In this document: positions 1-64,000 of the stretch, piece by piece | How the letters are laid out: every line of letters starts with the position of its first letter | Position numbering within the stretch: the first letter of the stretch is position 1 | Origin: Salibacterium qingdaonense | GTDB taxonomy: Bacteria > Bacillota > Bacilli > Bacillales > Marinococcaceae | Reading direction: 5' to 3' | Assembly: GCF_900114715.1 (NCBI RefSeq) | Contig: NZ_FOTY01000016.1 | Coordinates: 1-64,000, forward strand | DNA: 64,000 nt | The notes under the pieces: model-generated | Databases searched by the model: none | Told to the model about the DNA's origin: nothing | Seen by the model: only the letters and a program-made list of their open reading frames with translations | Program-made: the position numbers and the translations under genes

Positions 1-94
1 TGTTAATGCTGTTTTCAAATGACCGATTGCTGACGGCGTTGCCTGTCCATCCATAGACGGGTATACTGTCCATAAGAAGCCATAGAAAGGAAAA

Positions 95-139
95 AAGAGA
101 CTCCGGCCCCACTCGTCCCCACGAGTACCGAAGTCTCTT
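95..139 (-). terminator. Hairpin plus U-run reading leftwards out of the element
   Basis: AAGAGACT at 95-102 pairs with AGTCTCTT at 132-139, and ACTCGT/ACGAGT form an inner stem. On the minus strand the stem is followed directly by a T-run (TCTTTTTTCC), so it looks like an intrinsic terminator for transcripts running left. On the plus strand no U-run follows. Confidence 0.6.
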
Positions 140-204
140 ATCACAGTATATGCTTATTATATCACAGTATCGTCTACTGCCGACAGAGCATTCCACTCTT
201 TTTA

Positions 205-711
205 GTGAAAAGTATGGAAGTGTTACCTTGTCCTGTATGCCGTGGAACCCTTCGGGTTATCGGCAGCCGTAACCGCATATGGAAGCAGGCGGATGGAAGT
301 TCTCCACGCCTTCGTCTCCGACGCCTTCGCTGCCAGGAATGCTCTACCGTTCACCATGAACTGCCGGATCTATTGATTCCCCATAAGCATTATGATGCCT
401 GTTGTATGGAGGATACGATAGCGGAGCAGGAAAGGGATGATTCCGTGGTAAGTGCGGAATCATCAACGATGATTCGTTGGAAACAGGGATTCTCTCATTG
501 GCTGCGAATGGTACTTCTTATGCTGCAAACGTTGTTGTACCGGTTTGGACGTCAGGTGCCGAATTCGTTTTTGTCCCCGACGGGTTCGTCCATACTTTCG
601 ATCGTGGGACCATGGGTGGGAGTGAAAAAAGGGTGGCTGGTTCGTCTTGTCCAACCGTTAGTAAACACTCATATTTACCAACATACCCGTTTTGCGTTTT
701 TGTCCAGATAG
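205..711 (+). CDS. DUF6431-like zinc-ribbon protein of the transposon
   Basis: A 168-residue basic protein, first gene of the three-gene element. The N-terminus has CPVC (Cys9, Cys12) and, after an arginine-rich stretch, CQEC (Cys43, Cys46), a typical four-cysteine zinc ribbon. A short motif with HHELPDLL and HKHYD follows. The rest is hydrophobic and basic with no recognised domain. I recall that this type (DUF6431) is found beside DDE transposase/ATPase pairs in Firmicutes, but its function is not known to me. By position it may be an accessory DNA-binding or target-choice factor (inference). The start is uncertain: a GTG at 205 or an ATG at 214, neither with a good ribosome-binding site. 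Confidence 0.7.
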   Translation: MKSMEVLPCPVCRGTLRVIGSRNRIWKQADGSSPRLRLRRLRCQECSTVHHELPDLLIPHKHYDACCMEDTIAEQERDDSVVSAESSTMIRWKQGFSHWLRMVLLMLQTLLYRFGRQVPNSFLSPTGSSILSIVGPWVGVKKGWLVRLVQPLVNTHIYQHTRFAFLSR

Positions 712-764
712 GGATCCTCTATGCTTGAAAGGAATTATTATTTCTTTTAAAGGAGAGGATGTTC

Positions 765-2114
765 ATGTCGTCCCATGAAAAAGCAGAAGCCGTAGCAGCC
801 GAACGAATGGAAGTCATTGCTCCATTAGTAGAACGTGGTCTGGATTCGGCCGAAATGATGGAGCGTCGACGTCGGATTAGTAAAGAAAGCGGTTGGTCCG
901 ATCGTACGCTGCGTCGATATGTGCAAGCCTATCAGGAACAGGGTTTTACGGGACTGAAACCGAAAGGGAATGGGCGAAAAGGACGTCGTGTCATTCCGGA
1001 AACCGTTCTGGAACAGGCGGTTTATTTACGGCGGGAAGTGCCGTCCCGCAGCGTAGCTCAAATCATTCAAGTACTGGAATGGGAAGGGTATCTGCAACCG
1101 GGGGAGATAAAGCGGAGTACACTTCAGGAACAGTTGACCAAGCGCGGATACAGTTCGCGGCATATGCGCTTGTATCAAGATCCGGGTGTAGCCGCAAGGA
1201 GGTTTCAGCATCAGCACCGCAATCAGCTGTGGCATTCCGATATTAAATATGGTCCTTATCTTCCGATCGGTCCGAATGGAGATAAAAAGCAGGTGTATCT
1301 GGTAGCTTTTCTGGATGATGCCACTCGTTTTCTGATTCACGGTATGTTCTATCCCATATTAGATCAATCTATTATTGAAACGGGGTTTCGACGGGCCGTC
1401 AATGCCTATGGTGTGCCGGAGCGTGTCTATTTTGATAACGGGAAACAGTACCGAACCAAGTGGATGAAGCGAACGTGTGCGAAACTGGGGATTCGGCTTC
1501 TGTATGCGAAGCCCTATTCCCCGGAATCCACAGGGAAAGTCGAACGATTTAACCGCAATGTGGACGCTTTCCTCGAGGAAGTACGCCTGGATCCCCCGGA
1601 GTCATTGGATGTATTAAACCGACGGTTTTATGCCTGGAGCCAGCAGTGTTATCAACAAAGGCCGCACAGTGCACTGCCGGAAGAACGGACACCGGAAGTC
1701 GCGTTTCAAAAAGACCCGCAGCCCATCCATTTTGAAGATGTTGAAACCATAACAAACGCTTTTCTTCATTCCACCTCTCGAAAAGTGGATAAGGCTGGAT
1801 GCATCAGCTTTCAGGGAACACTATATGAAGTGGGCTTATCCTTTATAGGAAGCCAGGTAGATGTTGTTTTTGATCCAGCAGATGTGACAACCCTGATGAT
1901 TGAATACGCTGATTATGAGCCATGGCAAGCAACAGAGGTAGTGATTGGACGCAAAGCGGGAGCTCGTCCTAAACGGCCGGAAGGTCAAACGAAACAGGAG
2001 ACAACCCGTTCCCGGGTTTTAGAAGCCGCTGAACAAGCAGAGGCCGAAAAACAAAAAGCCCAGCGTCCCGTCATTTCTTATATCGCTGCGGAAGGAGGGG
2101 ATTCCCGTGTTTGA
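765..2114 (+). CDS. DDE transposase (rve integrase core, TniA/TnsB-like)
   Basis: A 449-residue transposase. The N-terminal 130 residues carry helix-turn-helix domains (SGWSDRTLRRYVQAY, then a second winged-helix-like region). The retroviral-integrase core follows with the catalytic triad: Asp159 in HSDIKYG, Asp224 in YFDNGKQ and Glu260 in GKVERF, 35 residues after the second Asp. A C-terminal Mu-type beta domain ends in a basic and acidic tail rich in Lys/Glu/Gln. It should bind the element ends and carry out strand transfer. The ATG at 765 has AGGAGAGG (751-758) at proper spacing; an in-frame ATG at 759 is too close. It overlaps the ATPase gene by 8 bases, showing translational coupling. 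IS481- or IS21-type membership is less likely given the partner ATPase class. Confidence 0.88.
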   Translation: MSSHEKAEAVAAERMEVIAPLVERGLDSAEMMERRRRISKESGWSDRTLRRYVQAYQEQGFTGLKPKGNGRKGRRVIPETVLEQAVYLRREVPSRSVAQIIQVLEWEGYLQPGEIKRSTLQEQLTKRGYSSRHMRLYQDPGVAARRFQHQHRNQLWHSDIKYGPYLPIGPNGDKKQVYLVAFLDDATRFLIHGMFYPILDQSIIETGFRRAVNAYGVPERVYFDNGKQYRTKWMKRTCAKLGIRLLYAKPYSPESTGKVERFNRNVDAFLEEVRLDPPESLDVLNRRFYAWSQQCYQQRPHSALPEERTPEVAFQKDPQPIHFEDVETITNAFLHSTSRKVDKAGCISFQGTLYEVGLSFIGSQVDVVFDPADVTTLMIEYADYEPWQATEVVIGRKAGARPKRPEGQTKQETTRSRVLEAAEQAEAEKQKAQRPVISYIAAEGGDSRV

Positions 2115-2907
2115 GTCTTTTTATGGATTTCAAGCAACGCCCTTCAGTCGGTCGATTCCTTCTTCTTCCCTTTACCAGGCTCCACGTCTGGAAGAGGTAC
2201 AAGGACGACTGCGATATGCGGCCAGCCATCAGTTGTTTATGATCGTCACAGGCGATGCGGGAACCGGGAAAACAACCCTGTTGCGACGATTTACAGAGAC
2301 CTTGGATCCCCAGCAGTATCAGGCCTTGTATCTCTCTGATTCCAAACTTACACCCCGGCATTTTTATAAGGGGTTGTTAGAACAGCTGGGATGCGAAGCA
2401 AAATTCTACAGAGGAGATGCGAAAAGGCAGCTGCACCAGCAGATTGAGATCATGAGAGGCGTTCAAGGGCGTTATCCTGTCGTGATTGTAGACGAAGCCC
2501 ATTTATTAGATCGGGAGATGCTGGAGGAAGTGCGATTCCTTCTCAATGTGCAGATGGATGCGATGAGCCCGATGGCTCTCATTTTGGTGGGGCAGAGTGA
2601 GCTTTGGGATCGTTTGAAACTGCAGTCTTTTGCGGCGATACGCCAACGTATCGACCTGCAGTACCAACTTCCGCACTACGACAGATCCGAAGTCGAGGGC
2701 TACATAAAGACTTCCCTTACGTATGCTGGAAATCAGGCAGATATCTTTTCTGATGCAGCTATAGAGGAGATTCATCAGTACACAAACGGCACCCCAAGGC
2801 TGATTAATAAAGTGTGTACCCATTGTTTAATGTATGGTTCTCAAAGTGGCCATCGCATTATTGATGATCACATGGTGAAAGATGTCATAACAGGAGAATT
2901 TCAATAG
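2107..2907 (+). CDS. AAA+ ATPase, TniB/TnsC/ExeA type
   Basis: A 266-residue ATPase. Walker A GDAGTGKTT lies at residues 49-57 and Walker B VVIVDEAH at about 125-132. GTPRLINKVC near residue 230 is the sensor-2-like motif shared by ExeA/GspA and transposon TniB/TnsC proteins. The N-terminal YGFQATPFS is the classic ExeA-family opening. In Tn7-like elements such ATPases pick and mark target DNA and activate the transposase; that role is inferred here from family and position. It starts at GTG 2107 behind AAGGAGGGG and overlaps the transposase. A hairpin follows its stop. Confidence 0.88.
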   Translation: MFESFYGFQATPFSRSIPSSSLYQAPRLEEVQGRLRYAASHQLFMIVTGDAGTGKTTLLRRFTETLDPQQYQALYLSDSKLTPRHFYKGLLEQLGCEAKFYRGDAKRQLHQQIEIMRGVQGRYPVVIVDEAHLLDREMLEEVRFLLNVQMDAMSPMALILVGQSELWDRLKLQSFAAIRQRIDLQYQLPHYDRSEVEGYIKTSLTYAGNQADIFSDAAIEEIHQYTNGTPRLINKVCTHCLMYGSQSGHRIIDDHMVKDVITGEFQ

Positions 2908-2936
2908 CAGGAGGAGAGCGATTCTCCTGCTTTCTT
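2906..2936 (+). terminator. Intrinsic terminator of the transposon operon
   Basis: AGCAGGAG at 2906-2913 pairs with CTCCTGCT at 2924-2931, followed by TTCTTTCGT. It overlaps the stop codon region of the ATPase. Confidence 0.75.
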
Positions 2937-2989
2937 TCGTCTGTTCCCGGACAGACTGCCTGTCAATTTGTGGACCATACGGTCCAGCA

Positions 2990-3074
2990 ATAAACGGTCA
3001 AATTTCCCTAGCAGTAACAGTTACCGGCCAAACGGAACCTGTTACAAGCCGAACTTTATAATTTACAAGCCAAA
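2990..3074. repeat. Repeated transposase-site-like motifs at the right end of the element
   Basis: Related 13-mers occur at 2990 (ATAAACGGTCAAA), 3020 (GTTACCGGCCAAA), 3041 (GTTACAAGCCGAA) and 3062 (TTTACAAGCCAAA). The last three are spaced exactly 21 bp. A further variant (ACCATACGGTCCA) lies near 2973, and ATGACCG/CTGACGGCG variants occur in the first 40 bases of the window in the opposite orientation. Such iterated sites are typical of TnsB/TniA-bound ends. Confidence 0.6.
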
Positions 3075-3130
3075 TAAGCAGGATGACACGCCGGCACCAC
3101 AAAAACAATGCAGTATGAATCTACGCATGC

Positions 3131-3700
3131 TTAACCGGCCGGGACGGCGTTAATAACATAATGCTCGTCCTTCCAGGCAGAACATTCTGCCTCAAACCCA
3201 TTATCACGAATGATCTGGAGCAGGTGATCCGAAGGAAGGCGGTGGGAAAGCGGAGGACCGGATTCTGTTTCGACTGCTTCCCATTCGACAATCATCAGCT
3301 GCCCTCCTGGTTTTAATAACCGTTTGATTTCGTTTAAGGTTCCGCTGACACTTTCCACTTCATGAATGACAAAAGCGGCCAGCACTTTATCAACGGAATC
3401 ATCCTTCATCTCCACCTGTTCCAGGTTACTTTCTACATAGTGCAGGCGGAACTTTTCCTGTTCCGCCCGCTCTTTTAACATCGCCAGCATCTTCGGTTCG
3501 AGATCGACCGCATAGACTGCGCCTGCTGTTCTTTTTGCAATGGAAAGCGTGAATAACCCGTTTCCTGATCCAAGATCCGCCACGTCATCACCGGGTAAAA
3601 TATCCAGCTGATCCAGGATATTCTCCGGTTTTACTACATCGATTCGTTCTTCTGCCAGCAGTTTTTCTGCTTTTTCAGGATCAAATTTTTTCTCCTGCAT
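3131..3700 (-). CDS. Class I SAM-dependent methyltransferase
   Basis: A 189-residue methyltransferase with a Rossmann-type SAM-binding motif (ADLGSGNGLFTLSIA), the acidic loop AVDLEPKML and a post-I motif around LAAFVIHEVESV. A LLKPGGQLMIVEW strand follows, as in UbiE/COQ5-type methyltransferases (Methyltransf_11/25). The substrate is unknown. It is the last gene of the minus-strand sulfur operon, 37 bases after the DsrE2 gene, so a role in methylating a sulfur compound or thiol is possible but only inferred. The ATG at 3700 has AAGGAGA upstream; an upstream in-frame start (3718) lacks one. Confidence 0.85.
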   Translation of the reverse strand: MQEKKFDPEKAEKLLAEERIDVVKPENILDQLDILPGDDVADLGSGNGLFTLSIAKRTAGAVYAVDLEPKMLAMLKERAEQEKFRLHYVESNLEQVEMKDDSVDKVLAAFVIHEVESVSGTLNEIKRLLKPGGQLMIVEWEAVETESGPPLSHRLPSDHLLQIIRDNGFEAECSAWKDEHYVINAVPAG

Positions 3701-3736
3701 TCTACGTTCTCCTTCCAATCAGCGCATTTCTTATCA

Positions 3737-4225
3737 TTAGATGAACAGATTAAGATTCGATTGTTCCGCCTCGGACAAGTAGGAGGCCACTCCGGCGTAT
3801 TCGAGCCCGTCGATGAGCTCCTCTTCTTTTAATCCCATAACGTCCATCGACATCGTACAGGCAACCATCTTAATATCCAGCTCCTGCGCCATTTCTATCA
3901 TTTCCTGAAGAGAGGACACATTATGGCTTTTCATCATTTTTTTCATCATTTTCGGTCCCATGCCGCCGAAATTCATTTTGGAGAGACCGAGTTTTTCCGG
4001 GCCGCGCGGCATCATTTTTTCAAACATTTTCTCCATGAACTTCTTGTCACTGCCGCCTTGTACATTTTCCTTCCGTAGTACATTCAGACCCCAGAAAGTG
4101 AAAAACATTGTTACCTGTTTGCCCATTGCCGCGGCGCCTGTCGCGATAATGAAACTTGCCATTGCTTTATCGAGATCGCCGTCAAAGACGATCATCGTCG
4201 TACCGTTCTTTTCTTCTTCTGCCAT
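3737..4225 (-). CDS. yrkE: DsrE2/DrsE-family sulfur carrier protein (YrkE-like)
   Basis: A 162-residue DsrE/DsrF/DrsH-like protein. It opens with the TMIVFDGDLDKA strand and a GAAAMGKQVTMFFTFWGL segment, has a Met-rich linker (residues 80-100), and carries the conserved cysteine at Cys123 in VACTMSMDVMG, the likely persulfide-carrying residue. In B. subtilis yrkE sits with yrkD, yrkF, yrkH, yrkI and yrkJ, matching the gene set here. It would pass sulfane sulfur between the TusA and rhodanese proteins in the cytoplasm (inference from family). The start ATG at 4225 has AAGGAGG; 13 bases separate it from the upstream TusA gene. Confidence 0.87.
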   Translation of the reverse strand: MAEEEKNGTTMIVFDGDLDKAMASFIIATGAAAMGKQVTMFFTFWGLNVLRKENVQGGSDKKFMEKMFEKMMPRGPEKLGLSKMNFGGMGPKMMKKMMKSHNVSSLQEMIEMAQELDIKMVACTMSMDVMGLKEEELIDGLEYAGVASYLSEAEQSNLNLFI

Positions 4226-4238
4226 GATCAAGGCCTCC

Positions 4239-4466
4239 TTATGCTTTTTTGATCCAGAATTTCAGTGTTTCGCCTTCGTTGTCCTGCTGCAGGAGTTCAT
4301 GCCCGGATGACTTCGTCCAAGCCGGGATGTCGGACGCGGCTCCTTTATCAGTCGCGTGGATTTCAAGAATGTCACCGGCGTTCAGATTATCAATTTCCTT
4401 TTTGGCCTTCACTACCGGCATCGGGCAGGCCAGCCCCTCGGCGTTCAATACTTTATTACTTTCCAT
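4239..4466 (-). CDS. yrkI: TusA-family sulfurtransferase (YrkI-like)
   Basis: A 75-residue SirA/TusA fold protein. It has the hallmark CPxP motif, GLACPMPVVKAKK with Cys14 as the sulfur-accepting residue, and the family's usual length. It lies between the rhodanese/MBL gene and the DsrE2 gene, in the order expected for a sulfur relay. Start ATG behind AAAGGAGAG. It closely resembles the TusA half of the fusion protein encoded at 5665-6237, so the locus has two TusA domains. Confidence 0.92.
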   Translation of the reverse strand: MESNKVLNAEGLACPMPVVKAKKEIDNLNAGDILEIHATDKGAASDIPAWTKSSGHELLQQDNEGETLKFWIKKA

Positions 4467-4518
4467 GAAAAATCTCTCCTTTGTTAAAATACTTATTTCA
4501 AATGTTCACCTTTTTGTT

Positions 4519-5649
4519 TTATGATACAGCGCATCGGTTCGGGCCGATTTCCATTTCGGTCTTCTCTTCTTCTGCCGGCTCCACCTGTCCCATGTTCGTC
4601 TGACGGATCGTTTCGTAAGCGTTAGGCTGGGGCGGCAGATTTTCGGTTACCGCCCGGCGGAACGCGGCTTCGTCTTCGATATTCAACCCGTGGTTGCGGG
4701 CATACAGATCGGCAAGTTCCGCCATGACAAGCCCGTTATCATCAAGTTCTTCATGTTTCGAAAAGTGGGCCGGCAGTACAACCAGATCTCCATCAAGATC
4801 CGCGTAGCGGCTGTACAGAGTTTCGCGCAGATCGCCGACCCAGTCTTCAGCTTTTCCGGCGAGATCCGGACGACCGATAGAGTCAACGAACAGAATGTCG
4901 CCGGTAAGCAGGTACTGATCATCGACAATCAGCGACGTACTGCCGATCGTATGCCCCGGGGAGTACATAGCCTGAATGTCTATCTCCGTTCCCCCCACCG
5001 TTAATGTTTTCCCGTCTTCGAGCGGTTCATAGGAAAAAGTGACCCCGCCGGCATCAGCTTCCGGAAGCAGGTACGACGCGCCGAAGCGCTCGGCAAGGTC
5101 ACGGCCTCCGGAAATATGATCGGCGTGCAGGTGCGTATCCACCGCATATTTCAGCACGGCCTGTTTCTCCTCGAGAAAAGAGGCAAACGCATCGGTCAAT
5201 CGCACCGGATCCACAATGGCTGCTTCTCCGTTCGAAATAACAGCATAGGAAAGGCATCCTTTTCCGATCCGGACAAATTGATAGAGTTCCCCTCCATCGG
5301 TGAGATCCGCTGCTTTGACCGGCTCGATATGCTCACTCCATGTCTTCATGCCGCCCTGGAGGTATAAATAATCCCCTCCGTCCGCTTCTGCCAGCATATC
5401 TGCGACAAACTGCGATGATCCTTCTTTTGCACAGACGACCAGGACTTCTTTATCCGATGGAATCCGATCAAGAATCTCATCGACCCCGTCCAGCAGTTCA
5501 AAATACGGCTTATTGATGACCTCCACGTTTTTTCCTTCAACTCTCCAGTCCTGAAATTCGTCTTCATTTCGTACGTCCAGGATGAATAAAGGCTCCTGGT
5601 TCATGACTTTCTTTGCCAGTTCCGCGGCTGTTAAGGCTTGAATTCCCAT
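4519..5649 (-). CDS. Rhodanese - metallo-beta-lactamase fusion, persulfide dioxygenase-like
   Basis: A 376-residue protein. The N-terminal rhodanese domain (residues 1-115) has Cys73 in the active loop VVCAKEGSS. The metallo-beta-lactamase-fold domain (about 125-350) has the full metal motif THLHADH (His173, His175, Asp177, His178), SPGHT and [15 protein letters not shown], the last typical of ETHE1-type persulfide dioxygenases and related hydrolases. It likely oxidises or hydrolyses low-molecular-weight persulfides to sulfite or thiosulfate with the rhodanese moving sulfur. The domain order is the reverse of the CstB-like protein at 7914-9326. Related to B. subtilis YrkH. Preceded by GAAAGGGG; 15 bases downstream of the TusA-rhodanese gene. 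Confidence 0.88.
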
Positions 5650-5664
5650 TTCTTTTCCCCTTTC

Positions 5665-6237
5665 TTATTCCTTTTCTTCCGTTAGAACGCCATCCCATTC
5701 CGACATGCCCGGCTTCACATTCACGACATGGTCAAAACCATTCCTCTGCAGCATATGGGCTGCCATGCTGCTGCGGCGGCCGGTTCGGCACACGACGTGA
5801 ATCGTATGGGAAGAGTCCAGCTCTTTCATTCTGTCTTCCAGTTCTCCAAGCGGAATCGACACCGCTTCCGGGATATGGGAAAACCCGTATTCCGCCGGCT
5901 CCCGGACATCAAGCACCGTGACATTGTCCCGAGTGCGGACCTCGTTTAATGCTTCGTTGGTGACTTCATGAGGAAACGGCGTTTCTTCTTTCGTTTCCTC
6001 CGGATCAGCCTTACGCACGTAATGGTACAGTACATCACCCGCTTCTCTCGTGCCGACGTATTCATGCCCGGTTGTTTTCGCCCAGCCCTTGAGATCGGCA
6101 AGCGACCCGCGATCTGTCGCCTGGACTTCCAGCACCTCACCGGCATTCATGGTTTCTACCGCCTTTTTCGTTTTAACAATCGGCATCGGGCAGCCCAGCC
6201 CTTTGGCATCCACCCGTTCATTGACTTCCATGCTCAT
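5665..6237 (-). CDS. yrkF: TusA-rhodanese fusion sulfurtransferase (YrkF/CstA-like)
   Basis: A 190-residue fusion. A TusA domain (1-75) has CPMP with Cys16, and a C-terminal rhodanese domain (95-190) has the loop VVCRTGRRSS with Cys150. B. subtilis YrkF has the same TusA-rhodanese order; staphylococcal CstA adds a second rhodanese domain. Role: relay of sulfane sulfur between cysteine persulfides during detoxification (family knowledge). The ATG at 6237 sits 7 bases after AGGAGG; a longer reading frame to 6297 has no ribosome-binding site and would overlap the operators. Two CstR-like operators lie 22-76 bases upstream, so this is the first gene of the 6237-3131 transcription unit. Confidence 0.9.
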   Translation of the reverse strand: MSMEVNERVDAKGLGCPMPIVKTKKAVETMNAGEVLEVQATDRGSLADLKGWAKTTGHEYVGTREAGDVLYHYVRKADPEETKEETPFPHEVTNEALNEVRTRDNVTVLDVREPAEYGFSHIPEAVSIPLGELEDRMKELDSSHTIHVVCRTGRRSSMAAHMLQRNGFDHVVNVKPGMSEWDGVLTEEKE

Positions 6238-6258
6238 TGTATTACCTCCTATATAAAT

Positions 6259-6274
6259 ATACGGTACGGGGTAT
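6259..6274. promoter_or_regulatory. CstR-like operator upstream of yrkF
   Basis: ATACGGTACGGGGTAT; its reverse complement is identical base for base to the operator at 9363-9378. Placed just upstream of the TusA-rhodanese start. Confidence 0.7.
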
Positions 6275-6297
6275 ATAAACCTAAAAAATATATACAT

Positions 6298-6313
6298 ATA
6301 CCTGTATGGGTAT
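6298..6313. promoter_or_regulatory. Second CstR-like operator between yrkF and yrkJ
   Basis: ATACCTGTATGGGTAT, 24 bases from the previous site. The stretch between the two is AT-rich and likely holds the promoter. Confidence 0.65.
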
Positions 6314-6350
6314 ATTAATCCGAAAAAATAATTCTGTCAACCTTCTTTTA

Positions 6351-7139
6351 TTATCCCACAATAGCAATCCACATCTTAATGGCGGTCGCCAGGATCAATA
6401 AAGCCAGGATGCCCTGCAGTATTTTTGTATTTACTTTTTTCCCGAATGCTACGCCAAGCGAAGCCGCCAGAAGGCTCGCAACTACCATCACCGCCGCCGG
6501 AAGCAGCAGCACCTGTCCGGTCATCAATTTCCCGGCCGTTGCGCCGATCGAAGAAATAAAGGTTACCGCAAGAGAAGTCGCAATAGTCATACGTGTTGGA
6601 ATCTTTAACACAACGAGTAAAATCGGAACGAGAATAAACGCTCCGGCCGCTCCTACAACACCGGCACCGATGCCGACAACAAAAGCCGATCCGGCAGCAA
6701 TGGGGCGGTTAAAAGACACTTCATCGTTCGGAATGTCTTCTCTTCCCTTTTTCGGAATAAACATCATGATCACAGCAATCGTGGCAAGGATCGCATACAC
6801 CATGTTCACGCCGTCATCTTTCATAAGATTGGAACCCAGGGCCCCGATTAAACTGCCGAGCAGAATACTGATGCCCATGTATAAAATAAGCGATTTATTT
6901 AAATATCCGCCTTTACGGTAGGCCCATACCCCGCCTATCGTGGCAAAAAACACCTGCACGGCGCTGATGCCCGCTACTTCGTGGGACGTAAATGCAGAAA
7001 AGCCGAGAAGCGGCGGGATATAAAGCAGCATCGGGTATTTAATAATGGAGCCGCCGATACCGACCATCCCGGAAACAAAAGATCCCGCGAATCCAATGAG
7101 AAATAAAATAGTGATAAACAGTATACTGTATTCCATCAT
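6351..7139 (-). CDS. yrkJ: TSUP/TauE-family membrane transporter (YrkJ-like)
   Basis: A 262-residue integral membrane protein with about eight predicted hydrophobic segments and the two repeated TSUP signatures, [21 protein letters not shown] near the N-terminus and [19 protein letters not shown] in the middle. TSUP/TauE proteins move sulfite, sulfide, thiosulfate or sulfonates across the membrane. In persulfide loci they are thought to export sulfite or thiosulfate made by the dioxygenase. The ATG at 7139 has AAGGAAGGGAG upstream; a longer start at 7178 would run into the rhodanese gene. It follows that gene by 14 bases and is probably its operon partner. Confidence 0.9.
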
Positions 7140-7153
7140 GTGCTCTCCCTTCC

Positions 7154-7462
7154 TTACGCTTCTATATCCCCCTGCCATTTCATCATACCGCCGGTCATAT
7201 TCTTTACATCATATCCATTTTTCTGCAGATATTTTGCCGCTTTCGCGCTCCGGTTCCCGGAACGGCACACCATCACATACTGTTCGCTCGTATCCAGTTC
7301 TTCCATTCTTTCCGCGAGTTCATCCAAGGGAATATTTACCGCCTGCGGTATCTTTCCCTGCCTGACTTCCTCCCGGGAACGTACATCAATGACCTTCACC
7401 GTTTCACGCTGTATCTGCTGTTCCGCCTCTTGCGGTGATAGTTTTGAAATAGACGAAAACAT
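7154..7462 (-). CDS. Single-domain rhodanese sulfurtransferase
   Basis: A 102-residue rhodanese with IDVRSREE and the active-site loop [11 protein letters not shown] (Cys66), followed by the C-terminal [11 protein letters not shown], near-identical to the end of the CstB-like protein. It has the usual length of single-domain family members. The ATG at 7462 is preceded by AAGGAG; an upstream start at 7480 overlaps that site. It is the first gene after the operator at 7487-7502, followed by yrkJ. Confidence 0.92.
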
Positions 7463-7486
7463 ACACTCACACTCCTTCATATACTA

Positions 7487-7502
7487 TTACCCCTACGGGT
7501 AT
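7487..7502. promoter_or_regulatory. CstR-like operator upstream of the rhodanese gene
   Basis: TTACCCCTACGGGTAT, between the repressor gene and the rhodanese gene. One of five copies of the same palindrome type. Confidence 0.7.
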
Positions 7503-7529
7503 TATAGAAAGTTAAAAAAATTTATTTTT

Positions 7530-7790
7530 TTATCTACTTTTGCCGAGCAGTTCTATCGCTTCCTGAACATATTGCGACGTGTCGCCACCTTCTTCCATTT
7601 GTTCGCGGATACACTCTTCCAGATTCTCTGCGACAATTTGGGCCATCGCACGATCCAAAGCCGTTCTTGCGGCTGACATCTGATAGACAACTTCCTTACA
7701 ATCTTTGCTTTCGTCCATCATCTTCTGTACGCCGCGGACCTGTCCTTCGACACGCTTTAATCTATTTTTCATTTCTGCTGTATATTCCAT
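7530..7790 (-). CDS. cstR: CsoR-family persulfide-sensing repressor (CstR)
   Basis: An 86-residue all-helical DUF156/CsoR-family repressor: RLKRVEGQVRGVQKMM in helix 1, then Cys31 (KDCKEV) and Cys60 (LEECIRE). Copper-sensing CsoR proteins have a His four residues before the second Cys; here that place is Asn56, so a Cu(I) site is not expected. Two cysteines at 31 and 60 and a length of 86 fit the CstR type, which forms di- to tetrasulfide links between the two cysteines when it meets persulfides and then leaves DNA. B. subtilis YrkD is the likely counterpart. The ATG at 7790 has AGAGGTG. An operator lies 17 bases upstream, so it should repress itself and the flanking sulfur genes. Confidence 0.9.
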   Translation of the reverse strand: MEYTAEMKNRLKRVEGQVRGVQKMMDESKDCKEVVYQMSAARTALDRAMAQIVAENLEECIREQMEEGGDTSQYVQEAIELLGKSR

Positions 7791-7806
7791 ATTTTCACCT
7801 CTTATC

Positions 7807-7822
7807 ATACCATATGGGGTAT
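7807..7822. promoter_or_regulatory. CstR-like operator upstream of cstR
   Basis: ATACCATATGGGGTAT, 17 bases before the cstR start codon. Confidence 0.7.
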
Positions 7823-7913
7823 AGTATACACCGGCATGAAGGATCCGTCAATATTCCCTTATAAGCATATCGGGGAAGGCCCTTATGAAAGATAAGAGCC
7901 GGTTCCCCTGCTT

Positions 7914-9326
7914 TTATTCTGTCTCCAGATTCTCGTTTTTCCACCTCATCATGCCGCCCAGCATATTCTTCACATCGTACCCTTTATTCAGAAGAATGCT
8001 GGCGGCTATGGCGGAGCGTTTGCCGGAACCGCAGTGCACGGCTACCGGTTTATCTTTCGGCGGGAGATCCACATCGGTTCCGGCTGGCAGATGGCCGAGC
8101 ATGATGTGCTCCGCTCCCGGAATACGCTCCCGCTCCCGTTCATCCTGAAACCGTACGTCCAGCACCCGTATATTTCCCTTTTCTTTTTCCTCTTTCATTT
8201 CCGTCGGCGTGATGTTTTCATACGTGCGTAGACGGCCGGCACGTTCTACAACGCCCGCCGGTATGAAGCCTGCGATACGATCCATTCCGATACCGTACAG
8301 GGCATCCCGCATCGCTTCGTGATCGGCTTCGGCGCCGATCAGGTAAATATCCGATTCATAATCCGTCAGCCACCCCATCCATTCGGTAAACGCTTCCGGA
8401 TAAGAAATATTGATCGTGCCGGATATATGACCGCGGGCATAGGCAGCCGGATTTCTCGTATCAACAACCATGTTATTTTCCTTCTCAGCCAGCTTCTCCA
8501 CTTCATCAGCATCGATGGACAATAACACCGGGGAATGAACATCGGATAAATACGGTGCCCCGTACTTATTGATTTCTTTCATGTTGGCAAAGTAAGTCGG
8601 CGGTTCCGGCTGGCCATCCAGCAGAAAGTCGACAAATTCCTGCTCCTGCTCCGGCTGGAATGCCGGATTAAACATCTTTTCATAGCCAACTGTCGAGGTC
8701 GGCACGGCGCCAAGCGCTTTACCGCACGAGCTTCCCGCGCCGTGCCCGGGCCAGATCTGCAGGTAGTCTTCAAACTGTTTGAACAACTGAATAGAGGTAA
8801 ACATCTGTCTTGCGCCGGCGTCTGCGGAATCTTTTACTCCAACGGATTTTTCCAGAAGATCCGGACGCCCGACGTCTCCAACAAAGACAAAGTCACCGGT
8901 GAATACCCCCATCGGTTTTTCCGGATGGGCGCCGTCTGTGAGCAGATAAGAAACATGTTCCGGTGTATGCCCCGGGGTGTGCAGCACATCCATCCACACA
9001 TTGCCGACGTGAATTCTGTCTTTGTCGCGCACTGCTTTTGTATTCAGACTGGAGGCAAAGGCATAACCGCCGTTTTCCTCCCCTTCTGCGGAGTGATAGA
9101 TCACTGCACCTGTCCGGCCGGAAAGTTCCACCGCCCCGGATACAAAATCCGCATGGATGTGTGTTTCCAACGCGCCGGTAATGGTGAATCCCTGTTCTTC
9201 TGCAATCTGAAGATATGGATTAACATGCCGGGACGGATCGATCACCACCGCTTCCCCGGTCTTCTGACAGCCGACCATGTAGGACGCCTGTGCCAGTTCA
9301 TTGTCATAAAAATATTTCAGGTACAT
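7914..9326 (-). CDS. cstB: MBL - pseudo-rhodanese - rhodanese fusion, CstB-like persulfide dioxygenase
   Basis: A 470-residue three-domain protein. The MBL/ETHE1-like domain (1-245) has His56, His58 and Asp60 in THIHADF, His120 in HTPGH and Asp145 in TGDFVFVGDVGRPDLL. A first rhodanese-like domain (about 265-365) has no cysteine where the active loop should be (YLIGAEADHE). The second (about 375-470) has the active Cys432 in AVHCGSGKRS. This order matches staphylococcal CstB, a non-haem iron persulfide dioxygenase/sulfurtransferase that makes thiosulfate. Cys201 after the MBL core may also take part. The usual DH of HxHxDH reads DF here; the three iron ligands are still present. An operator lies 37 bases upstream, and the gene stands alone as a unit. 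Confidence 0.9.
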   Translation of the reverse strand: MYLKYFYDNELAQASYMVGCQKTGEAVVIDPSRHVNPYLQIAEEQGFTITGALETHIHADFVSGAVELSGRTGAVIYHSAEGEENGGYAFASSLNTKAVRDKDRIHVGNVWMDVLHTPGHTPEHVSYLLTDGAHPEKPMGVFTGDFVFVGDVGRPDLLEKSVGVKDSADAGARQMFTSIQLFKQFEDYLQIWPGHGAGSSCGKALGAVPTSTVGYEKMFNPAFQPEQEQEFVDFLLDGQPEPPTYFANMKEINKYGAPYLSDVHSPVLLSIDADEVEKLAEKENNMVVDTRNPAAYARGHISGTINISYPEAFTEWMGWLTDYESDIYLIGAEADHEAMRDALYGIGMDRIAGFIPAGVVERAGRLRTYENITPTEMKEEKEKGNIRVLDVRFQDERERERIPGAEHIMLGHLPAGTDVDLPPKDKPVAVHCGSGKRSAIAASILLNKGYDVKNMLGGMMRWKNENLETE

Positions 9327-9362
9327 GGGTTCCGCCTCCTTTATATTATTCCCGTTTACACT

Positions 9363-9378
9363 ATACCCCGTACCGTAT
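9363..9378. promoter_or_regulatory. CstR-like operator upstream of cstB
   Basis: ATACCCCGTACCGTAT, the exact reverse complement of the site at 6259-6274. Confidence 0.72.
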
Positions 9379-9438
9379 TTTTTGTAAACATCCTTATATT
9401 ATTTCTTTCAAGAAACGAAAGAAATATACAAGGTTTAT

Positions 9439-9873
9439 TTATTGAAACCAGTCGAGTCCGGCCTGCACGGAATACGCTGTTAATACCCCGTACAGACAAA
9501 TACTGATGCCGGAGGTAAGCATCAGCTTTTTTCGGCTCATTCCAAGAGAGCGGCAAACGGCTGCTACAGCCCAGACTCCAACAATCACCGTAGTTAACAG
9601 TACCACCAGACCGCCGTACCGCTCGATCTTTCCCCGGAACCGGTTATGCTCCAATCGGTTCATCCAGCGCTCCAGGCGTGGGATTTTGCATAACTGTTCA
9701 TAAAAAAAGAGAATGGTCGGCACCGCTGCAAAATTTCCAATACCCGCCCATAGGACTGCAGATGCCGGACTCATTCCCGCTACCATGACAGCCGGAATCG
9801 CAAGATAAATTTCAAAAAAAGGAAAATACCCCATACCAACAGCGGACACCGCAAGCAGAATATATTCCATCAT
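9439..9873 (-). CDS. Small multidrug export family membrane protein (COG2426-like)
   Basis: A 144-residue membrane protein with three to four hydrophobic segments. The motif EIYLAIPAVMVAGM, followed by a GIGNFAAVPT segment and a C-terminal hydrophobic pair, matches the small multi-drug export (PF06695/COG2426) family as I know it. The substrate is unknown. It lies 14 bases downstream of the TetR gene and is probably co-transcribed with it, which fits a drug- or stress-responsive exporter. The start is the first of two adjacent ATG codons. Confidence 0.7.
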   Translation of the reverse strand: MMEYILLAVSAVGMGYFPFFEIYLAIPAVMVAGMSPASAVLWAGIGNFAAVPTILFFYEQLCKIPRLERWMNRLEHNRFRGKIERYGGLVVLLTTVIVGVWAVAAVCRSLGMSRKKLMLTSGISICLYGVLTAYSVQAGLDWFQ

Positions 9874-9887
9874 TCAACCACTCCCCT

Positions 9888-10421
9888 TCACCTGTCCTTT
9901 TCCTTCTCGATCAACGTAAAAAGATAATGTTTTATATGATCCTGTTCCTGTTCGGACAACGGCTGCAGGTCGAACATATTCGCAAACCACAACCCGTCAC
10001 TGACAAGCCGCACAACTGACGCCAATTCATCGGAAACGCCGTCCTGTTTCATTTTTTCATCCATTTCTTTATATGCCTCATTCCAGGGCTGGATTAATTC
10101 CGGGTTGGTCGCGATGGCAGCGAGAAGACTGTTGCTGACATTCAACAGATCCGAGCTGTTGAGTTCCTTCATGGAACCCTTCAGATATGCTTTGTTATAG
10201 GAAGGTTCCTGTTCATAGGCGTTTTCAATGCTTCCGGCGAAACGGGCGGCGACCTGATCATTCATCGCCGTGATTAACGCTTCTTTGTTTGGAAAATGAT
10301 GAATCAGTCCGGCTTTGCTCATTCCGCATTCCTTCGCCACGGCATCGAGCGTCAGACGATGCAGCCCCCGCTCCGAAACCACCTTGGAAGCACCTTCAAG
10401 AATCTGTTGTCGTTTCTCCAT
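9888..10421 (-). CDS. TetR/AcrR-family transcriptional regulator
   Basis: A 177-residue TetR-family repressor. The N-terminal helix-turn-helix spans residues 1-50 (ILEGASKVVSERG, TLDAVAKECGMSKAGLIHHFPNKEALI). The C-terminal ligand domain (60-177) is all-helical and resembles the TetR_C_37/YxbF-like group. It precedes the small exporter gene, and a clear palindrome lies 25 bases upstream of its start, so self-repression is likely. Effector unknown. Confidence 0.9.
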   Translation of the reverse strand: MEKRQQILEGASKVVSERGLHRLTLDAVAKECGMSKAGLIHHFPNKEALITAMNDQVAARFAGSIENAYEQEPSYNKAYLKGSMKELNSSDLLNVSNSLLAAIATNPELIQPWNEAYKEMDEKMKQDGVSDELASVVRLVSDGLWFANMFDLQPLSEQEQDHIKHYLFTLIEKEKDR

Positions 10422-10445
10422 CGTTTCACCTTCTTTTTTTACATT

Positions 10446-10467
10446 ACCTACCGACCATTTGGTAGGT
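10446..10467. promoter_or_regulatory. TetR-type operator
   Basis: ACCTACC (10446-10452) and GGTAGGT (10461-10467) are perfect inverted arms around GACCATTT, 25 bases upstream of the TetR start. Confidence 0.75.
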
Positions 10468-10513
10468 TATATTCTACAGATTTCACGGAAAAAATTCAAG
10501 CCGGAATAAAGGA

Positions 10514-10547
10514 AAAAGTCTGCAGCTGATGACAGCCACAGACTTTT
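10514..10547 (-). terminator. Intrinsic terminator of the TTT operon
   Basis: AAAAGTCTG (10514-10522) pairs with CAGACTTTT (10538-10546). On the minus strand the stem is followed by TTTTTCCTTTATT. It lies directly after the stop of the phosphatase-superfamily gene. Confidence 0.8.
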
Positions 10548-10553
10548 CTGCAC

Positions 10554-12335
10554 TTAAAATATGGGGTGTTTCAACACTTTGGTGTCAAGGGTGTCTCTTT
10601 TATCGACTTTTAACAGTTTAGCAATAGTTTGTCCGGCCTGCGCCATGGAAAACGGGGCATCATTGTGCGCGGATGGAAAACTGCTGTTTACAGAGGTCCC
10701 ATAAAACATCGCTATGCCTAAATTGGAAGAATGATTTGTCGAAGCTGTTGGAATCTGGGGACCGTGGTTCGCTCCCGGGCCGGAGACCGGTGCGGTCACG
10801 TCTTTATTATTTTTGCCCCAGACAAATCCTTTATTATACGCAAATATAACGTCTCCCACATCCGCACCCCAGTAGCCGATGATAGCAGCATCCTGTTTCT
10901 TTATCGTCAGAGCGGTCACCGGGAGTGTTTTTTTACCGGTGGAATGGCACCAGGCGGCCAGTGTACGAAAGATAGCGTTCTGTACTTCTTCGTATTCTTC
11001 CGGCGGCACGATTCCGTTTTGCTCTCTGCCCTGCAGGTTCACAAATACTTCCATGCCTCCCCTTTCATCCTTTAGATAAGCTTTGGATTCGCTCTGAACC
11101 TGCTTTCCTTCTTCATCCAGTACACAGAGACCGCATTCTTCGAGCCGTTTGTGTACATCACAGAAGTAATGATTCGGCACATCACCGTGATCTGAAGCAA
11201 CGATTAACGTCGTGTCTTCCTGCTTATCTTTTAGGATTTTTCCGACCGCCTGATCGAGTACTTCGTAGCTTTTCCTCATATTCTCTTCATACAGCGGAGC
11301 TTCTTCCGGCGTATAAAATGGAGAAGCAGGGTCGTATTTTCCGAGACTTGTATGATGGGTTTCATCATTTAACCGAAATACGGTGGCAAATAAATGATAG
11401 TCTTTTTCCTCCAGCAGTCCAAGAGCCGCTTCCGCCAACCACATGGCCTGATACTTTCCTTCTTCAAAGCTTGTTTCGTGATACTTTTCTTCCGGAGACG
11501 CCGTGACTGTCCAGTTAGAAATAAAAGGGCCGCACCGGTTCAAAAGATATCCTTCGAGTTCCGCATCGTTGGACAGTCCGCCTTCTATTGTTATCTGCGA
11601 CTGGAGCAGATCCATCTCCTGATTCTCCCGGTCATAATGAACAAGCTTGAATCGTGTCATCCCGTTTGTACCATCTTCAAGCGGCAGTGTTACCCACTCA
11701 CTCCATTCATTGAAGTTGATTTCCACAGACCGGCTTCCCGGCAGCATCATAATTACCTTATCCTGAGTGAACGGCTTTACAGTGATCACTGCTTGACCGC
11801 CGCTGCGAAGAGAGATGGAAAATACCCAGCCTTCGTCCGTTTTTTCAACAGGGAACCGATTGCTTTTGATGTGATGAGCAAGCGTCCCGACCGGGGGCCA
11901 TCCCAGAAACTCGTTCACTCTTTTTTCCGGCCATTTACCTGGATTTGTAGTGTACACAGCTGACGGTGCCGCTTCAAAAGAAGGATTTGCGTAATAAGGC
12001 GCAAAACAGAAATGACTCGTTCCTTCCGTGGACAGCGTCTGAGGAAAGTGGACCAAAGCCGCTTGTTTGTTCTCTTCCTCCATTCTGCCAAGAAGGTTCT
12101 TTTCATTCTCTTTTGATACATTCTGTCCTTTCCAGCTGTCTCCGGGAGGCTGACCCGCCAGAAATGATACCCAGTTTACATCCCCCCATGTTGAAATATA
12201 GGGGAGTAATGCAGCGTCTACTCCCTCTTTTAACATTTTATTCATGTTAGGCAGATGTCCTTCTTCCGCGAATTTGTAAACCAATTCCGGAATTAAACCA
12301 TCCACACCGAATACGATGACCTTTTGTTCTTTCAT
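10554..12335 (-). CDS. Alkaline-phosphatase-superfamily phosphodiesterase/hydrolase
   Basis: A 593-residue predicted cytoplasmic hydrolase of the type I phosphodiesterase/nucleotide pyrophosphatase group; no signal peptide is seen. Metal- and catalytic-site motifs of the superfamily are present: VFGVDGL near the N-terminus, STWGDVNW (the probable nucleophile Thr), NDETHH, VASDHGD and GANHGP near the C-terminus. The natural substrate is unknown. It is the last gene of a minus-strand operon with an enolase-superfamily enzyme and a tripartite tricarboxylate transporter (26 bases from the enolase gene), so it may split a phospho- or sulfo-ester or other derivative of the imported acid (inference). 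Strong ribosome-binding site GGAGGTGAGG. Confidence 0.82.
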   Translation of the reverse strand: MKEQKVIVFGVDGLIPELVYKFAEEGHLPNMNKMLKEGVDAALLPYISTWGDVNWVSFLAGQPPGDSWKGQNVSKENEKNLLGRMEEENKQAALVHFPQTLSTEGTSHFCFAPYYANPSFEAAPSAVYTTNPGKWPEKRVNEFLGWPPVGTLAHHIKSNRFPVEKTDEGWVFSISLRSGGQAVITVKPFTQDKVIMMLPGSRSVEINFNEWSEWVTLPLEDGTNGMTRFKLVHYDRENQEMDLLQSQITIEGGLSNDAELEGYLLNRCGPFISNWTVTASPEEKYHETSFEEGKYQAMWLAEAALGLLEEKDYHLFATVFRLNDETHHTSLGKYDPASPFYTPEEAPLYEENMRKSYEVLDQAVGKILKDKQEDTTLIVASDHGDVPNHYFCDVHKRLEECGLCVLDEEGKQVQSESKAYLKDERGGMEVFVNLQGREQNGIVPPEEYEEVQNAIFRTLAAWCHSTGKKTLPVTALTIKKQDAAIIGYWGADVGDVIFAYNKGFVWGKNNKDVTAPVSGPGANHGPQIPTASTNHSSNLGIAMFYGTSVNSSFPSAHNDAPFSMAQAGQTIAKLLKVDKRDTLDTKVLKHPIF

Positions 12336-12361
12336 TCCGCCTCACCTCCATTTCATCAAAG

Positions 12362-13516
12362 CTACTGAAACACCTGAACACTGTACTCATTGATAACATC
12401 CCGATTGACCTCCACCCCTATGCCGGGTTTTTCAGGGATCTTGACTTTTCCGTTTTCCATCCGGACCGCATCATATATCAGATCTTCGCGGAACGGATGA
12501 GAAGATTGATCATATTCAAGATACGGCTCCATCGGGTTCAGTGATAAAGGAACAGGCGGCAGCGAGGCTATATACTGCATCGATGCCGCAAGGCCAATAC
12601 CCGATCCCCACACATGAGGAATGAGCATTGTATTATAGGCCTGTGCCATAGCTGCAATTTTCTTCCCTTCCGTAAAACCTCCGGAAGAACATAGATCAGG
12701 CTGTAGAATGTCCAATGCACCACCTGAAATCCAGTGCCGGTATCCTATTTTACCGAAAATATTTTCTCCGGCAGCGACATAGGTTCTTGTTAGATTTTTA
12801 AGCTGTTTATATCCTTCTAAATCTTCCGGCGGCAGTGGTTCTTCAAAAAAGTGAATGTTATCAGATTCGCTTTCCAGTAAAATTCTCCGCGCAAGCGTTG
12901 CGTTATATGCGCCATTAGCATCCAGCATAATCTTTGGCTCATTGCCGACAGCTTTCCGGATTTCATGAATATATTCAAGATCTGCTTCCACGCCGAATCC
13001 GGTTTTCAGCTTAAAAGCGTTGAAACCTTTTGCTAAATGACTCTTGGCTTCTTCTATCCCCGCTTCTATATCATCCCGGTCCTTTTTCCGGTAAAAACCT
13101 GTAGCGTAAGGAACGATTTCGTTTCGAAATCTACCGCCAATCAATTTGCTTACCGGTTTCTCCAGACTTTTTCCTATAACATCCCAAACCGCTATATCGA
13201 CACCGCTTATCGCATTCACCGCGGCTCCGGCCTGTCCATAAGGCCGCGAGATATTATACATTTCCTCCCACAAGACTTCTGCATCAAAGGGGTCTCGTCC
13301 AATAAGGAGAGGTTTAAAGCAGTATTTTATAAAGGAAGCTGCAATCTCAGGAGGCTGGAGACCGTGACAGAGGGATTCACCCCAGCCGGTTATTCCTTCA
13401 TCTGTAACGATTTCTGTAATAACCGTGCTGCGCTTTTCTACCCACCCCTGAGAAAAAGAAAAAGGTTCCTCCAGCGGCGTTGTTAGTACATGAGGTATGA
13501 CATCAATAATTTTCAT
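12362..13516 (-). CDS. Mandelate racemase/muconate-lactonizing (enolase superfamily) enzyme
   Basis: A 384-residue enolase-superfamily enzyme. The N-terminal capping domain (1-130) is followed by the barrel with catalytic FKLKTG (KxK motif) near residue 170, metal ligands in DANGAYN, FEEPLPPED and AAGEN, and a C-terminal ILQPDLCSSGG ... PHVWGSG. The Lys-x-Lys plus Asp/His dyad marks the mandelate racemase subgroup. These enzymes dehydrate or racemise alpha-hydroxy acids such as sugar acids, but the specificity cannot be read from sequence alone. It lies between the transporter genes and the phosphatase-superfamily gene, so the substrate is probably the imported carboxylate. AAAAGGAG precedes the ATG. 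Confidence 0.88.
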   Translation of the reverse strand: MKIIDVIPHVLTTPLEEPFSFSQGWVEKRSTVITEIVTDEGITGWGESLCHGLQPPEIAASFIKYCFKPLLIGRDPFDAEVLWEEMYNISRPYGQAGAAVNAISGVDIAVWDVIGKSLEKPVSKLIGGRFRNEIVPYATGFYRKKDRDDIEAGIEEAKSHLAKGFNAFKLKTGFGVEADLEYIHEIRKAVGNEPKIMLDANGAYNATLARRILLESESDNIHFFEEPLPPEDLEGYKQLKNLTRTYVAAGENIFGKIGYRHWISGGALDILQPDLCSSGGFTEGKKIAAMAQAYNTMLIPHVWGSGIGLAASMQYIASLPPVPLSLNPMEPYLEYDQSSHPFREDLIYDAVRMENGKVKIPEKPGIGVEVNRDVINEYSVQVFQ

Positions 13517-13534
13517 TTCTTAGACTCCTTTTGA

Positions 13535-15025
13535 TTAAGCTTTCTCGTTTGTTTTTTTACTGATTAATGATCGAATGACCGGCAGCAGAATGGATAATAA
13601 GGATAATAAAAGAAACACAAGCGAAATAGGTTCGGTAACAAAAATCATCCAGTCTCCTCTGGATACTGATAAAGCTTGTCTGAAAGAGGTTTCTGCTATC
13701 GGTCCCAGTACAATGCCGAGCAGCATCGGTGTAACAGGGAAACCGAATTTTGGAGCTATAAATCCGATTAATCCAAAAACAAGCATGACTTTCGCGTCAA
13801 AAACAGTATTATTTACTGCAAATGAACCTATGAAACAAAGAATCAACAAACTGGGAAGCAGCATATTAACGGGGATATTTTTTATCTTCGCAAAGAATTT
13901 CACAGCAAAATATCCTTGGAACAGCATCATGATATTTACCAGAATCAACCCAAACATAATAGTGTACATCATGTCCGCCGAAGTCTGGAATAACTGCGGG
14001 CCGGGGGCAAGTCCCTGCATCATCAGAGCTCCAAGCATCACCGCCGTCACGGTATCCCCCGGAATGCCCAATGTCAAAAGAGGAATCAGCGTTGCTCCGG
14101 TTACCCCGTTATTACCTGCTTCAGCCGCTGCGATACCGTCCATGGACCCTTTTCCGAATTCTTCCTTGTTTTTCGAAGATCTTTTAGCTTCGTTATAACT
14201 GAGAAAGGAGGCAATAGCCGGTCCAGTCCCTGGAATCGAACCGATAAACGTTCCTATGGCACTTGATTTAACAATCGTCTTGAAATGTTTAAAAAACGTT
14301 CTTATCGATGAGGCTGCTTTCTTTACATTACTGACTTCCTCATTTGATTTGATATGCGCTGTCTGCGATTTATTTATGATTTCAGATATCGCAAACAATC
14401 CTATGAGAGCCGGGATAAGATTGATACCACCGATCAGTTCATCATTGCCAAAGGAAAAGCGGGACAAGCCGCCGATCGGATCAATACCAATCGTGGATAC
14501 AAACATCCCGAATATTCCCATGATGACCCCTTTTCTCAGATTGTCACTACTGATACTTGCGATCATCGTCAAACCAAATACCGCTAACGCAAAAAACTCT
14601 GCCGGGCCGAATTCCAGTGCGAATTTTGACAGCTGAGGAGCTATCAACAGCAGTGCCAGGCCACTGAATACACCTGCAAAGACTGATGCAAACAAGGAGA
14701 TACGGAGGGCTTCAGCAGCTTTACCTTTTTCAGCGAGTGCATAACCGTCCATTACCGTGGCTGCAGACGCCGGTGTTCCAGGTGTACGAATTAAGATAGC
14801 TGAGATAGAGCCTCCATATGTTCCTCCACAGTACATGCCAAGCAGCGCCATCATCGCCAGAGTCGGTGACATGCCATAAGTAATCGGAAGCATTAATGCC
14901 ACACCCATTGTGGCGGTTAATCCTGGCAAGGCACCAAATATGAAACCGGCGAATACTCCAAGGAAAATGACTAGAATATTATTAAAGGTGAAAACATCGA
15001 TTAAACTGTTTACTATTACTTCCAC
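13535..15025 (-). CDS. tctA: Tripartite tricarboxylate transporter large membrane subunit (TctA family)
   Basis: About 496 residues, with around 11-12 hydrophobic segments. TctA signatures are seen: GALPGLTATMGVALMLPITYG near the N-terminus, GGSISAILIRTPGTPASAAT, GSIPGTGPAIASFLSYNEAKR in the middle, and GIPGDTVTAVMLGAL. It forms the transport channel with the TctB-type subunit at 15051-15503 and works with the TctC-type binding lipoprotein. The start is a GTG, 15025 by spacing to AAAGGGTGG, or 15034. The ligand, probably a di- or tricarboxylate or a sugar acid, is unknown. Confidence 0.93.
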   Translation of the reverse strand: MEVIVNSLIDVFTFNNILVIFLGVFAGFIFGALPGLTATMGVALMLPITYGMSPTLAMMALLGMYCGGTYGGSISAILIRTPGTPASAATVMDGYALAEKGKAAEALRISLFASVFAGVFSGLALLLIAPQLSKFALEFGPAEFFALAVFGLTMIASISSDNLRKGVIMGIFGMFVSTIGIDPIGGLSRFSFGNDELIGGINLIPALIGLFAISEIINKSQTAHIKSNEEVSNVKKAASSIRTFFKHFKTIVKSSAIGTFIGSIPGTGPAIASFLSYNEAKRSSKNKEEFGKGSMDGIAAAEAGNNGVTGATLIPLLTLGIPGDTVTAVMLGALMMQGLAPGPQLFQTSADMMYTIMFGLILVNIMMLFQGYFAVKFFAKIKNIPVNMLLPSLLILCFIGSFAVNNTVFDAKVMLVFGLIGFIAPKFGFPVTPMLLGIVLGPIAETSFRQALSVSRGDWMIFVTEPISLVFLLLSLLSILLPVIRSLISKKTNEKA

Positions 15026-15050
15026 GGGACCCACCCTTTACATATTTATA

Positions 15051-15503
15051 CTAAGGAAGTTGAATGTACAAAAGTTTTTCGAAAATGTACTGAACCAGAA
15101 AAATAATTCCTACCATCAAGACATACAGATACCACTTTCTTACGGAAAGTACCCACATAATAAGCAGCATTGAAATAATGGTTGCAGGAATATAATGAAT
15201 GGTTTCAATGATGTAGACATAGGCCGCCATGATGATAAAAACGATAATACCAATCCATTTACTTCCCTTCTCTTCATCCTTTTCCTTTATCTCTTCTCTA
15301 TGCTCCGATTTTTTTGTGAACGTTCCTATAAATGACAAAGCGCTGATAATAATGACAGCTACAGCCAGAACATTGGGAAAAAACGCAGGTCCATACGTAG
15401 AAGAATTTTGATTCACTTGTACTTGAGTTGGAATAAGTACTTTCCAGGTCAATACTCCTATCATAAATAGAAAAAGCCAGATATAACGCTCTTTGGATGC
15501 CAC
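15051..15503 (-). CDS. tctB: Tripartite tricarboxylate transporter small membrane subunit (TctB family)
   Basis: A 150-residue membrane protein with four hydrophobic segments, including YIWLFLFMIGVLTW at the start, and an acidic/Lys-rich cytoplasmic loop (EHREEIKEKDEEKGSK) between the second and third, as usual for TctB/DUF1468 proteins. FGPAFFP-like motifs of the family appear here as YGPAFFPNVLA. The start is GTG behind AGGAGG. It lies between the binding protein and TctA genes, the standard order. Confidence 0.88.
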   Translation of the reverse strand: MASKERYIWLFLFMIGVLTWKVLIPTQVQVNQNSSTYGPAFFPNVLAVAVIIISALSFIGTFTKKSEHREEIKEKDEEKGSKWIGIIVFIIMAAYVYIIETIHYIPATIISMLLIMWVLSVRKWYLYVLMVGIIFLVQYIFEKLLYIQLP

Positions 15504-15522
15504 TTATAACTCCTCCTGGAAA

Positions 15523-15557
15523 ATAAGGATGAGGGTATGAACACCCTTCATCCTTTT
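15523..15557 (-). terminator. Hairpin between tctC and tctB, likely attenuator
   Basis: AAGGATGAGGGT pairs with ACACCCTTCATCCTT, and the minus-strand stem is followed by TTATTTTCC. It lies inside the operon after the binding-protein gene, so it may let that gene be made in excess over the membrane parts. Confidence 0.65.
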
Positions 15558-15570
15558 TGCAAATTTATAA

Positions 15571-16617
15571 TTATTCTGCGGAAAGACCCATGTTTTCAAT
15601 AATTTCACCGTGCTGTGTTTTATTGTCCTTTAATCTTTCTACAACTTCTTCCCCACTTAAATCCATCGGCGTGAGATTGGCATCTTCCAGAAATTGTTGA
15701 TAACTATCACTGGCCATAGCTTCCTCTACAATTTCTGTTAATTTATTTTTTACATCATCCGGTGTTTCCTCGGACACGAGCAGAAACTTCCAGACACTCA
15801 TATCAATCGAATATCCTTTTTCTTCAAATGTTGGAACATCCGGAAGTTCTTCGTAACGTTCCGGGGAAAAGACTCCAAGAATTTTGATGTCACCTGATTC
15901 TACATGCTGCATAATGCTTCCGGGATGAGCGGCAATGGTATCTACATGTCCTCCAAGCAAAGCGGAAACCGCCGGATTCTGTCCTTCGTAAGCAATACTT
16001 TCTGCCTCTATCCCGGCTTGATCAAAAAATCCTGCTTGGGCCAGATCCGGTAAGCCGCCGGCACCGGAATGTCCATATGAAATTTGTGTGCCTTCCTCTT
16101 TTGCGGCAGCAAGATCCTCGATTGAATCCCATGGGGAATCAGCGTTTACTGCTAATACAATCGGTTCATAGGTCAATCCCGTAATAGCTTTAAAATCATC
16201 AATTGAATATTGGACATTTTTTAAATGAGGCTGAGTGGTGAATACACCAACTGCATCCAGAAGGATCGTGTGGGCATCCGGCTGGCTTTGTGCAACTTCA
16301 GCTGTTGCGATCGTACCACCTGCCCCTTCCCGGTTTGTTACCGTTACATTCTGATCAATATTCGAACTCATAGCTTCAGCCAGGGCACGGGCCGTCTGAT
16401 CACTGCTTCCCCCTGCAGCCCATGGGACAACAATTTCAATCGGTTTGGTTGGATAATCTACTTCTGCTTCCTGCTCTGAACCTTCTTCACTATCGGATCC
16501 TGCGTTCCCGCTTTCATCTCCTCCTGACGCATTATCACTGCTACTTGAACCACATGCTGCTAAAAGGAACAGGAAAGACAGTACCGCCAATAAACCCAAT
16601 ACATTGCTTTTTCTCAT
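15571..16617 (-). CDS. tctC: Tripartite tricarboxylate transporter substrate-binding lipoprotein (TctC family)
   Basis: A 348-residue extracytoplasmic binding protein. A lipoprotein signal (FLFLLAACGSS, lipid-attached Cys22) is followed by a Ser/Gly/Glu-rich linker and a Bug/TctC domain starting at YPTKPIEIVVPWAAGGSSDQTAR. VTNREGAGG and SYGHSGAGG are typical ligand-loop motifs. First gene of the transporter operon, with GGAGGTAT before the ATG and a LacI-type palindrome 100 bases upstream. The ligand is presumably a carboxylate. Confidence 0.94.
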   Translation of the reverse strand: MRKSNVLGLLAVLSFLFLLAACGSSSSDNASGGDESGNAGSDSEEGSEQEAEVDYPTKPIEIVVPWAAGGSSDQTARALAEAMSSNIDQNVTVTNREGAGGTIATAEVAQSQPDAHTILLDAVGVFTTQPHLKNVQYSIDDFKAITGLTYEPIVLAVNADSPWDSIEDLAAAKEEGTQISYGHSGAGGLPDLAQAGFFDQAGIEAESIAYEGQNPAVSALLGGHVDTIAAHPGSIMQHVESGDIKILGVFSPERYEELPDVPTFEEKGYSIDMSVWKFLLVSEETPDDVKNKLTEIVEEAMASDSYQQFLEDANLTPMDLSGEEVVERLKDNKTQHGEIIENMGLSAE

Positions 16618-16716
16618 TTTTTATACCTCCATGTAATAGAATAAATAAAACATGTAAAAACCAGCTCAACCAATACTCATAACTTTTTGTATTCGTTTTC
16701 ATTTCAGAAATTTTAA

Positions 16717-16736
16717 AAATCTAATCGATTAGATTT
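16717..16736. promoter_or_regulatory. LacI-type operator upstream of tctC
   Basis: AAATCTAATCGATTAGATTT, a perfect 20-base palindrome 100 bases upstream of tctC and just after the LacI gene. It shares an 18-base core with the site upstream of the LacI gene. Confidence 0.85.
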
Positions 16737-16760
16737 AATAAAAAAGAAAGTTCGGCTTGT

Positions 16761-17774
16761 TTAATAAACCCTTTGACTGCCACATGTATTTCGAACAATA
16801 AGGCTGGTATCGAGAACAATATTCTGAAATGATTCATTGGTATCCTTATCATTAATTTTTTCGATCAACATCTGCATGGCCTGTCTACCTATCTCATATC
16901 TCGGTACATGCACAGTAGTCAACTGCAGCGAAGAGGTCATAAATAAATCATCGTAGCCTATAATAGCAACATCATCAGGAATAAACATCCCTGCATCTTT
17001 GACGGCGTCCATAGCACCTACAGCCATAAGATCTGAACTGGAAAAAATGGCAGTTGGTCTATCATTACTTGAAGAATTTAGTAATTGCATTACTCCGTTG
17101 TAACTGGTGTCGTAATCCGTTTTTCCTTCCACGATCCAATCCGGTCGCAGTGGCAGTTCTGCATCATTCATGGCTGCTTCAAAACCTTTTTTTCGATTAA
17201 TGCTTACAGTTGATCCCAGCAGTCCTTCAATAAACGCTATTTTTTCATGTCCGTTTGCTATGAGATGGCGGGCAGCTTCATACCCTCCAGAGTAATTGTC
17301 AGCGGTTACAGAATCTACAGCAAGACTTTCTATACTACGATGTGCAAACACGACTGGTATCGGAGTTTCCAGCAAAGACTCAACTTCCGCCATATCTTTT
17401 TCCATGGCATTAGCTAAAATGAGACCATCAATTCCTCCCTGCCGAACTTGATTAACAGCACCAGAAAGCTGTTCTTCTTTATCTTCGGTATTAATCATAA
17501 TTAATGTAAAACCATTTTCTTTTGCTACGTCCTGACAACCTTTTGCAAGATCAGGATAGAAAGGGTTCGTGATATCAGGAAGTACTAACGCAATAGTATG
17601 GTTTTTCTTCACTCTCAAGCGCCTTGCAATCTCATTGGGAACATAATTCAGTTCATCAATTGCTTTGAGAACTTTGGCTTTCATTTCATCGCTGACCGGC
17701 CGGTCATTCAAAACGTATGATACAGTTGCAACGGAGACTCCTGCTTTCCTGGCAATATCTTTAATAGTGACCAA
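16761..17774 (-). CDS. LacI-family transcriptional regulator of the TTT operon
   Basis: A LacI/GalR repressor of about 337 residues. The N-terminal helix-turn-helix and hinge read TIKDIARKAGVSVATVSYVLN ... RRLRVKKNHTIALVLPDITNPFYPDLAKG, followed by the periplasmic-binding-protein-like ligand domain. The start by spacing to AGGAG is TTG 17774; a GTG at 17783 is too close to that site. A palindrome matching the one before tctC sits 18 bases upstream, so it should control itself and the adjacent transporter operon. The effector is probably the imported acid or a breakdown product (inference). Confidence 0.92.
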   Translation of the reverse strand: MVTIKDIARKAGVSVATVSYVLNDRPVSDEMKAKVLKAIDELNYVPNEIARRLRVKKNHTIALVLPDITNPFYPDLAKGCQDVAKENGFTLIMINTEDKEEQLSGAVNQVRQGGIDGLILANAMEKDMAEVESLLETPIPVVFAHRSIESLAVDSVTADNYSGGYEAARHLIANGHEKIAFIEGLLGSTVSINRKKGFEAAMNDAELPLRPDWIVEGKTDYDTSYNGVMQLLNSSSNDRPTAIFSSSDLMAVGAMDAVKDAGMFIPDDVAIIGYDDLFMTSSLQLTTVHVPRYEIGRQAMQMLIEKINDKDTNESFQNIVLDTSLIVRNTCGSQRVY

Positions 17775-17792
17775 CTTCTCCACTCCTAAGGA

Positions 17793-17810
17793 AATCTAAT
17801 CGATTAGATT
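17793..17810. promoter_or_regulatory. LacI-type operator upstream of the regulator gene
   Basis: AATCTAATCGATTAGATT, a perfect 18-base palindrome with the same core as the site at 16717-16736. Confidence 0.83.
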
Positions 17811-17950
17811 GATTTTAGTATACGTTCTAAAACTTTTGAATGTCAATATAATTTTCTGTATTTTCTATTACGATGTTTTTAGTCCCTATGTTTTAAACAG
17901 AATTTGTTATAAGATGGAATCAAATAGAAGTCAATCTAGGATGATACATA

Positions 17951-18709
17951 ATGAGGCAGTTATTCTACTTTGGATGGGAGCAGGCGAAGTCCTGTGTTTT
18001 TCCCCTTGTTATTTTTCTCAGTCTCGGCCTGACTCAGGTGGTTAGTGTTCCCGGACTGGCACGGTATGACCTGATTTTTCTGATTTGTATAGCGGCGCAG
18101 GCACTGATGCTTGTTTCCCGCATGGAAACGATGGATGAGTTGAAAGTGATTGGTGTGTTTCATCTTATCGGACTGGCGCTCGAATTGTACAAAGTACACA
18201 TGGGGTCCTGGAGTTATCCGGAGGAGGCCGTGACAAAAGTGTACGGAGTGCCGCTGTACAGCGGGTTTATGTATGCCAGTGTGGCAAGTTACATGTGTCA
18301 GGCATGGCGGAGGCTTAATCTCCACCTTACCCACTGGCCGCCGACATGGTCAGTAATGCTGCTCAGTGCAGCCATCTATTTCAACTTCTACACCCACCAC
18401 TTTATCTATGATGTCCGCTGGATTCTGAAAATCCTCACCCTTTTTGTGTTTCTGCGTACCATGGTGTTCTTCACAGTAAGATCCTCGACCTACAAAATGC
18501 CGTTGTCCCTGGCGTTTGTTCTGATTGGGTTTTTCATCTGGGTGGCGGAAAATATCGTAACCTTTTTAGGCGGCTGGAGCTATCCGCACCAGCAGAGTGG
18601 ATGGGATATCGTCCACCTCGGAAAAATAAGTTCGTGGCTGCTGCTTGTTATTGTCAGCTTTCTGATTGTAGCGATATTAAAGCATTTAAAAACTGCGCAA
18701 AGACCGTAA
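17951..18709 (+). CDS. DUF817 family integral membrane protein
   Basis: A 252-residue membrane protein with seven or eight hydrophobic segments. Conserved polar motifs lie between them: LELYKVHMGSWSYPE, GVPLYSGFMYASVASYM, NFYTHHFIYDVRW and WVAENIVTFLGGWSYPHQ. The repeated GSWSYP/GWSYPH elements and His pairs are features of the DUF817 family, whose function is not established. It is one of few plus-strand genes left of the origin and stands alone; its ribosome-binding site is weak. A bidirectional terminator separates it from the S-layer-homology gene. Confidence 0.85.
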   Translation: MRQLFYFGWEQAKSCVFPLVIFLSLGLTQVVSVPGLARYDLIFLICIAAQALMLVSRMETMDELKVIGVFHLIGLALELYKVHMGSWSYPEEAVTKVYGVPLYSGFMYASVASYMCQAWRRLNLHLTHWPPTWSVMLLSAAIYFNFYTHHFIYDVRWILKILTLFVFLRTMVFFTVRSSTYKMPLSLAFVLIGFFIWVAENIVTFLGGWSYPHQQSGWDIVHLGKISSWLLLVIVSFLIVAILKHLKTAQRP

Positions 18710-18739
18710 AATACCAGGGTTCAGTATACAAATTTAAAA

Positions 18740-18772
18740 CAAGAGGGTCCAAACACATTGGGACCCTCTTGT
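18740..18772. terminator. Bidirectional intrinsic terminator
   Basis: CAAGAGGGTCC pairs with GGACCCTCTTG around AAACACATTG. It lies between the converging DUF817 and S-layer-homology genes, with T-runs on both sides. Confidence 0.85.
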
Positions 18773-18785
18773 TTCCGTAAGACCT

Positions 18786-20462
18786 CTATTCCTCGTCTAT
18801 TGATTCTATTAATTCTTTTTCAAGATCGATACGATAGCTTTCCCTGCTGCTTTCCTCCGCATTTTTCAAATGAATCTCTATTTCCTGGTTCTCCATCTCT
18901 GTCTGCATCTGTTCATATCCCTGGTTCAGCGTTTCCTGCACGACAATGTCTCCATCACGGATGCCAAGTAAATAAGTATTGTCTCCATACGCATGGGTGA
19001 AAGCCATCAATCCATCGTCTCCTGCTTTTTCCGTACGAGCGGTGGCGTATTCTAAAGACCAGCCCCCTATTTCTTTTTCAACCGAGTTCCAAGTCCGTTC
19101 ATCGCCATCAAAGCGAAATAGTCCGGAGGATCTTTCAAAAGCGAATATATCATTTCCAAAAGCTACGAAGTCATAAAAATCACCGCCTCGAATCGTCGTC
19201 CGCTCATCCGTATCCGGGTTAATGGCCAACAAACCTTCAGGGGAGCCTGAAAAGATAAGTCCTTCTGTGACCTCTAAATCAAAGGAATTCATTCCCATAA
19301 TACGTTCTTTGTTGGAACCATCCATATTCATATGAAACGTCTCACCTTTGTTACTATAATACATCCGGTCTTTATATCTCTCGAAGACATAATAGTCGTC
19401 GTCATTATTTTCATATCCTTTTTCCCGTTCTTTAAAATCGTCCTCGAAAATTATCTCCCGGTTGGAACCATCCAGCTCCGCCTTCTTCCAAGAGGTGACG
19501 TTCTCCTGTTGATCGTATCCAACGTAGTACAAATGATTTTCATAGATGTGAGGATTATTGACCGATTCATCGAGTACTTTTTCCTCATCACTTCCATCTG
19601 TGCGTACGCGGTGTAAATGATAAATCTCTCTGTTGGAACCAGCTTCTGTGCTGTCACTTAACAAATAATATATCCAATCCCCTTTTTCTAACAGAACCAT
19701 TCCTTCTTTTATTCGAGGATTTCTCTCGTCAGCAGCCAATACCCTTTCTGTCTGACCCGCGGAATTGGTTCGGATGATTTCATGATCTTTTATCGTATAT
19801 GTCCAGTCATCCTTGCTCACTTCGACTCCACGTTGAGCTTCATTCGAGGTTTGCTCTTCTTCCCCGCTGCTTAATGCGTTTTGAAGAAATACAGAAAACT
19901 GAGCCCGGGTGGTCGCGTTCCCGGGACGAAAAGTCCCATCTTCATAACCTGTTGTAATATCCTGCGAAACTGCCGTGCTGATCGCTTCAATAGCCCAGTA
20001 ATCCGCTGGAACATCGCTGAAACTCTCCTGCCCGGAGGTCTCCCAGTCAAAACTATTCTGCAGAACCACAGCCATTTGGGCGCGGGTAATATGTTCTCCC
20101 GGACGGAATATCTCCCCGTTTCCGGACATGATTTCCTCTTCCGACACGGCATTAATAATATTTTTTCGGTCATATTCAGCGGAAATATCTTCATAAGCAG
20201 CATCGGGACGGTCAGTGACCTCAAGATCCAATGCTTTTACAATCATAGAAGCCGCCTGAATACGTGTAATTGGTTGATTTGGTTGAAAAGTTCCATCCGG
20301 ATAACCGCTGATTATATTTTGTTCCGATAAAGAACGAATGCTTTCATCCGCCCAAAATTCATCCGAAACATCCGAGTAATTCGCCGCCTCGACGTCGGAT
20401 CCACTGCATGCCATTCCAACTGTCCCCATAAATAGAACAGCCAAAGCTATAAATTTTCTCAT
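18786..20462 (-). CDS. S-layer-homology (SLH) protein with DUF5050-type propeller
   Basis: A 558-residue secreted protein. A signal peptide (residues 1-27, with a possible but weak lipobox before Cys19) is followed by three SLH domains (about 28-210): YSDVSDEFWADESI, then ISGYPDGTFQPNQPITR, and TTGYEDGTFRPGNATTRAQF in the third. These bind secondary cell-wall polymer. Residues 225-480 hold repeated YYxxxD/SNRE-type strands (GSNREIYHL, DGSDEEKVL, DGSNREIIF, DGSNKERIM), a DUF5050-like beta-propeller. The C-terminus is charged and Gln/Glu-rich. Function unknown; probably a surface-anchored sensor or scaffold. Confidence 0.85.
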   Translation of the reverse strand: MRKFIALAVLFMGTVGMACSGSDVEAANYSDVSDEFWADESIRSLSEQNIISGYPDGTFQPNQPITRIQAASMIVKALDLEVTDRPDAAYEDISAEYDRKNIINAVSEEEIMSGNGEIFRPGEHITRAQMAVVLQNSFDWETSGQESFSDVPADYWAIEAISTAVSQDITTGYEDGTFRPGNATTRAQFSVFLQNALSSGEEEQTSNEAQRGVEVSKDDWTYTIKDHEIIRTNSAGQTERVLAADERNPRIKEGMVLLEKGDWIYYLLSDSTEAGSNREIYHLHRVRTDGSDEEKVLDESVNNPHIYENHLYYVGYDQQENVTSWKKAELDGSNREIIFEDDFKEREKGYENNDDDYYVFERYKDRMYYSNKGETFHMNMDGSNKERIMGMNSFDLEVTEGLIFSGSPEGLLAINPDTDERTTIRGGDFYDFVAFGNDIFAFERSSGLFRFDGDERTWNSVEKEIGGWSLEYATARTEKAGDDGLMAFTHAYGDNTYLLGIRDGDIVVQETLNQGYEQMQTEMENQEIEIHLKNAEESSRESYRIDLEKELIESIDEE

Positions 20463-20576
20463 AAGTCCTCCATTACTAACATTTTCTTATGTCAACTTAT
20501 CAATTCTTATTTATTCATGTAAATAGATTTTGAAGGTTTAACATCACGGCTGTTGATTATGCAAATATAGGAAGCG

Positions 20577-20772
20577 TTTCGTTGGACTCCGCCTTTCCTG
20601 CCCGCTTTCACCCTCCGGGCACAAGAGCGACATCTGCTCGAACTCCCGTCGGTCGTTCTCCCAGTGTCTCCTTAGCCGCAGGGCGTCGCCTCAGCTACCG
20701 GGAAAATCACCCGGTGATCTTCGGCTGACGCTTCTCCCGCTGGAGTCGGGCAGACGGCTCCGTCCAACGAAA
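20577..20772. repeat. Intergenic repeat element with inverted ends
   Basis: The 482-base space between the SLH gene and the NAD(P)-binding gene holds a GC-rich block whose ends TTTCGTTGGAC (20577-20587) and GTCCAACGAAA (20762-20772) are perfect inverted repeats. Inside are CCGGG-rich hairpins and no open frame. It resembles the dispersed 'TTTCGTTGGACTCCGC' intergenic repeats I know from halophilic and alkaliphilic Bacillaceae; copy number cannot be tested here. Confidence 0.7.
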
Positions 20773-20888
20773 AAGAAGGGGGGGATACATGCTTTGATCA
20801 CAGATGCACCCTCCTCATAGAATCCTTCCCCATTCCTTTATATGGTAAATCAACAGGCGTGGTTTAACATGAAACACTTTATATAAAA

Positions 20889-20919
20889 TATCTCCCTGAC
20901 ATCACAAATCAGGGAGATA
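20889..20919 (-). terminator. Intrinsic terminator after the NAD(P)-binding gene
   Basis: TATCTCCCTGA pairs with TCAGGGAGATA, and the minus strand continues TTTTATAT. It ends the transcript of the gene at 20946-21596. Confidence 0.8.
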
Positions 20920-20945
20920 ATCGTCATCCATATTTTCGAATCAGT

Positions 20946-21596
20946 TTAGAGAGAGTTGACCGCTTGTTTAATGTGCGTATTGCCGCCTACCAGCTGAAAT
21001 TGTTTTCCAATCGTTGAATCGTTTTCGAGGCAGGCGGTGATGACGTCTGCCACATCCTGCCGCGGCACTTCCCCGCGGTCCACTTCCACTTGTGCCTGCA
21101 CCTGGCCGGTTCCTTCTTCATTGGTCAGCATGCCGGGCTGCACGATGGTATAATCCAGGTCGGATGCTTTCAGCCATTCATCGGCGTAATGTTTCGCGGC
21201 GACATACGGCGAGAATGATTCAGGAGCTTCGAGAATGGCTTCGCGGCTCGTATCAAACGAGCTGACCATCACAAACCGTTTCACTCCGGCCTGTTCCGCC
21301 GCCTTGATCGTTTTTACCGCTCCATCCAGATCAATCATCATTGTTTTATCTTTTCCGGTGTGCGGCCCGGAACCGGCCGTAAACACGACGGCGTCCATCC
21401 CTTCAGCAGCTTTGGCGATGGCATCGATACTGCTTTCAAGATCAACCACGGCAGTTTCTGCGCCAAGCTCTTTAAAATAAGACGCCTGTTCCTCTTTACG
21501 GATCATCGCTTTGGCTTTCAGCTTATCACTGTTTTGAATCGAAGATACGAGATGTTTACCAATCTGGCCGTTTGCGCCGACAACAAGAACGTTCAT
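20946..21596 (-). CDS. NAD(P)-binding oxidoreductase of the YhfK/NmrA-like atypical SDR group
   Basis: A 216-residue Rossmann-fold protein. NVLVVGANGQIGKHLV is the dinucleotide-binding loop, VVFTAGSGPHTG follows, and VSSFDTSREAI and YVAAKHYADEWL (Tyr-x-x-x-Lys-like) give an atypical SDR active site. B. subtilis YhfK and YwnB are of this type; their substrates are not defined. The ATG at 21596 is better spaced from AGAAAGG than the ATG at 21605. It is flanked by terminators and stands alone. Confidence 0.88.
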   Translation of the reverse strand: MNVLVVGANGQIGKHLVSSIQNSDKLKAKAMIRKEEQASYFKELGAETAVVDLESSIDAIAKAAEGMDAVVFTAGSGPHTGKDKTMMIDLDGAVKTIKAAEQAGVKRFVMVSSFDTSREAILEAPESFSPYVAAKHYADEWLKASDLDYTIVQPGMLTNEEGTGQVQAQVEVDRGEVPRQDVADVITACLENDSTIGKQFQLVGGNTHIKQAVNSL

Positions 21597-21858
21597 ATGA
21601 TTCATCCTTTCTGCAGCAAAATGTTTTCTCTCATTATGTTACATTTCATTCCAGCACTTTCATCGTAACCTGCTTCCAAAAATGATGTCCAGTTATCCGC
21701 TCGCATGTCTTCGGCGGAACACTACAGACACTACGTGCATGCTTCCCGATTTTGGAAGGTTTAAACCCGCCGTGCATGTATTCCATCGTACGACTTTCTG
21801 CATCAGCGAAGGACTCGCCGCCGATTGGACACTGCCGGGCAGAACCTTTATGCCGCAT

Positions 21859-21890
21859 AAAAAAAGACACGGTTTTTACGACCGTGTCCT
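21859..21890 (-). terminator. Intrinsic terminator downstream of tRNA-Ser
   Basis: GACACGGT/ACCGTGTC around TTTTACG, followed on the minus strand by CTTTTTTATG. It ends the tRNA-Ser transcript. Confidence 0.8.
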
Positions 21891-21934
21891 GTCTGATTAG
21901 TTATTCGTTATGTATCGCGTAGTTGTTATGTAAA

Positions 21935-22027
21935 TGGCGGAGGAGGAGGGATTCGAACCCCCGCGGGGCGTTAACCCCCTGGCGGTTTTCAAGACCGCTC
22001 CCTTCAGCCGAACTTGGGTACTCCTCC
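21935..22027 (-). tRNA. tRNA-Ser (anticodon TGA)
   Basis: 93 bases with encoded CCA on the minus strand. The acceptor GGAGGAG pairs with CTCCTCC, the anticodon stem CGGTC-TTGAAAA-CCG has anticodon TGA, and the long variable arm is that of a class II tRNA; the T arm holds GGTTCGAATCC. It lies near serS, as in B. subtilis. Confidence 0.95.
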
Positions 22028-22119
22028 GTATGGCGCAGGCTGTTCTCTCAGCCGACAAACACAATAGTATCATATGAGATTATTCCCTGCAAGACTCTTT
22101 TTATACAGATTACGGACAG

Positions 22120-22572
22120 TCACTGCCGGATAACATAGGAAAACGAATCTTTATACTGTTTCAGTTCCACGTTAACATCCGCGCTTACTATGCCGTCAAT
22201 ATGCGCCAGTTCCTCATTCACAAACCGGACGAGGCTGTCATTGTCTTCGAAATAGGCCTGAATAATTAAATCGTGCTTTCCGGAAAATGCGCCGATGAAT
22301 CGTACTTCGGGGAACTGCTGCAGGCTCTTGGCGATATTGTCCTGTTCCCCCAGTTTTGTGGAGAACCCGATAATAGCCTGTACATACAATCCAACCTTAT
22401 TAGGGTTCGTATGAATAATGAATTCAAACACTTCATTTTCCAGCATTTTATTAATCCGCGACCGCACGGTTCCTTCACTCACATCAATATAACGGGAAAT
22501 TTCACTGTAAGACCGCTTGCCGTTTTCCTGCAGGTAGGAAAGAATTTTCATATCCGTCTGATCCAGTTTCAC
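22120..22572 (-). CDS. Lrp/AsnC-family transcriptional regulator
   Basis: A 150-residue Lrp/AsnC regulator. An N-terminal winged helix-turn-helix (LDQTDMKILSYLQENGKRSYSEISRYIDVSEGTVRSRINKML) is followed by a RAM/AsnC ligand domain with GAFSGKHDLIIQAYFED. The start is GTG 22572, 7 bases after GAGGAGG; a longer frame to 22701 includes a hydrophobic stretch unlike the family and has no ribosome-binding site. It lies downstream of serS on the same strand, separated by a GC-rich stem with no clear U-run. Target genes and amino-acid effector are unknown. Confidence 0.9.
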   Translation of the reverse strand: MKLDQTDMKILSYLQENGKRSYSEISRYIDVSEGTVRSRINKMLENEVFEFIIHTNPNKVGLYVQAIIGFSTKLGEQDNIAKSLQQFPEVRFIGAFSGKHDLIIQAYFEDNDSLVRFVNEELAHIDGIVSADVNVELKQYKDSFSYVIRQ

Positions 22573-22770
22573 GGGACGTTCCTCCTCTTTGGATAACGTT
22601 GAGGGTACACGAAAATCAGAATGACCGCCTTCGTAATATATTATAAAAGCTATAGTTATTATAAAAAAAATACAACCACGCTTGCAAGGCTTCCGCTCCA
22701 TTTGTTCGAATAATGCGAATACATACAGATCGGACCGGCTGGCATAAACAGCCGGTCCCCTTTCTGTTGT

Positions 22771-24060
<1,290 letters not shown>

Positions 24061-24124
24061 TCATTTTCTGCTGATTATCTTCTGTTATGGTGATGGAATC
24101 CAACGAGAAAAACTCCCGCCCCTT

Positions 24125-24345
24125 TGATGTAAAAAGGGACGGGAGTTGAGACCCGCGTTGCCACCCAAATTGCAGCATTCATACTGCCTCTTTGCACCCA
24201 GTAACGTGGATGAACCGGAAAAAAATACTGACGGGATGCCGTGTTCTTTTTTTCACTCCGGGCAGGATTTTCGATCATTCTGCAGCTGGTTCACAGCGGC
24301 CACCAGCTCTCTGCGTGTCAGAAATGCCGATACTATTGCCCGTCC
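24125..24345 (-). ncRNA. T-box leader (serine-responsive) upstream of serS
   Basis: On the minus strand the conserved T-box core TGGGTGGCAACGCGGG (24148-24165) is followed by ACTCCCGTCCCTTTTT, an overlapping terminator. Upstream are AGAGAGCTGGTGGCCG and an AGGACGGGCA/TGCCCG stem I. The specifier is probably a UCN serine codon (UCG or UCC) near 24265-24275, not certain. Uncharged tRNA-Ser should stabilise the antiterminator and turn on serS. Confidence 0.9.
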
Positions 24346-24397
24346 TTGATTTTTCCGATAGATAAACATTCCTATGATGAACAAACGCATCTTTGTG

Positions 24398-25003
24398 TTA
24401 CGTTACAGCGGTGTGTTCCGGAGCCGTTTCTTTAGATTCCCTCACCATCTGTACAAAATATTGATGAAACCGTGTGTCGTCCGTCAGTTCGGGATGAAAG
24501 GAGCAGGCAAGCAGATGGTTCTGCCGCGCTGCCACGATTTCCCCATTAAATGACGAGAGAACCTCCACATCATCTCCGGTGCTGGAGATGAGCGGCGCAC
24601 GGATAAACACCGCTTCAATATCTTCGGCTACATCTTTGACAACGAGTGTCGTTTCAAAACTTTCGCGCTGACGTCCAAAAGCGTTGCGCTGCACGTTCAT
24701 ATCCATCAGCTGCAGGTGCCCTTGCGGTTCCTGCGCGATACGGTCGGCCATCAGAATGAGACCGGCGCAGGTGCCAAATATGGGTTTCCCGGCAGCAGCG
24801 AACGCACGAAGCGGTTCATAAAACCCGTACTTATTGACGAGACGCCTCATCGTAGTGCTTTCACCGCCGGGAAAAACAAGGCCGTCCAGTGCCTCCAGCT
24901 GATCCGTACGCTTTACAATAACGGTTTCCACATCAGGAGCCTGCAGGCTTTTTATATGTTCCTGCACGGCCCCCTGAAGAGCAAGCACACCGATTTTCAG
25001 CAT
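24398..25003 (-). CDS. pdxT: Pyridoxal 5'-phosphate synthase glutaminase subunit
   Basis: A 201-residue class I glutamine amidotransferase. It has FPGGESTTMRRL, nucleophile Cys in FGTCAGLILMA and the catalytic His-x-Glu in CSFHPELT near the C-terminus. It makes ammonia from glutamine for PdxS, and the two form a 12+12 complex for vitamin B6 synthesis from ribose 5-phosphate and glyceraldehyde 3-phosphate. The ATG at 25003 follows AAAAGGAGGTG. The next gene upstream is pdxS, 15 bases away. Confidence 0.97.
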   Translation of the reverse strand: MLKIGVLALQGAVQEHIKSLQAPDVETVIVKRTDQLEALDGLVFPGGESTTMRRLVNKYGFYEPLRAFAAAGKPIFGTCAGLILMADRIAQEPQGHLQLMDMNVQRNAFGRQRESFETTLVVKDVAEDIEAVFIRAPLISSTGDDVEVLSSFNGEIVAARQNHLLACSFHPELTDDTRFHQYFVQMVRESKETAPEHTAVT

Positions 25004-25018
25004 ATGCCGCACCTCCTT

Positions 25019-25903
25019 TTACCAGCTGCGGTCCTGCATACGCTCCGACGGGTCAAGCGTGGACATTTCCAGTCCCTGCATGGCTGTACCAAGTCCTCTG
25101 GAAAGCCGGGCAATCAATTCATAATCCTGATAATGAGTGGTTGCTTCCACTACTGCTTTCGCGTACTTATCCGGATGTTCGGACTTAAATATACCCGATC
25201 CCACAAAAACACCGTCCGCGCCGAGCTGCATCATCAGTGCAGCATCAGCAGGCGTTGCAATACCACCGGCTGCGAAGTTTACTACAGGAAGCTTTCCTGT
25301 TTCTTTTATACCCAGAAGCAGTTCATAAGGAGCTCCCAGGTTTTTCGCTTCTGTCATCAGTTCATCTTTGGACATGCCGGCGACTTTATTTAACTCGGAT
25401 TGTACCATCCGCATGTGACGGACCGCTTCTACGATATTACCTGTACCTGGTTCCCCTTTGGTGCGCAGCATGGAAGCCCCTTCGCCTACACGGCGGAGTG
25501 CCTCTCCCAGATTACGCGCCCCACACACAAATGGAACGGTATATTCGCTCTTATCGAGGTGATATACTTCATCCGCCGGTGTGAGCACTTCGCTTTCATC
25601 GATATAATCCGCGCCCAGTGATTCAAGCACCCTGGCTTCCGCGATGTGTCCAATTCTTGCTTTTGCCATGACCGGAATGGATACAGCACTCATCACTTCT
25701 TCAACAATCGTCGGGTCGGCCATACGTGCCACACCGCCGGCTGCACGGATATCAGCAGGTACACGCTCCAATGCCATCACCGCTACAGCTCCGGCCTCTT
25801 CCGCGATTTTTGCCTGTTCAGCGTTCACGACGTCCATGATGACGCCGCCTTTCTGCATTTCCGCCATTCCTCGTTTTACTCTGTCTGTCCCTCTATCTGC
25901 CAT
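25019..25903 (-). CDS. pdxS: Pyridoxal 5'-phosphate synthase lyase subunit
   Basis: A 294-residue beta/alpha barrel protein, about the standard length of PdxS. Conserved segments are [53 protein letters not shown] and [20 protein letters not shown]. The catalytic lysine is in MAKARIGH or nearby. The start ATG 25903 follows CCAGGAGGA; an upstream frame lacks homology. It forms an operon with pdxT, the usual Gram-positive order. Confidence 0.98.
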
Positions 25904-26020
25904 CTTCCATTCCTCCTGGTCCTTCGTTATATCGTTTCGTTCCGTATCGTGTATCAAGAACAAGACGTGATGGTATCATTTATTATAACACTACCACCTA
26001 TGCGAATAAACACCCAGGCC

Positions 26021-27352
26021 CTATAACAGTCCCTGTACAAAACTTGAGGCGCTGTTCCACATACTTCCGAAGAACCCGCCCACACTCCGCATCGTAAGAG
26101 CGAACCAGCCGGCTTTTTCAACTCCTTCATCGAGAACAAGCGGTACTTCCTGTGATGTTTCATTCACACCGGAGAGAGACTGCGGTGCTCCTTCTCCGCT
26201 CAGCGTGATGGTTCCGATTTCTGTACCCTTTTCAACCGGTGCTTCCAGTTCCCCGTTTTCATTCAGCACATCCTGATTAATGTTGACTGATGTATTTATG
26301 TTTTCAGCATCTCCGTCTTCCAGAAGGAGAGACAGGCTGCTTCCGGCAGAAGCGGATACGGCGTCATCCTTTCCGTTTACAACCGGAAAGGATGACGCGT
26401 CTTCAAAAGACTGCCCTTCCTGAACTACTTCTGTCTCAGAGAGGTTGTCAAATCCGTAGTCATACAATTTGGCAGTTTCTTCAAAACGGGCTGTCTGGGA
26501 ATCGGTTCGCATAACTACTGAAATGAACCGGGTGCCGTTTTGTTCTACTGTGCCTGTGAAGGCATTGCCCGCCATCTCTGTGTATCCTGTTTTCAGTCCA
26601 TCGACTCCTTCATAATCCAGACTCCCGTACATACTGCCGGGGAGCATCCAGTTCCAGTTATCCATGGAGGTATTTGCGCCATTCTCACGGAATGTTTTTT
26701 CCGTGATGCCCGCCGTATCCAAAACATCCGGGTACTCATTCAGCAAATGATAAGCGAGCTTTGCCGATGCCCGGGCCGACATCATATTCTCGGTGTCCGG
26801 CTCGGTACCTTCCGGGTGGAGTCCATCCATGGAAGCATTGTTCAGTCCTGTTGAGTTCACAAATTCATAATCTTTCATTCCCAGTTCTCCAGCTCGTTCA
26901 TTCATCATGTCTACAAAATCGGACTCGGTCCCTGCAACATGCTCGGCTAAAGCAATGGTTGCGCCGTTTGCGGAATATATAGCCATCGCTTCATACAATT
27001 CCTGAACGGTATATGTACGATTCGCTCTAAGCGGTACATTCGATAAGGCATTATTCTGGGAAATTTCCTCTGCTTTGCTCGTTACATTCACTTCAGCGTC
27101 CCAGGATGTTTCTCCCTTTGCTACAGCTTCATTAACAAGGTACTCAGTCATCATTTTTGTCATACTGGCCGGGGGAAGAATAAGATCGGCTTTATTGCTG
27201 TAAAGAACCTGACCTGAATCAGCATCCACAAGTATTGCCGATTCTGCTGCAAGATCGGGTTCCACTGCCTGTACATCTGTTTCTGTCTGGAATAATAAAC
27301 CGGCAGTCAGCGGTACTGCCGCAATCATAGTTAGTATACTTTTCTTCTTCAA
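26021..27352 (-). CDS. dacA: D-alanyl-D-alanine carboxypeptidase (PBP5 family)
   Basis: A 443-residue penicillin-binding protein. The signal peptide (1-30) is followed by the three active-site motifs: SMTK (in LPPASMTKMM), SAN (YSANGATIALAEH) and KTG (DGLKTGYTEMAGNAF). A C-terminal PBP5 beta domain follows, with an amphipathic tail for membrane attachment (GGFFGSMWNSASSFVQGL). It trims D-Ala from pentapeptide side chains of peptidoglycan. The start is TTG 27352 behind GGAGGTG, unusual but consistent with the signal peptide MKKKSIL. It lies between pdxS and guaB, as in B. subtilis. Confidence 0.95.
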   Translation of the reverse strand: MKKKSILTMIAAVPLTAGLLFQTETDVQAVEPDLAAESAILVDADSGQVLYSNKADLILPPASMTKMMTEYLVNEAVAKGETSWDAEVNVTSKAEEISQNNALSNVPLRANRTYTVQELYEAMAIYSANGATIALAEHVAGTESDFVDMMNERAGELGMKDYEFVNSTGLNNASMDGLHPEGTEPDTENMMSARASAKLAYHLLNEYPDVLDTAGITEKTFRENGANTSMDNWNWMLPGSMYGSLDYEGVDGLKTGYTEMAGNAFTGTVEQNGTRFISVVMRTDSQTARFEETAKLYDYGFDNLSETEVVQEGQSFEDASSFPVVNGKDDAVSASAGSSLSLLLEDGDAENINTSVNINQDVLNENGELEAPVEKGTEIGTITLSGEGAPQSLSGVNETSQEVPLVLDEGVEKAGWFALTMRSVGGFFGSMWNSASSFVQGLL

Positions 27353-27449
27353 TCTCCTGCACCTCCACGCTCTACTTACACAAAGGATATTTTATCACAC
27401 GAACAGTCAAAAAAATAGATTGCTCCGGTCCCAAAAATACAGGTTCATT

Positions 27450-27463
27450 ATTTCCCGGGAAAT
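27450..27463. promoter_or_regulatory. Perfect Noc-binding site (NBS)
   Basis: ATTTCCCGGGAAAT, identical to the nucleoid-occlusion protein site known from B. subtilis. It lies between dacA and guaB; the palindrome extends one base pair each way. Confidence 0.85.
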
Positions 27464-27470
27464 ATGAAAT

Positions 27471-27511
27471 CCCCCGGAGAGAAAAGAAATACCCTGCTTT
27501 CTCTCCGGGGG
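27471..27511 (-). terminator. Intrinsic terminator of guaB
   Basis: CCCCCGGAGAGAAA pairs with TTTCTCTCCGGGGG; on the minus strand ATTTCAT follows. It lies 10 bases after the guaB stop and next to the Noc site. Confidence 0.85.
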
Positions 27512-27520
27512 ACGGCCATC

Positions 27521-29086
<1,566 letters not shown>

Positions 29087-29177
29087 CTAATATCTTATCA
29101 TGTTTTGTGCCTGATAACGAGAATTATGAATAAGTTTAAACTTTCTGATTTATTCAACGAACAGAAAGGTGCTGACG

Positions 29178-30146
29178 ATGAAGCAGAATGATTTGCACAA
29201 TTATTTCTCTTATTATGCCCCGTATGAAGCACAGAATGTGCTGCAGCGAAAGCTCGAAAAGGAATATCTCGCCCGCAGTGCCTCCACCCATGATGCCCTT
29301 CAGTGGAGCTATCGTAATACACCTGCATTTCACTATGAGTGGCTTTTGGGACGCACGTACTGGACAGAAGGAGCACAGTCATCACTTTTAACACGTCCTC
29401 TTCTGCTTTTTTACGGTCTCACTCATCTTCTAAAAGGTATTCTCCTTACCGAAGATCCTCATTATCCGGCGGCGGCTGATATGCTTGCCCACGGGGTGAC
29501 GACGAGAAAAAAGAAGAGAAAACAATTTACGTTTATGGAAGATGAAGTGAAGATACAAAAACAGGGGTTCTTTCCGCATTTTTCGTCACGAATGTTTCAC
29601 GTGAAACATTCAGCAGGGGAGAAATGGAAAATTAACCACCTTTTTTTCAAATGGGATACCATGGTTCATTTGTATCTTGATGTTTACGGGGAAAAAGCAC
29701 TTCCGCGCGTGCAGCCGGCTTGTGCCAATCTTACGGTGGAACATGTCTCTCCTGCAAAAGAGCAGTCAATCTCCTTGATTCAAAAGCAGCTTGAACAACT
29801 TGGTATTGAGGTGGAAGGTATAAAAAAAAGAACAGCTGATTCTGTTCTTTTTTCGATAAAACGACTTCCTGACAATGTCCATTCCCAGCTTGTACAGCGG
29901 GGAAGCAACTATTACATGCCGCCTTCTTTATTGGATACCGCCAAGATGGCGCCGCTTTGCGTTCATTACCTTTTGTTGTACGAGTTAAGTATGCTCTGCC
30001 GGTACGAAGGGGAATGGTGGGGTGACCTCTGCACGCAGCGGCAGGGCGAAGATTACGCCTTCATTCATTTTTACCTGGAATGGGTGCTGGCTGAAGTGCC
30101 CCGGCAGTTCACGGGATTTTTCAGCTCTGGAGAATCTCTTCAATAA
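29178..30146 (+). CDS. yaaC: YaaC-like protein
   Basis: A 322-residue protein of the YaaC family, unique to Bacillus relatives and found between guaB and gyrA. It has no recognised catalytic motif. A conserved DPHYPAAADMLAHGVTTRKKKRK region, an LYxDVYGE segment and a hydrophobic C-terminal part with a FYLEWVLAE motif are seen. Function unknown. The ATG 29178 follows AGAAAGGTG; a GTG at 29169 overlaps that site. A perfect parS lies inside the gene, and the 3' end overlaps the converging HD-GYP gene by 26 bases. Confidence 0.85.
   Translation: MKQNDLHNYFSYYAPYEAQNVLQRKLEKEYLARSASTHDALQWSYRNTPAFHYEWLLGRTYWTEGAQSSLLTRPLLLFYGLTHLLKGILLTEDPHYPAAADMLAHGVTTRKKKRKQFTFMEDEVKIQKQGFFPHFSSRMFHVKHSAGEKWKINHLFFKWDTMVHLYLDVYGEKALPRVQPACANLTVEHVSPAKEQSISLIQKQLEQLGIEVEGIKKRTADSVLFSIKRLPDNVHSQLVQRGSNYYMPPSLLDTAKMAPLCVHYLLLYELSMLCRYEGEWWGDLCTQRQGEDYAFIHFYLEWVLAEVPRQFTGFFSSGESLQ
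29593..29608. promoter_or_regulatory. parS centromere site
   Basis: TGTTTCACGTGAAACA, the perfect 16-base parS consensus, inside yaaC. Spo0J (ParB), encoded at 49547, loads here and spreads. Confidence 0.95.
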
Positions 30147-31212
30147 ACGGTCCCTTATTGCCCTCCAGCTGCATAATATCCTGATGCGTGTCGGAACGGA
30201 CCATCGGTTCAGCCGGAGATTTTTCATCAATGTAAATGATGGTGGCAGTGTCCCCATTACTCAATCTGACATTGCTTCCGATGGAAAATGTAATAAGGGC
30301 CCCCGACAATAACTGAAGAACCTGCGGATCCAGTCTTCCAAACTCTTCCCGGTACATTTCATCAATGACTTTATACGGCGATCTTTTTTTCCGGTAAGAA
30401 TGTTCACTTGTCATGGCATGATAAACATCGGCCGTACTTACGATTTTACTTAATGTATGAATACTTTCTGACTTCATCTGAAGGGGATAGCCGCTTCCAT
30501 CTTCCCGTTCATGATGCTGCAGAACACTGAGAAGGACCTGAGTGTTTACTGCTTTTGTTTCTTTTACCATTTGATACGAATAATACGGATGATTTTTCAC
30601 CTGCTCATATTCCCATTCTGTTAAATGGCCCTTCTTCTGCAGAATTCCCCCGGGGATCCTTGCCATGCCGGCATCACACATAGCACCCGCAATCCCCGCC
30701 TGCAGCCGTTCCTTATTGGAAAGGCCCATTCTTTTAGCCAGAAACATGGATAAAAGAGCCGTAGATACAGCGTGATGGTACAAATATTCCTCTTTTGTGC
30801 TGTAATGGTGCAAAGAAAAAATCTGATGAGGGGATTCAAACAGTTTTTCCGCCGGGGGTGCAAGGAGGGCGCGGATCTTTTCCATTTCAACGCGGGCGCC
30901 CCCTGTCCACTTTTGAAACAGGTCTTTATAAGTCTGAACGGCGTTTAAATAAACATCCAGAAACGTTTCAGGCGCCTGTTGTGTTTGCCCCCTGTATTCA
31001 TCTTCTTCCTCTTCCATCTCAGCCGGCGTAAAGGGAGTGCCGTCATTCAGTTTATTCTTCACATGAACGTGTGTAACCATGAAGGCGTCCAGTACATCCA
31101 GGTGTTCCTGATGCAGAACGGTCTTTTTTCTGATGAGAGGTCGGGACGTAACCGCAAATATGTCTTCTCTCAGAATACAGCCTTCCTTCAGATACTGCCG
31201 CTTCACTTTCAT
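30121..31212 (-). CDS. HD-GYP domain protein with altered HD residues
   Basis: A 363-residue protein. The N-terminal part (1-130) has no named domain; it contains an acidic run (MEEEEDEYRG). The C-terminal HD-GYP domain (about 140-320) has His146/His147 (YHHAVST), NHPYYSYQMV (His208) and the diagnostic HHEREDGSGYPLQM (233-246). The HD dyad itself reads MCDAGM: His is replaced by Cys179, and the HDIGK lysine is a Met. HD-GYP proteins usually hydrolyse cyclic di-GMP; with this change activity is doubtful and it may be a sensor or bind another ligand. Related proteins occur beside gyrA in other Bacillaceae. The start follows GGAGGGGGAAAAGG. Confidence 0.85.
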   Translation of the reverse strand: MKVKRQYLKEGCILREDIFAVTSRPLIRKKTVLHQEHLDVLDAFMVTHVHVKNKLNDGTPFTPAEMEEEEDEYRGQTQQAPETFLDVYLNAVQTYKDLFQKWTGGARVEMEKIRALLAPPAEKLFESPHQIFSLHHYSTKEEYLYHHAVSTALLSMFLAKRMGLSNKERLQAGIAGAMCDAGMARIPGGILQKKGHLTEWEYEQVKNHPYYSYQMVKETKAVNTQVLLSVLQHHEREDGSGYPLQMKSESIHTLSKIVSTADVYHAMTSEHSYRKKRSPYKVIDEMYREEFGRLDPQVLQLLSGALITFSIGSNVRLSNGDTATIIYIDEKSPAEPMVRSDTHQDIMQLEGNKGPFIEEILQS

Positions 31213-31267
31213 GCCTTTTCCCCCTCCGGCTGCTCGATTGGCGGCCCTTTATATGCATCTTGATTCT

Positions 31268-33814
31268 TTAGTCTTCCGGCGGTGTGTCATCAAGTTCTTC
31301 CTCGTTTTCCACCTCGGAAGGTGTCTCGATTTCTTCCCTTTCATTCTCAGGAAGCTCTCCGCTGCTTTCTTCCATCTCAAGTTCATTTTCCGGCGTTTCC
31401 ACAGGCGCTACAGTTGAAACTACTTCCCCTTCAGAAAGACGAATAAGTGTCACTCCCTGGGCATAGCGGCCGAGTCTGGAAATTTCGCGCGCTTCCATCC
31501 GGATGAGAACGCCATGGACAGTCATAATCATAATATCGTGATCATCAGAAATACAGCGCATAGAAACAATGGATCCATTCCGTTCTGTTAAATTGCAGGC
31601 CTTAATCCCTTTTCCGCCACGATGCTGCACTTTGAAATCACTGATCGGCGTGCGTTTGCCAAAGCCTTTGTCGGTAACTATCAGTACTTCTTTTCCTTCC
31701 GAGGTCATATCCATACCTACAACCTCATCCCCGGCCGTGAGTGAAATAGCTTTCACCCCGGTTGCGGAACGGCCCATAAAACGGACATCTTCTTCGTTAA
31801 AGTGAATGGCTGTTCCGTTTTTCGTTCCGACGATGATATGTTCATCTCCGTGTGTCAGACGCACCCCGTACAATTCATCATCTTCTTTGATATTGATCGC
31901 AAACAGGCCGCCTTTACGTATATTGGAGTAGGCGGAAAGCTTTGTACGTTTGGCAATGCCCTGTTTTGTCAAAAAGAACAAATAGGCATCATCCGAAAAA
32001 GCCTCCACCGGAATAACGGTACTGATGTATTCGTTTTTCTCCACCTGAAGCAGATTAATAACCGGTATCCCTTTAGCTGTCCGCTGCAGCTCTGGAATTT
32101 CGTAAGCTTTCAGACGATATACTTTCCCTTTGTTTGTGAAAAACAAAATCGTCTGATGCGAACTGGTTGTAAACAGATGTTCAACAAAGTCGTCGTCATT
32201 TGTTCCCATCCCCTGAACACCACGGCCTCCACGACGCTGACTGCGGTAAGTATCTATCGGCATCCGCTTAAGATAACCGTGGTGGGAGATTGTAATAACC
32301 ACGTTCTGACGTGGAATCAGGTCTTCGTCTTCGATTTGATTTTCGCCGGCAGTAATGAGCGTCCGGCGCTCGTCATTATACTTGTCCTTCACCTCATTCA
32401 GTTCTTCCCGGATGATTTCAAGAACCCGTTCTTCACTGGCAAGGATTTCCCGAAGCTCCCTGATCCGATCCATCAAATCGCTGTATTCCTGTTCGATTTT
32501 ATCCCGTTCCAGCCCTGTCAGACGTTGAAGACGCATTTCAAGAATCGCCTGGGCCTGTTCGTGTGTCAGAGAATACTGCTCCATTAGACCGTTTCTTGCG
32601 ATGTCGGTTGTCTGAGAGTTTCGTATCAAATCGATCACAGCATCAAGATGATCCAGAGCAACACGCAGACCTTCCAGAATATGGGCTCTCGCTTCCGCTT
32701 TTTTCAGTTCAAAAGCAGTACGGCGCTTGATAACCACTTTCTGGTGCTCCAGATAATGACTGAGGCACTGCTTCAGGTTGAGCACCTGCGGACGTCCATC
32801 AACCAAAGCCAGCATATTGATGCCGTAACTGGTCTGAAGTGCTGTCTGTTTGTATAGATTATTCAGCAGAACATTGGCATTAGCATCCTTTTTCACTTCG
32901 ATGACTACACGCATCCCGTTGCGGTCGGATTCATCACGCAGATCGGTGATGCCTTCGATTTTCTTGTCACGAACAAGCTCTGCAATCTTTTCTATCAACC
33001 GGGCTTTATTAACCTGGTAAGGAAGCTGATCTACGATAATAGCTTCTTTACCACTTGCGTATTCTTCAATATACGCATTAGCGCGGATGGTAATAGAACC
33101 GCGTCCTGTCTGATAGGCGCGCCTGATGCCGGATCTGCCCACAATCGAAGCAGCGGTGGGAAAGTCAGGTCCCGGAATATATTCCATTAAGTCAGGAACT
33201 GTCATTTCGGGATCTCTGCTGAGAGCAAGCACTCCATCAATCACTTCACCCAGTTGATGAGGCGGAATGTTAGTCGCCATTCCTACAGCAATTCCTGCCG
33301 CACCGTTAACCAGCAGGTTCGGGAATCGGGAAGGAAGGACAATCGGTTCTTGTTCATTACCGTCATAGTTATCCTGATAGTCAATCGTATCTTTGTTGAT
33401 GTCGCGTACCATTTCAAGCGAAATTTTGGACATTTTCGCTTCCGTATAACGCATGGCTGCCGCGGCATCTCCGTCAACGGAACCAAAGTTGCCGTGACCG
33501 TCCACCAGCATATTGCGGTAGCTGAAATCCTGCGCCATCCGCACCATCGTTTCATAAACGGCCGAATCGCCGTGGGGATGGTACTTACCAATCACGTCCC
33601 CAACAATACGCGCTGATTTACGATATGGTTTGTCCGGTGTCATACCGAGCTCATTCATCGCAAAAAGAATACGGCGGTGCACCGGCTTCATGCCGTCCCG
33701 CACATCCGGAAGTGCCCGGCTTACGATAACACTCATCGCATAATCCAGAAATGAGGTGCGCATTTCCTGGCCTATATTTATTTCCGTTACATTTGATTCA
33801 TCTTGATCTGCCAT
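31268..33814 (-). CDS. gyrA: DNA gyrase subunit A
   Basis: An 848-residue topoisomerase subunit. The breakage-reunion domain carries the catalytic Tyr124 ([10 protein letters not shown]); the quinolone region reads [12 protein letters not shown] with Ser84 and Glu88, the sensitive forms. The GyrA box [11 protein letters not shown] lies at about residue 535 and the C-terminal beta-pinwheel wraps DNA. The last 40 residues are very acidic ([20 protein letters not shown]), beyond the end of most GyrA. Good ribosome-binding site GGGAGG. It forms an operon with gyrB. Confidence 0.98.
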
Positions 33815-33904
33815 ACCTTAAACCTCCCAATTCTAATCCGTCCCCATCATGCAGCGAAAGGGACAGAAGAAACAGCATCCCTTTTATCCAGGTGAAACGG
33901 CCCG

Positions 33905-35881
<1,977 letters not shown>

Positions 35882-35906
35882 TCATCTATTTCAGCTGTTG
35901 TGTATA

Positions 35907-36191
35907 TCAGGTCTGCGTTGTATTTTCCTGATCTTCGGTGTAGTCTTCGTATTCCGAAATGGCCTGGGCCCGCCGTTTCAGTGTCAGGGTGGAAATAGGA
36001 GACAAATATATTTTTTCTGTCGTTACAACGACCGATTTCGTCTGTTCTGATGAAATACGTTCCACATCCTCTTCAGCCCGGGAGGATAAAAACTGCTGGG
36101 TTATGCTGGAGGAATCATGGGTATCCTGATCGACTATCGTTATAACGTCTTTCGACCGGATCACCTTATCTCCGCCTAAATGAATAAACAT
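35907..36191 (-). CDS. remB: Extracellular matrix regulator RemB (DUF370)
   Basis: A 94-residue DUF370 protein (YaaB/RemB). MFIHLGGDKVIRSKDVITIVD at the N-terminus is the family hallmark; SSEQTKSVVVTTEKIYLSPISTLTLKRR completes the fold. The C-terminal tail is acidic and longer than in B. subtilis. RemA/RemB proteins bind DNA or affect matrix genes and osmoprotection; the exact role of RemB is weakly known. The ATG 36191 follows GAGGTGG and lies 10 bases from the recF stop. Confidence 0.92.
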   Translation of the reverse strand: MFIHLGGDKVIRSKDVITIVDQDTHDSSSITQQFLSSRAEEDVERISSEQTKSVVVTTEKIYLSPISTLTLKRRAQAISEYEDYTEDQENTTQT

Positions 36192-36201
36192 CCGATCCAC
36201 C

Positions 36202-37323
36202 TCATTTCATCTGTCTCAGTGTTCCGGCTTCGGCAGTAAATGTCGAAGCCTGTTTTAACGTTTCGTGTTCAATACCGTCCACGCTGGTCGTTGTCACAAA
36301 TGTCTGTACCTTCCCCTGAATCGTATGGAGAAGGTGGGACTGCCTGTTATGGTCCAGCTCGGAAAGAACGTCATCCAATAATAATATCGGGTATTCCCCG
36401 ATATTATCGTGTATGAGTTCTATCTCCGCCAATTTGAGAGATAAGGCGGCAGTACGCTGCTGCCCCTGAGATCCGTAAGTCTGCACATCGCGCCCGTTGA
36501 TACGCATCATAAGCTCATCCCGGTGAGGGCCGCTTAGTGACAGACCACGGCGGATCTCATTCTGGCGGTTCTCTTCGAATTTTTTTCGGACATGCTCTTC
36601 TATCTTCGACAAGTTCATGTCTTCTGATACCTCAGTGGTGGGAGCGTATTCGACCTTCAGCTCTTCCTGGTTCTTTGTAATTCTGCCGTGAATCTCCCCT
36701 GCCCACTCCTGAAGCAGGTGCAAAAAGGAAAACCGTCTGCTGATCACCTTAGCTCCCGCCTGGGAAAGCTGTTCAGTGAGCACATCCAACATCGTTTCCT
36801 GTTCCTGGTCTGGAACGGGAAACATATTCTTAAGAAGCTGGTTCCGCTGCCTCAAAATCCGTTGATACAACATCAGATCATGAAGGTAAACAGGGCTGAT
36901 CTGGCCGATTTCCATATCTATAAAACGCCGCCGCATGGAGGGGCCGCCCTTCACAAGGTTTAAATCTTCCGGCGCAAACATCACGACATTGCATGTGCCG
37001 ACGTATCCGCTTAATTTCTGCTGTTCCAGTCCATTGATTTTGGTTTTCTTTCCTTTTCCGGAAACAATGACTTCAAGAGATAATGGACCGGTGTTCTTTT
37101 CAAGCTCCGCTTCAATTCTGGCAAAATCCTGTTCCCACTGAATCAGTTCCCTGTCCTTTGACGTGCGGTGGGACTTGGCAAATGCCAGAACATAAACGGC
37201 CTCCATGGCATTGGTTTTTCCCTGGGCATTCTCGCCGAGGATAACGTTCACTTTATCTTCCACGTTCAACGTGACGTCCGCGTAGTTGCGGAACTGCTTC
37301 AGGCGGAGTTTTTTTATATGCAC
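36202..37323 (-). CDS. recF: Recombination mediator protein RecF
   Basis: A 373-residue SMC-like ATPase. Walker A reads [13 protein letters not shown] (residues 33-45), the ABC signature is in [18 protein letters not shown] and Walker B is [14 protein letters not shown]. It helps load RecA onto gapped DNA. A Q-loop region and a helical arm lie between. Nine bases separate it from yaaA upstream, and remB starts just downstream. Confidence 0.97.
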
Positions 37324-37332
37324 GCTATCCCT

Positions 37333-37557
37333 CTACGAACGATTGGAAGAAATGGTTATCTTTCCCACTTCTTCAATATCGATTTCGTCTTCGTGGTACA
37401 ATTTCCGTCCCCGTCTTTGTTCCGGTTCATCATTTACAAACACTTCAAAGTCGGCCAGAAATAATTTTGCCATCCCGCCGGAATCAATAACTCCGGCCTC
37501 CTGAAGCAGCTGCCCCAATGTAATATATTCGGTTTCAATCGTGACTGTCTGGTGCAT
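37333..37557 (-). CDS. yaaA: S4-domain RNA-binding protein YaaA (RlbA)
   Basis: A 74-residue S4 RNA-binding protein. TLGQLLQEAGVIDSGGMAKLFLADFEVFVNDEPEQRRGRKLY is the S4 fold. In B. subtilis YaaA acts in late assembly of the large ribosomal subunit. It lies between dnaN and recF, as in all Bacillus genomes I know. Confidence 0.94.
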   Translation of the reverse strand: MHQTVTIETEYITLGQLLQEAGVIDSGGMAKLFLADFEVFVNDEPEQRRGRKLYHEDEIDIEEVGKITISSNRS

Positions 37558-37694
37558 CTTTTCTCCTCCTGCATCCGGCGACGTCTCTTCTTCGTCTTTC
37601 AGATTCGCTGTTTAATCAAACTGTAACTACGAACGATATAAGGTTTCATTCCCTATTTTACTAAACTATAACGATAACGCCAAGTAGTAAAAAA

Positions 37695-37720
37695 AGAAGA
37701 GAAACATCCGTTTCCCTTCT
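37695..37720 (-). terminator. Intrinsic terminator of dnaA-dnaN
   Basis: AGAAGAGAAA pairs with TTTCCCTTCT, with TTTTTTTAC after the stem on the minus strand. It lies 19 bases after dnaN. Confidence 0.75.
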
Positions 37721-37738
37721 CAGAAAAATTCAGGCTGT

Positions 37739-38881
37739 TCAGTAGGTTCGTACGGGAGAAAACAGATGCAGCATCCGGTCATGGTCAGACGGACGAATAA
37801 CGAAAGGACTCATAGCCCCGGTGAACATAATATGCACGGCTTCACTGTCAATGACTTTCAATGCATCCATAATGTTCTTTCCGTTAAATGAAATCCGGAG
37901 TTCCTCCCCTTCTACAGAATGACACGTTATTCTTTCTGTTACTTTTCCCACTTCAGCCGAGACAGAACTAATTTCGATATCCTGCCCTTCCAGTGTTTTA
38001 AAGTTAATCACATTGTTTTTTGCCTCTTTGGAAAGAAGCAGTGCCCGCTCCAGTGAATGCAGCAGATCTTTTGTTGGAATCTCCATCGTCGTCTTGGAAT
38101 GGTCTGGAATCATATTACTGGTTACCGGATATTTCCCATCCAGCAGCCTTGAGAAAAATAACAGATGCCGGAATTTAAACAAAACCTGGCTTTCTGTAAC
38201 GACAATTTCTACTCTTTCATCCGTATCCTCAAGAATCTGCCTAAGCTCGCTCATACTTTTCCCTGGAATAACAACGTTGGATATATCAAGCGGATCTCCT
38301 TCCGACTCAATTGCCGCCTTTCTCATTGCAAGACGATGACTGTCTGTTGCAGTACAGGTCAATTGATCCTGTTCGTTTTCGAGGTTTACACCTGTTAACA
38401 CGGGGCGTGTTTCCTGAGTGGACACTGCAAATACAGTCTGTCGTATCATGTCTTTCAAGAGATTTTGCGGGAGTGTAAACGTTTGGTTTTCTTCAAGATT
38501 TGGAAGACGCGGATACTCTTCTGGATCCAGACCATTCAAGTTAAACACGACGGATCCTGAACGCAGCGTTGTCGCAAATTGATCCTGAACGAGCAGTTCA
38601 ATTTCCTCTCCAGGCAGTTTTTTGACGATATCGGCGAAAAAACGCGCCTGAAGTACAATGCTCCCTGTTTCTTTCATATCGATATAGTCATTTTCTTCAT
38701 CCGTTTTCGGAATAAATGATTCGATGGAAATATCAGAATCACTTCCTGTCAATGTAACGCCTTCTTGGGATGCATCTATCTTAATTCCTGTCAAAATAGG
38801 AATTGTCGTTCTTGTAGAGACAGCTTTGTTCACATGCTGCACGCTTTGCACGAAGGTTTCCCGGTGAATAACAAAATGCAT
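37739..38881 (-). CDS. dnaN: DNA polymerase III beta subunit (sliding clamp)
   Basis: A 380-residue clamp of three repeated domains. MHFVIHRETFVQSVQHVNKAVSTRTTIPILTGIKI is the typical start; the C-terminus FVIRPSDHDRMLHLFSPVRTY matches other DnaN, with the usual length. It forms the ring that keeps PolC on DNA. It lies after dnaA across a 152-base spacer holding a DnaA box and AT-rich DNA. Confidence 0.98.
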   Translation of the reverse strand: MHFVIHRETFVQSVQHVNKAVSTRTTIPILTGIKIDASQEGVTLTGSDSDISIESFIPKTDEENDYIDMKETGSIVLQARFFADIVKKLPGEEIELLVQDQFATTLRSGSVVFNLNGLDPEEYPRLPNLEENQTFTLPQNLLKDMIRQTVFAVSTQETRPVLTGVNLENEQDQLTCTATDSHRLAMRKAAIESEGDPLDISNVVIPGKSMSELRQILEDTDERVEIVVTESQVLFKFRHLLFFSRLLDGKYPVTSNMIPDHSKTTMEIPTKDLLHSLERALLLSKEAKNNVINFKTLEGQDIEISSVSAEVGKVTERITCHSVEGEELRISFNGKNIMDALKVIDSEAVHIMFTGAMSPFVIRPSDHDRMLHLFSPVRTY

Positions 38882-39033
38882 ACGACATCTCCCTTATATA
38901 TTATATTTATTAATAAATACAGCCGTAATAGCCGTAGGTGTTGTGTATTCTGTGGATAATGCAGGATATGCCCGGAAATCCGGGGTTGTACACATGTGGA
39001 AAAACTGTGTACAACTTCAGGAGGTTTTGCACA
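38882..39033. other. oriC part in the dnaA-dnaN spacer
   Basis: A 152-base gene-free spacer. It contains a perfect DnaA box TGTGGATAA (38951-38959), looser boxes near 38995-39015 (TGTGGAAAA, TGTGTACAA) and an AT-rich stretch next to dnaN (about 38892-38922). In B. subtilis unwinding occurs in this spacer. Confidence 0.8.
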
Positions 39034-40386
39034 TCATGTTTGTATCTTGTCGATAACTTCCTGGACGGTTTTTTGCAGTTCTGTATCTGTGTCCATCATG
39101 GAAGCTATCTTTTCATGAGCGTGAATAACCGTCGTATGATCCCTTCCGCCAAACTCTTCTCCGATTTTTGGAAGAGAAGCTTCGGTCATCTCCCTGGATA
39201 AATACATAGCGACCTGCCTTGCAAAAGCAATGGTTTTTGTACGTTTTTTTGCTTTCAGCTCCTGGAGTTGGACGCTGAACTGTTCGGCTGTCGTTTTTTG
39301 AATGTCGGCGATGCTGACTTTTTTAGGTTTGGCGTTCGGTATAATGTCTTTTAACGCTTCAGCTGCAAGATCTGCGTTCATATCCTGATTAATCAAAGAG
39401 GAGTATGCAACGACTCTTATAAGAGCCCCCTCCAGTTCGCGGATGTTTGTATCAATCTGGTTGGCAATGTACAGCATAACCTCGTTTGGAATATCTAGTT
39501 TTTCCGCTTTTGCTTTTTTGCGGAGGATAGCAATTCTTGTTTCAAGGTCAGGCGGCGTGATATCTGTGATTAAGCCCCATTCAAAGCGTGAGCGCAGCCT
39601 ATCTTCAAGCGTTGGAATTTCCTTAGGCGGCCGGTCGCTGGAGATGACGATCTGTTTGCTTTCTTCATGCAGGGCATTAAACGTATGAAAGAATTCTTCC
39701 TGTGTTTGTTCTTTTCCGGCCAGAAACTGTATATCATCAATTAAAAGCACGTCCACACTGCGGTATTTGTTACGGAAGTTAACTGCTTTGTTGTCACGGA
39801 TGGAGTTAATGAATTCATTGGTGAATTTTTCAGAGGAAAGATAGACAACCCGTGCGTCAGGGTTATGATCAATCACATAATGGCCGATGGCATGCATCAA
39901 ATGTGTTTTTCCAAGTCCGACCCCGCCGTAAATGAAGAGCGGGTTGTAGGCTTTGGCAGGGGCTTCAGCTACCGCAAGAGAAGCAGCATGGGCAAACCGG
40001 TTTCCTGACCCGATGACAAAGGTATTAAATGAGTACTTGTCGTTCAGCATACTTTTAGGAATCTCATCCTGCTGACTCTCTGCCGGAGCCGGCATTTTTT
40101 TCATTTCGTCTTCCACCGAAAAATGATTTTCCTCCCCGCTGTCCGGGATAACGAATTTCACTTGAAGCTCTGCTCCGGTTATATCCTGCAGAGTATCGGA
40201 AATCAGTCTGGAGTAACGGTTTTCCAGCCAGTCTCTGGCGAATTCGTTTGGAGCGGTGACTATAATCATATCTTCTTGAATTTCTGCTGCTTTCGTTGAT
40301 TTCAACCATGTTTCATAACTTGGTTTACTGACTTTTTTTTGAATGACCGAGAGTGTTTGATTCCATAGATCTGTAATATTCTCCAA
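39034..40386 (-). CDS. dnaA: Chromosomal replication initiator DnaA
   Basis: A 450-residue initiator. Domain I (1-85) opens [28 protein letters not shown]. The AAA+ domain III has [21 protein letters not shown] (Walker A) and [27 protein letters not shown] (Walker B). The C-terminal DNA-binding domain has the signature [15 protein letters not shown]. It opens oriC by binding the DnaA boxes on both sides of the gene. The start follows AAGGAGG; a hairpin lies about 50 bases upstream in the leader. Confidence 0.98.
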
Positions 40387-40435
40387 TATGTACGTCCCTC
40401 CTTTTTTGTGGCTGCTGCCGGGATAAAGGGCAAAG

Positions 40436-40479
40436 AAAGGCCTCCAACTCTAGGTGTGCGCGGATGGAAGCCTTTTTTG
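40436..40479. other. Hairpin with flanking T-runs in the dnaA leader
   Basis: GGCCTCCA (about 40439-40446) pairs imperfectly with TGGAAGCC (40467-40474), followed on the plus strand by TTTTTT and on the minus strand by TTTCTTT. It lies 50 bases before the dnaA start and looks like a bidirectional terminator or attenuator. Confidence 0.5.
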
Positions 40480-40604
40480 ATAACACATGTATGTTGTGTA
40501 TTTGGCAGGGGAACAACACTGTCTCCCCTGTAAGAGCACTGTGGACAGTTTTCAAGTAACAATATTATGGTAGGAAAACAGCCTGTTCACAGCATGCACA
40601 TCAT

Positions 40605-40869
40605 TGTGGATAAATGCATCCACGAGGTGTGAATTATTATCCACACACTTATGCACACATGTGGATAATAAGCACCCTTTTTTCACTTATCCAGAGTAAA
40701 AACATATTTATCATACCAAAAATAAAAACCAGTGACAACGCCTTTCCAAAAGGTTATCCACAGCATCAATACCTTGTGTACAGAATTTATCCACACCACT
40801 AGATTATGTGTGCAACTTGTAGATAACATTGTCTACAGCTATACTGTTCCCTTTTCGAACTTGTCCACA
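40605..40869. other. oriC DnaA-box cluster between dnaA and rpmH
   Basis: Perfect DnaA boxes in both orientations at 40605 (TGTGGATAA), 40637 (TTATCCACA), 40660 (TGTGGATAA), 40754 (TTATCCACA) and 40787 (TTATCCACA), and a near match TTGTCCACA at 40861. AT-rich DNA lies between 40670 and 40740. The remaining gene-free part of 40387-41011 holds the dnaA leader hairpin and the rpmH promoter. Confidence 0.93.
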
Positions 40870-40929
40870 GTCTCAGAGAAGATATACGACAGGGGTTTCT
40901 GAAGAAAGAGCCCGGCATGGAATGAAAGG

Positions 40930-40959
40930 TTGACAACGAAAACCGTTCCTCTATATAAT
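40930..40959 (+). promoter_or_regulatory. rpmH promoter
   Basis: TTGACA at 40930-40935 and TATAAT at 40954-40959, 18 bases apart, reading towards rpmH; both hexamers are perfect. Confidence 0.8.
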
Positions 40960-41011
40960 TTACGGGAATGTCCTTAATTGAGATATTCCTCGAAGGAGGT
41001 GTACAAATAAA

Positions 41012-41149
41012 ATGGGAAAGCCTACATTTTCGCCAAACAATCGGAAACGTAAAAAAGTACATGGATTCCGGGAACGGATGAGTACGAAAAAAGGACGGCA
41101 GGTCCTTAAGAACCGCCGCCGCAAAGGAAGAAAAGTTATTTCCGCTTAA
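41012..41149 (+). CDS. rpmH: Ribosomal protein L34
   Basis: A 45-residue very basic protein of the large ribosomal subunit, starting [15 protein letters not shown] and containing [17 protein letters not shown] and [11 protein letters not shown]. One residue longer than the usual 44, with KPT in place of KRT near the start. It starts behind CGAAGGAGGTG. It is the first gene right of oriC, and a strong promoter lies upstream. Confidence 0.97.
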
Positions 41150-41177
41150 GACCACTGATTCCACAGTGGTCTTTTTT
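41148..41177 (+). terminator. Intrinsic terminator after rpmH
   Basis: AAGACCACTG pairs with CAGTGGTCTT, followed by TTTTCGG; it overlaps the stop codon of rpmH. Partial read-through to rnpA is usual in this cluster. Confidence 0.8.
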
Positions 41178-41290
41178 CGGAAATAAAAATCTTTTGTTTT
41201 TTTGTCAAATATCTCCGCTGTAAAAAGGCAGCCTGGCTTTTTGCGGCGGTTTTCAGATACATACCGTAGAAACAAATGGAGGAGTACCGG

Positions 41291-41647
41291 GTGAAAAAGG
41301 CATATCGGATTAAAAAGAATCACGAATTCAGCCGTATTTTTGAAAAAGGGAGGTCATCTGCCAACCGCCAGTTTGTTATTTATGTCATGGATAACAGCAG
41401 GAATGACTATTACCGGACAGGGCTGACTGTAAGCAGGAAAATGGGCAATGCTGTAACAAGAAACAGAATTAAGCGGCTGCTTCGGGAAGTGCTCCGGGAT
41501 ATCGATAGTCAGATTGAGGTGGGCAGGGATTATATCATTATCGCCAGGAAACCGGTAGCGGATATGGACTATGCCCAGATTAAAAAGAGCCTGAAACATG
41601 TCATGAATGTAGCAGGGGTGTTGAGAAAGCGTGACAATCATAAATGA
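41291..41647 (+). CDS. rnpA: Ribonuclease P protein component
   Basis: A 118-residue basic RNA-binding protein. VKKAYRIKKNHEFSRIFEKGRSSANRQFVIYV is the usual N-terminus and the conserved RNR motif reads NAVTRNRIKRLLREVLR. It helps RNase P RNA mature the 5' ends of tRNAs. The start is GTG 41291, seven bases after GGAGGA; the upstream in-frame ATG 41276 overlaps that site. Confidence 0.95.
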   Translation: MKKAYRIKKNHEFSRIFEKGRSSANRQFVIYVMDNSRNDYYRTGLTVSRKMGNAVTRNRIKRLLREVLRDIDSQIEVGRDYIIIARKPVADMDYAQIKKSLKHVMNVAGVLRKRDNHK

Positions 41648-41776
41648 TTCCTTTTTTTTTTCCTGCTTCTCCGCTAGAATATAGAGTGGCTCGTTTTGTC
41701 AAGTGTCAGCGTTATCATTTATTTTTATTACATGAATAAAGACAAGGTTTTAATTTTTTCCAAGGAGGAAACTCAT

Positions 41777-42547
41777 GTGTCTAAGAAACTAAGCTTAGCG
41801 GCGGTTCTGGTTGTTGTGATGCTGTTCATGACAGGCTGTATGAATATAAATGAGCCTATCACAGCAGAAAGTGAAGGAATCTGGAATTCGTTTTTTGTTT
41901 ATCCACTTTCCTGGCTGATCATTAAAATTGCGGAGATGACCGGTGAAGACTACGGCCTTTCCATTATCATTGTTACAATCTTTATCCGGGTTCTCATTCT
42001 GCCGCTTATGATAAAACAGACAAAAAGTTCGGCTGCTATGCAGGAAATCCAGCCGGAAATGCAGAAGTTGAGAGAAAAATACAGTGCCAAAGACCAGCAG
42101 ACGCAGCAGAAACTGCAGCAGGAGACGATGGAACTGTTCCAGAAACATAAAATCAATCCTCTTGCCGGATGTCTGCCGATCTTTATTCAAATGCCGATTC
42201 TCATTGCGTTTTATCATGCGATTATGAGAACCGAAGCCATTGAAGAGCACACATTTTTATGGTTCCAGCTTGGACAGCCGGATTACATTCTGCCGATCAT
42301 CGCCGGAACAACGACCTTCATTCAACAGAAGATGATGATGGTATCTGATAATCCGCAGATGAAGATTCTTATGTATATGATGCCGTTCATGATTACCGCT
42401 TTTGCCTTCTTTTTCCCATCTGCACTTGCTTTGTACTGGGTCGTCGGGAACATTTTCATGGTGGTGCAGACGTATTTCATCACCGGACCGGGCGCCAGAA
42501 GAAAGAAGCAGGAAAAAATGGAAGCTAAATCCGGAGGGAGTAAATAA
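41777..42547 (+). CDS. yidC: Membrane protein insertase YidC (SpoIIIJ type)
   Basis: A 256-residue lipoprotein insertase. The signal ends at LFMTGC with the lipid-attached cysteine. Five membrane segments of the YidC/Oxa1 core follow, with [24 protein letters not shown] and an Arg in the groove. The C-terminal tail is basic ([11 protein letters not shown]). B. subtilis SpoIIIJ is also needed for spore engulfment signalling. The start is GTG 41777 behind AAGGAGG; an out-of-frame ATG (41775) overlaps it and would give only five residues, which may lower initiation. Jag follows. Confidence 0.95.
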
Positions 42548-42550
42548 AAC

Positions 42551-43174
42551 GTGAACATCGTTAAGGTTTCGGGAAAAACCATTGAAGAAGCGGCAGCTTC
42601 TGCAGTAACGGAGCTCGATGCCAAAACGAAAGACGACATTGATTACAAAGTAATCGAAGAACCGAAAAAGGGCTTCCTTGGGCTGATTGGAAACAGGTCC
42701 GCTGTGATAGAAGCGCAGCGAAAGCTGGATCCTGCCGAAGAGGCGGATCGCTTTCTGCGCGCGGTTATTGAAGATATGGGGGTGCCGGTTCGGGTGAGCC
42801 AAGAAGTTACCAGGGACAGAAAGGTTATTTTTCAGCTTAACGGTGAAGATCCGGGCATTGTCATCGGCAGACACGCAAAGACACTGGATTCTCTGCAGTA
42901 TCTTGTACAGCTGGCTGCCAACCGGTATGCGGACAAACATATTACCGTTACGATTGATGCCGGGAATTACAGACAGCGCCGCCGGGAGACCTTGAAACAG
43001 CTGGCTGAAAATCTTGTTTCCAAAGCAGAACGAACGGGTGGAAAAGTGATGCTTGAACCAATGCCTCCGCAGGAACGCAAAATTATTCACGCCGCTCTTT
43101 TGCGCAGCAAACGAGTAAAAACGTATTCCGACGGCACAGAGCCCCGCCGTTATGTTGTTATTGCTCCGATATGA
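42551..43174 (+). CDS. jag: RNA-binding protein Jag (KhpB type)
   Basis: A 207-residue protein with the Jag_N domain (1-50, IVKVSGKTIEEAAASAVTELDAK), a KH domain (about 75-150, GIVIGRHAKTLDSLQYLVQL) and an R3H domain (about 150-207, NYRQRRRETLKQLAENL ... MPPQERKIIHAALL). It binds RNA and in streptococci forms a pair with KhpA. It is coupled to yidC (three bases apart, GTG start). Confidence 0.95.
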   Translation: MNIVKVSGKTIEEAAASAVTELDAKTKDDIDYKVIEEPKKGFLGLIGNRSAVIEAQRKLDPAEEADRFLRAVIEDMGVPVRVSQEVTRDRKVIFQLNGEDPGIVIGRHAKTLDSLQYLVQLAANRYADKHITVTIDAGNYRQRRRETLKQLAENLVSKAERTGGKVMLEPMPPQERKIIHAALLRSKRVKTYSDGTEPRRYVVIAPI

Positions 43175-43265
43175 CCGTCGGTGATTCCTTTAACTTATTT
43201 TGATTAGAAGAGGACACAAAACGCAGGAAAAAAAGATCGGGAAAACAGAATATAGGTCAGATAAC

Positions 43266-43324
43266 AATCCGAACAATGGTACGATATGCTGTTTTAAGCA
43301 TTCGCCACTGTTCGGATTTTTTTG
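43266..43324 (+). terminator. Intrinsic terminator of the rpmH-jag cluster
   Basis: AATCCGAACA (43266-43275) pairs with TGTTCGGATT (43309-43318), with an inner ATGC/GCAT stem and a T-run after it. Confidence 0.8.
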
Positions 43325-43610
43325 TAGGTGAAAGCTTTTAACATGTGGTGCTTCGGGTACCTGGAGGCAGTATTCCTAAGAATGCTTTACTGCTTTGAGT
43401 GTGTACCAGCGGCTGCCTGCTCTTCTCGTAAAACGAAAAAGTTGTTCACAGGAGGAGAAATGGGGAGACTGAAAGAGGCGTTTTACTTGTCCACATGTGA
43501 ATAACTCAAGCCTTTCTTTTTCACACCCTATATGATATTCTATTATGTTAGGGAAACGTAAAAATCCCCTGTTAAAAAGGGGTTAAATAGAGAAGGAGGG
43601 AGACAGGAGG
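43325..43610 (+). other. Gene-free space before mnmE with DnaA-box-like pair
   Basis: A 286-base space. It holds a short open frame of 14 codons (43460-43504) behind GGAGGAG, and inside it TTGTCCACA (43487-43495) directly followed by TGTGAATAA (43496-43504), a back-to-back DnaA-box-like pair. A probable mnmE promoter lies near 43530-43550. Nothing else recognisable. Confidence 0.4.
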
Positions 43611-44990
43611 ATGGAAGGTGATACCATTGCAGCGATTTCCACACCGTCCGGTGAAGGTGCAATAGCCATCGTACGTATCAGCGGAATGGAAGCGGCGGCT
43701 ATCGCGGAAAAACTATACAGAGGGAAAGTATCATTATCTTCGGTTGATTCCCACACGATTCATTACGGAAATGTAGTAAATCCGGAAACGGAAGAGATTG
43801 TCGAAGAAGTGATGGTCTCTGTCCTCCGCGCCCCTAAAACATTCACCCGCGAAGATATTATGGAAATCAACTGTCACGGCGGTATAGTATCTGTTAATAA
43901 AGTGCTCGACCTCGTTCTCAGCCAGGGAGCCCGCCTGGCTGAACCGGGAGAATTTACTAAGCGTGCATTTTTGAACGGACGAATTGATTTATCCCAGGCA
44001 GAAGCGGTAATGGATTTAATCCGCGCGAAAACAGACAGGGCCATGAATGTCGCCATGAAACAGGTGGAAGGCCGGCTTGCCGGACGCATTCGCAGTCTTC
44101 GTCAGCAGCTGCTCGAGACGGTGGCCAATGTAGAGGTTAACATCGATTATCCCGAGTATGATGATGCAGAAACTATGACGCTGGATACACTCACAGGCCG
44201 GGCTGCTGCTGTCCGTGATGAAATAGATAATCTTCTTACGACGGCGCAGCAGGGGAAGATTCTGCGGGAAGGGTTGTCCACTGCTATTATCGGCCGTCCC
44301 AACGTGGGAAAATCTTCGCTTATGAACAGCCTCGTGCATGAGAATAAAGCTATAGTTACCGAAGTTCCCGGAACCACCCGGGATATGCTGGAAGAGTACG
44401 TGAACGTCCGGGGTGTTCCACTCAAGTTAATCGATACAGCAGGCATCAGGGAGACCGAAGATATTGTCGAGAAAATCGGAGTGGAACGATCCCGTCAGGC
44501 TTTGAATGAAGCGGAGCTGATTCTGCTTGTCGTCAATAGTTCCGAGGTTCTCACCAAAGAAGATGAGGCCCTGTTTGAAGCGATTCGTGGAATGAATGCT
44601 GTGATTATTTTAAATAAAACCGATCTCCCGCGAAATATCGATGAAGCGCGTATCCGGGAGCTTGCGGACGGACGTCCTGTCATCACGGCTTCCCTGCTTC
44701 AGGATGAGGGGATTGATGAACTGGAAACATCCATTTCGACACTCTTTTTTGATGAAGGAGTGGAGGCCGCTGATTTAAGTTATCTCTCCAATGCCCGCCA
44801 TATCGGCCTTTTAAACCAGGCGAAACAATCGATCAACGATGCGGTGGAGGCAGCGGAAATGGAAGTTCCTGTTGATATGATTCAGATTGACATTACGAGA
44901 GCCTGGGAACAGCTGGGAGAAATTATCGGCGAAAACGTTCACGAGAGTCTGATTGATCAGTTGTTTTCACAATTTTGTCTTGGAAAATAA
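43611..44990 (+). CDS. mnmE: tRNA modification GTPase MnmE
   Basis: A 459-residue GTPase. The N-terminal formyl-tetrahydrofolate-binding domain (1-120) is followed by a helical domain and the G domain with [12 protein letters not shown] (G1), PGTTRDM (G2), DTAGIRE (G3) and NKTD (G4). The C-terminus ends in the conserved FCLGK, whose cysteine takes part in catalysis. With MnmG it adds carboxymethylaminomethyl groups to U34 of certain tRNAs. Ribosome-binding site AAGGAGGGAG. mnmG follows 15 bases later. Confidence 0.98.
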
Positions 44991-45005
44991 AAGGAGGTAA
45001 AGCAT

Positions 45006-46895
45006 ATGCCATATGAAGGCGGCGAATACGATGTCATTGTGATTGGTGCCGGTCATGCCGGAGTGGAAGCAGGCCTGGCCGCGGCACGTATGGGATCACA
45101 GACGCTGATGTTAACGTTGAACCTTGATTCTGTAGCGTTTATGCCGTGTAATCCGTCTGTTGGAGGACCGGCAAAAGGCATTGTCGTTCGGGAAATTGAC
45201 GCACTCGGCGGAGAGATGGCACGAAACATTGATAAAACGCATATTCAAATGCGGATGCTCAACACGAGAAAAGGCCCGGCGGTACGGGCGCTGAGAGCAC
45301 AGGCTGACAAGTTCCTTTACCAGCAGGAAATGAAAAAAACGCTGGAAGAAGAAGAAAACCTCGTCCTTCGCCAGGGACTGGTGGAAGAACTGATTGTCGA
45401 AGACGGCGTCTGCAAAGGGGTTGTCACCAATACCGGTGCCTCTTACTATGCGGAAACGACAGTCGTTACAACAGGCACGTACCTCCGCGGCAAAATTATT
45501 CTCGGCGATCTTGCTTACGAAAGCGGACCGAACAATATGCAGCCTTCCATCAGCCTGTCACACAGCCTGCAGGAACTCGGTTTTGAGATGGAGCGTTTCA
45601 AAACAGGAACGCCTCCCCGGGTGAACAGCGGGAGCATTGATTATGATAAAACAGAAATACAGCCCGGAGATGAAAAACCGAGGGCTTTTTCCTTTGAAAC
45701 AGTCGACTATATCACGGATCAGCTGCCCTGCTGGCTGACGTATACAGGAGCAGATACGCACTCTCTTATTAATGATAATCTTACCCGTTCTCCGATGTAT
45801 TCGGGAATGGTGGAAGGAACCGGCCCGCGTTACTGCCCTTCCATCGAAGATAAAATCGTCCGTTTTCACGATAAACCCAAGCACCAGATTTTTTTGGAAC
45901 CGGAAGGCAGAAACACGTCGGAAGTTTACGTACAGGGTCTTTCCACCAGTATGCCGGAAGATGTCCAGTTTAATATGCTCAAAACGATTCCCGGTCTTGA
46001 GAATGTGCGGATGATGCGTCCGGGTTATGCGATTGAATATGATGCTATCGTGCCGACCCAGCTCTGGCCGACCCTCGAAACAAAGAAAGTGGAAAATCTG
46101 TTCACTGCCGGTCAGATTAACGGCACCTCCGGCTATGAAGAAGCAGCCGGACAAGGTATTATGGCAGGTATTAACGCGGCCCGGAAAGCACAGAATGAAG
46201 AAGGTGTCATTCTGAACCGTTCCGATGCTTATATTGGTGTCTTGATTGATGATCTGGTCACAAAAGGAACCGACGAACCGTACCGCCTGCTGACCTCACG
46301 TGCGGAATACCGGCTGCTTCTGCGTCATGACAACGCTGATCTGCGTCTGACAGAAATCGGCCGGAACATCGGAATGATTAAAGAGGACCGCTACGAGCGT
46401 TTCAGCAGGAAAAAAGAAGCCATCGCCAAAGAAAAAGAGCGGCTTGAAAATACAACGGTGAAGCCGGGTGAAGAACTACAGCAGATGCTGGAAGGAAAAG
46501 ACTCCTCCCCAATGAAAGAAGCGGTTTCGGCAGCTCACCTTTTGAAACGTCCGGAACTTGGCTATGATGACGTGGTTCCCTTCGCACCAGGCGGTGACAC
46601 ACTATCCCCGGATGAACAAGAACAGGTCGAAATCCAGACAAAGTATGAAGGGTATATTGCCAAACAGCTCGAGCAGGTGGAGCGCATGAATAAAATGGAA
46701 GAGAAGAAAATCCCGCAGAATACGGATTATACGAAGATTTCAGGACTTGCGACCGAAGCGGTCCAGAAGCTTTCGGAAGTCAAGCCGGTCTCTGTCGGCC
46801 AGGCTTCCAGAGTGTCCGGGGTGAACCCTTCTGATATTTCCATTCTGCTCGTTTACATTGAGCAGGGTAAATTGGCTAAAACAGCAGAAGCATAA
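45006..46895 (+). CDS. mnmG: tRNA modification enzyme MnmG (GidA)
   Basis: A 629-residue FAD protein. The N-terminal dinucleotide loop is [42 protein letters not shown] and the [17 protein letters not shown] region are MnmG signatures, and the C-terminal helical domain contacts MnmE and tRNA. Standard length. A hairpin lies between its stop and rsmG. Confidence 0.98.
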
Positions 46896-46906
46896 GAAAA
46901 AGAACA

Positions 46907-46943
46907 GCTCCAGGGTGTCAGACCGCACCATACCCTGGAGCTG
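46907..46943 (+). terminator. Hairpin between mnmG and rsmG
   Basis: AGCTCCAGGGT pairs with ACCCTGGAGCT, followed by GCTTTCAT; it has no strong T-run, so it may be an attenuator or an RNA-end stem rather than a full stop. Confidence 0.5.
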
Positions 46944-46974
46944 CTTTCATAGGAAGGAAAATGGAGGCACATTG

Positions 46975-47691
46975 ATGACAGAAGATTTATTTTCAGAATG
47001 GCTGAAAAACCAAGGAATCAATCTGACAGACAGACAGCGGCACCAATTTGATGCATACTACCATAAGTTGATAGAGTGGAATCAAAGAGTGAATTTAACA
47101 TCGCTGACCGGTAAAGCAGATGTGTATGAAAAACATTTCTATGATTCGTTGACACCTGCTTTTTATTATAATTTTCAAAACGATCAAAAGCTCGTCGATA
47201 TTGGAGCAGGGGCGGGTTTCCCAAGTCTTCCCATCAAGATTATCCACCCACATCTACATATCGTCATCATCGATTCACTGAAGAAACGAATTTCTTTTTT
47301 AGAGGAGCTTATTGAGGAACTGCAGCTGAAGCAGGTTCAGGTGCTGCACGGACGGGCCGAAGACAAAGCACATGAATCGGGGCACCGGGAACGGTATGAT
47401 ACAGCGATTTCCCGGGCGGTGGCTAAAATGCCTGTTCTGACAGAGCTCTGTCTTCCATTTGTGAAACAAGGGGGGCATTTTCTTGCATTAAAAGGAGCAG
47501 AAGGGCTGGCAGAAAAAGAACAGGCAGGAAAAGCCTGCCGGACACTTGGAGGGCGATGGGAAGAAGCTTCCGCTTTGACGCTGCCAAACGAAGAAAGTTC
47601 CCGCTATATTCTAAAGATGGAAAAAGTGGATACTGTGCCAAAGAAATATCCCCGGAAAGCAGGAACTCCTTCAAAGAAGCCGATCCTTTAA
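46975..47691 (+). CDS. rsmG: 16S rRNA (guanine527-N7)-methyltransferase RsmG
   Basis: A 238-residue SAM-dependent methyltransferase of typical length. SAM motif I is LVDIGAGAGFPSLPIKI, preceded by WNQRVNLTSLT; the catalytic part follows with a SRAVAKMPVL segment. It modifies G527 of 16S rRNA. The ATG 46975 follows TGGAGG; a longer upstream frame overlaps mnmG and its hairpin. Confidence 0.96.
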   Translation: MTEDLFSEWLKNQGINLTDRQRHQFDAYYHKLIEWNQRVNLTSLTGKADVYEKHFYDSLTPAFYYNFQNDQKLVDIGAGAGFPSLPIKIIHPHLHIVIIDSLKKRISFLEELIEELQLKQVQVLHGRAEDKAHESGHRERYDTAISRAVAKMPVLTELCLPFVKQGGHFLALKGAEGLAEKEQAGKACRTLGGRWEEASALTLPNEESSRYILKMEKVDTVPKKYPRKAGTPSKKPIL

Positions 47692-47809
47692 GGCAATGGT
47701 AGACATTGGTTACAAGCATGGTAAAATAAAAGCAGAAGATAGATAGAAAGACGCTGCTGTTTGAAAGATTAATGATAGATTTCAGCTTTTAGTAAGGTGG
47801 TGTGAGGCA

Positions 47810-48646
47810 ATGAAGCAGTCGCTTCAAAAGTGGTTTGGTCTGGGGGATCAACAGGGGGATAAAGAAGCCGATCCAGATGAGATTAAGCACATTCCTGTTG
47901 AAAAAATTACAGCCAATCCATTTCAACCGCGAACCATTTTCCAGGAGGAAAAAATTGCGGAACTTGCCCAGTCCATTCGTACCCACGGCCTGTTGCAGCC
48001 CATAACTGTTCGGGAGAAGGAAGAACATTTTGAAATCATCGCCGGTGAACGGCGTTGGCGTGCGGTTTTATCCTTGGGAATGAATGAAGTTCCGGCAATC
48101 GTTAAGAATTTCAATGATACCGAAACCGCTTCGGTAGCGTTGATTGAAAATCTGCAGAGGGAAGAGTTAACCGCGATTGAAGAGGCTTCCGCTTATGCTG
48201 AACTGTTGGAACTTCATGGTCTGACCCAGGAAAGTCTGGCACAGCGTCTTGGAAAAGGACAGTCGACGGTCGCCAACAAAATGAGACTCCTTCACCTGAG
48301 CCGCGACACCCAGCAGGCACTGAAGAATAAGCAGATCACAGAGAGACACGCGCGTGCGCTGCTGCAGGTGAAAGAAGAAGTGGAGCAGAATCACATTCTT
48401 GAAATGGTTGTGCAGCGGGAATTGAATGTGAAGCAGACCGAGGAGCTCATCAAAGACAATTCGGAACCGAAACAACCGAAAAAACAGAAACCGGCCCGCA
48501 AGCACTTCTCCAAAGATACCAGAATTGCGATGAACACGATCCGTGAATCGGTGGAGATGGTTGAGAACAGCGGAATGGATATTGATACAGAGGAAGAGGA
48601 TCACGATGAATTCTACCAAATTACCATTCGTATCCCTAAAAAATAA
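47810..48646 (+). CDS. noc: Nucleoid occlusion protein Noc
   Basis: A 278-residue ParB-family CTPase. The start [16 protein letters not shown] is the amphipathic helix that binds the membrane. The ParB N-terminal CTP domain has [20 protein letters not shown] and [14 protein letters not shown], and the helix-turn-helix region ([25 protein letters not shown]) recognises Noc sites. It keeps the division septum from cutting through the chromosome. Three perfect binding sites lie in this window. It stands before soj-spo0J and resembles Spo0J closely, a known gene duplication. Confidence 0.96.
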
Positions 48647-48792
48647 TCCGGCTCGTTGTGCAGGTCGGAACGAACCGGGTCCGCAACGGCTGCCCTCCCC
48701 GGTTTAAGGCACGGGGGAGATTGATAAACGCTTATACAAAGTAAAAAGGTGGAATGTTTCACACCAGCAAGTGGAAGAAAGTAGGTGTATCG

Positions 48793-49554
48793 ATGGCAAA
48801 GGTTGTCGCAGTTGCAAACCAAAAAGGCGGTGTCGGTAAAACGACTACGGCTGTAAATATCAGCGCCTGCCTTGCACACATAGGAAAGAAAGTGCTTCTC
48901 GTAGACATAGATCCTCAGGGAAACGCCACCAGCGGTGCAGGAGTTGAAAAAGGGGACGTTGATGAGTGCATCTACAACCTGCTGGTGGAAGATGCCGATA
49001 CAAAACAGGTGATCCGCCCTTCCAGCGTGGAGAACCTGCATGTTGTTCCATCCACTATCCAGCTTTCGGGCGCTGAAATTGAACTCGTTTCCACCATTTC
49101 CCGGGAAATACGCCTGAAAAAAGCTCTGTCGGAGATGGAAGACGATTATGATTATATGATTATAGATTGTCCTCCTTCCCTTGGGATGCTGACGATTAAT
49201 GCTTTGACGGCAGCGGATTCGGTGCTTATACCGGTACAGTGTGAATATTACGCGCTGGAAGGGCTGAGTCAGCTTCTCAATACGATACGCCTCGTACAAA
49301 AACATCTGAATACTGATTTGTGTATAGAGGGAGTACTGCTTACCATGCTTGATGCACGTACCAATCTCGGTATCCAGGTGATAGAAGAGGTAAAGAAATA
49401 CTTCCAGGAAAAAGTATTTGAAACGATAATACCAAGGAATGTGAGACTGGGGGAAGCCCCCAGTTATGGTCTTCCGATTATGCTTTATGATGCCAAGTCA
49501 AAAGGGGCACAGGTATATTTAGACTTAGCAAAGGAAGTGACGGCTGATGGCTAA
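48793..49554 (+). CDS. soj: Chromosome partitioning ATPase Soj (ParA)
   Basis: A 253-residue ParA ATPase, same length as in B. subtilis. The deviant Walker A is [14 protein letters not shown], then [13 protein letters not shown], and [18 protein letters not shown] is Walker B. It regulates DnaA and acts with Spo0J and parS in origin segregation. The start ATG 48793 follows AGGTG; a longer upstream frame lacks homology. It overlaps spo0J by 8 bases, and a perfect Noc site lies inside the gene. Confidence 0.97.
49096..49109. promoter_or_regulatory. Perfect Noc-binding site inside soj
   Basis: ATTTCCCGGGAAAT, identical to the consensus, within the soj coding sequence. Confidence 0.85.
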
Positions 49555-50392
49555 AAGACTAGGCAGGGGTTTAAATGCTCTCATCCCGGATGAAGGCAGT
49601 CAAGTCGAAGAAATCAAGGTGAAGGAACTGAGACCCAATCCCTATCAGCCCCGCAAAACTTTCACGAGTGAAGCAATAGAGGAATTAAAGGAATCTATCG
49701 TAGAGCATGGCATTTTGCAGCCGCTTATTGTCCGCAAAAGCATTAAAGGATACGAAATCGTGGCAGGAGAACGGCGCTATCGTGCGGCTAAAACGGCTGG
49801 CATTGAAAAGATCCCGGCTGTTGTGAAAGACTTGAGCGATGAACAGATAATGGAAGTTGCCTTAATCGAAAATCTGCAGCGTGAGAACCTCAACCCGGTC
49901 GAAGAAGCGAAAGCTTACGAAAAGCTGATGACATACCTCGGCGTTACACAGGACGAGCTTTCCAAACGTCTAGGGAAAAGCCGTCCGCATATTGCCAACC
50001 ATCTACGGCTGCTCCAGCTTCCTGCTGACGTGCAGCAGAAACTGGCTGAGAAAACCTTATCGATGGGACACGGCCGCACTCTGCTTGGGCTGCGTGATAA
50101 AAAACAGGCTGCCGATATTGTAGGAAGAATAGAAAAAGAATCCTTGAATGTCCGTCAGACGGAGGAACTGGTGCAGCAGCTGAATCAAACGGCCAGTTCC
50201 GATGCAGCAAACAACAAAGAAACGAAAAAAACGGAAACTTCTGTTTTTCTGCAGGCGAAAGAAGAAGAACTCCGCTCCTACTTCGGCACCCCCGTGGCTA
50301 TAAAACAAGGACGTAAAAAAGGAAAAATAGAAATAGAGTTTGTAAACGATGACGATTTACAGCGTATCCTGGAAATGCTGGAAAATGAATAA
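49547..50392 (+). CDS. spo0J: Chromosome partitioning protein Spo0J (ParB)
   Basis: A 281-residue ParB. It opens [17 protein letters not shown], which engages Soj. The CTP-binding ParB domain has [22 protein letters not shown] and [14 protein letters not shown]; the HTH ([25 protein letters not shown]) binds parS. A C-terminal dimerisation domain follows. It loads SMC at the origin and its cognate parS is at 29593. Translation is coupled to soj. Confidence 0.97.
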
Positions 50393-50426
50393 CAAACGTT
50401 CTACAGTGTCATGCCTTATATATTAA

Positions 50427-50470
50427 AAAACTGCCGAACGATTCACGTAAGAATCGTTCGGCAGTTTTGT
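50427..50470 (+). terminator. Intrinsic terminator after spo0J
   Basis: AAAACTGCCGAACGATTC pairs perfectly with GAATCGTTCGGCAGTTTT around ACGTAA, then TGTTG. Confidence 0.9.
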
Positions 50471-50522
50471 TGTGCATGAACCATTAAAATACTCCGCTTT
50501 TACTCCGGACCGGACCCGTTCC

Positions 50523-50664
50523 GTGGACACTATATTACCTGACAGTATACGCAGTGTCCACGGGATTCAACCGGTGGACACTGGTTCCTGATTTCGGCAG
50601 CGTAGTGTCCACTAAACGGGGATTCGTACCCACTATTCCTGTGGTTTTAAATGATAGTGTCCAT
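50523..50664. repeat. Cluster of GTGGACACT/AGTGTCCAC motifs
   Basis: In the 414-base space between spo0J and yyaC, GTGGACACT occurs at 50523 and 50574 and its complement AGTGTCCAC at 50553 and 50604, with AGTGTCCAT at 50656. Each forward copy is followed 30 bases later by the reverse copy, and the two pairs are 51 bases apart, so two hairpin-capable units lie in tandem. The rest of the space shows no gene. Confidence 0.6.
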
Positions 50665-50806
50665 GACCCGCGGAAAGCGAAGTGTTTTGACGAAGTGGTG
50701 CAGCATGCAAACCAGAAATGGGCTGTATCAAAAACCGTTATAAGTTAAGAGATCCGCTGCAGGCGGACGTTTATACTCCAGTTCCTGTTTCAGGCCGCCT
50801 GCATTT

Positions 50807-51481
50807 TTACTTAGGATCCTGCAGAGACAAGGCGCTCTCGGATGCCGAAGAGCCGTTTCGGTGGGTGGCGGGGTTCATGGATCGTTGCAAGACTGAATCT
50901 GCCGAAGTCCCTTTCAGTTTGCGGTCTGCCCGGATGAACGCTTCCGAAATGCGCTCTGACATTTTCATGACAAGATGAAGCCTGGTGTTCTGAAGGACGA
51001 AATATTCCATCATTCCGCTCACATTGACGATACCGGTCAAATGCATCTCACCGACTTCCGGAAGTTTTTTCTTCATTGCTGCACCAGGCATGACCGGCCC
51101 TTCCGTGAAATTAATGATACCGACATTCTTCAATTTTCCCAGGCAGGCGTCCACCGCAATAATATAAGGAAAACGATGTTTCTTCTCGATTTCTTCCATG
51201 GTTTCCTCCAGATTCACGGCATGAACGGGGTGTTCCAACGTTCCGTACACGGTAAACCGCTGCAGAAACTTCTTTTCAAGGGAGGAACCGACCAGCGGTC
51301 CGAGTGAATCGCCGGTGGAGCGGTCTGTTCCTATACATACGATAATGAGATCGCGGCGGGGTGATACGTGCTGCAGTTGTTCAGACAGCTGCACGGCCAG
51401 GTGGGCGGAGGCGGTGACTTCTTCGGCATGCACATGATAACGGTAGGGGTTGGAAGCATGAACAGGTTTTTTCCCAAGCAT
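50807..51481 (-). CDS. yyaC: YyaC-like spore protein (DUF1256, GPR-related)
   Basis: A 224-residue DUF1256/YyaC protein. Conserved parts are LIIVCIGTDRSTGDSLGPLVGSSLEKK and AVDACLGKLKNVG with PGAAMKKKLPEVGEMHLTGIVNVSGMMEYFVLQNTRL. The fold is related to germination protease GPR/hydrogenase maturation proteases. It is sigma-F/G-controlled in B. subtilis with an uncertain role. The ATG 51481 follows AAAGGAGAGG. Its minus orientation, against replication, matches B. subtilis. About 25 extra C-terminal residues are Ser/Asn rich. Confidence 0.9.
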   Translation of the reverse strand: MLGKKPVHASNPYRYHVHAEEVTASAHLAVQLSEQLQHVSPRRDLIIVCIGTDRSTGDSLGPLVGSSLEKKFLQRFTVYGTLEHPVHAVNLEETMEEIEKKHRFPYIIAVDACLGKLKNVGIINFTEGPVMPGAAMKKKLPEVGEMHLTGIVNVSGMMEYFVLQNTRLHLVMKMSERISEAFIRADRKLKGTSADSVLQRSMNPATHRNGSSASESALSLQDPK

Positions 51482-51585
51482 ATTAGCCTCTCCTTTTTCA
51501 TAGTAGTTCCAGTATAGGAATTCGGTATCTTTTCTATACATGAGACACAGGGATGAAAAATTCCGGACAAGGGAGAAATGCGCTG

Positions 51586-52602
51586 ATGGTTGTTGATGGG
51601 CTGAAATGGATGTTTCTTATTATAGGTACGACAATTGGGGCCGGTTATGCATCCGGAAGAGAAATCTGGCAGTTTTTCGGCCATGAGAGTGGACTGGCTA
51701 TCCTGATTTTCAGCGTGCTGTTTACGGTTTGTTGTTTTGTCGTGCTGACCATCAGCTATCAGGAGAAAACAGAAAATTATTCTGTCGTCCTGACCAGGTT
51801 GATGGGCCCTCGTTTTTCCAAGGGGTATGATGTTCTTATCATTGTGTATTTGTTTACAACGACAGGAATTATGATTGCCGGCGGTGGTGCGGCGCTGGAG
51901 TATTTTCATGTTCCGTTCACTGCTGGAATTCTCTTCATGTGTGTACTCTTATTTATTGTATCTATCCGCGGTGTGAAGGGGCTGACCGGTCTTAATAGTT
52001 TTCTCATGCCTGTTCTAATTATCAGTCTCATAATGACATTGACTGTCTACTTCAGATTGAATGCTGATTTCAGTTTTTCAAACTGGGTATCCCAGCGGAA
52101 CTGGGCATCCTCTCTCACGTTTACGTCCTTGAATCTGCTTCCACTTGTAGCAGTGCTCTCTACAACCGGCACACAGATTAAACACCGTGGAGAAATCTGG
52201 ATTGCCAGTATCGGAAGCGGCAGTATTCTCGGCAGCGTTTCTTTTTTATATAATGAGTCTCTTCTCGCGGCGGCAGAAGATATCATGTTGTACGAGATCC
52301 CGCTGTTTGCTCTGCTTGAATCTTATCCGCACTCTGTTACAGCTTTTATGGCGGTGTTATTATGGACTGCTATTTTCACCACAGCTGCGTCCGGACTGCA
52401 TGGATTATCAACCAGGCTGCGTTCCATGTTGGACATGCCGTCCTGGCTGCTGGCGGTTCTGCTTCTCTGTCTCATGCTCCCGGTTACGGAACTGGGTTTT
52501 TCCAGACTCGTTGCCCTTCTATACCCTGTTTACGGGATTTTAAATTTATATTTACTGGTTGTTGTCCTAATTCATCCTTTTTTCCTACGTAAAAGGTTTT
52601 GA
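51586..52602 (+). CDS. YkvI-like membrane protein
   Basis: A membrane protein of about 338 residues with ten hydrophobic segments. It starts with GLKWMFLIIGTTIGAGYASGREIWQFFG, the first transmembrane helix with the glycine-rich bend seen in APC-superfamily transporters and in B. subtilis YkvI. The substrate is unknown. The start may be ATG 51586 (AGGGAG 11 bases upstream) or ATG 51553. It is divergent from yyaC. A long palindrome holding a Noc site follows its stop. Confidence 0.8.
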   Translation: MVVDGLKWMFLIIGTTIGAGYASGREIWQFFGHESGLAILIFSVLFTVCCFVVLTISYQEKTENYSVVLTRLMGPRFSKGYDVLIIVYLFTTTGIMIAGGGAALEYFHVPFTAGILFMCVLLFIVSIRGVKGLTGLNSFLMPVLIISLIMTLTVYFRLNADFSFSNWVSQRNWASSLTFTSLNLLPLVAVLSTTGTQIKHRGEIWIASIGSGSILGSVSFLYNESLLAAAEDIMLYEIPLFALLESYPHSVTAFMAVLLWTAIFTTAASGLHGLSTRLRSMLDMPSWLLAVLLLCLMLPVTELGFSRLVALLYPVYGILNLYLLVVVLIHPFFLRKRF

Positions 52603-52614
52603 AAAAAGATAGAG

Positions 52615-52646
52615 ATCTTTATTATTTCCCGGGAAATAATAAAGAT
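52615..52646. promoter_or_regulatory. 32-base perfect palindrome with a Noc-binding site
   Basis: The core at 52624-52637 is ATTTCCCGGGAAAT. The palindrome continues without a mismatch for 9 more base pairs on each side (52615-52646), far beyond what Noc needs. It may also work as a weak terminator for the YkvI-like gene. Confidence 0.8.
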
Positions 52647-52740
52647 TCGGAACGGGAGGATTGTTTCTTTTTATAAGATAGGATAGGATATTACATATAA
52701 TACAATTGGAGTATCGGTTAGTAGAAATGAGGTGTAGCCA

Positions 52741-52938
52741 TTGGTTGATATGCCTTTTGCCTTACATGATGTGGTGGAAATGAAAAAATCTCATCCGTGC
52801 GGGGAAAATAAATGGAAAATCATTCGTATGGGAGCCGATATCCGTATCAAATGTCAAGGATGCGGGCACAGTGTTATGCTTCCGCGCCGGGAATTCCGAA
52901 AAAAGATGAAAAGAGTAATCGAGCACGCAGAACAGTAA
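52741..52938 (+). CDS. yyzM: DUF951 protein YyzM
   Basis: A 65-residue protein with the DUF951 pattern MPFALHDVVEMKKSHPCGENKWKIIRMGADIRIKCQGCGHSVMLPR. The cysteines in HPCG and CQGCG suggest a small zinc-binding beta-barrel. The start is probably TTG 52741 behind AGGTG. In B. subtilis yyzM lies near ychF (yyaF) as here. Function unknown. Confidence 0.88.
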   Translation: MVDMPFALHDVVEMKKSHPCGENKWKIIRMGADIRIKCQGCGHSVMLPRREFRKKMKRVIEHAEQ

Positions 52939-53036
52939 CCACAGCTTGTTTTTCAGCGGGCTTGTCTCTATAATTGGACAGGGTGAAAACGAAGCAAATC
53001 CATAGAGTAATGGATTCTAAAGGAAGTGACACGAAT

Positions 53037-54137
53037 ATGGCGTTGACAACAGGCATTGTCGGCCTTCCCAACGTCGGGAAGTCCACGTTATTTAATGCAA
53101 TTACACAGGCCGGCGCGGACTCGGCCAATTATCCTTTCTGTACGATAGATCCCAACGTAGGTATCGTGGAAGTGCCGGATCCGCGGTTGAATAAGCTGAC
53201 AGAGCTTGTCCAACCGAAAAAAACCATTCCGACGGCGTTTGAATTTACCGATATCGCAGGTATTGTGGAGGGAGCCAGTAAAGGAGAGGGACTGGGGAAT
53301 AAGTTTCTTTCCCACATCCGGCAGGTGGATGCCATCTCGCATGTAGTCCGTTGTTTCAATGACGGCGATATTACCCATGTTTCCGGAAGCGTGGATCCTA
53401 TCCGTGATATTGAAGTCATCAATCTTGAACTTATTCTGGCTGACCTTGAAACCGTTCAGAAACGAATGGACAAGGTGGCTAAACTGGCGAAATCCAAAGA
53501 TAAAGATGCTTTGGCTGAATATGAAGTGCTGCAGAAACTTAGTGATGCATTTGAAGAAGAAAAACCGGCCAGAAGCCTCGAATGGACCGATGACGAACTG
53601 AATCTGGTTCGCGGTTTTCAGCTGCTCACGATGAAGCCGGTGCTATATGCGGCCAATGTCAGTGAAGAAGATTTATTAAGCGAAGGAGACAATGAGTACG
53701 TACAGGCTGTAAAAAACTATGCCGCTGAAGAAGGCTCCGGTGTTATTACGGTCTGCGCCAAAATTGAATCCGAGATTGCTGAACTTGAAGGAGAGGACCG
53801 GCAGGAATTTCTGGACGACCTCGGTATTGAAGAAGCCGGGCTTGACCAGCTCATCCGGGCGGCCTATACACTGCTTGGTCTTGAAACCTACTTCACGGCA
53901 GGAGAACCGGAAGTCAGAGCCTGGACTATTCGCAGCGGCATGAAGGCTCCGCAGGCGGCCGGAGTGATTCACAGTGACTTTGAACGCGGCTTTATCCGGG
54001 CCGAAGTGGTCAGCTATGACGATTTAATGGATGCCGGATCGATGAACGCGGCCAAAGAAGCAGGAAACGTACGACTGGAAGGAAAAGATTACGTCGTAAA
54101 AGACGGTGACGTCATTCATTTTCGTTTCAATGTGTAA
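53037..54137 (+). CDS. ychF: Ribosome-binding ATPase YchF (Obg family)
   Basis: A 366-residue protein, same length as YyaF of B. subtilis. G1 is [14 protein letters not shown], then FCTIDPNVG (switch I), [20 protein letters not shown] (G3). The G4 NKxD is replaced by a YAANVSEED-type motif ([11 protein letters not shown]), which changes preference to ATP. A coiled coil and a C-terminal TGS domain ([19 protein letters not shown]) follow. It acts on ribosomes under stress. The ATG 53037 follows AAAGGAAG; the longer frame upstream is not conserved. Confidence 0.96.
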
Positions 54138-54147
54138 TAAAAAGAAG

Positions 54148-54178
54148 AACCGGGCTCTGTTATGCAGCCCGGTTTTTT
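54148..54178 (+). terminator. Intrinsic terminator of ychF
   Basis: AACCGGGCT pairs with AGCCCGGTT, followed by TTTTGTG. Confidence 0.85.
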
Positions 54179-54188
54179 GTGTGCATGG

Positions 54189-54274
54189 CATGAGTTACGG
54201 ACAGTTTCGGGTGGAAAAAGTTCATGACCCATGAGTTGGGGACACTTTGGTGGTGTGGCTGGCGCGAAGTGTCC
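54189..54274. repeat. Second GGACACT-type repeat cluster
   Basis: Two similar 18-mers, CATGAGTTACGGACAGTT (54189) and CATGAGTTGGGGACACTT (54230), lie 41 bases apart, and GGACACTT (54240) is followed by its complement AAGTGTCC at 54267. The motif is shared with the cluster at 50523-50664. The space 54138-54629 otherwise holds the ychF terminator, an unremarkable stretch (54300-54570) and the S6:S18 leader. Confidence 0.5.
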
Positions 54275-54579
54275 GTAAAACAAATATAATGGACATTTCT
54301 ACACGGAAAATGTCTCTAACATCCACAATGAGAGTGAAGATTCCTGATTGTACACTCTCTCCGTTTTTTAAGCACCACTTTTCGGCTTCGCTGCATAAAA
54401 GTGGACCTCAGGACTGCGCTGGGAGTCACTTTTCCATACAACATCCGCTAAAGTACACCGGACCCCCTGCGTGCTGTTATTCCCGGGAAGGAAGACAGGC
54501 TCTTTTTGGTTATTGTCATCTACTCCCTGTTCTGCTACAATTATATGTTGTGAGTGAAATATCTATAACGATTTTGCTC

Positions 54580-54609
54580 CTTGCTCTTTTTAAAAGAGAG
54601 AGCCGTAAG
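54580..54609 (+). promoter_or_regulatory. Candidate S6:S18 ribosomal-protein leader
   Basis: CTTGCTC (54580-54586) pairs with GAGC-CCG-bulge-TAAG (to 54609) around an inner CTCTTTT/AAAAGAG stem, leaving a CCG bulge as in the known S6:S18 leader. It ends 12 bases before the rpsF ribosome-binding site. S6 or the S6-S18 pair would bind and repress the operon. Confidence 0.5.
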
Positions 54610-54629
54610 ACCAAAAGGAGGTGACGCAT

Positions 54630-54917
54630 ATGCGTAACTATGAAGTGCTTTATATCATTGCTCCAAGCGTTGATGAGAACGGAATCAAGGAAATGGTTGA
54701 GCGTTACAACAACGTCCTGACCAATCAGGGAGCAGAGATTGAAAAAGTCGACGAGATGGGAAAACGCCGTCTGGCTTATGAGATTGATGACCTGAAAGAC
54801 GGTTATTATGTCGTTGTATATATCAAGGCAGAGCCGGGCGCAACCGATGAGTTCGAACGCCTGGTTAAGATGGATGATAATGTCATCCGCCACCTTGTCG
54901 TTAAAAATGAAGACTAA
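54630..54917 (+). CDS. rpsF: Ribosomal protein S6
   Basis: A 95-residue small-subunit protein. [26 protein letters not shown] is the family N-terminus; [23 protein letters not shown] follows. It pairs with S18 on 16S rRNA. The ATG 54630 follows AAAAGGAGGTG; a GTG at 54621 overlaps that site. It is the first gene of rpsF-ssb-rpsR. Confidence 0.97.
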
Positions 54918-54943
54918 GGATAACCAGTGGGAGGAGTTCCAAA

Positions 54944-55426
54944 ATGATAAATCGTGTTGTTCTGGTTGGCCGTCTAACCCGCGATCCTGAGCTGCGTTAT
55001 ACTCCAAATGGTATAGCTGTAGTCAATTTCGGCATCGCCGTAAACCGCCCGTTCACGAATCAGAATGGAGAACGGGAAGCTGACTTTTTCAATTGTGTCG
55101 CTTGGAGAAAACAGGCCGAGAACGTCGCAAACTACTTGAAAAAAGGCAGTCAGACCGGGATTGACGGTCGTCTGCAGAGCCGGAAGTATGAAAACCAGGA
55201 AGGACGCCGTGTCACCGTTGTGGAAGTGCAGGCTGAAAGCGTGCAGTTTCTCGAACCACGCGGGTCTTCCGGCGGCGGTGGCGGCGGTGCCCCCCAAGGG
55301 AACCAGTACGGCGCCGCGCAGAGCTCCGGCCAGCAGAACCAAGGCGGATCTTCCAACCTGAACGATGACCCGTTCGGCAATGACGGTCAGCAGATTGATA
55401 TATCCGATGATGATCTGCCATTTTAA
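54944..55426 (+). CDS. ssb: Single-stranded DNA-binding protein
   Basis: A 160-residue OB-fold protein. [35 protein letters not shown] starts the DNA-binding domain (1-107). The flexible linker is Gly- and Gln-rich ([16 protein letters not shown], then QQNQGGSSN) and the C-terminal acidic tip DISDDDLPF recruits partner proteins. It lies between rpsF and rpsR as in most Firmicutes. Confidence 0.98.
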
Positions 55427-55485
55427 TAAAACTCTTCCCTTCTTCGTATAAAACGAAAAACTATTTTAAAGGAGGTTGAAACTTT

Positions 55486-55713
55486 ATGGCACGCCGTAGA
55501 GGTAAGAGAAGGAAGGTATGTTACTTTACAGTCAATAAAATCAATAAAATTGACTATAAAGACGTAGAACTGTTGAAGAAATTCATCTCGGAACGCGGTA
55601 AAATTCTTCCGCGCCGTGTAACTGGTACTTGTGCCAAGTCCCAGCGTCAATTGACGAAAGCAATCAAACGTGCCCGCCATGTGGCGCTGCTTCCTTATGT
55701 AAGGGAACAGTAA
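55486..55713 (+). CDS. rpsR: Ribosomal protein S18
   Basis: A 75-residue basic protein. [64 protein letters not shown] is the conserved core. KVCYF keeps the single Cys but the C-x-x-C of zinc-binding (C+) S18 is absent, so this looks like a zinc-independent form. It follows GGAGGTTG. Confidence 0.97.
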
Positions 55714-55723
55714 GGCGCAGGTA

Positions 55724-55758
55724 AAAACGTTTCCCGATCCGACCGGGAAACGTTTTTT
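55724..55758 (+). terminator. Intrinsic terminator of rpsF-ssb-rpsR
   Basis: AAACGTTTCCCG pairs with CCGGGAAACGTTT, followed by a T-run. Confidence 0.85.
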
Positions 55759-55891
55759 ATTTCACGGCTGCACGTCAGGACATTCTTTCTTTTTTCAGGA
55801 TAATGGCTTACAATAGACGAATGGATTCTACATAAACACGGATAATGATGTTTTGGCTTATATGAGAATGCGATGGATGAGGTGACGTTAC

Positions 55892-56830
55892 TTGCAGCAA
55901 ACGAGAAGGATAACGGAAGGAGCCGTGTTAAGCGGTATTTTTATTGTCATGCTTATGCTTGCTGTATTCGTTCCGTTTCTCAGCATGATACTGCTTTGGT
56001 TCCTGCCTCTGCCTTTTATTATATTTACGGCTAGATACGGTTGGAAGCCGGGTCTTGTGATGGCGGCCGTATCGATGCTGCTGTCTGTCTTTTTAACTGC
56101 GCTTACAGGTCTTCCCTTTGCCATATTGTCGGCACTCGGCGGTTTGACTACGGGGGAACTGATGCGTCGCAGGAAAGAGGCTCTGCTTACAGCTGCTGCC
56201 GCCAGTGTCGCTTACACCGGCGGCCTGACGGTTATTTATGCCGGCACGGTTCTTTTCTTTAATATCGATCCACTATCGGTTCTTCAGGATATTATGAGAC
56301 AGTCGATGGAGCAGGCACAGTCCATGCTTTCTTCCCTGGGGCAGGAAACTTCCGGGGAACTGGAGCAATACGGGGAGATGATTGACCGCTTCGGGCGGAT
56401 GGGGCCGCTCTTGATTGTGTTCACCGGAGTATTATATGCTTTTTTGACGCAGTTCATTGCCCATAAGGTTATGCGGCGTATGAACATGGAAGTACAGACG
56501 TTTCCGCCGTTTCGGAACTGGAATGTTCCACGTTCCCTGCTGTGGTATTATCTCCTTACCTTTATTGTATACTTGGTAGGAATCGAAGAAGGCTCAGCGG
56601 TCCAGACTGTAATATGGAATCTATTCCCTTTACTGGAGACGGCCATGGCTCTGCAGGGTTTTACGGTGATCTTTCATTATTGTTATAGTAAATCTATCCC
56701 AAAAGCCTTCCCCATTCTTCTCATGATTTTTGGGTTGATTCTGCCTTTTATCCTTCTATTGGCACGCATGTTGGGTATCATTGATTTAGGATTTCAATTG
56801 AAAAAACGTCTGGAATCTGACACGAAGTAG
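55892..56830 (+). CDS. yybS: DUF2232 membrane protein YybS
   Basis: A 312-residue membrane protein with about eight hydrophobic segments of the YybS/DUF2232 family; ITEGAVLSGIFIVMLMLAVFVPFLSMI is the first. The family is distantly related to ECF-transporter S components, but no ligand is known. The start is TTG 55892 behind AGGTGA. It precedes gdpP by 11 bases, as in B. subtilis. Confidence 0.9.
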   Translation: MQQTRRITEGAVLSGIFIVMLMLAVFVPFLSMILLWFLPLPFIIFTARYGWKPGLVMAAVSMLLSVFLTALTGLPFAILSALGGLTTGELMRRRKEALLTAAAASVAYTGGLTVIYAGTVLFFNIDPLSVLQDIMRQSMEQAQSMLSSLGQETSGELEQYGEMIDRFGRMGPLLIVFTGVLYAFLTQFIAHKVMRRMNMEVQTFPPFRNWNVPRSLLWYYLLTFIVYLVGIEEGSAVQTVIWNLFPLLETAMALQGFTVIFHYCYSKSIPKAFPILLMIFGLILPFILLLARMLGIIDLGFQLKKRLESDTK

Positions 56831-56841
56831 GGGTTGACAAT

Positions 56842-58809
56842 ATGCCTAAGTTTTTAATGAACCGCTGGCACGGTCTGCATGTAACCTTATTGTTCACGGC
56901 AGCTGCCTTGTTCATTGGTTTATTGACGATATATCAATGGATGCTTGGCGTCGTTGGATTTTTAATCCTGGCATTTCTGCTTATTTATGTGCTCCAGGCC
57001 AGAAAAGCATTTGAACGCGATCTGGAAAAGTATATACAAACGTTGTCCCATCGTGTAAACAAAGCCGGTGAAGAAGCAGTCACCAGCCTGCCTATCGGAA
57101 TCGTTCTGTACGATGAAGAGTACCAGGTGCAGTGGGCCAATCCATTCATGATGAATTACCTGCCGCGTGAGTTTCTCGGTCTTCCGCTCAATGACGTGTT
57201 TGAAGATATATCATCCCCGATCAGAAAAGGGGAGACAGAAACAGAGTTAACACTGAGTGACAGGCACTATACGATATACATTAAGCATGACGAACGGCTG
57301 CTGTACTTTTTTGATATGACGGAAACGAAAGAAACCCAGTCTCTTTATGAAGAAGAACAGACGGTTATAGGTCTTGTTTATCTGGATAATTTCGATGAAG
57401 TGACCCAGGGGATGGATGATCAGATTAGGAGCAGCTTGATGAGCCATGTCACAACATCTTTAAATGAATGGGCGGAAGAGCATCAAATTCTGCTTCGCAG
57501 CATTTCATCCGACCGCTTTATTGCTGTGATGAACAAGAAAGCATTAAAGCAGCTGGAAAAGACCCGCTTTGAACTGCTTGATTATGTCAGAGATGTAACC
57601 GGAAAAGAGAAAGTGTCCATTACACTGAGTATCGGTATCGGAAGCGGGGATTCTTCGCTGCGGGAACTTGGAAGTCTGGCGCAATCCAGTCTGGATCTTG
57701 CTCTTGGACGCGGCGGTGACCAGGTTGCCATTAAGGAAACAAACGGGAAAGTGCGTTTTTACGGAGGCAAATCCAACGCAATGGAAAAACGGACAAGAGT
57801 CCGTGCCCGCGTTATTTCCCACGCACTCCGCGATTTTGTGCTGGAAAGCGATCAAGTTATTATCATGGGGCATAAGAACCCGGATATGGATGCGATCGGT
57901 GCTGCCATCGGTGTGTTGAAAGTAGCCGAAGTCAACAACACAGACGCCTATGTCGTTGTCGACCCCAATGAAATTAATCCGGACGTAAAGAAGCTGATGG
58001 AAGAAGTCGGTGATCATGAGTACCTCTGGTCCCAGTTTATTACTCCGGAAGAAGCGTTTGATGATTTAACACGGCACACGCTGCTTGTTGTGGTGGACAC
58101 TCATAAGCCATCCATGGTTATTGAACCCCGTCTCGTTGATGCAGTCGACCGTGTGGTGGTTTTAGATCACCACCGGCGCGGGGAAGAGTTTATCAAGGAT
58201 CCTGTCCTCGTATACATGGAACCTTATGCCTCTTCAACTGCAGAACTTGTGACCGAACTGTTAGAATATCAACCACACAAGCTGTCGATGGATGAACTTG
58301 AATCCACGGCGATGCTTGCCGGTATTATTGTGGACACGAAGAGCTTTGCCATCCGGACGGGTTCCCGTACGTTTGATGCCGCCTCCTTCCTGAAATCCCA
58401 CGGAGCGGACACAACGACGGTGCAGCGGCTTTTGAAAGAGGATATCGACCAATACGTGCGGCGGTCCCACTTAATAGAGAGAGCAACGATTTACCGGGAT
58501 GGCATGGCGGTGGCCAAAGCATCAGAAGAAGAAATGTACGATCAGATTTTAATTGCCCAGGCTGCCGACACCCTGCTCACGATGAATGATGTGAAGGGAT
58601 CATTTGTACTTTCCAAACGTAGTGATGGAAAGGTGAGCATAAGTGCCCGCTCCCTGGGTGAAGTGAATGTGCAGCTGATTATGGAAGCCCTCGGCGGAGG
58701 CGGACACCTTACCAATGCCGCTACGCAGCTTGATTCTGCGCTTGATGAAGCAGAGGAAAGGCTTAAGCAGGCCATCGATGAATATCTGGAAGGAGGAACC
58801 GAGGAATGA
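56842..58809 (+). CDS. gdpP: Cyclic-di-AMP phosphodiesterase GdpP
   Basis: A 655-residue membrane protein. Two N-terminal transmembrane helices (about 10-55) are followed by a degenerate PAS domain (85-170) and a degenerate GGDEF domain (175-305, LGRGGDQ in place of GGDEF). The DHH/DHHA1 catalytic domain has [31 protein letters not shown] and [13 protein letters not shown]. It cleaves c-di-AMP to pApA and so affects potassium balance and cell-wall stress. It overlaps rplI by four bases. Confidence 0.96.
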
Positions 58810-59249
58810 AAGTTATTTTTAACCAGGATGTAAAAGGAAAAGGGAAAAAAGGTGAAATGAAGGACGTATCGGAAGGCTATGCCCGGAACTATTTATTCAA
58901 GCACAATCTGGCTGTGGAGGCGACAGCAGGTAATGTGAAAAACTTGAAGGCTAAACAGGAAAGCGATGAGAAAAAAGCGCAGCAGGAACTTGAAGACGCG
59001 AAGAAATTCAAGGAACAGCTGGAAAATACTAAAGTTACTGTTACCGCAAAAGCAGGAGAAGCCGGCCGCTTGTTCGGCGCTGTATCGACAAAACAGATTG
59101 CAGAACAACTGAAGGATATGGGCATGAAAGTGGATAAACGAAAAATTGAACTCGATCAGCCGATCCGCACACTCGGCGTCACGAAGACACCGATTAAAGT
59201 GCATAAGGAAGTAACAGCGGTCGTTGATGTCCATGTAGTAGAAGAGTAA
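58806..59249 (+). CDS. rplI: Ribosomal protein L9
   Basis: A 147-residue protein of two domains. [40 protein letters not shown] is the RNA-binding N-domain, a long connecting helix follows and the C-domain has [17 protein letters not shown]. Standard length. The start overlaps the gdpP stop (translational coupling). Confidence 0.97.
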
Positions 59250-59339
59250 ACGCAAGTCCGCTTCTTCATACGGCTTATAATGTTCCGTACGTTATAGGCC
59301 GGTTTTTTTCTGTTCAAGAAACAAAGGAAAGGCAGGAAG

Positions 59340-60713
59340 ATGGACATGAGCGATATCATGGCTGAGCGCAGGCCCCCTCAGAATATTGAAGCAGAGCAGG
59401 CCGTTCTGGGCGCTGTTTTTTTGGAAGCCGGGGCCTTGGTTACAGCAACAGAACGCATAACACCCGAAGATTTTTATCGCGTGTCTCATCAACGAATCTT
59501 TCGGGTGATGCTTGAATTAGGGGAAAAAGGAAGCCCGGTGGATGCAGTAACGATGACTTCGGCGCTGCAGGATTATGAGTGGCTTGAGGAAGTCGGCGGC
59601 ATTTCCTACTTAACGGATCTTGCCAATGCTGTGCCGACCGCTGCCAATGTGGATTATTACAGCCGGATCGTTCAGGAAAAATCGATTCTGCGCCGTTTGA
59701 TTCAGGCAGCGACATCGATTGTCTCGGAAGGCTACAACGGCGAAGATGAAGTGGAGGATATTCTGAGCGACGCAGAACGATCCATTCTCGAAGTCGCACA
59801 ACAGCGCCGGACGAGCGCATTCGTCTCCATCAAGGATGTTCTGATTGAAACGTACGACCATATCGAAATGCTGCAGAACCGTGAGGACGATATTACCGGG
59901 GTGGCGAGCGGATTTGCGGAACTGGATAAAATGACGACCGGTTTCCAGCGCAGTGACCTCGTGATTGTCGCGGCCCGTCCATCGATGGGAAAAACGGCGT
60001 TTGCGTTGAATATCGCCCAGAATGTGGCAACGAAATCGGCGGAGAATGTCGCTGTCTTCAGTCTGGAGATGGGGGCGGCACAACTTGTACAGCGGATGCT
60101 GTGTGCGGAAGGAAACATTGACGCCACGAAACTGCGTACGGGATCACTTGAAGAAGAAGACTGGGAAAAACTGACGATGGCAATGGGAAGCCTGTCATCG
60201 GCAGGCATTTACATTGACGATACACCGGGTGTGAAAGTGAATGAAATCCGGGCAAAGTGCCGGCGTCTGAAACAGGAACGAGGACTCGGCATGATCATGA
60301 TTGATTACATGCAGTTAATCCAGGGATCCGGCTCCCGCGGAGGAGAAAGCCGTCAGCAGGAAGTTTCCGAAATTTCCAGAGGGCTTAAAGGCCTTGCCAG
60401 AGAACTTGACGTGCCGGTTATTGCACTCTCCCAGCTTTCCCGCGGTGTGGAGTCCCGACAGGATAAACGGCCGATGATGTCGGATCTTCGTGAATCCGGC
60501 AGTATTGAGCAGGACGCTGATATTGTATCGTTTTTGTACCGCGAAGACTACTATGACCAGGAAACCGAGAACCAAAACATGATTGAAGTCATTTTGGCCA
60601 AGCAGCGGAACGGTCCGGTGGGTTCCGTGGAGCTTGCCTTCATCAAAGAATACAACAAATTCGTCAATCTCGACCGGCGTCACGATGAACGGGAGGCGCC
60701 GCCGGGGGCATGA
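59340..60713 (+). CDS. dnaC: Replicative DNA helicase (DnaC of B. subtilis, DnaB type)
   Basis: A 457-residue (455 if ATG 59346 is used) RecA-like hexameric helicase. The N-domain (RRPPQNIEAEQAVLGAVFLE) is followed by the motor with Walker A AARPSMGKTAFALNIAQN, Walker B MIMIDYMQLIQGSG and SQLSRGVESRQDKRPMMSDLRESGSIEQDAD. It unwinds DNA at the replication fork. The start is behind AGGAAG. Confidence 0.97.
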   Translation: MDMSDIMAERRPPQNIEAEQAVLGAVFLEAGALVTATERITPEDFYRVSHQRIFRVMLELGEKGSPVDAVTMTSALQDYEWLEEVGGISYLTDLANAVPTAANVDYYSRIVQEKSILRRLIQAATSIVSEGYNGEDEVEDILSDAERSILEVAQQRRTSAFVSIKDVLIETYDHIEMLQNREDDITGVASGFAELDKMTTGFQRSDLVIVAARPSMGKTAFALNIAQNVATKSAENVAVFSLEMGAAQLVQRMLCAEGNIDATKLRTGSLEEEDWEKLTMAMGSLSSAGIYIDDTPGVKVNEIRAKCRRLKQERGLGMIMIDYMQLIQGSGSRGGESRQQEVSEISRGLKGLARELDVPVIALSQLSRGVESRQDKRPMMSDLRESGSIEQDADIVSFLYREDYYDQETENQNMIEVILAKQRNGPVGSVELAFIKEYNKFVNLDRRHDEREAPPGA

Positions 60714-60716
60714 TTC

Positions 60717-60748
60717 GAAGCCAAGGTAATAAGAGCCTTGGCTTCTTT
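60717..60748 (+). terminator. Intrinsic terminator of dnaC
   Basis: GAAGCCAAGG pairs with CCTTGGCTTC around TAATAAGAG, followed by TTTATAT. Confidence 0.85.
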
Positions 60749-60772
60749 ATATATGGACTTTTGTACCGGGAT

Positions 60773-60789
60773 GTAAACGGAGCGTTTAC
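60773..60789. promoter_or_regulatory. Palindrome upstream of the XRE gene
   Basis: GTAAACG-GAG-CGTTTAC, a perfect inverted pair 68 bases before the XRE start; a candidate operator for that protein. Confidence 0.5.
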
Positions 60790-60856
60790 GTATGTAACAA
60801 AACATTTATTTCGTCTTTCAAGAAGAAAGTGTAGTATTTTTTGAAGAGGTGATGAA

Positions 60857-61255
60857 ATGAATGTCGAATTCGGAACGAAACTAAAGCAGTTAAGAATGGA
60901 GCAAGAGTGGACACAGAATGAATTAGCAGAGGAATTAAATGTAACCCGGCAGGCTGTTTATAAATGGGAAACCAATAAAGGGTATCCGGACATCCAGACT
61001 CTTATAAAAATCAGCGGAATCTTTGAGGTAACAATTGATGATTTAATCAAAAATGATAAAAAGTTACAGAATAAAATAAAAGTAGATGAAGACGAATCGT
61101 TTGACCAATTTTCCGATCCAGGTTTTTATCTTGGTATGATTCTTGTCCTCCTTGGTATTTTCGTTTTTGAAGAATCCTCGTTTTTACTTATTATTGGGTT
61201 ATTGACGATTGTATTTTTTACCGACATGGTTAAATCCTTTAAGACTCTTTTTTAA
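60857..61255 (+). CDS. XRE-family regulator with C-terminal membrane segments
   Basis: A 132-residue protein. The helix-turn-helix (residues 6-62: TKLKQLRMEQEWTQNELAEELNVTRQAVYKWETNKGYPDIQTLIKIS) is followed by a short acidic linker and two hydrophobic stretches (about 90-125: FYLGMILVLLGIFVF and FLLIIGLLTIVFF). This layout suggests a membrane-tethered DNA-binding protein. Function unknown. It is inserted between dnaC and purA, where B. subtilis has no such gene next to purA; its base composition is AT-richer than its neighbours, a sign of later gain (inference). Confidence 0.85.
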   Translation: MNVEFGTKLKQLRMEQEWTQNELAEELNVTRQAVYKWETNKGYPDIQTLIKISGIFEVTIDDLIKNDKKLQNKIKVDEDESFDQFSDPGFYLGMILVLLGIFVFEESSFLLIIGLLTIVFFTDMVKSFKTLF

Positions 61256-61271
61256 AGCGGGAGGTTAACGT

Positions 61272-61316
61272 TTTTACGAACATAAATCTCTTCCTGTCAC
61301 AATAATGTTCGTGTTT
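61272..61316. promoter_or_regulatory. PurR-type double operator (PurBoxes) upstream of purA
   Basis: TTTTACGAACATA at 61272-61284 and its inverted partner AATGTTCGTGTTT at 61304-61316. The paired CGAAC/GTTCG boxes, just upstream of the -35 site, fit the PurR operator pattern of B. subtilis. Confidence 0.75.
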
Positions 61317-61318
61317 TA

Positions 61319-61347
61319 TTGACTTTTTAAGGTGGGATTGATACACT
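61319..61347 (+). promoter_or_regulatory. purA promoter
   Basis: TTGACT at 61319-61324 and TACACT at 61342-61347, exactly 17 bases apart. Confidence 0.75.
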
Positions 61348-61390
61348 ATGTGAGGGTTTTCAGCCTGTGGCTTTTACATAGAAAAAATAA

Positions 61391-62713
<1,323 letters not shown>

Positions 62714-62723
62714 CCTGCTATCT

Positions 62724-62778
62724 CCTGCCTGTTTTGTCCTTTCTGGATGAGAGAAAAACAGGCAGGGTTATTTTTTTC
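62724..62778 (+). terminator. Intrinsic terminator of purA
   Basis: CCTGCCTGTTTT pairs with AAAAACAGGCAGG, followed by TTATTTTTTTC. Confidence 0.85.
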
Positions 62779-62852
62779 AAAAAACCGGTTGAAAATCAAA
62801 AATCGACGTGATACTATTAATTCTGTCGCTGTAAACGATGAACAAAAAACGG

Positions 62853-62928
62853 GAGCCATTAGCTCAGTTGGCAGAGCATCTGACTTTTAATCAGAGGGTC
62901 GGAGGTTCGAATCCTCCATGGCTCACCA
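62853..62928 (+). tRNA. tRNA-Lys (anticodon TTT)
   Basis: A 76-base cloverleaf with encoded CCA. The anticodon loop CTTTTAA has anticodon TTT, the acceptor GAGCCAT pairs with ATGGCTC and the T arm is GGTTCGAATCC. First of four tRNA genes in the array. Confidence 0.96.
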
Positions 62929-63014
62929 TTTCAAAACAAAGGGTGTGCAGGATTCTCACCTACGGTTCCCCTGCAGCGGGGAGTTGTTACAGGAAGCTGC
63001 AGGACTAGCTTCGC

Positions 63015-63041
63015 GTCGGAATCCTTCATGGCTCACCATTT
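63015..63041 (+). pseudogene. tRNA-Lys 3' remnant
   Basis: AATCCTTCATGGCTCACCAT matches the 3' end of tRNA-Lys plus its downstream bases (AATCCTCCATGGCTCACCAT) with one change, including the encoded CCA and the next TTT; GTCGG precedes both. The rest of the tRNA is missing. Confidence 0.75.
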
Positions 63042-63050
63042 ATTACAAAC

Positions 63051-63125
63051 GGCCCGTTGGTCAAGTGGTTAAGACACTGCCCTTTCACGGCAGTAACACG
63101 GGTTCGAATCCCGTACGGGTCACCA
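63051..63125 (+). tRNA. tRNA-Glu (anticodon TTC)
   Basis: A 75-base cloverleaf with encoded CCA. The anticodon loop CTTTCAC has anticodon TTC, and the T arm holds GGTTCGAATCC. Confidence 0.96.
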
Positions 63126-63165
63126 TTTTCTTTTTTAACTGAAACAATGAAGAACTGACACAGAA

Positions 63166-63393
63166 ATCCGCCTCCTTGCTTTTGGAAAGAAGAAGCAGGA
63201 AGGTCGAGGAAACAAGAAAGTGGAGGAGGGAACGTACTCCAGTACGTGACCTGACGACACGAACGCAGTTGACGAAGAGATCCGCCTCCTTGCTTTTGGA
63301 AAGAAGAAGCAGGAAGGTCGAGGAAACAAGAGAGTGGAGGAGGGAACGTACTCCAGTACGTGACCTGACGACACGAACGCAGTTGACGAAGAG
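63166..63393. repeat. Two 114-bp tandem repeats between tRNA genes
   Basis: Units 63166-63279 and 63280-63393 differ at one base in 114 (AAGAAAGTGG versus AAGAGAGTGG). Each holds ACGTACTCCAGTACGT, a 6-bp inverted pair. The repeat keeps all six frames open for its length (114 is divisible by 3) but shows no gene signs. Similar spacers flank tRNA genes in other Bacillaceae, as I recall. Confidence 0.85.
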
Positions 63394-63418
63394 ATTCGCA
63401 GCTTATTCTTTTCAAAAA

Positions 63419-63494
63419 GGGCCTGTGGTGTAGCGGTTAACATGCCTGCCTGTCACGCAGGAGATCGCGGGTTCGATTCCCGTCAGGCCCGCCA
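63419..63494 (+). tRNA. tRNA-Asp (anticodon GTC)
   Basis: A 76-base cloverleaf with encoded CCA. Anticodon loop CTGTCAC with GTC; acceptor GGGCCTG pairs with CAGGCCC. Confidence 0.96.
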
Positions 63495-63536
63495 TTTACT
63501 TACTATTTTGCCTTTAGCCAAAAAGGCATCATAAGA

Positions 63537-63612
63537 GGCTCGATAGCTCAGTCGGTAGAGCAGTGGACTGAAAATCCTCGTGTCGGCGGTTCGATTCCGT
63601 CTCGAGCCACCA
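63537..63612 (+). tRNA. tRNA-Phe (anticodon GAA)
   Basis: A 76-base cloverleaf with encoded CCA. Anticodon loop CTGAAAA with GAA; acceptor GGCTCGA pairs with TCGAGCC. Confidence 0.96.
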
Positions 63613-63634
63613 TCATTCAAAATAGAGAAACCCG

Positions 63635-63664
63635 AACGTCTGGCATATAGTCCAGACGTTTTTT
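63635..63664 (+). terminator. Intrinsic terminator of the tRNA array
   Basis: AACGTCTGG pairs with CCAGACGTT around CATATAGT, followed by TTTTGAT. Confidence 0.85.
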
Positions 63665-63719
63665 GATAGCACAAAACAGAGAGTCAAGAGATTCAAACCA
63701 TGATAACCCATCGTACTCC

Positions 63720-63738
63720 CCTATGTTACAATCATAGG
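63720..63738. promoter_or_regulatory. Palindrome over a putative -10 box before walR
   Basis: CCTATG and CATAGG enclose TTACAAT; a TACAAT -10-like hexamer (63727-63732) lies in the centre. A candidate operator 92 bases upstream of walR. The 217 bases between tRNA-Phe and walR otherwise hold the array terminator and no gene. Confidence 0.4.
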
Positions 63739-63829
63739 TAGATGAGAAACAAACAAGTCGTCCGCCTTTTCGTTAAGGAACACGAAAAGAGACAGGCTGG
63801 AATTCATGCAGGAAACGGAGCGAATGGAA

Positions 63830-64000
63830 ATGGATGAAAAAATACTCGTCGTCGATGATGAACAACCCATCGCCGATATTCTGGATTTTAATCTGAAAAA
63901 AGAAGGTTTTGAAGTCGAAGTAGCTTACGATGGAAATGAAGCATTGGAGAAAGTACACGAATTTGTGCCGGATTTGGTACTTCTTGATATCATGCTTCCT
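63830..64000 (+). CDS. walR: Response regulator WalR (YycF), N-terminal part only
   Basis: The first 57 residues of an OmpR-type regulator: [22 protein letters not shown] with the acidic pocket, and the phosphorylation Asp in [12 protein letters not shown]. The window ends inside the gene. WalR with the kinase WalK controls cell-wall turnover and is essential in Bacillus. Its position after purA and tRNAs matches the B. subtilis order. The ATG 63830 is 9 bases after GGAG; another ATG lies 6 bases upstream in frame. Confidence 0.93.

Follow-up and report, generated by a model that had tools for sequence, protein, structure and literature searches.

A three-gene bacterial transposon whose zinc-ribbon protein may be produced by a frame change from a short leader

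Introduction

The window analysed here, a stretch of 64,000 nucleotides from Salibacterium qingdaonense, begins with a transposable element of 3,019 bases that carries three genes in the order Z-T-A, encoding a DUF6431 zinc-ribbon protein (Z), a transposase (T) and an ATPase (A). In the explanation that we consider probable this is a self-contained transposon in which Z is a core DNA-binding part of the transposase complex and is produced, through a programmed frame change, as a fusion with a short leader. A broader proposal is put forward more tentatively, as one that could prove wrong. It holds that in a wide bacterial transposon lineage +1 ribosomal frameshifting serves to make a DNA-binding transposition factor, rather than the transposase, and sets out from a leader of 17-20 codons, which lies behind a covarying RNA hairpin that separates the Shine-Dalgarno sequence from the start codon. 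On this view the lineage would supply the first +1 ribosomal frameshift known from an IS-type element, and Z would join TniQ and TnsE as a third type of partner to Mu/Tn7-type pairs of transposase and ATPase.

The original prediction had described such a pair accompanied by a single further gene, for a DUF6431-like protein, and this gene content is borne out; it had overlooked the leader in its separate frame, the hairpin in the RNA, the repeats at the ends and the precise position of the right end. The analysis turns DUF6431 from an unknown domain into a testable transposition factor, and the relatives of the element provide many naturally occurring candidates for +1 frameshift cassettes, a kind described in a 2016 review as not found in IS elements (PMC5009743). 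Production of Z seemingly depends on a frame change at one set position, which is unusual as a means of control in jumping elements. As a small Mu/Tn7 relative that is not site-specific and has defined ends, the element is also useful for comparing the control of such systems.

Borders, copies and features of the element

The features assigned to the element are as follows.

1..3019, + strand: whole transposable element, with ends TGTTAATGC... and ...GCAGTAACA
5..71, + strand: left terminal array of three repeats (about 5-24, 29-48 and 52-71), which end in TGNCC-like motifs at 20, 44 and 67
39..67, + strand: promoter-like TTGCCT-N17-TATACT inside the left array, positions read off the window sequence
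84..91, + strand: Shine-Dalgarno-like AGAAAGGA, read from the window sequence upstream of the hairpin, a layout common to the relatives
95..139, + strand: RNA hairpin between the Shine-Dalgarno sequence and the leader start codon, from predicted fold and covariation
150..203, + strand: leader with ATG at 150-152, encoding the N-terminus of Z in another frame (MLIISQYRLLPTEHSTLF), with M[IV]I[IV][ST]xYxL conserved in relatives
198..206, + strand: putative frameshift site CTT TTT AGT (leader frame), from the consensus XTT TTY NGT of 67 +1 loci
205..711, + strand: Z, DUF6431 zinc-ribbon protein, main frame (leader frame +1), matching PF20020 (E 1.1e-26)
759..2114, + strand: T, IS481-like DDE(35) transposase with Mu-transpos_C, from profile and PDB matches and catalytic residues
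2107..2907, + strand: A, TniB/MuB-like AAA+ ATPase, from profile and PDB matches, overlapping T by 8 nt
2949..3015, - strand: right terminal array, mirror of the left, with the same motif positions across end pairs
3020..3025, + strand: target duplication GTTACC, with a second GTTACC at the end of contig C4

The termini of the element are TGT...ACA. Base 1 of the window is the exact left end and base 3019 the right end, as it is at precisely these points that the sequence around the genome's other copies departs from that of the window. The span of 1-3088 given earlier is therefore too long, since bases 3020-3088 are host DNA that starts with the duplication. Three copies are inferred in the draft genome from contig-end pairs, with target duplications of 6, 6 and 7 bp, and one of the three insertion sites is empty in a congener (95%).

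No description of the element was found in the titles, abstracts and passages of the literature searched; it may already bear an IS name, possibly a B. halodurans IS number. In the same literature DUF6431 appeared in one paper, only as a table line, and no mention of DUF5348 was found.

Each end has a set of three repeats at regular spacing. In a set of 25 distinct end pairs, motif starts fall at positions 20, 44 and 67 in 12, 25 and 24 left ends and in 18, 23 and 23 right ends, where 0.33 would be expected per position. These repeats are likely transposase binding sites. The promoter pattern, TTGYYT-N16-18-TAYAMT, is present in 60 of 77 relatives, and T bound to the left array would cover the promoter too.

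Transposase and ATPase

T contains an rve integrase core and a Mu-transpos_C domain. Its catalytic residues are D161, D226 and E262, with 35 residues between the last two, as anticipated for a DDE(35) transposase, and they are invariant across 8 aligned sequences. TnsB of ShCAST was matched in the PDB, and the NCBIfam models for IS481 and IS21 gave 182.3 bits (under the cut-off of 224) and 47.3 bits (far under the cut-off of 160). The TniB-type assignment of A likewise holds: the protein matches AAA_22/TniB in Pfam (TniB PF05621, 32.0 bits against a cut-off of 22.4) and MuB in the PDB, and contains the Walker A motif GDAGTGKT and the Walker B motif VVIVDE.

To determine which genes accompany the transposase we used 80 named loci that were gathered by T alone, without using Z or A. 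A adjoins T in all 80 and Z adjoins T in 79, so that the three-gene arrangement is far from chance; absence of the DUF6431 gene from most intact copies, which the original prediction had named as a refutation, is contradicted by the same count. The 8 nt overlap of T and A, as judged by the first start codon, recurs in 23 of the 80.

In our proposal the repeat triplet of either end is probably where T binds, and T probably links the TGT/ACA termini to target DNA delivered by A. Insertion would yield a 6-7 bp duplication without a sequence-specific target; the ends, the duplications and the missing flank motif are observed.

Leader and frame change

The three open reading frames were predicted in the correct order and the DUF6431-like identity of the first is confirmed by the PF20020 match, but the zinc gene as originally drawn is incomplete. 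Its first approximately 18 codons lie upstream in a different frame, and in relatives a conserved leader of 17-20 codons similarly encodes the start of Z in a frame separate from the main one. Database DUF6431 entries of this lineage probably do not have their true N-terminus. Silent differences within the leader are commonest when it is read in the leader frame (3417 silent against 4476 not, compared with 1651 against 6124 and 314 against 7068 in the other two frames), which we counted in favour of the proposed frame change.

Frame classes were assigned by pattern, which matched 78 of the 87 loci with Z: the leader is +1 in 67, -1 in 9 and in-frame in 2, with no pattern match in the other 9. 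Three additional in-frame loci were recognised by eye, and the natural leader-Z fusions are L063, L073, L092, L106 and L131. The +1 state is scattered across the whole T tree, in which relatives do not represent independent events.

At the junction the 67 +1 loci share the consensus XTT-TTY-NGT, and two conserved coding frames are thus joined at a conserved candidate slip site. A leader-frame stop follows one codon past the TTY codon in 54 of the 67, compared with 7.6 expected from Z codon use, a count made over related loci rather than independent events. The TTC and AGT/GGT variants would allow only poor re-pairing of tRNAs at the usual slip positions, and no structure was found downstream of the frameshift site (mean z -0.03).

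Taken from sequence, the best reading for the expression of Z is programmed frameshifting, whether ribosomal or transcriptional. The frame change would occur at XTT-TTY-NGT, beside the leader stop in most copies, and would let part of the translation product continue in the Z frame, which should hold Z at a low level. In a transcriptional form, slippage of RNA polymerase within the short run of T would yield some mRNAs whose leader already shares a frame with Z, and no shift by the ribosome would be needed; this is unlikely, though it is the alternative that fares best. The +1 and -1 relations (67 and 9 loci) coexist in one family, which passages of the GeneTack study treat as a mark of realignment (PMC3711429), and there is a precedent in the +1 transcriptional slippage of IS1447. 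That slippage is reported, in the part of the source available, to need a run of seven (PMC6211511), whereas the runs at the junction are only T4-T6 and several loci have TTTTC; the retention of a leader stop beside the site also suits a ribosomal event better.

Target sites and the role of Z

For target sites we required a duplication of at least 5 bp, which 28 of 84 loci passed. With the three sites of the window genome this gave 31 for the flank analysis, and the count of 30 used here leaves out L019, which had a wrong end pair. The duplications at the 30 sites measure 6 bp in 20 cases, 7 bp in 9 and 5 bp in 1. The flanks are unrelated and no target motif was found in them, the highest column reaching 0.55 bits against a shuffled 95% level of 0.58. 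Of the three insertions in the window genome, one is close to a deaminase-like gene, another is situated upstream of a flagellin-like one and the third interrupts a dehydrogenase-like gene, names that are our reading of ORF translations.

The original prediction offered Z as a possible alternative target selector. In this role Z would replace TniQ/TnsD by recognising a site or DNA feature and loading A there, which is about as unlikely as polymerase slippage, or slightly more so. The set of genes is like that of TniA-TniB-TniQ, a zinc ribbon makes up Z, joined in distant relatives by a helix-turn-helix, and TniQ also contains a zinc finger according to passages of PMC10293859. The lack of a common sequence among 30 targets argues against a sequence-specific selector, one in the TnsD sense is not supported by these sites or by the three insertions at unrelated genes, and no TniQ stands among the listed Pfam matches of the three ORFs or of 57 Z proteins.

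The Cys4 ribbon described earlier is present in the window Z and is not constant in the family, as 15 of the 57 relatives aligned have Ser in place of the first Cys. Distant versions of Z carry an additional helix-turn-helix (HTH_23), and in one genome (L022) Z is fused to the N-terminus of T as a single ORF. No convincing match to Z was found in the PDB by sequence, nor any below 1e-3 in the PDB and BFVD by fold (Foldseek); a second fold comparison of the zinc ribbon gave weak likenesses (Z scores of at most 3.8) to NrdR and RNA polymerase I zinc ribbons. Loci bearing DUF6431 were found in Bacillota, Actinomycetota and Pseudomonadota. PF20020 also matches long ORFs of 369-434 aa.

On its place beside T in 79 of 80 loci and its fusion to T in one genome, Z is a core part of the element, and its role is drawn only from fold, fusion and gene order. 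The zinc ribbon, the helix-turn-helix of distant relatives and the fusion to T favour an end-binding factor; Z would be a core DNA-binding component of the T complex, with ends or assembly likelier than the reading of target sites. That Z could be solely a regulator, repressing the promoter of the element from outside the transposition complex, is improbable. It is first in the operon with a DNA-binding fold and an adjacent promoter, and its zinc ribbon is most like the repressor NrdR (weakly, Z score 3.8), yet the fusion to the N-terminus of T in L022 speaks against this reading.

Start of translation

The window hairpin has a predicted fold of -20.5 kcal/mol. Double changes occur at 12 of its 12 pairs in 63 aligned sequences, and its covariation of 0.528 compares with 0.218 in shuffled alignments (0/500); Rfam gave no hit for window positions 1-3200, even with E values as high as 1 allowed. 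We suggest that translation begins at the short leader behind this hairpin.

A stop in the Z frame lies between the leader start and the first Cys in 52 of 67 +1 loci and 8 of 9 -1 loci. Some ATG or GTG is present in 35 of the 76 out-of-frame Z genes and neither in 41, and 12 have no ATG, GTG or TTG of their own. The window copy itself carries a Z-frame GTG at 205 and lacks a leader stop beside its junction, and for this copy simple initiation from that GTG is therefore possible. As a general account, a leader that acts as a regulatory peptide, with Z made by re-initiation or from a rare start codon near the overlap and no frameshift, is the least probable of the alternatives, because the GTG, the TTG codons of many relatives and the overlap of the leader stop with the Z-frame start are outweighed by the 12 genes with none of the three codons, the single open frame of leader and Z in five relatives, and the predicted structure of the L106 fusion, in which the modelled leader part folds into strands (2-5 and 7-13) beside the Z sheet.

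Comparison with known systems

The element resembles the IS481 family in its related DDE(35) transposase and its TGT/ACA ends, which IS481 has in common with Tn7-like elements in the available text of PMC11406308. It differs in that T falls below the model cut-off, two extra genes are present and the transposase is not the sole transposition gene. The CTAG preference given for TnRErm46, an IS481-family transposon, in passages of PMC6794481 is absent from the targets of the element.

Likenesses to Tn7/Tn5053-like elements (TnsB/TniA, TnsC/TniB, TniQ) are the Mu C-terminal domain of T, with TnsB closest in the PDB, the TniB-type ATPase and several repeats per end, to which transposase binding is putative. 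Unlike them it has Z in place of TniQ or TnsD/E, and 6-7 bp duplications at 30 unrelated sites, three of them in its own genome, rather than a single dedicated attachment site.

Mu (MuA/MuB) and IS21 (IstA/IstB) combine a transposase with an AAA+ partner for target DNA and show little target specificity. The element shares this pairing and low specificity, and differs from both in its third gene and from IS21 in the poor model match of T.

As in bacterial prfB (+1) and in IS1/IS3 (-1), a short leader or upstream frame would be joined to a main frame at a fixed site, and XTT-T of the element resembles CTT-T of prfB. In a prfB-type shift a stop codon occupies the A site immediately behind the slipping codon; the leader stop of 54 of the 67 +1 loci stands one codon beyond TTY. 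Unlike those cases, the shift here is mostly +1 and would yield an accessory protein rather than the transposase.

Extent of the element

Base 1 of the window is also base 1 of contig C28 in a draft genome of 68 contigs, and the ends of five further contigs (C13, C4, C2, C46 and C36) carry pieces of window 1–3019 at 100% identity, the match in each case ending at precisely base 1 or 3019. Matching flanks by their target duplications gives three copies of the element in the draft genome:

Copy 1, C4 to C28, duplication GTTACC
Copy 2, C13 to C2, duplication AAAAAC
Copy 3, C36 to C46, duplication CTATCAG

In a genome of the same genus the third site is empty, matching at 95% identity with a single CTATCAG. 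Together, the exact breaks, the flanks paired by duplications and the empty site set the length of the element at 3,019 bp. The original prediction had extended it over 3020–3088; the copies stop at base 3019 and this stretch is host DNA. Past the element, ORF reading of window 3131–6297 gives a methyltransferase and DsrE/TusA-like and rhodanese/metallo-hydrolase sulfur genes.

Gene order among relatives

Using the DDE transposase (T) alone as bait, the best 80 of 198 relatives on genome contigs were taken as named loci. The ATPase gene (A) adjoins T in all 80, and the zinc-ribbon gene (Z) lies upstream of T in 79, L100 being without it; L047 keeps only the end of Z. T is present at an E-value of 1e-60 or better in 14 genomes of a sample of 397 from the same order, while divergent sets with the same arrangement are found in further genomes of that order and on plasmids of Mycobacteroides, Acidithiobacillus, Pandoraea, Streptomyces, Geobacillus, Ruminococcus and Alicyclobacillus. 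Thermobacillus lacks an annotated gene directly 5′ of T, yet a CPHC...CPCC frame is present there. Among the loci cut from the 14 genomes of the sample, Z and T are fused in L022 (2348–4243) as a single ORF of 631 residues, with DUF6431 at 29–88 and rve at 328–431, and L017 has a second Z-T-A element (2667–7280) nested in the first, separating Z from the beginning of T.

A fourth small gene follows A in some relatives (L132 5637–5873, L131 5640–5879, L127 6100–6324); in Alicyclobacillus dauci the extra gene is DUF5348. Three loci of one genome with 16 DUF6431 matches (G071; L025, L027 and L028) have a shortened transposase gene with no ATPase gene in the vicinity, and are perhaps decaying or non-autonomous elements.

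Production of the zinc-ribbon protein

Z was located in 87 of 89 loci examined, preceded by a short leader ORF of consensus M[IV]I[IV][ST]xYxL[IV]E[NK]...GVF. A fixed pattern detects the leader in 78 loci, in the +1 frame relative to Z in 67, −1 in nine and in frame in two. Nine loci missed by the pattern were read by eye: L073, L092 and L131 are in frame, L118 and L119 are +1, L071 and L096 start too close to a contig end, the leader is missing from L102, and L090 is ambiguous. The Z frame contains a stop between the leader start and the first cysteine in 52 of the 67 +1 loci and eight of the nine −1 loci; among the 76 out-of-frame loci, 41 have no ATG or GTG for Z and 12 no ATG, GTG or TTG. 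Within the leader, silent codon differences are far commoner in the leader frame than in either other frame.

Leader and Z form one open frame in five relatives, and a model of the L106 fusion (pLDDT 81.9, pTM 0.73) places the leader portion in strands 2–5 and 7–13, preceding strand 16–21. On the T tree, the 61 of 80 rows scored +1 are spread through all major parts, and the label requires 12 changes when rows without a scored leader are treated as other. These sequence comparisons, from leader frames, stops and missing start codons to natural fusions, model and tree, lead us to conclude that Z would be produced as a leader–Z fusion through a programmed frame change. The junction has the consensus XTT TTY NGT, and the leader codon following it is TAG in 49 of 67 and TAA in five, against 7.6 stops predicted from the usage of Val and Arg codons elsewhere in Z.

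The frames could be joined by the ribosome or by transcriptional realignment of the polymerase. Both +1 and −1 occur in this one family, which the GeneTack authors treat as a sign of realignment (PMC3711429), but the T runs at the site are T4–T6 and a leader stop is maintained beside it. A ribosomal frameshift is judged about twice as likely as polymerase slippage.

A hairpin before the leader

The order AGAAAGGA, hairpin of about 50 nt, leader start is picked up by a fixed motif in 70 of 78 relatives. Double changes occur at all 12 predicted pairs among 63 sequences, and 89.6% of cells pair compared with 71.0% when shuffled (0 of 500 shuffles), the alignment having been built without structure and the structure derived from it; sliding the hairpin partner lowers pairing to 27–44%. 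It has no Rfam family match. The hairpin may bring the Shine-Dalgarno close to the start codon, or block translation until something binds.

Leader codons 3–5 of relatives, ATT GTA TCA, are near-fixed, third positions included, which seems more than coding alone would ask. Elsewhere in the genome, a relic of a related element (G000:C27:8591–8682; L007 1501–1592; 73% identity to window 73–167) retains the hairpin together with the ATG and the codons that open the leader (ATGATTATTGTATCACAG).

Proteins, ends and target choice

The system as a whole is a Mu/Tn7-style transposase and ATPase pair with, as its own feature, a zinc-ribbon third partner that is probably made by frameshift. T has rve and Mu-transpos_C domains and is IS481-like, yet scores 182 bits against the IS481 model's cut-off of 224; its best PDB relative is TnsB of ShCAST (3e-9; entry 7svw, which we take to be ShCAST). 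A matches AAA_22 and TniB, and its single PDB relative under 0.001 is titled ‘ATP-dependent target DNA activator B’ (MuB). Z matches DUF6431, which within the literature searched occurs in a single paper, as an entry in a table. Across 57 aligned Z proteins zinc-ribbon cysteines 2–4 are invariant, and the first is serine in 15. Z is best seen as a putative DNA-binding protein because in distant Z proteins the zinc ribbon is followed by HTH_23 (25.2 bits in Streptomyces against a cut-off of 24.6, and slightly below it in two others).

The original prediction suggested that Z may be a target selector or an end-binding factor. For the selector role we found no supporting evidence: 30 insertion sites share no flank motif, the top column, −3, reaching 0.55 bits (L019 also counted) against a shuffled 95% level of 0.58. 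Z might still select targets by non-sequence cues, though no result obtained here points to it. The absence of a shared flank motif matches non-specific, MuB-like targeting rather than a TnsD-like mode. Of the 26 sites whose flanks are long, nine fall inside an ORF of at least 150 aa by mechanical ORF call.

Among 25 distinct end pairs from 28 elements, TGNCC-type motifs start at 20, 44 and 67 in 12, 25 and 24 left ends and in 18, 23 and 23 right ends (expected 0.33 per position). TTGCCT and TATAAT, 17 apart, form a promoter pattern inside left repeats two and three, so we infer that T bound at the left end would cover the promoter; the pattern is present in 60 of 77 relatives.
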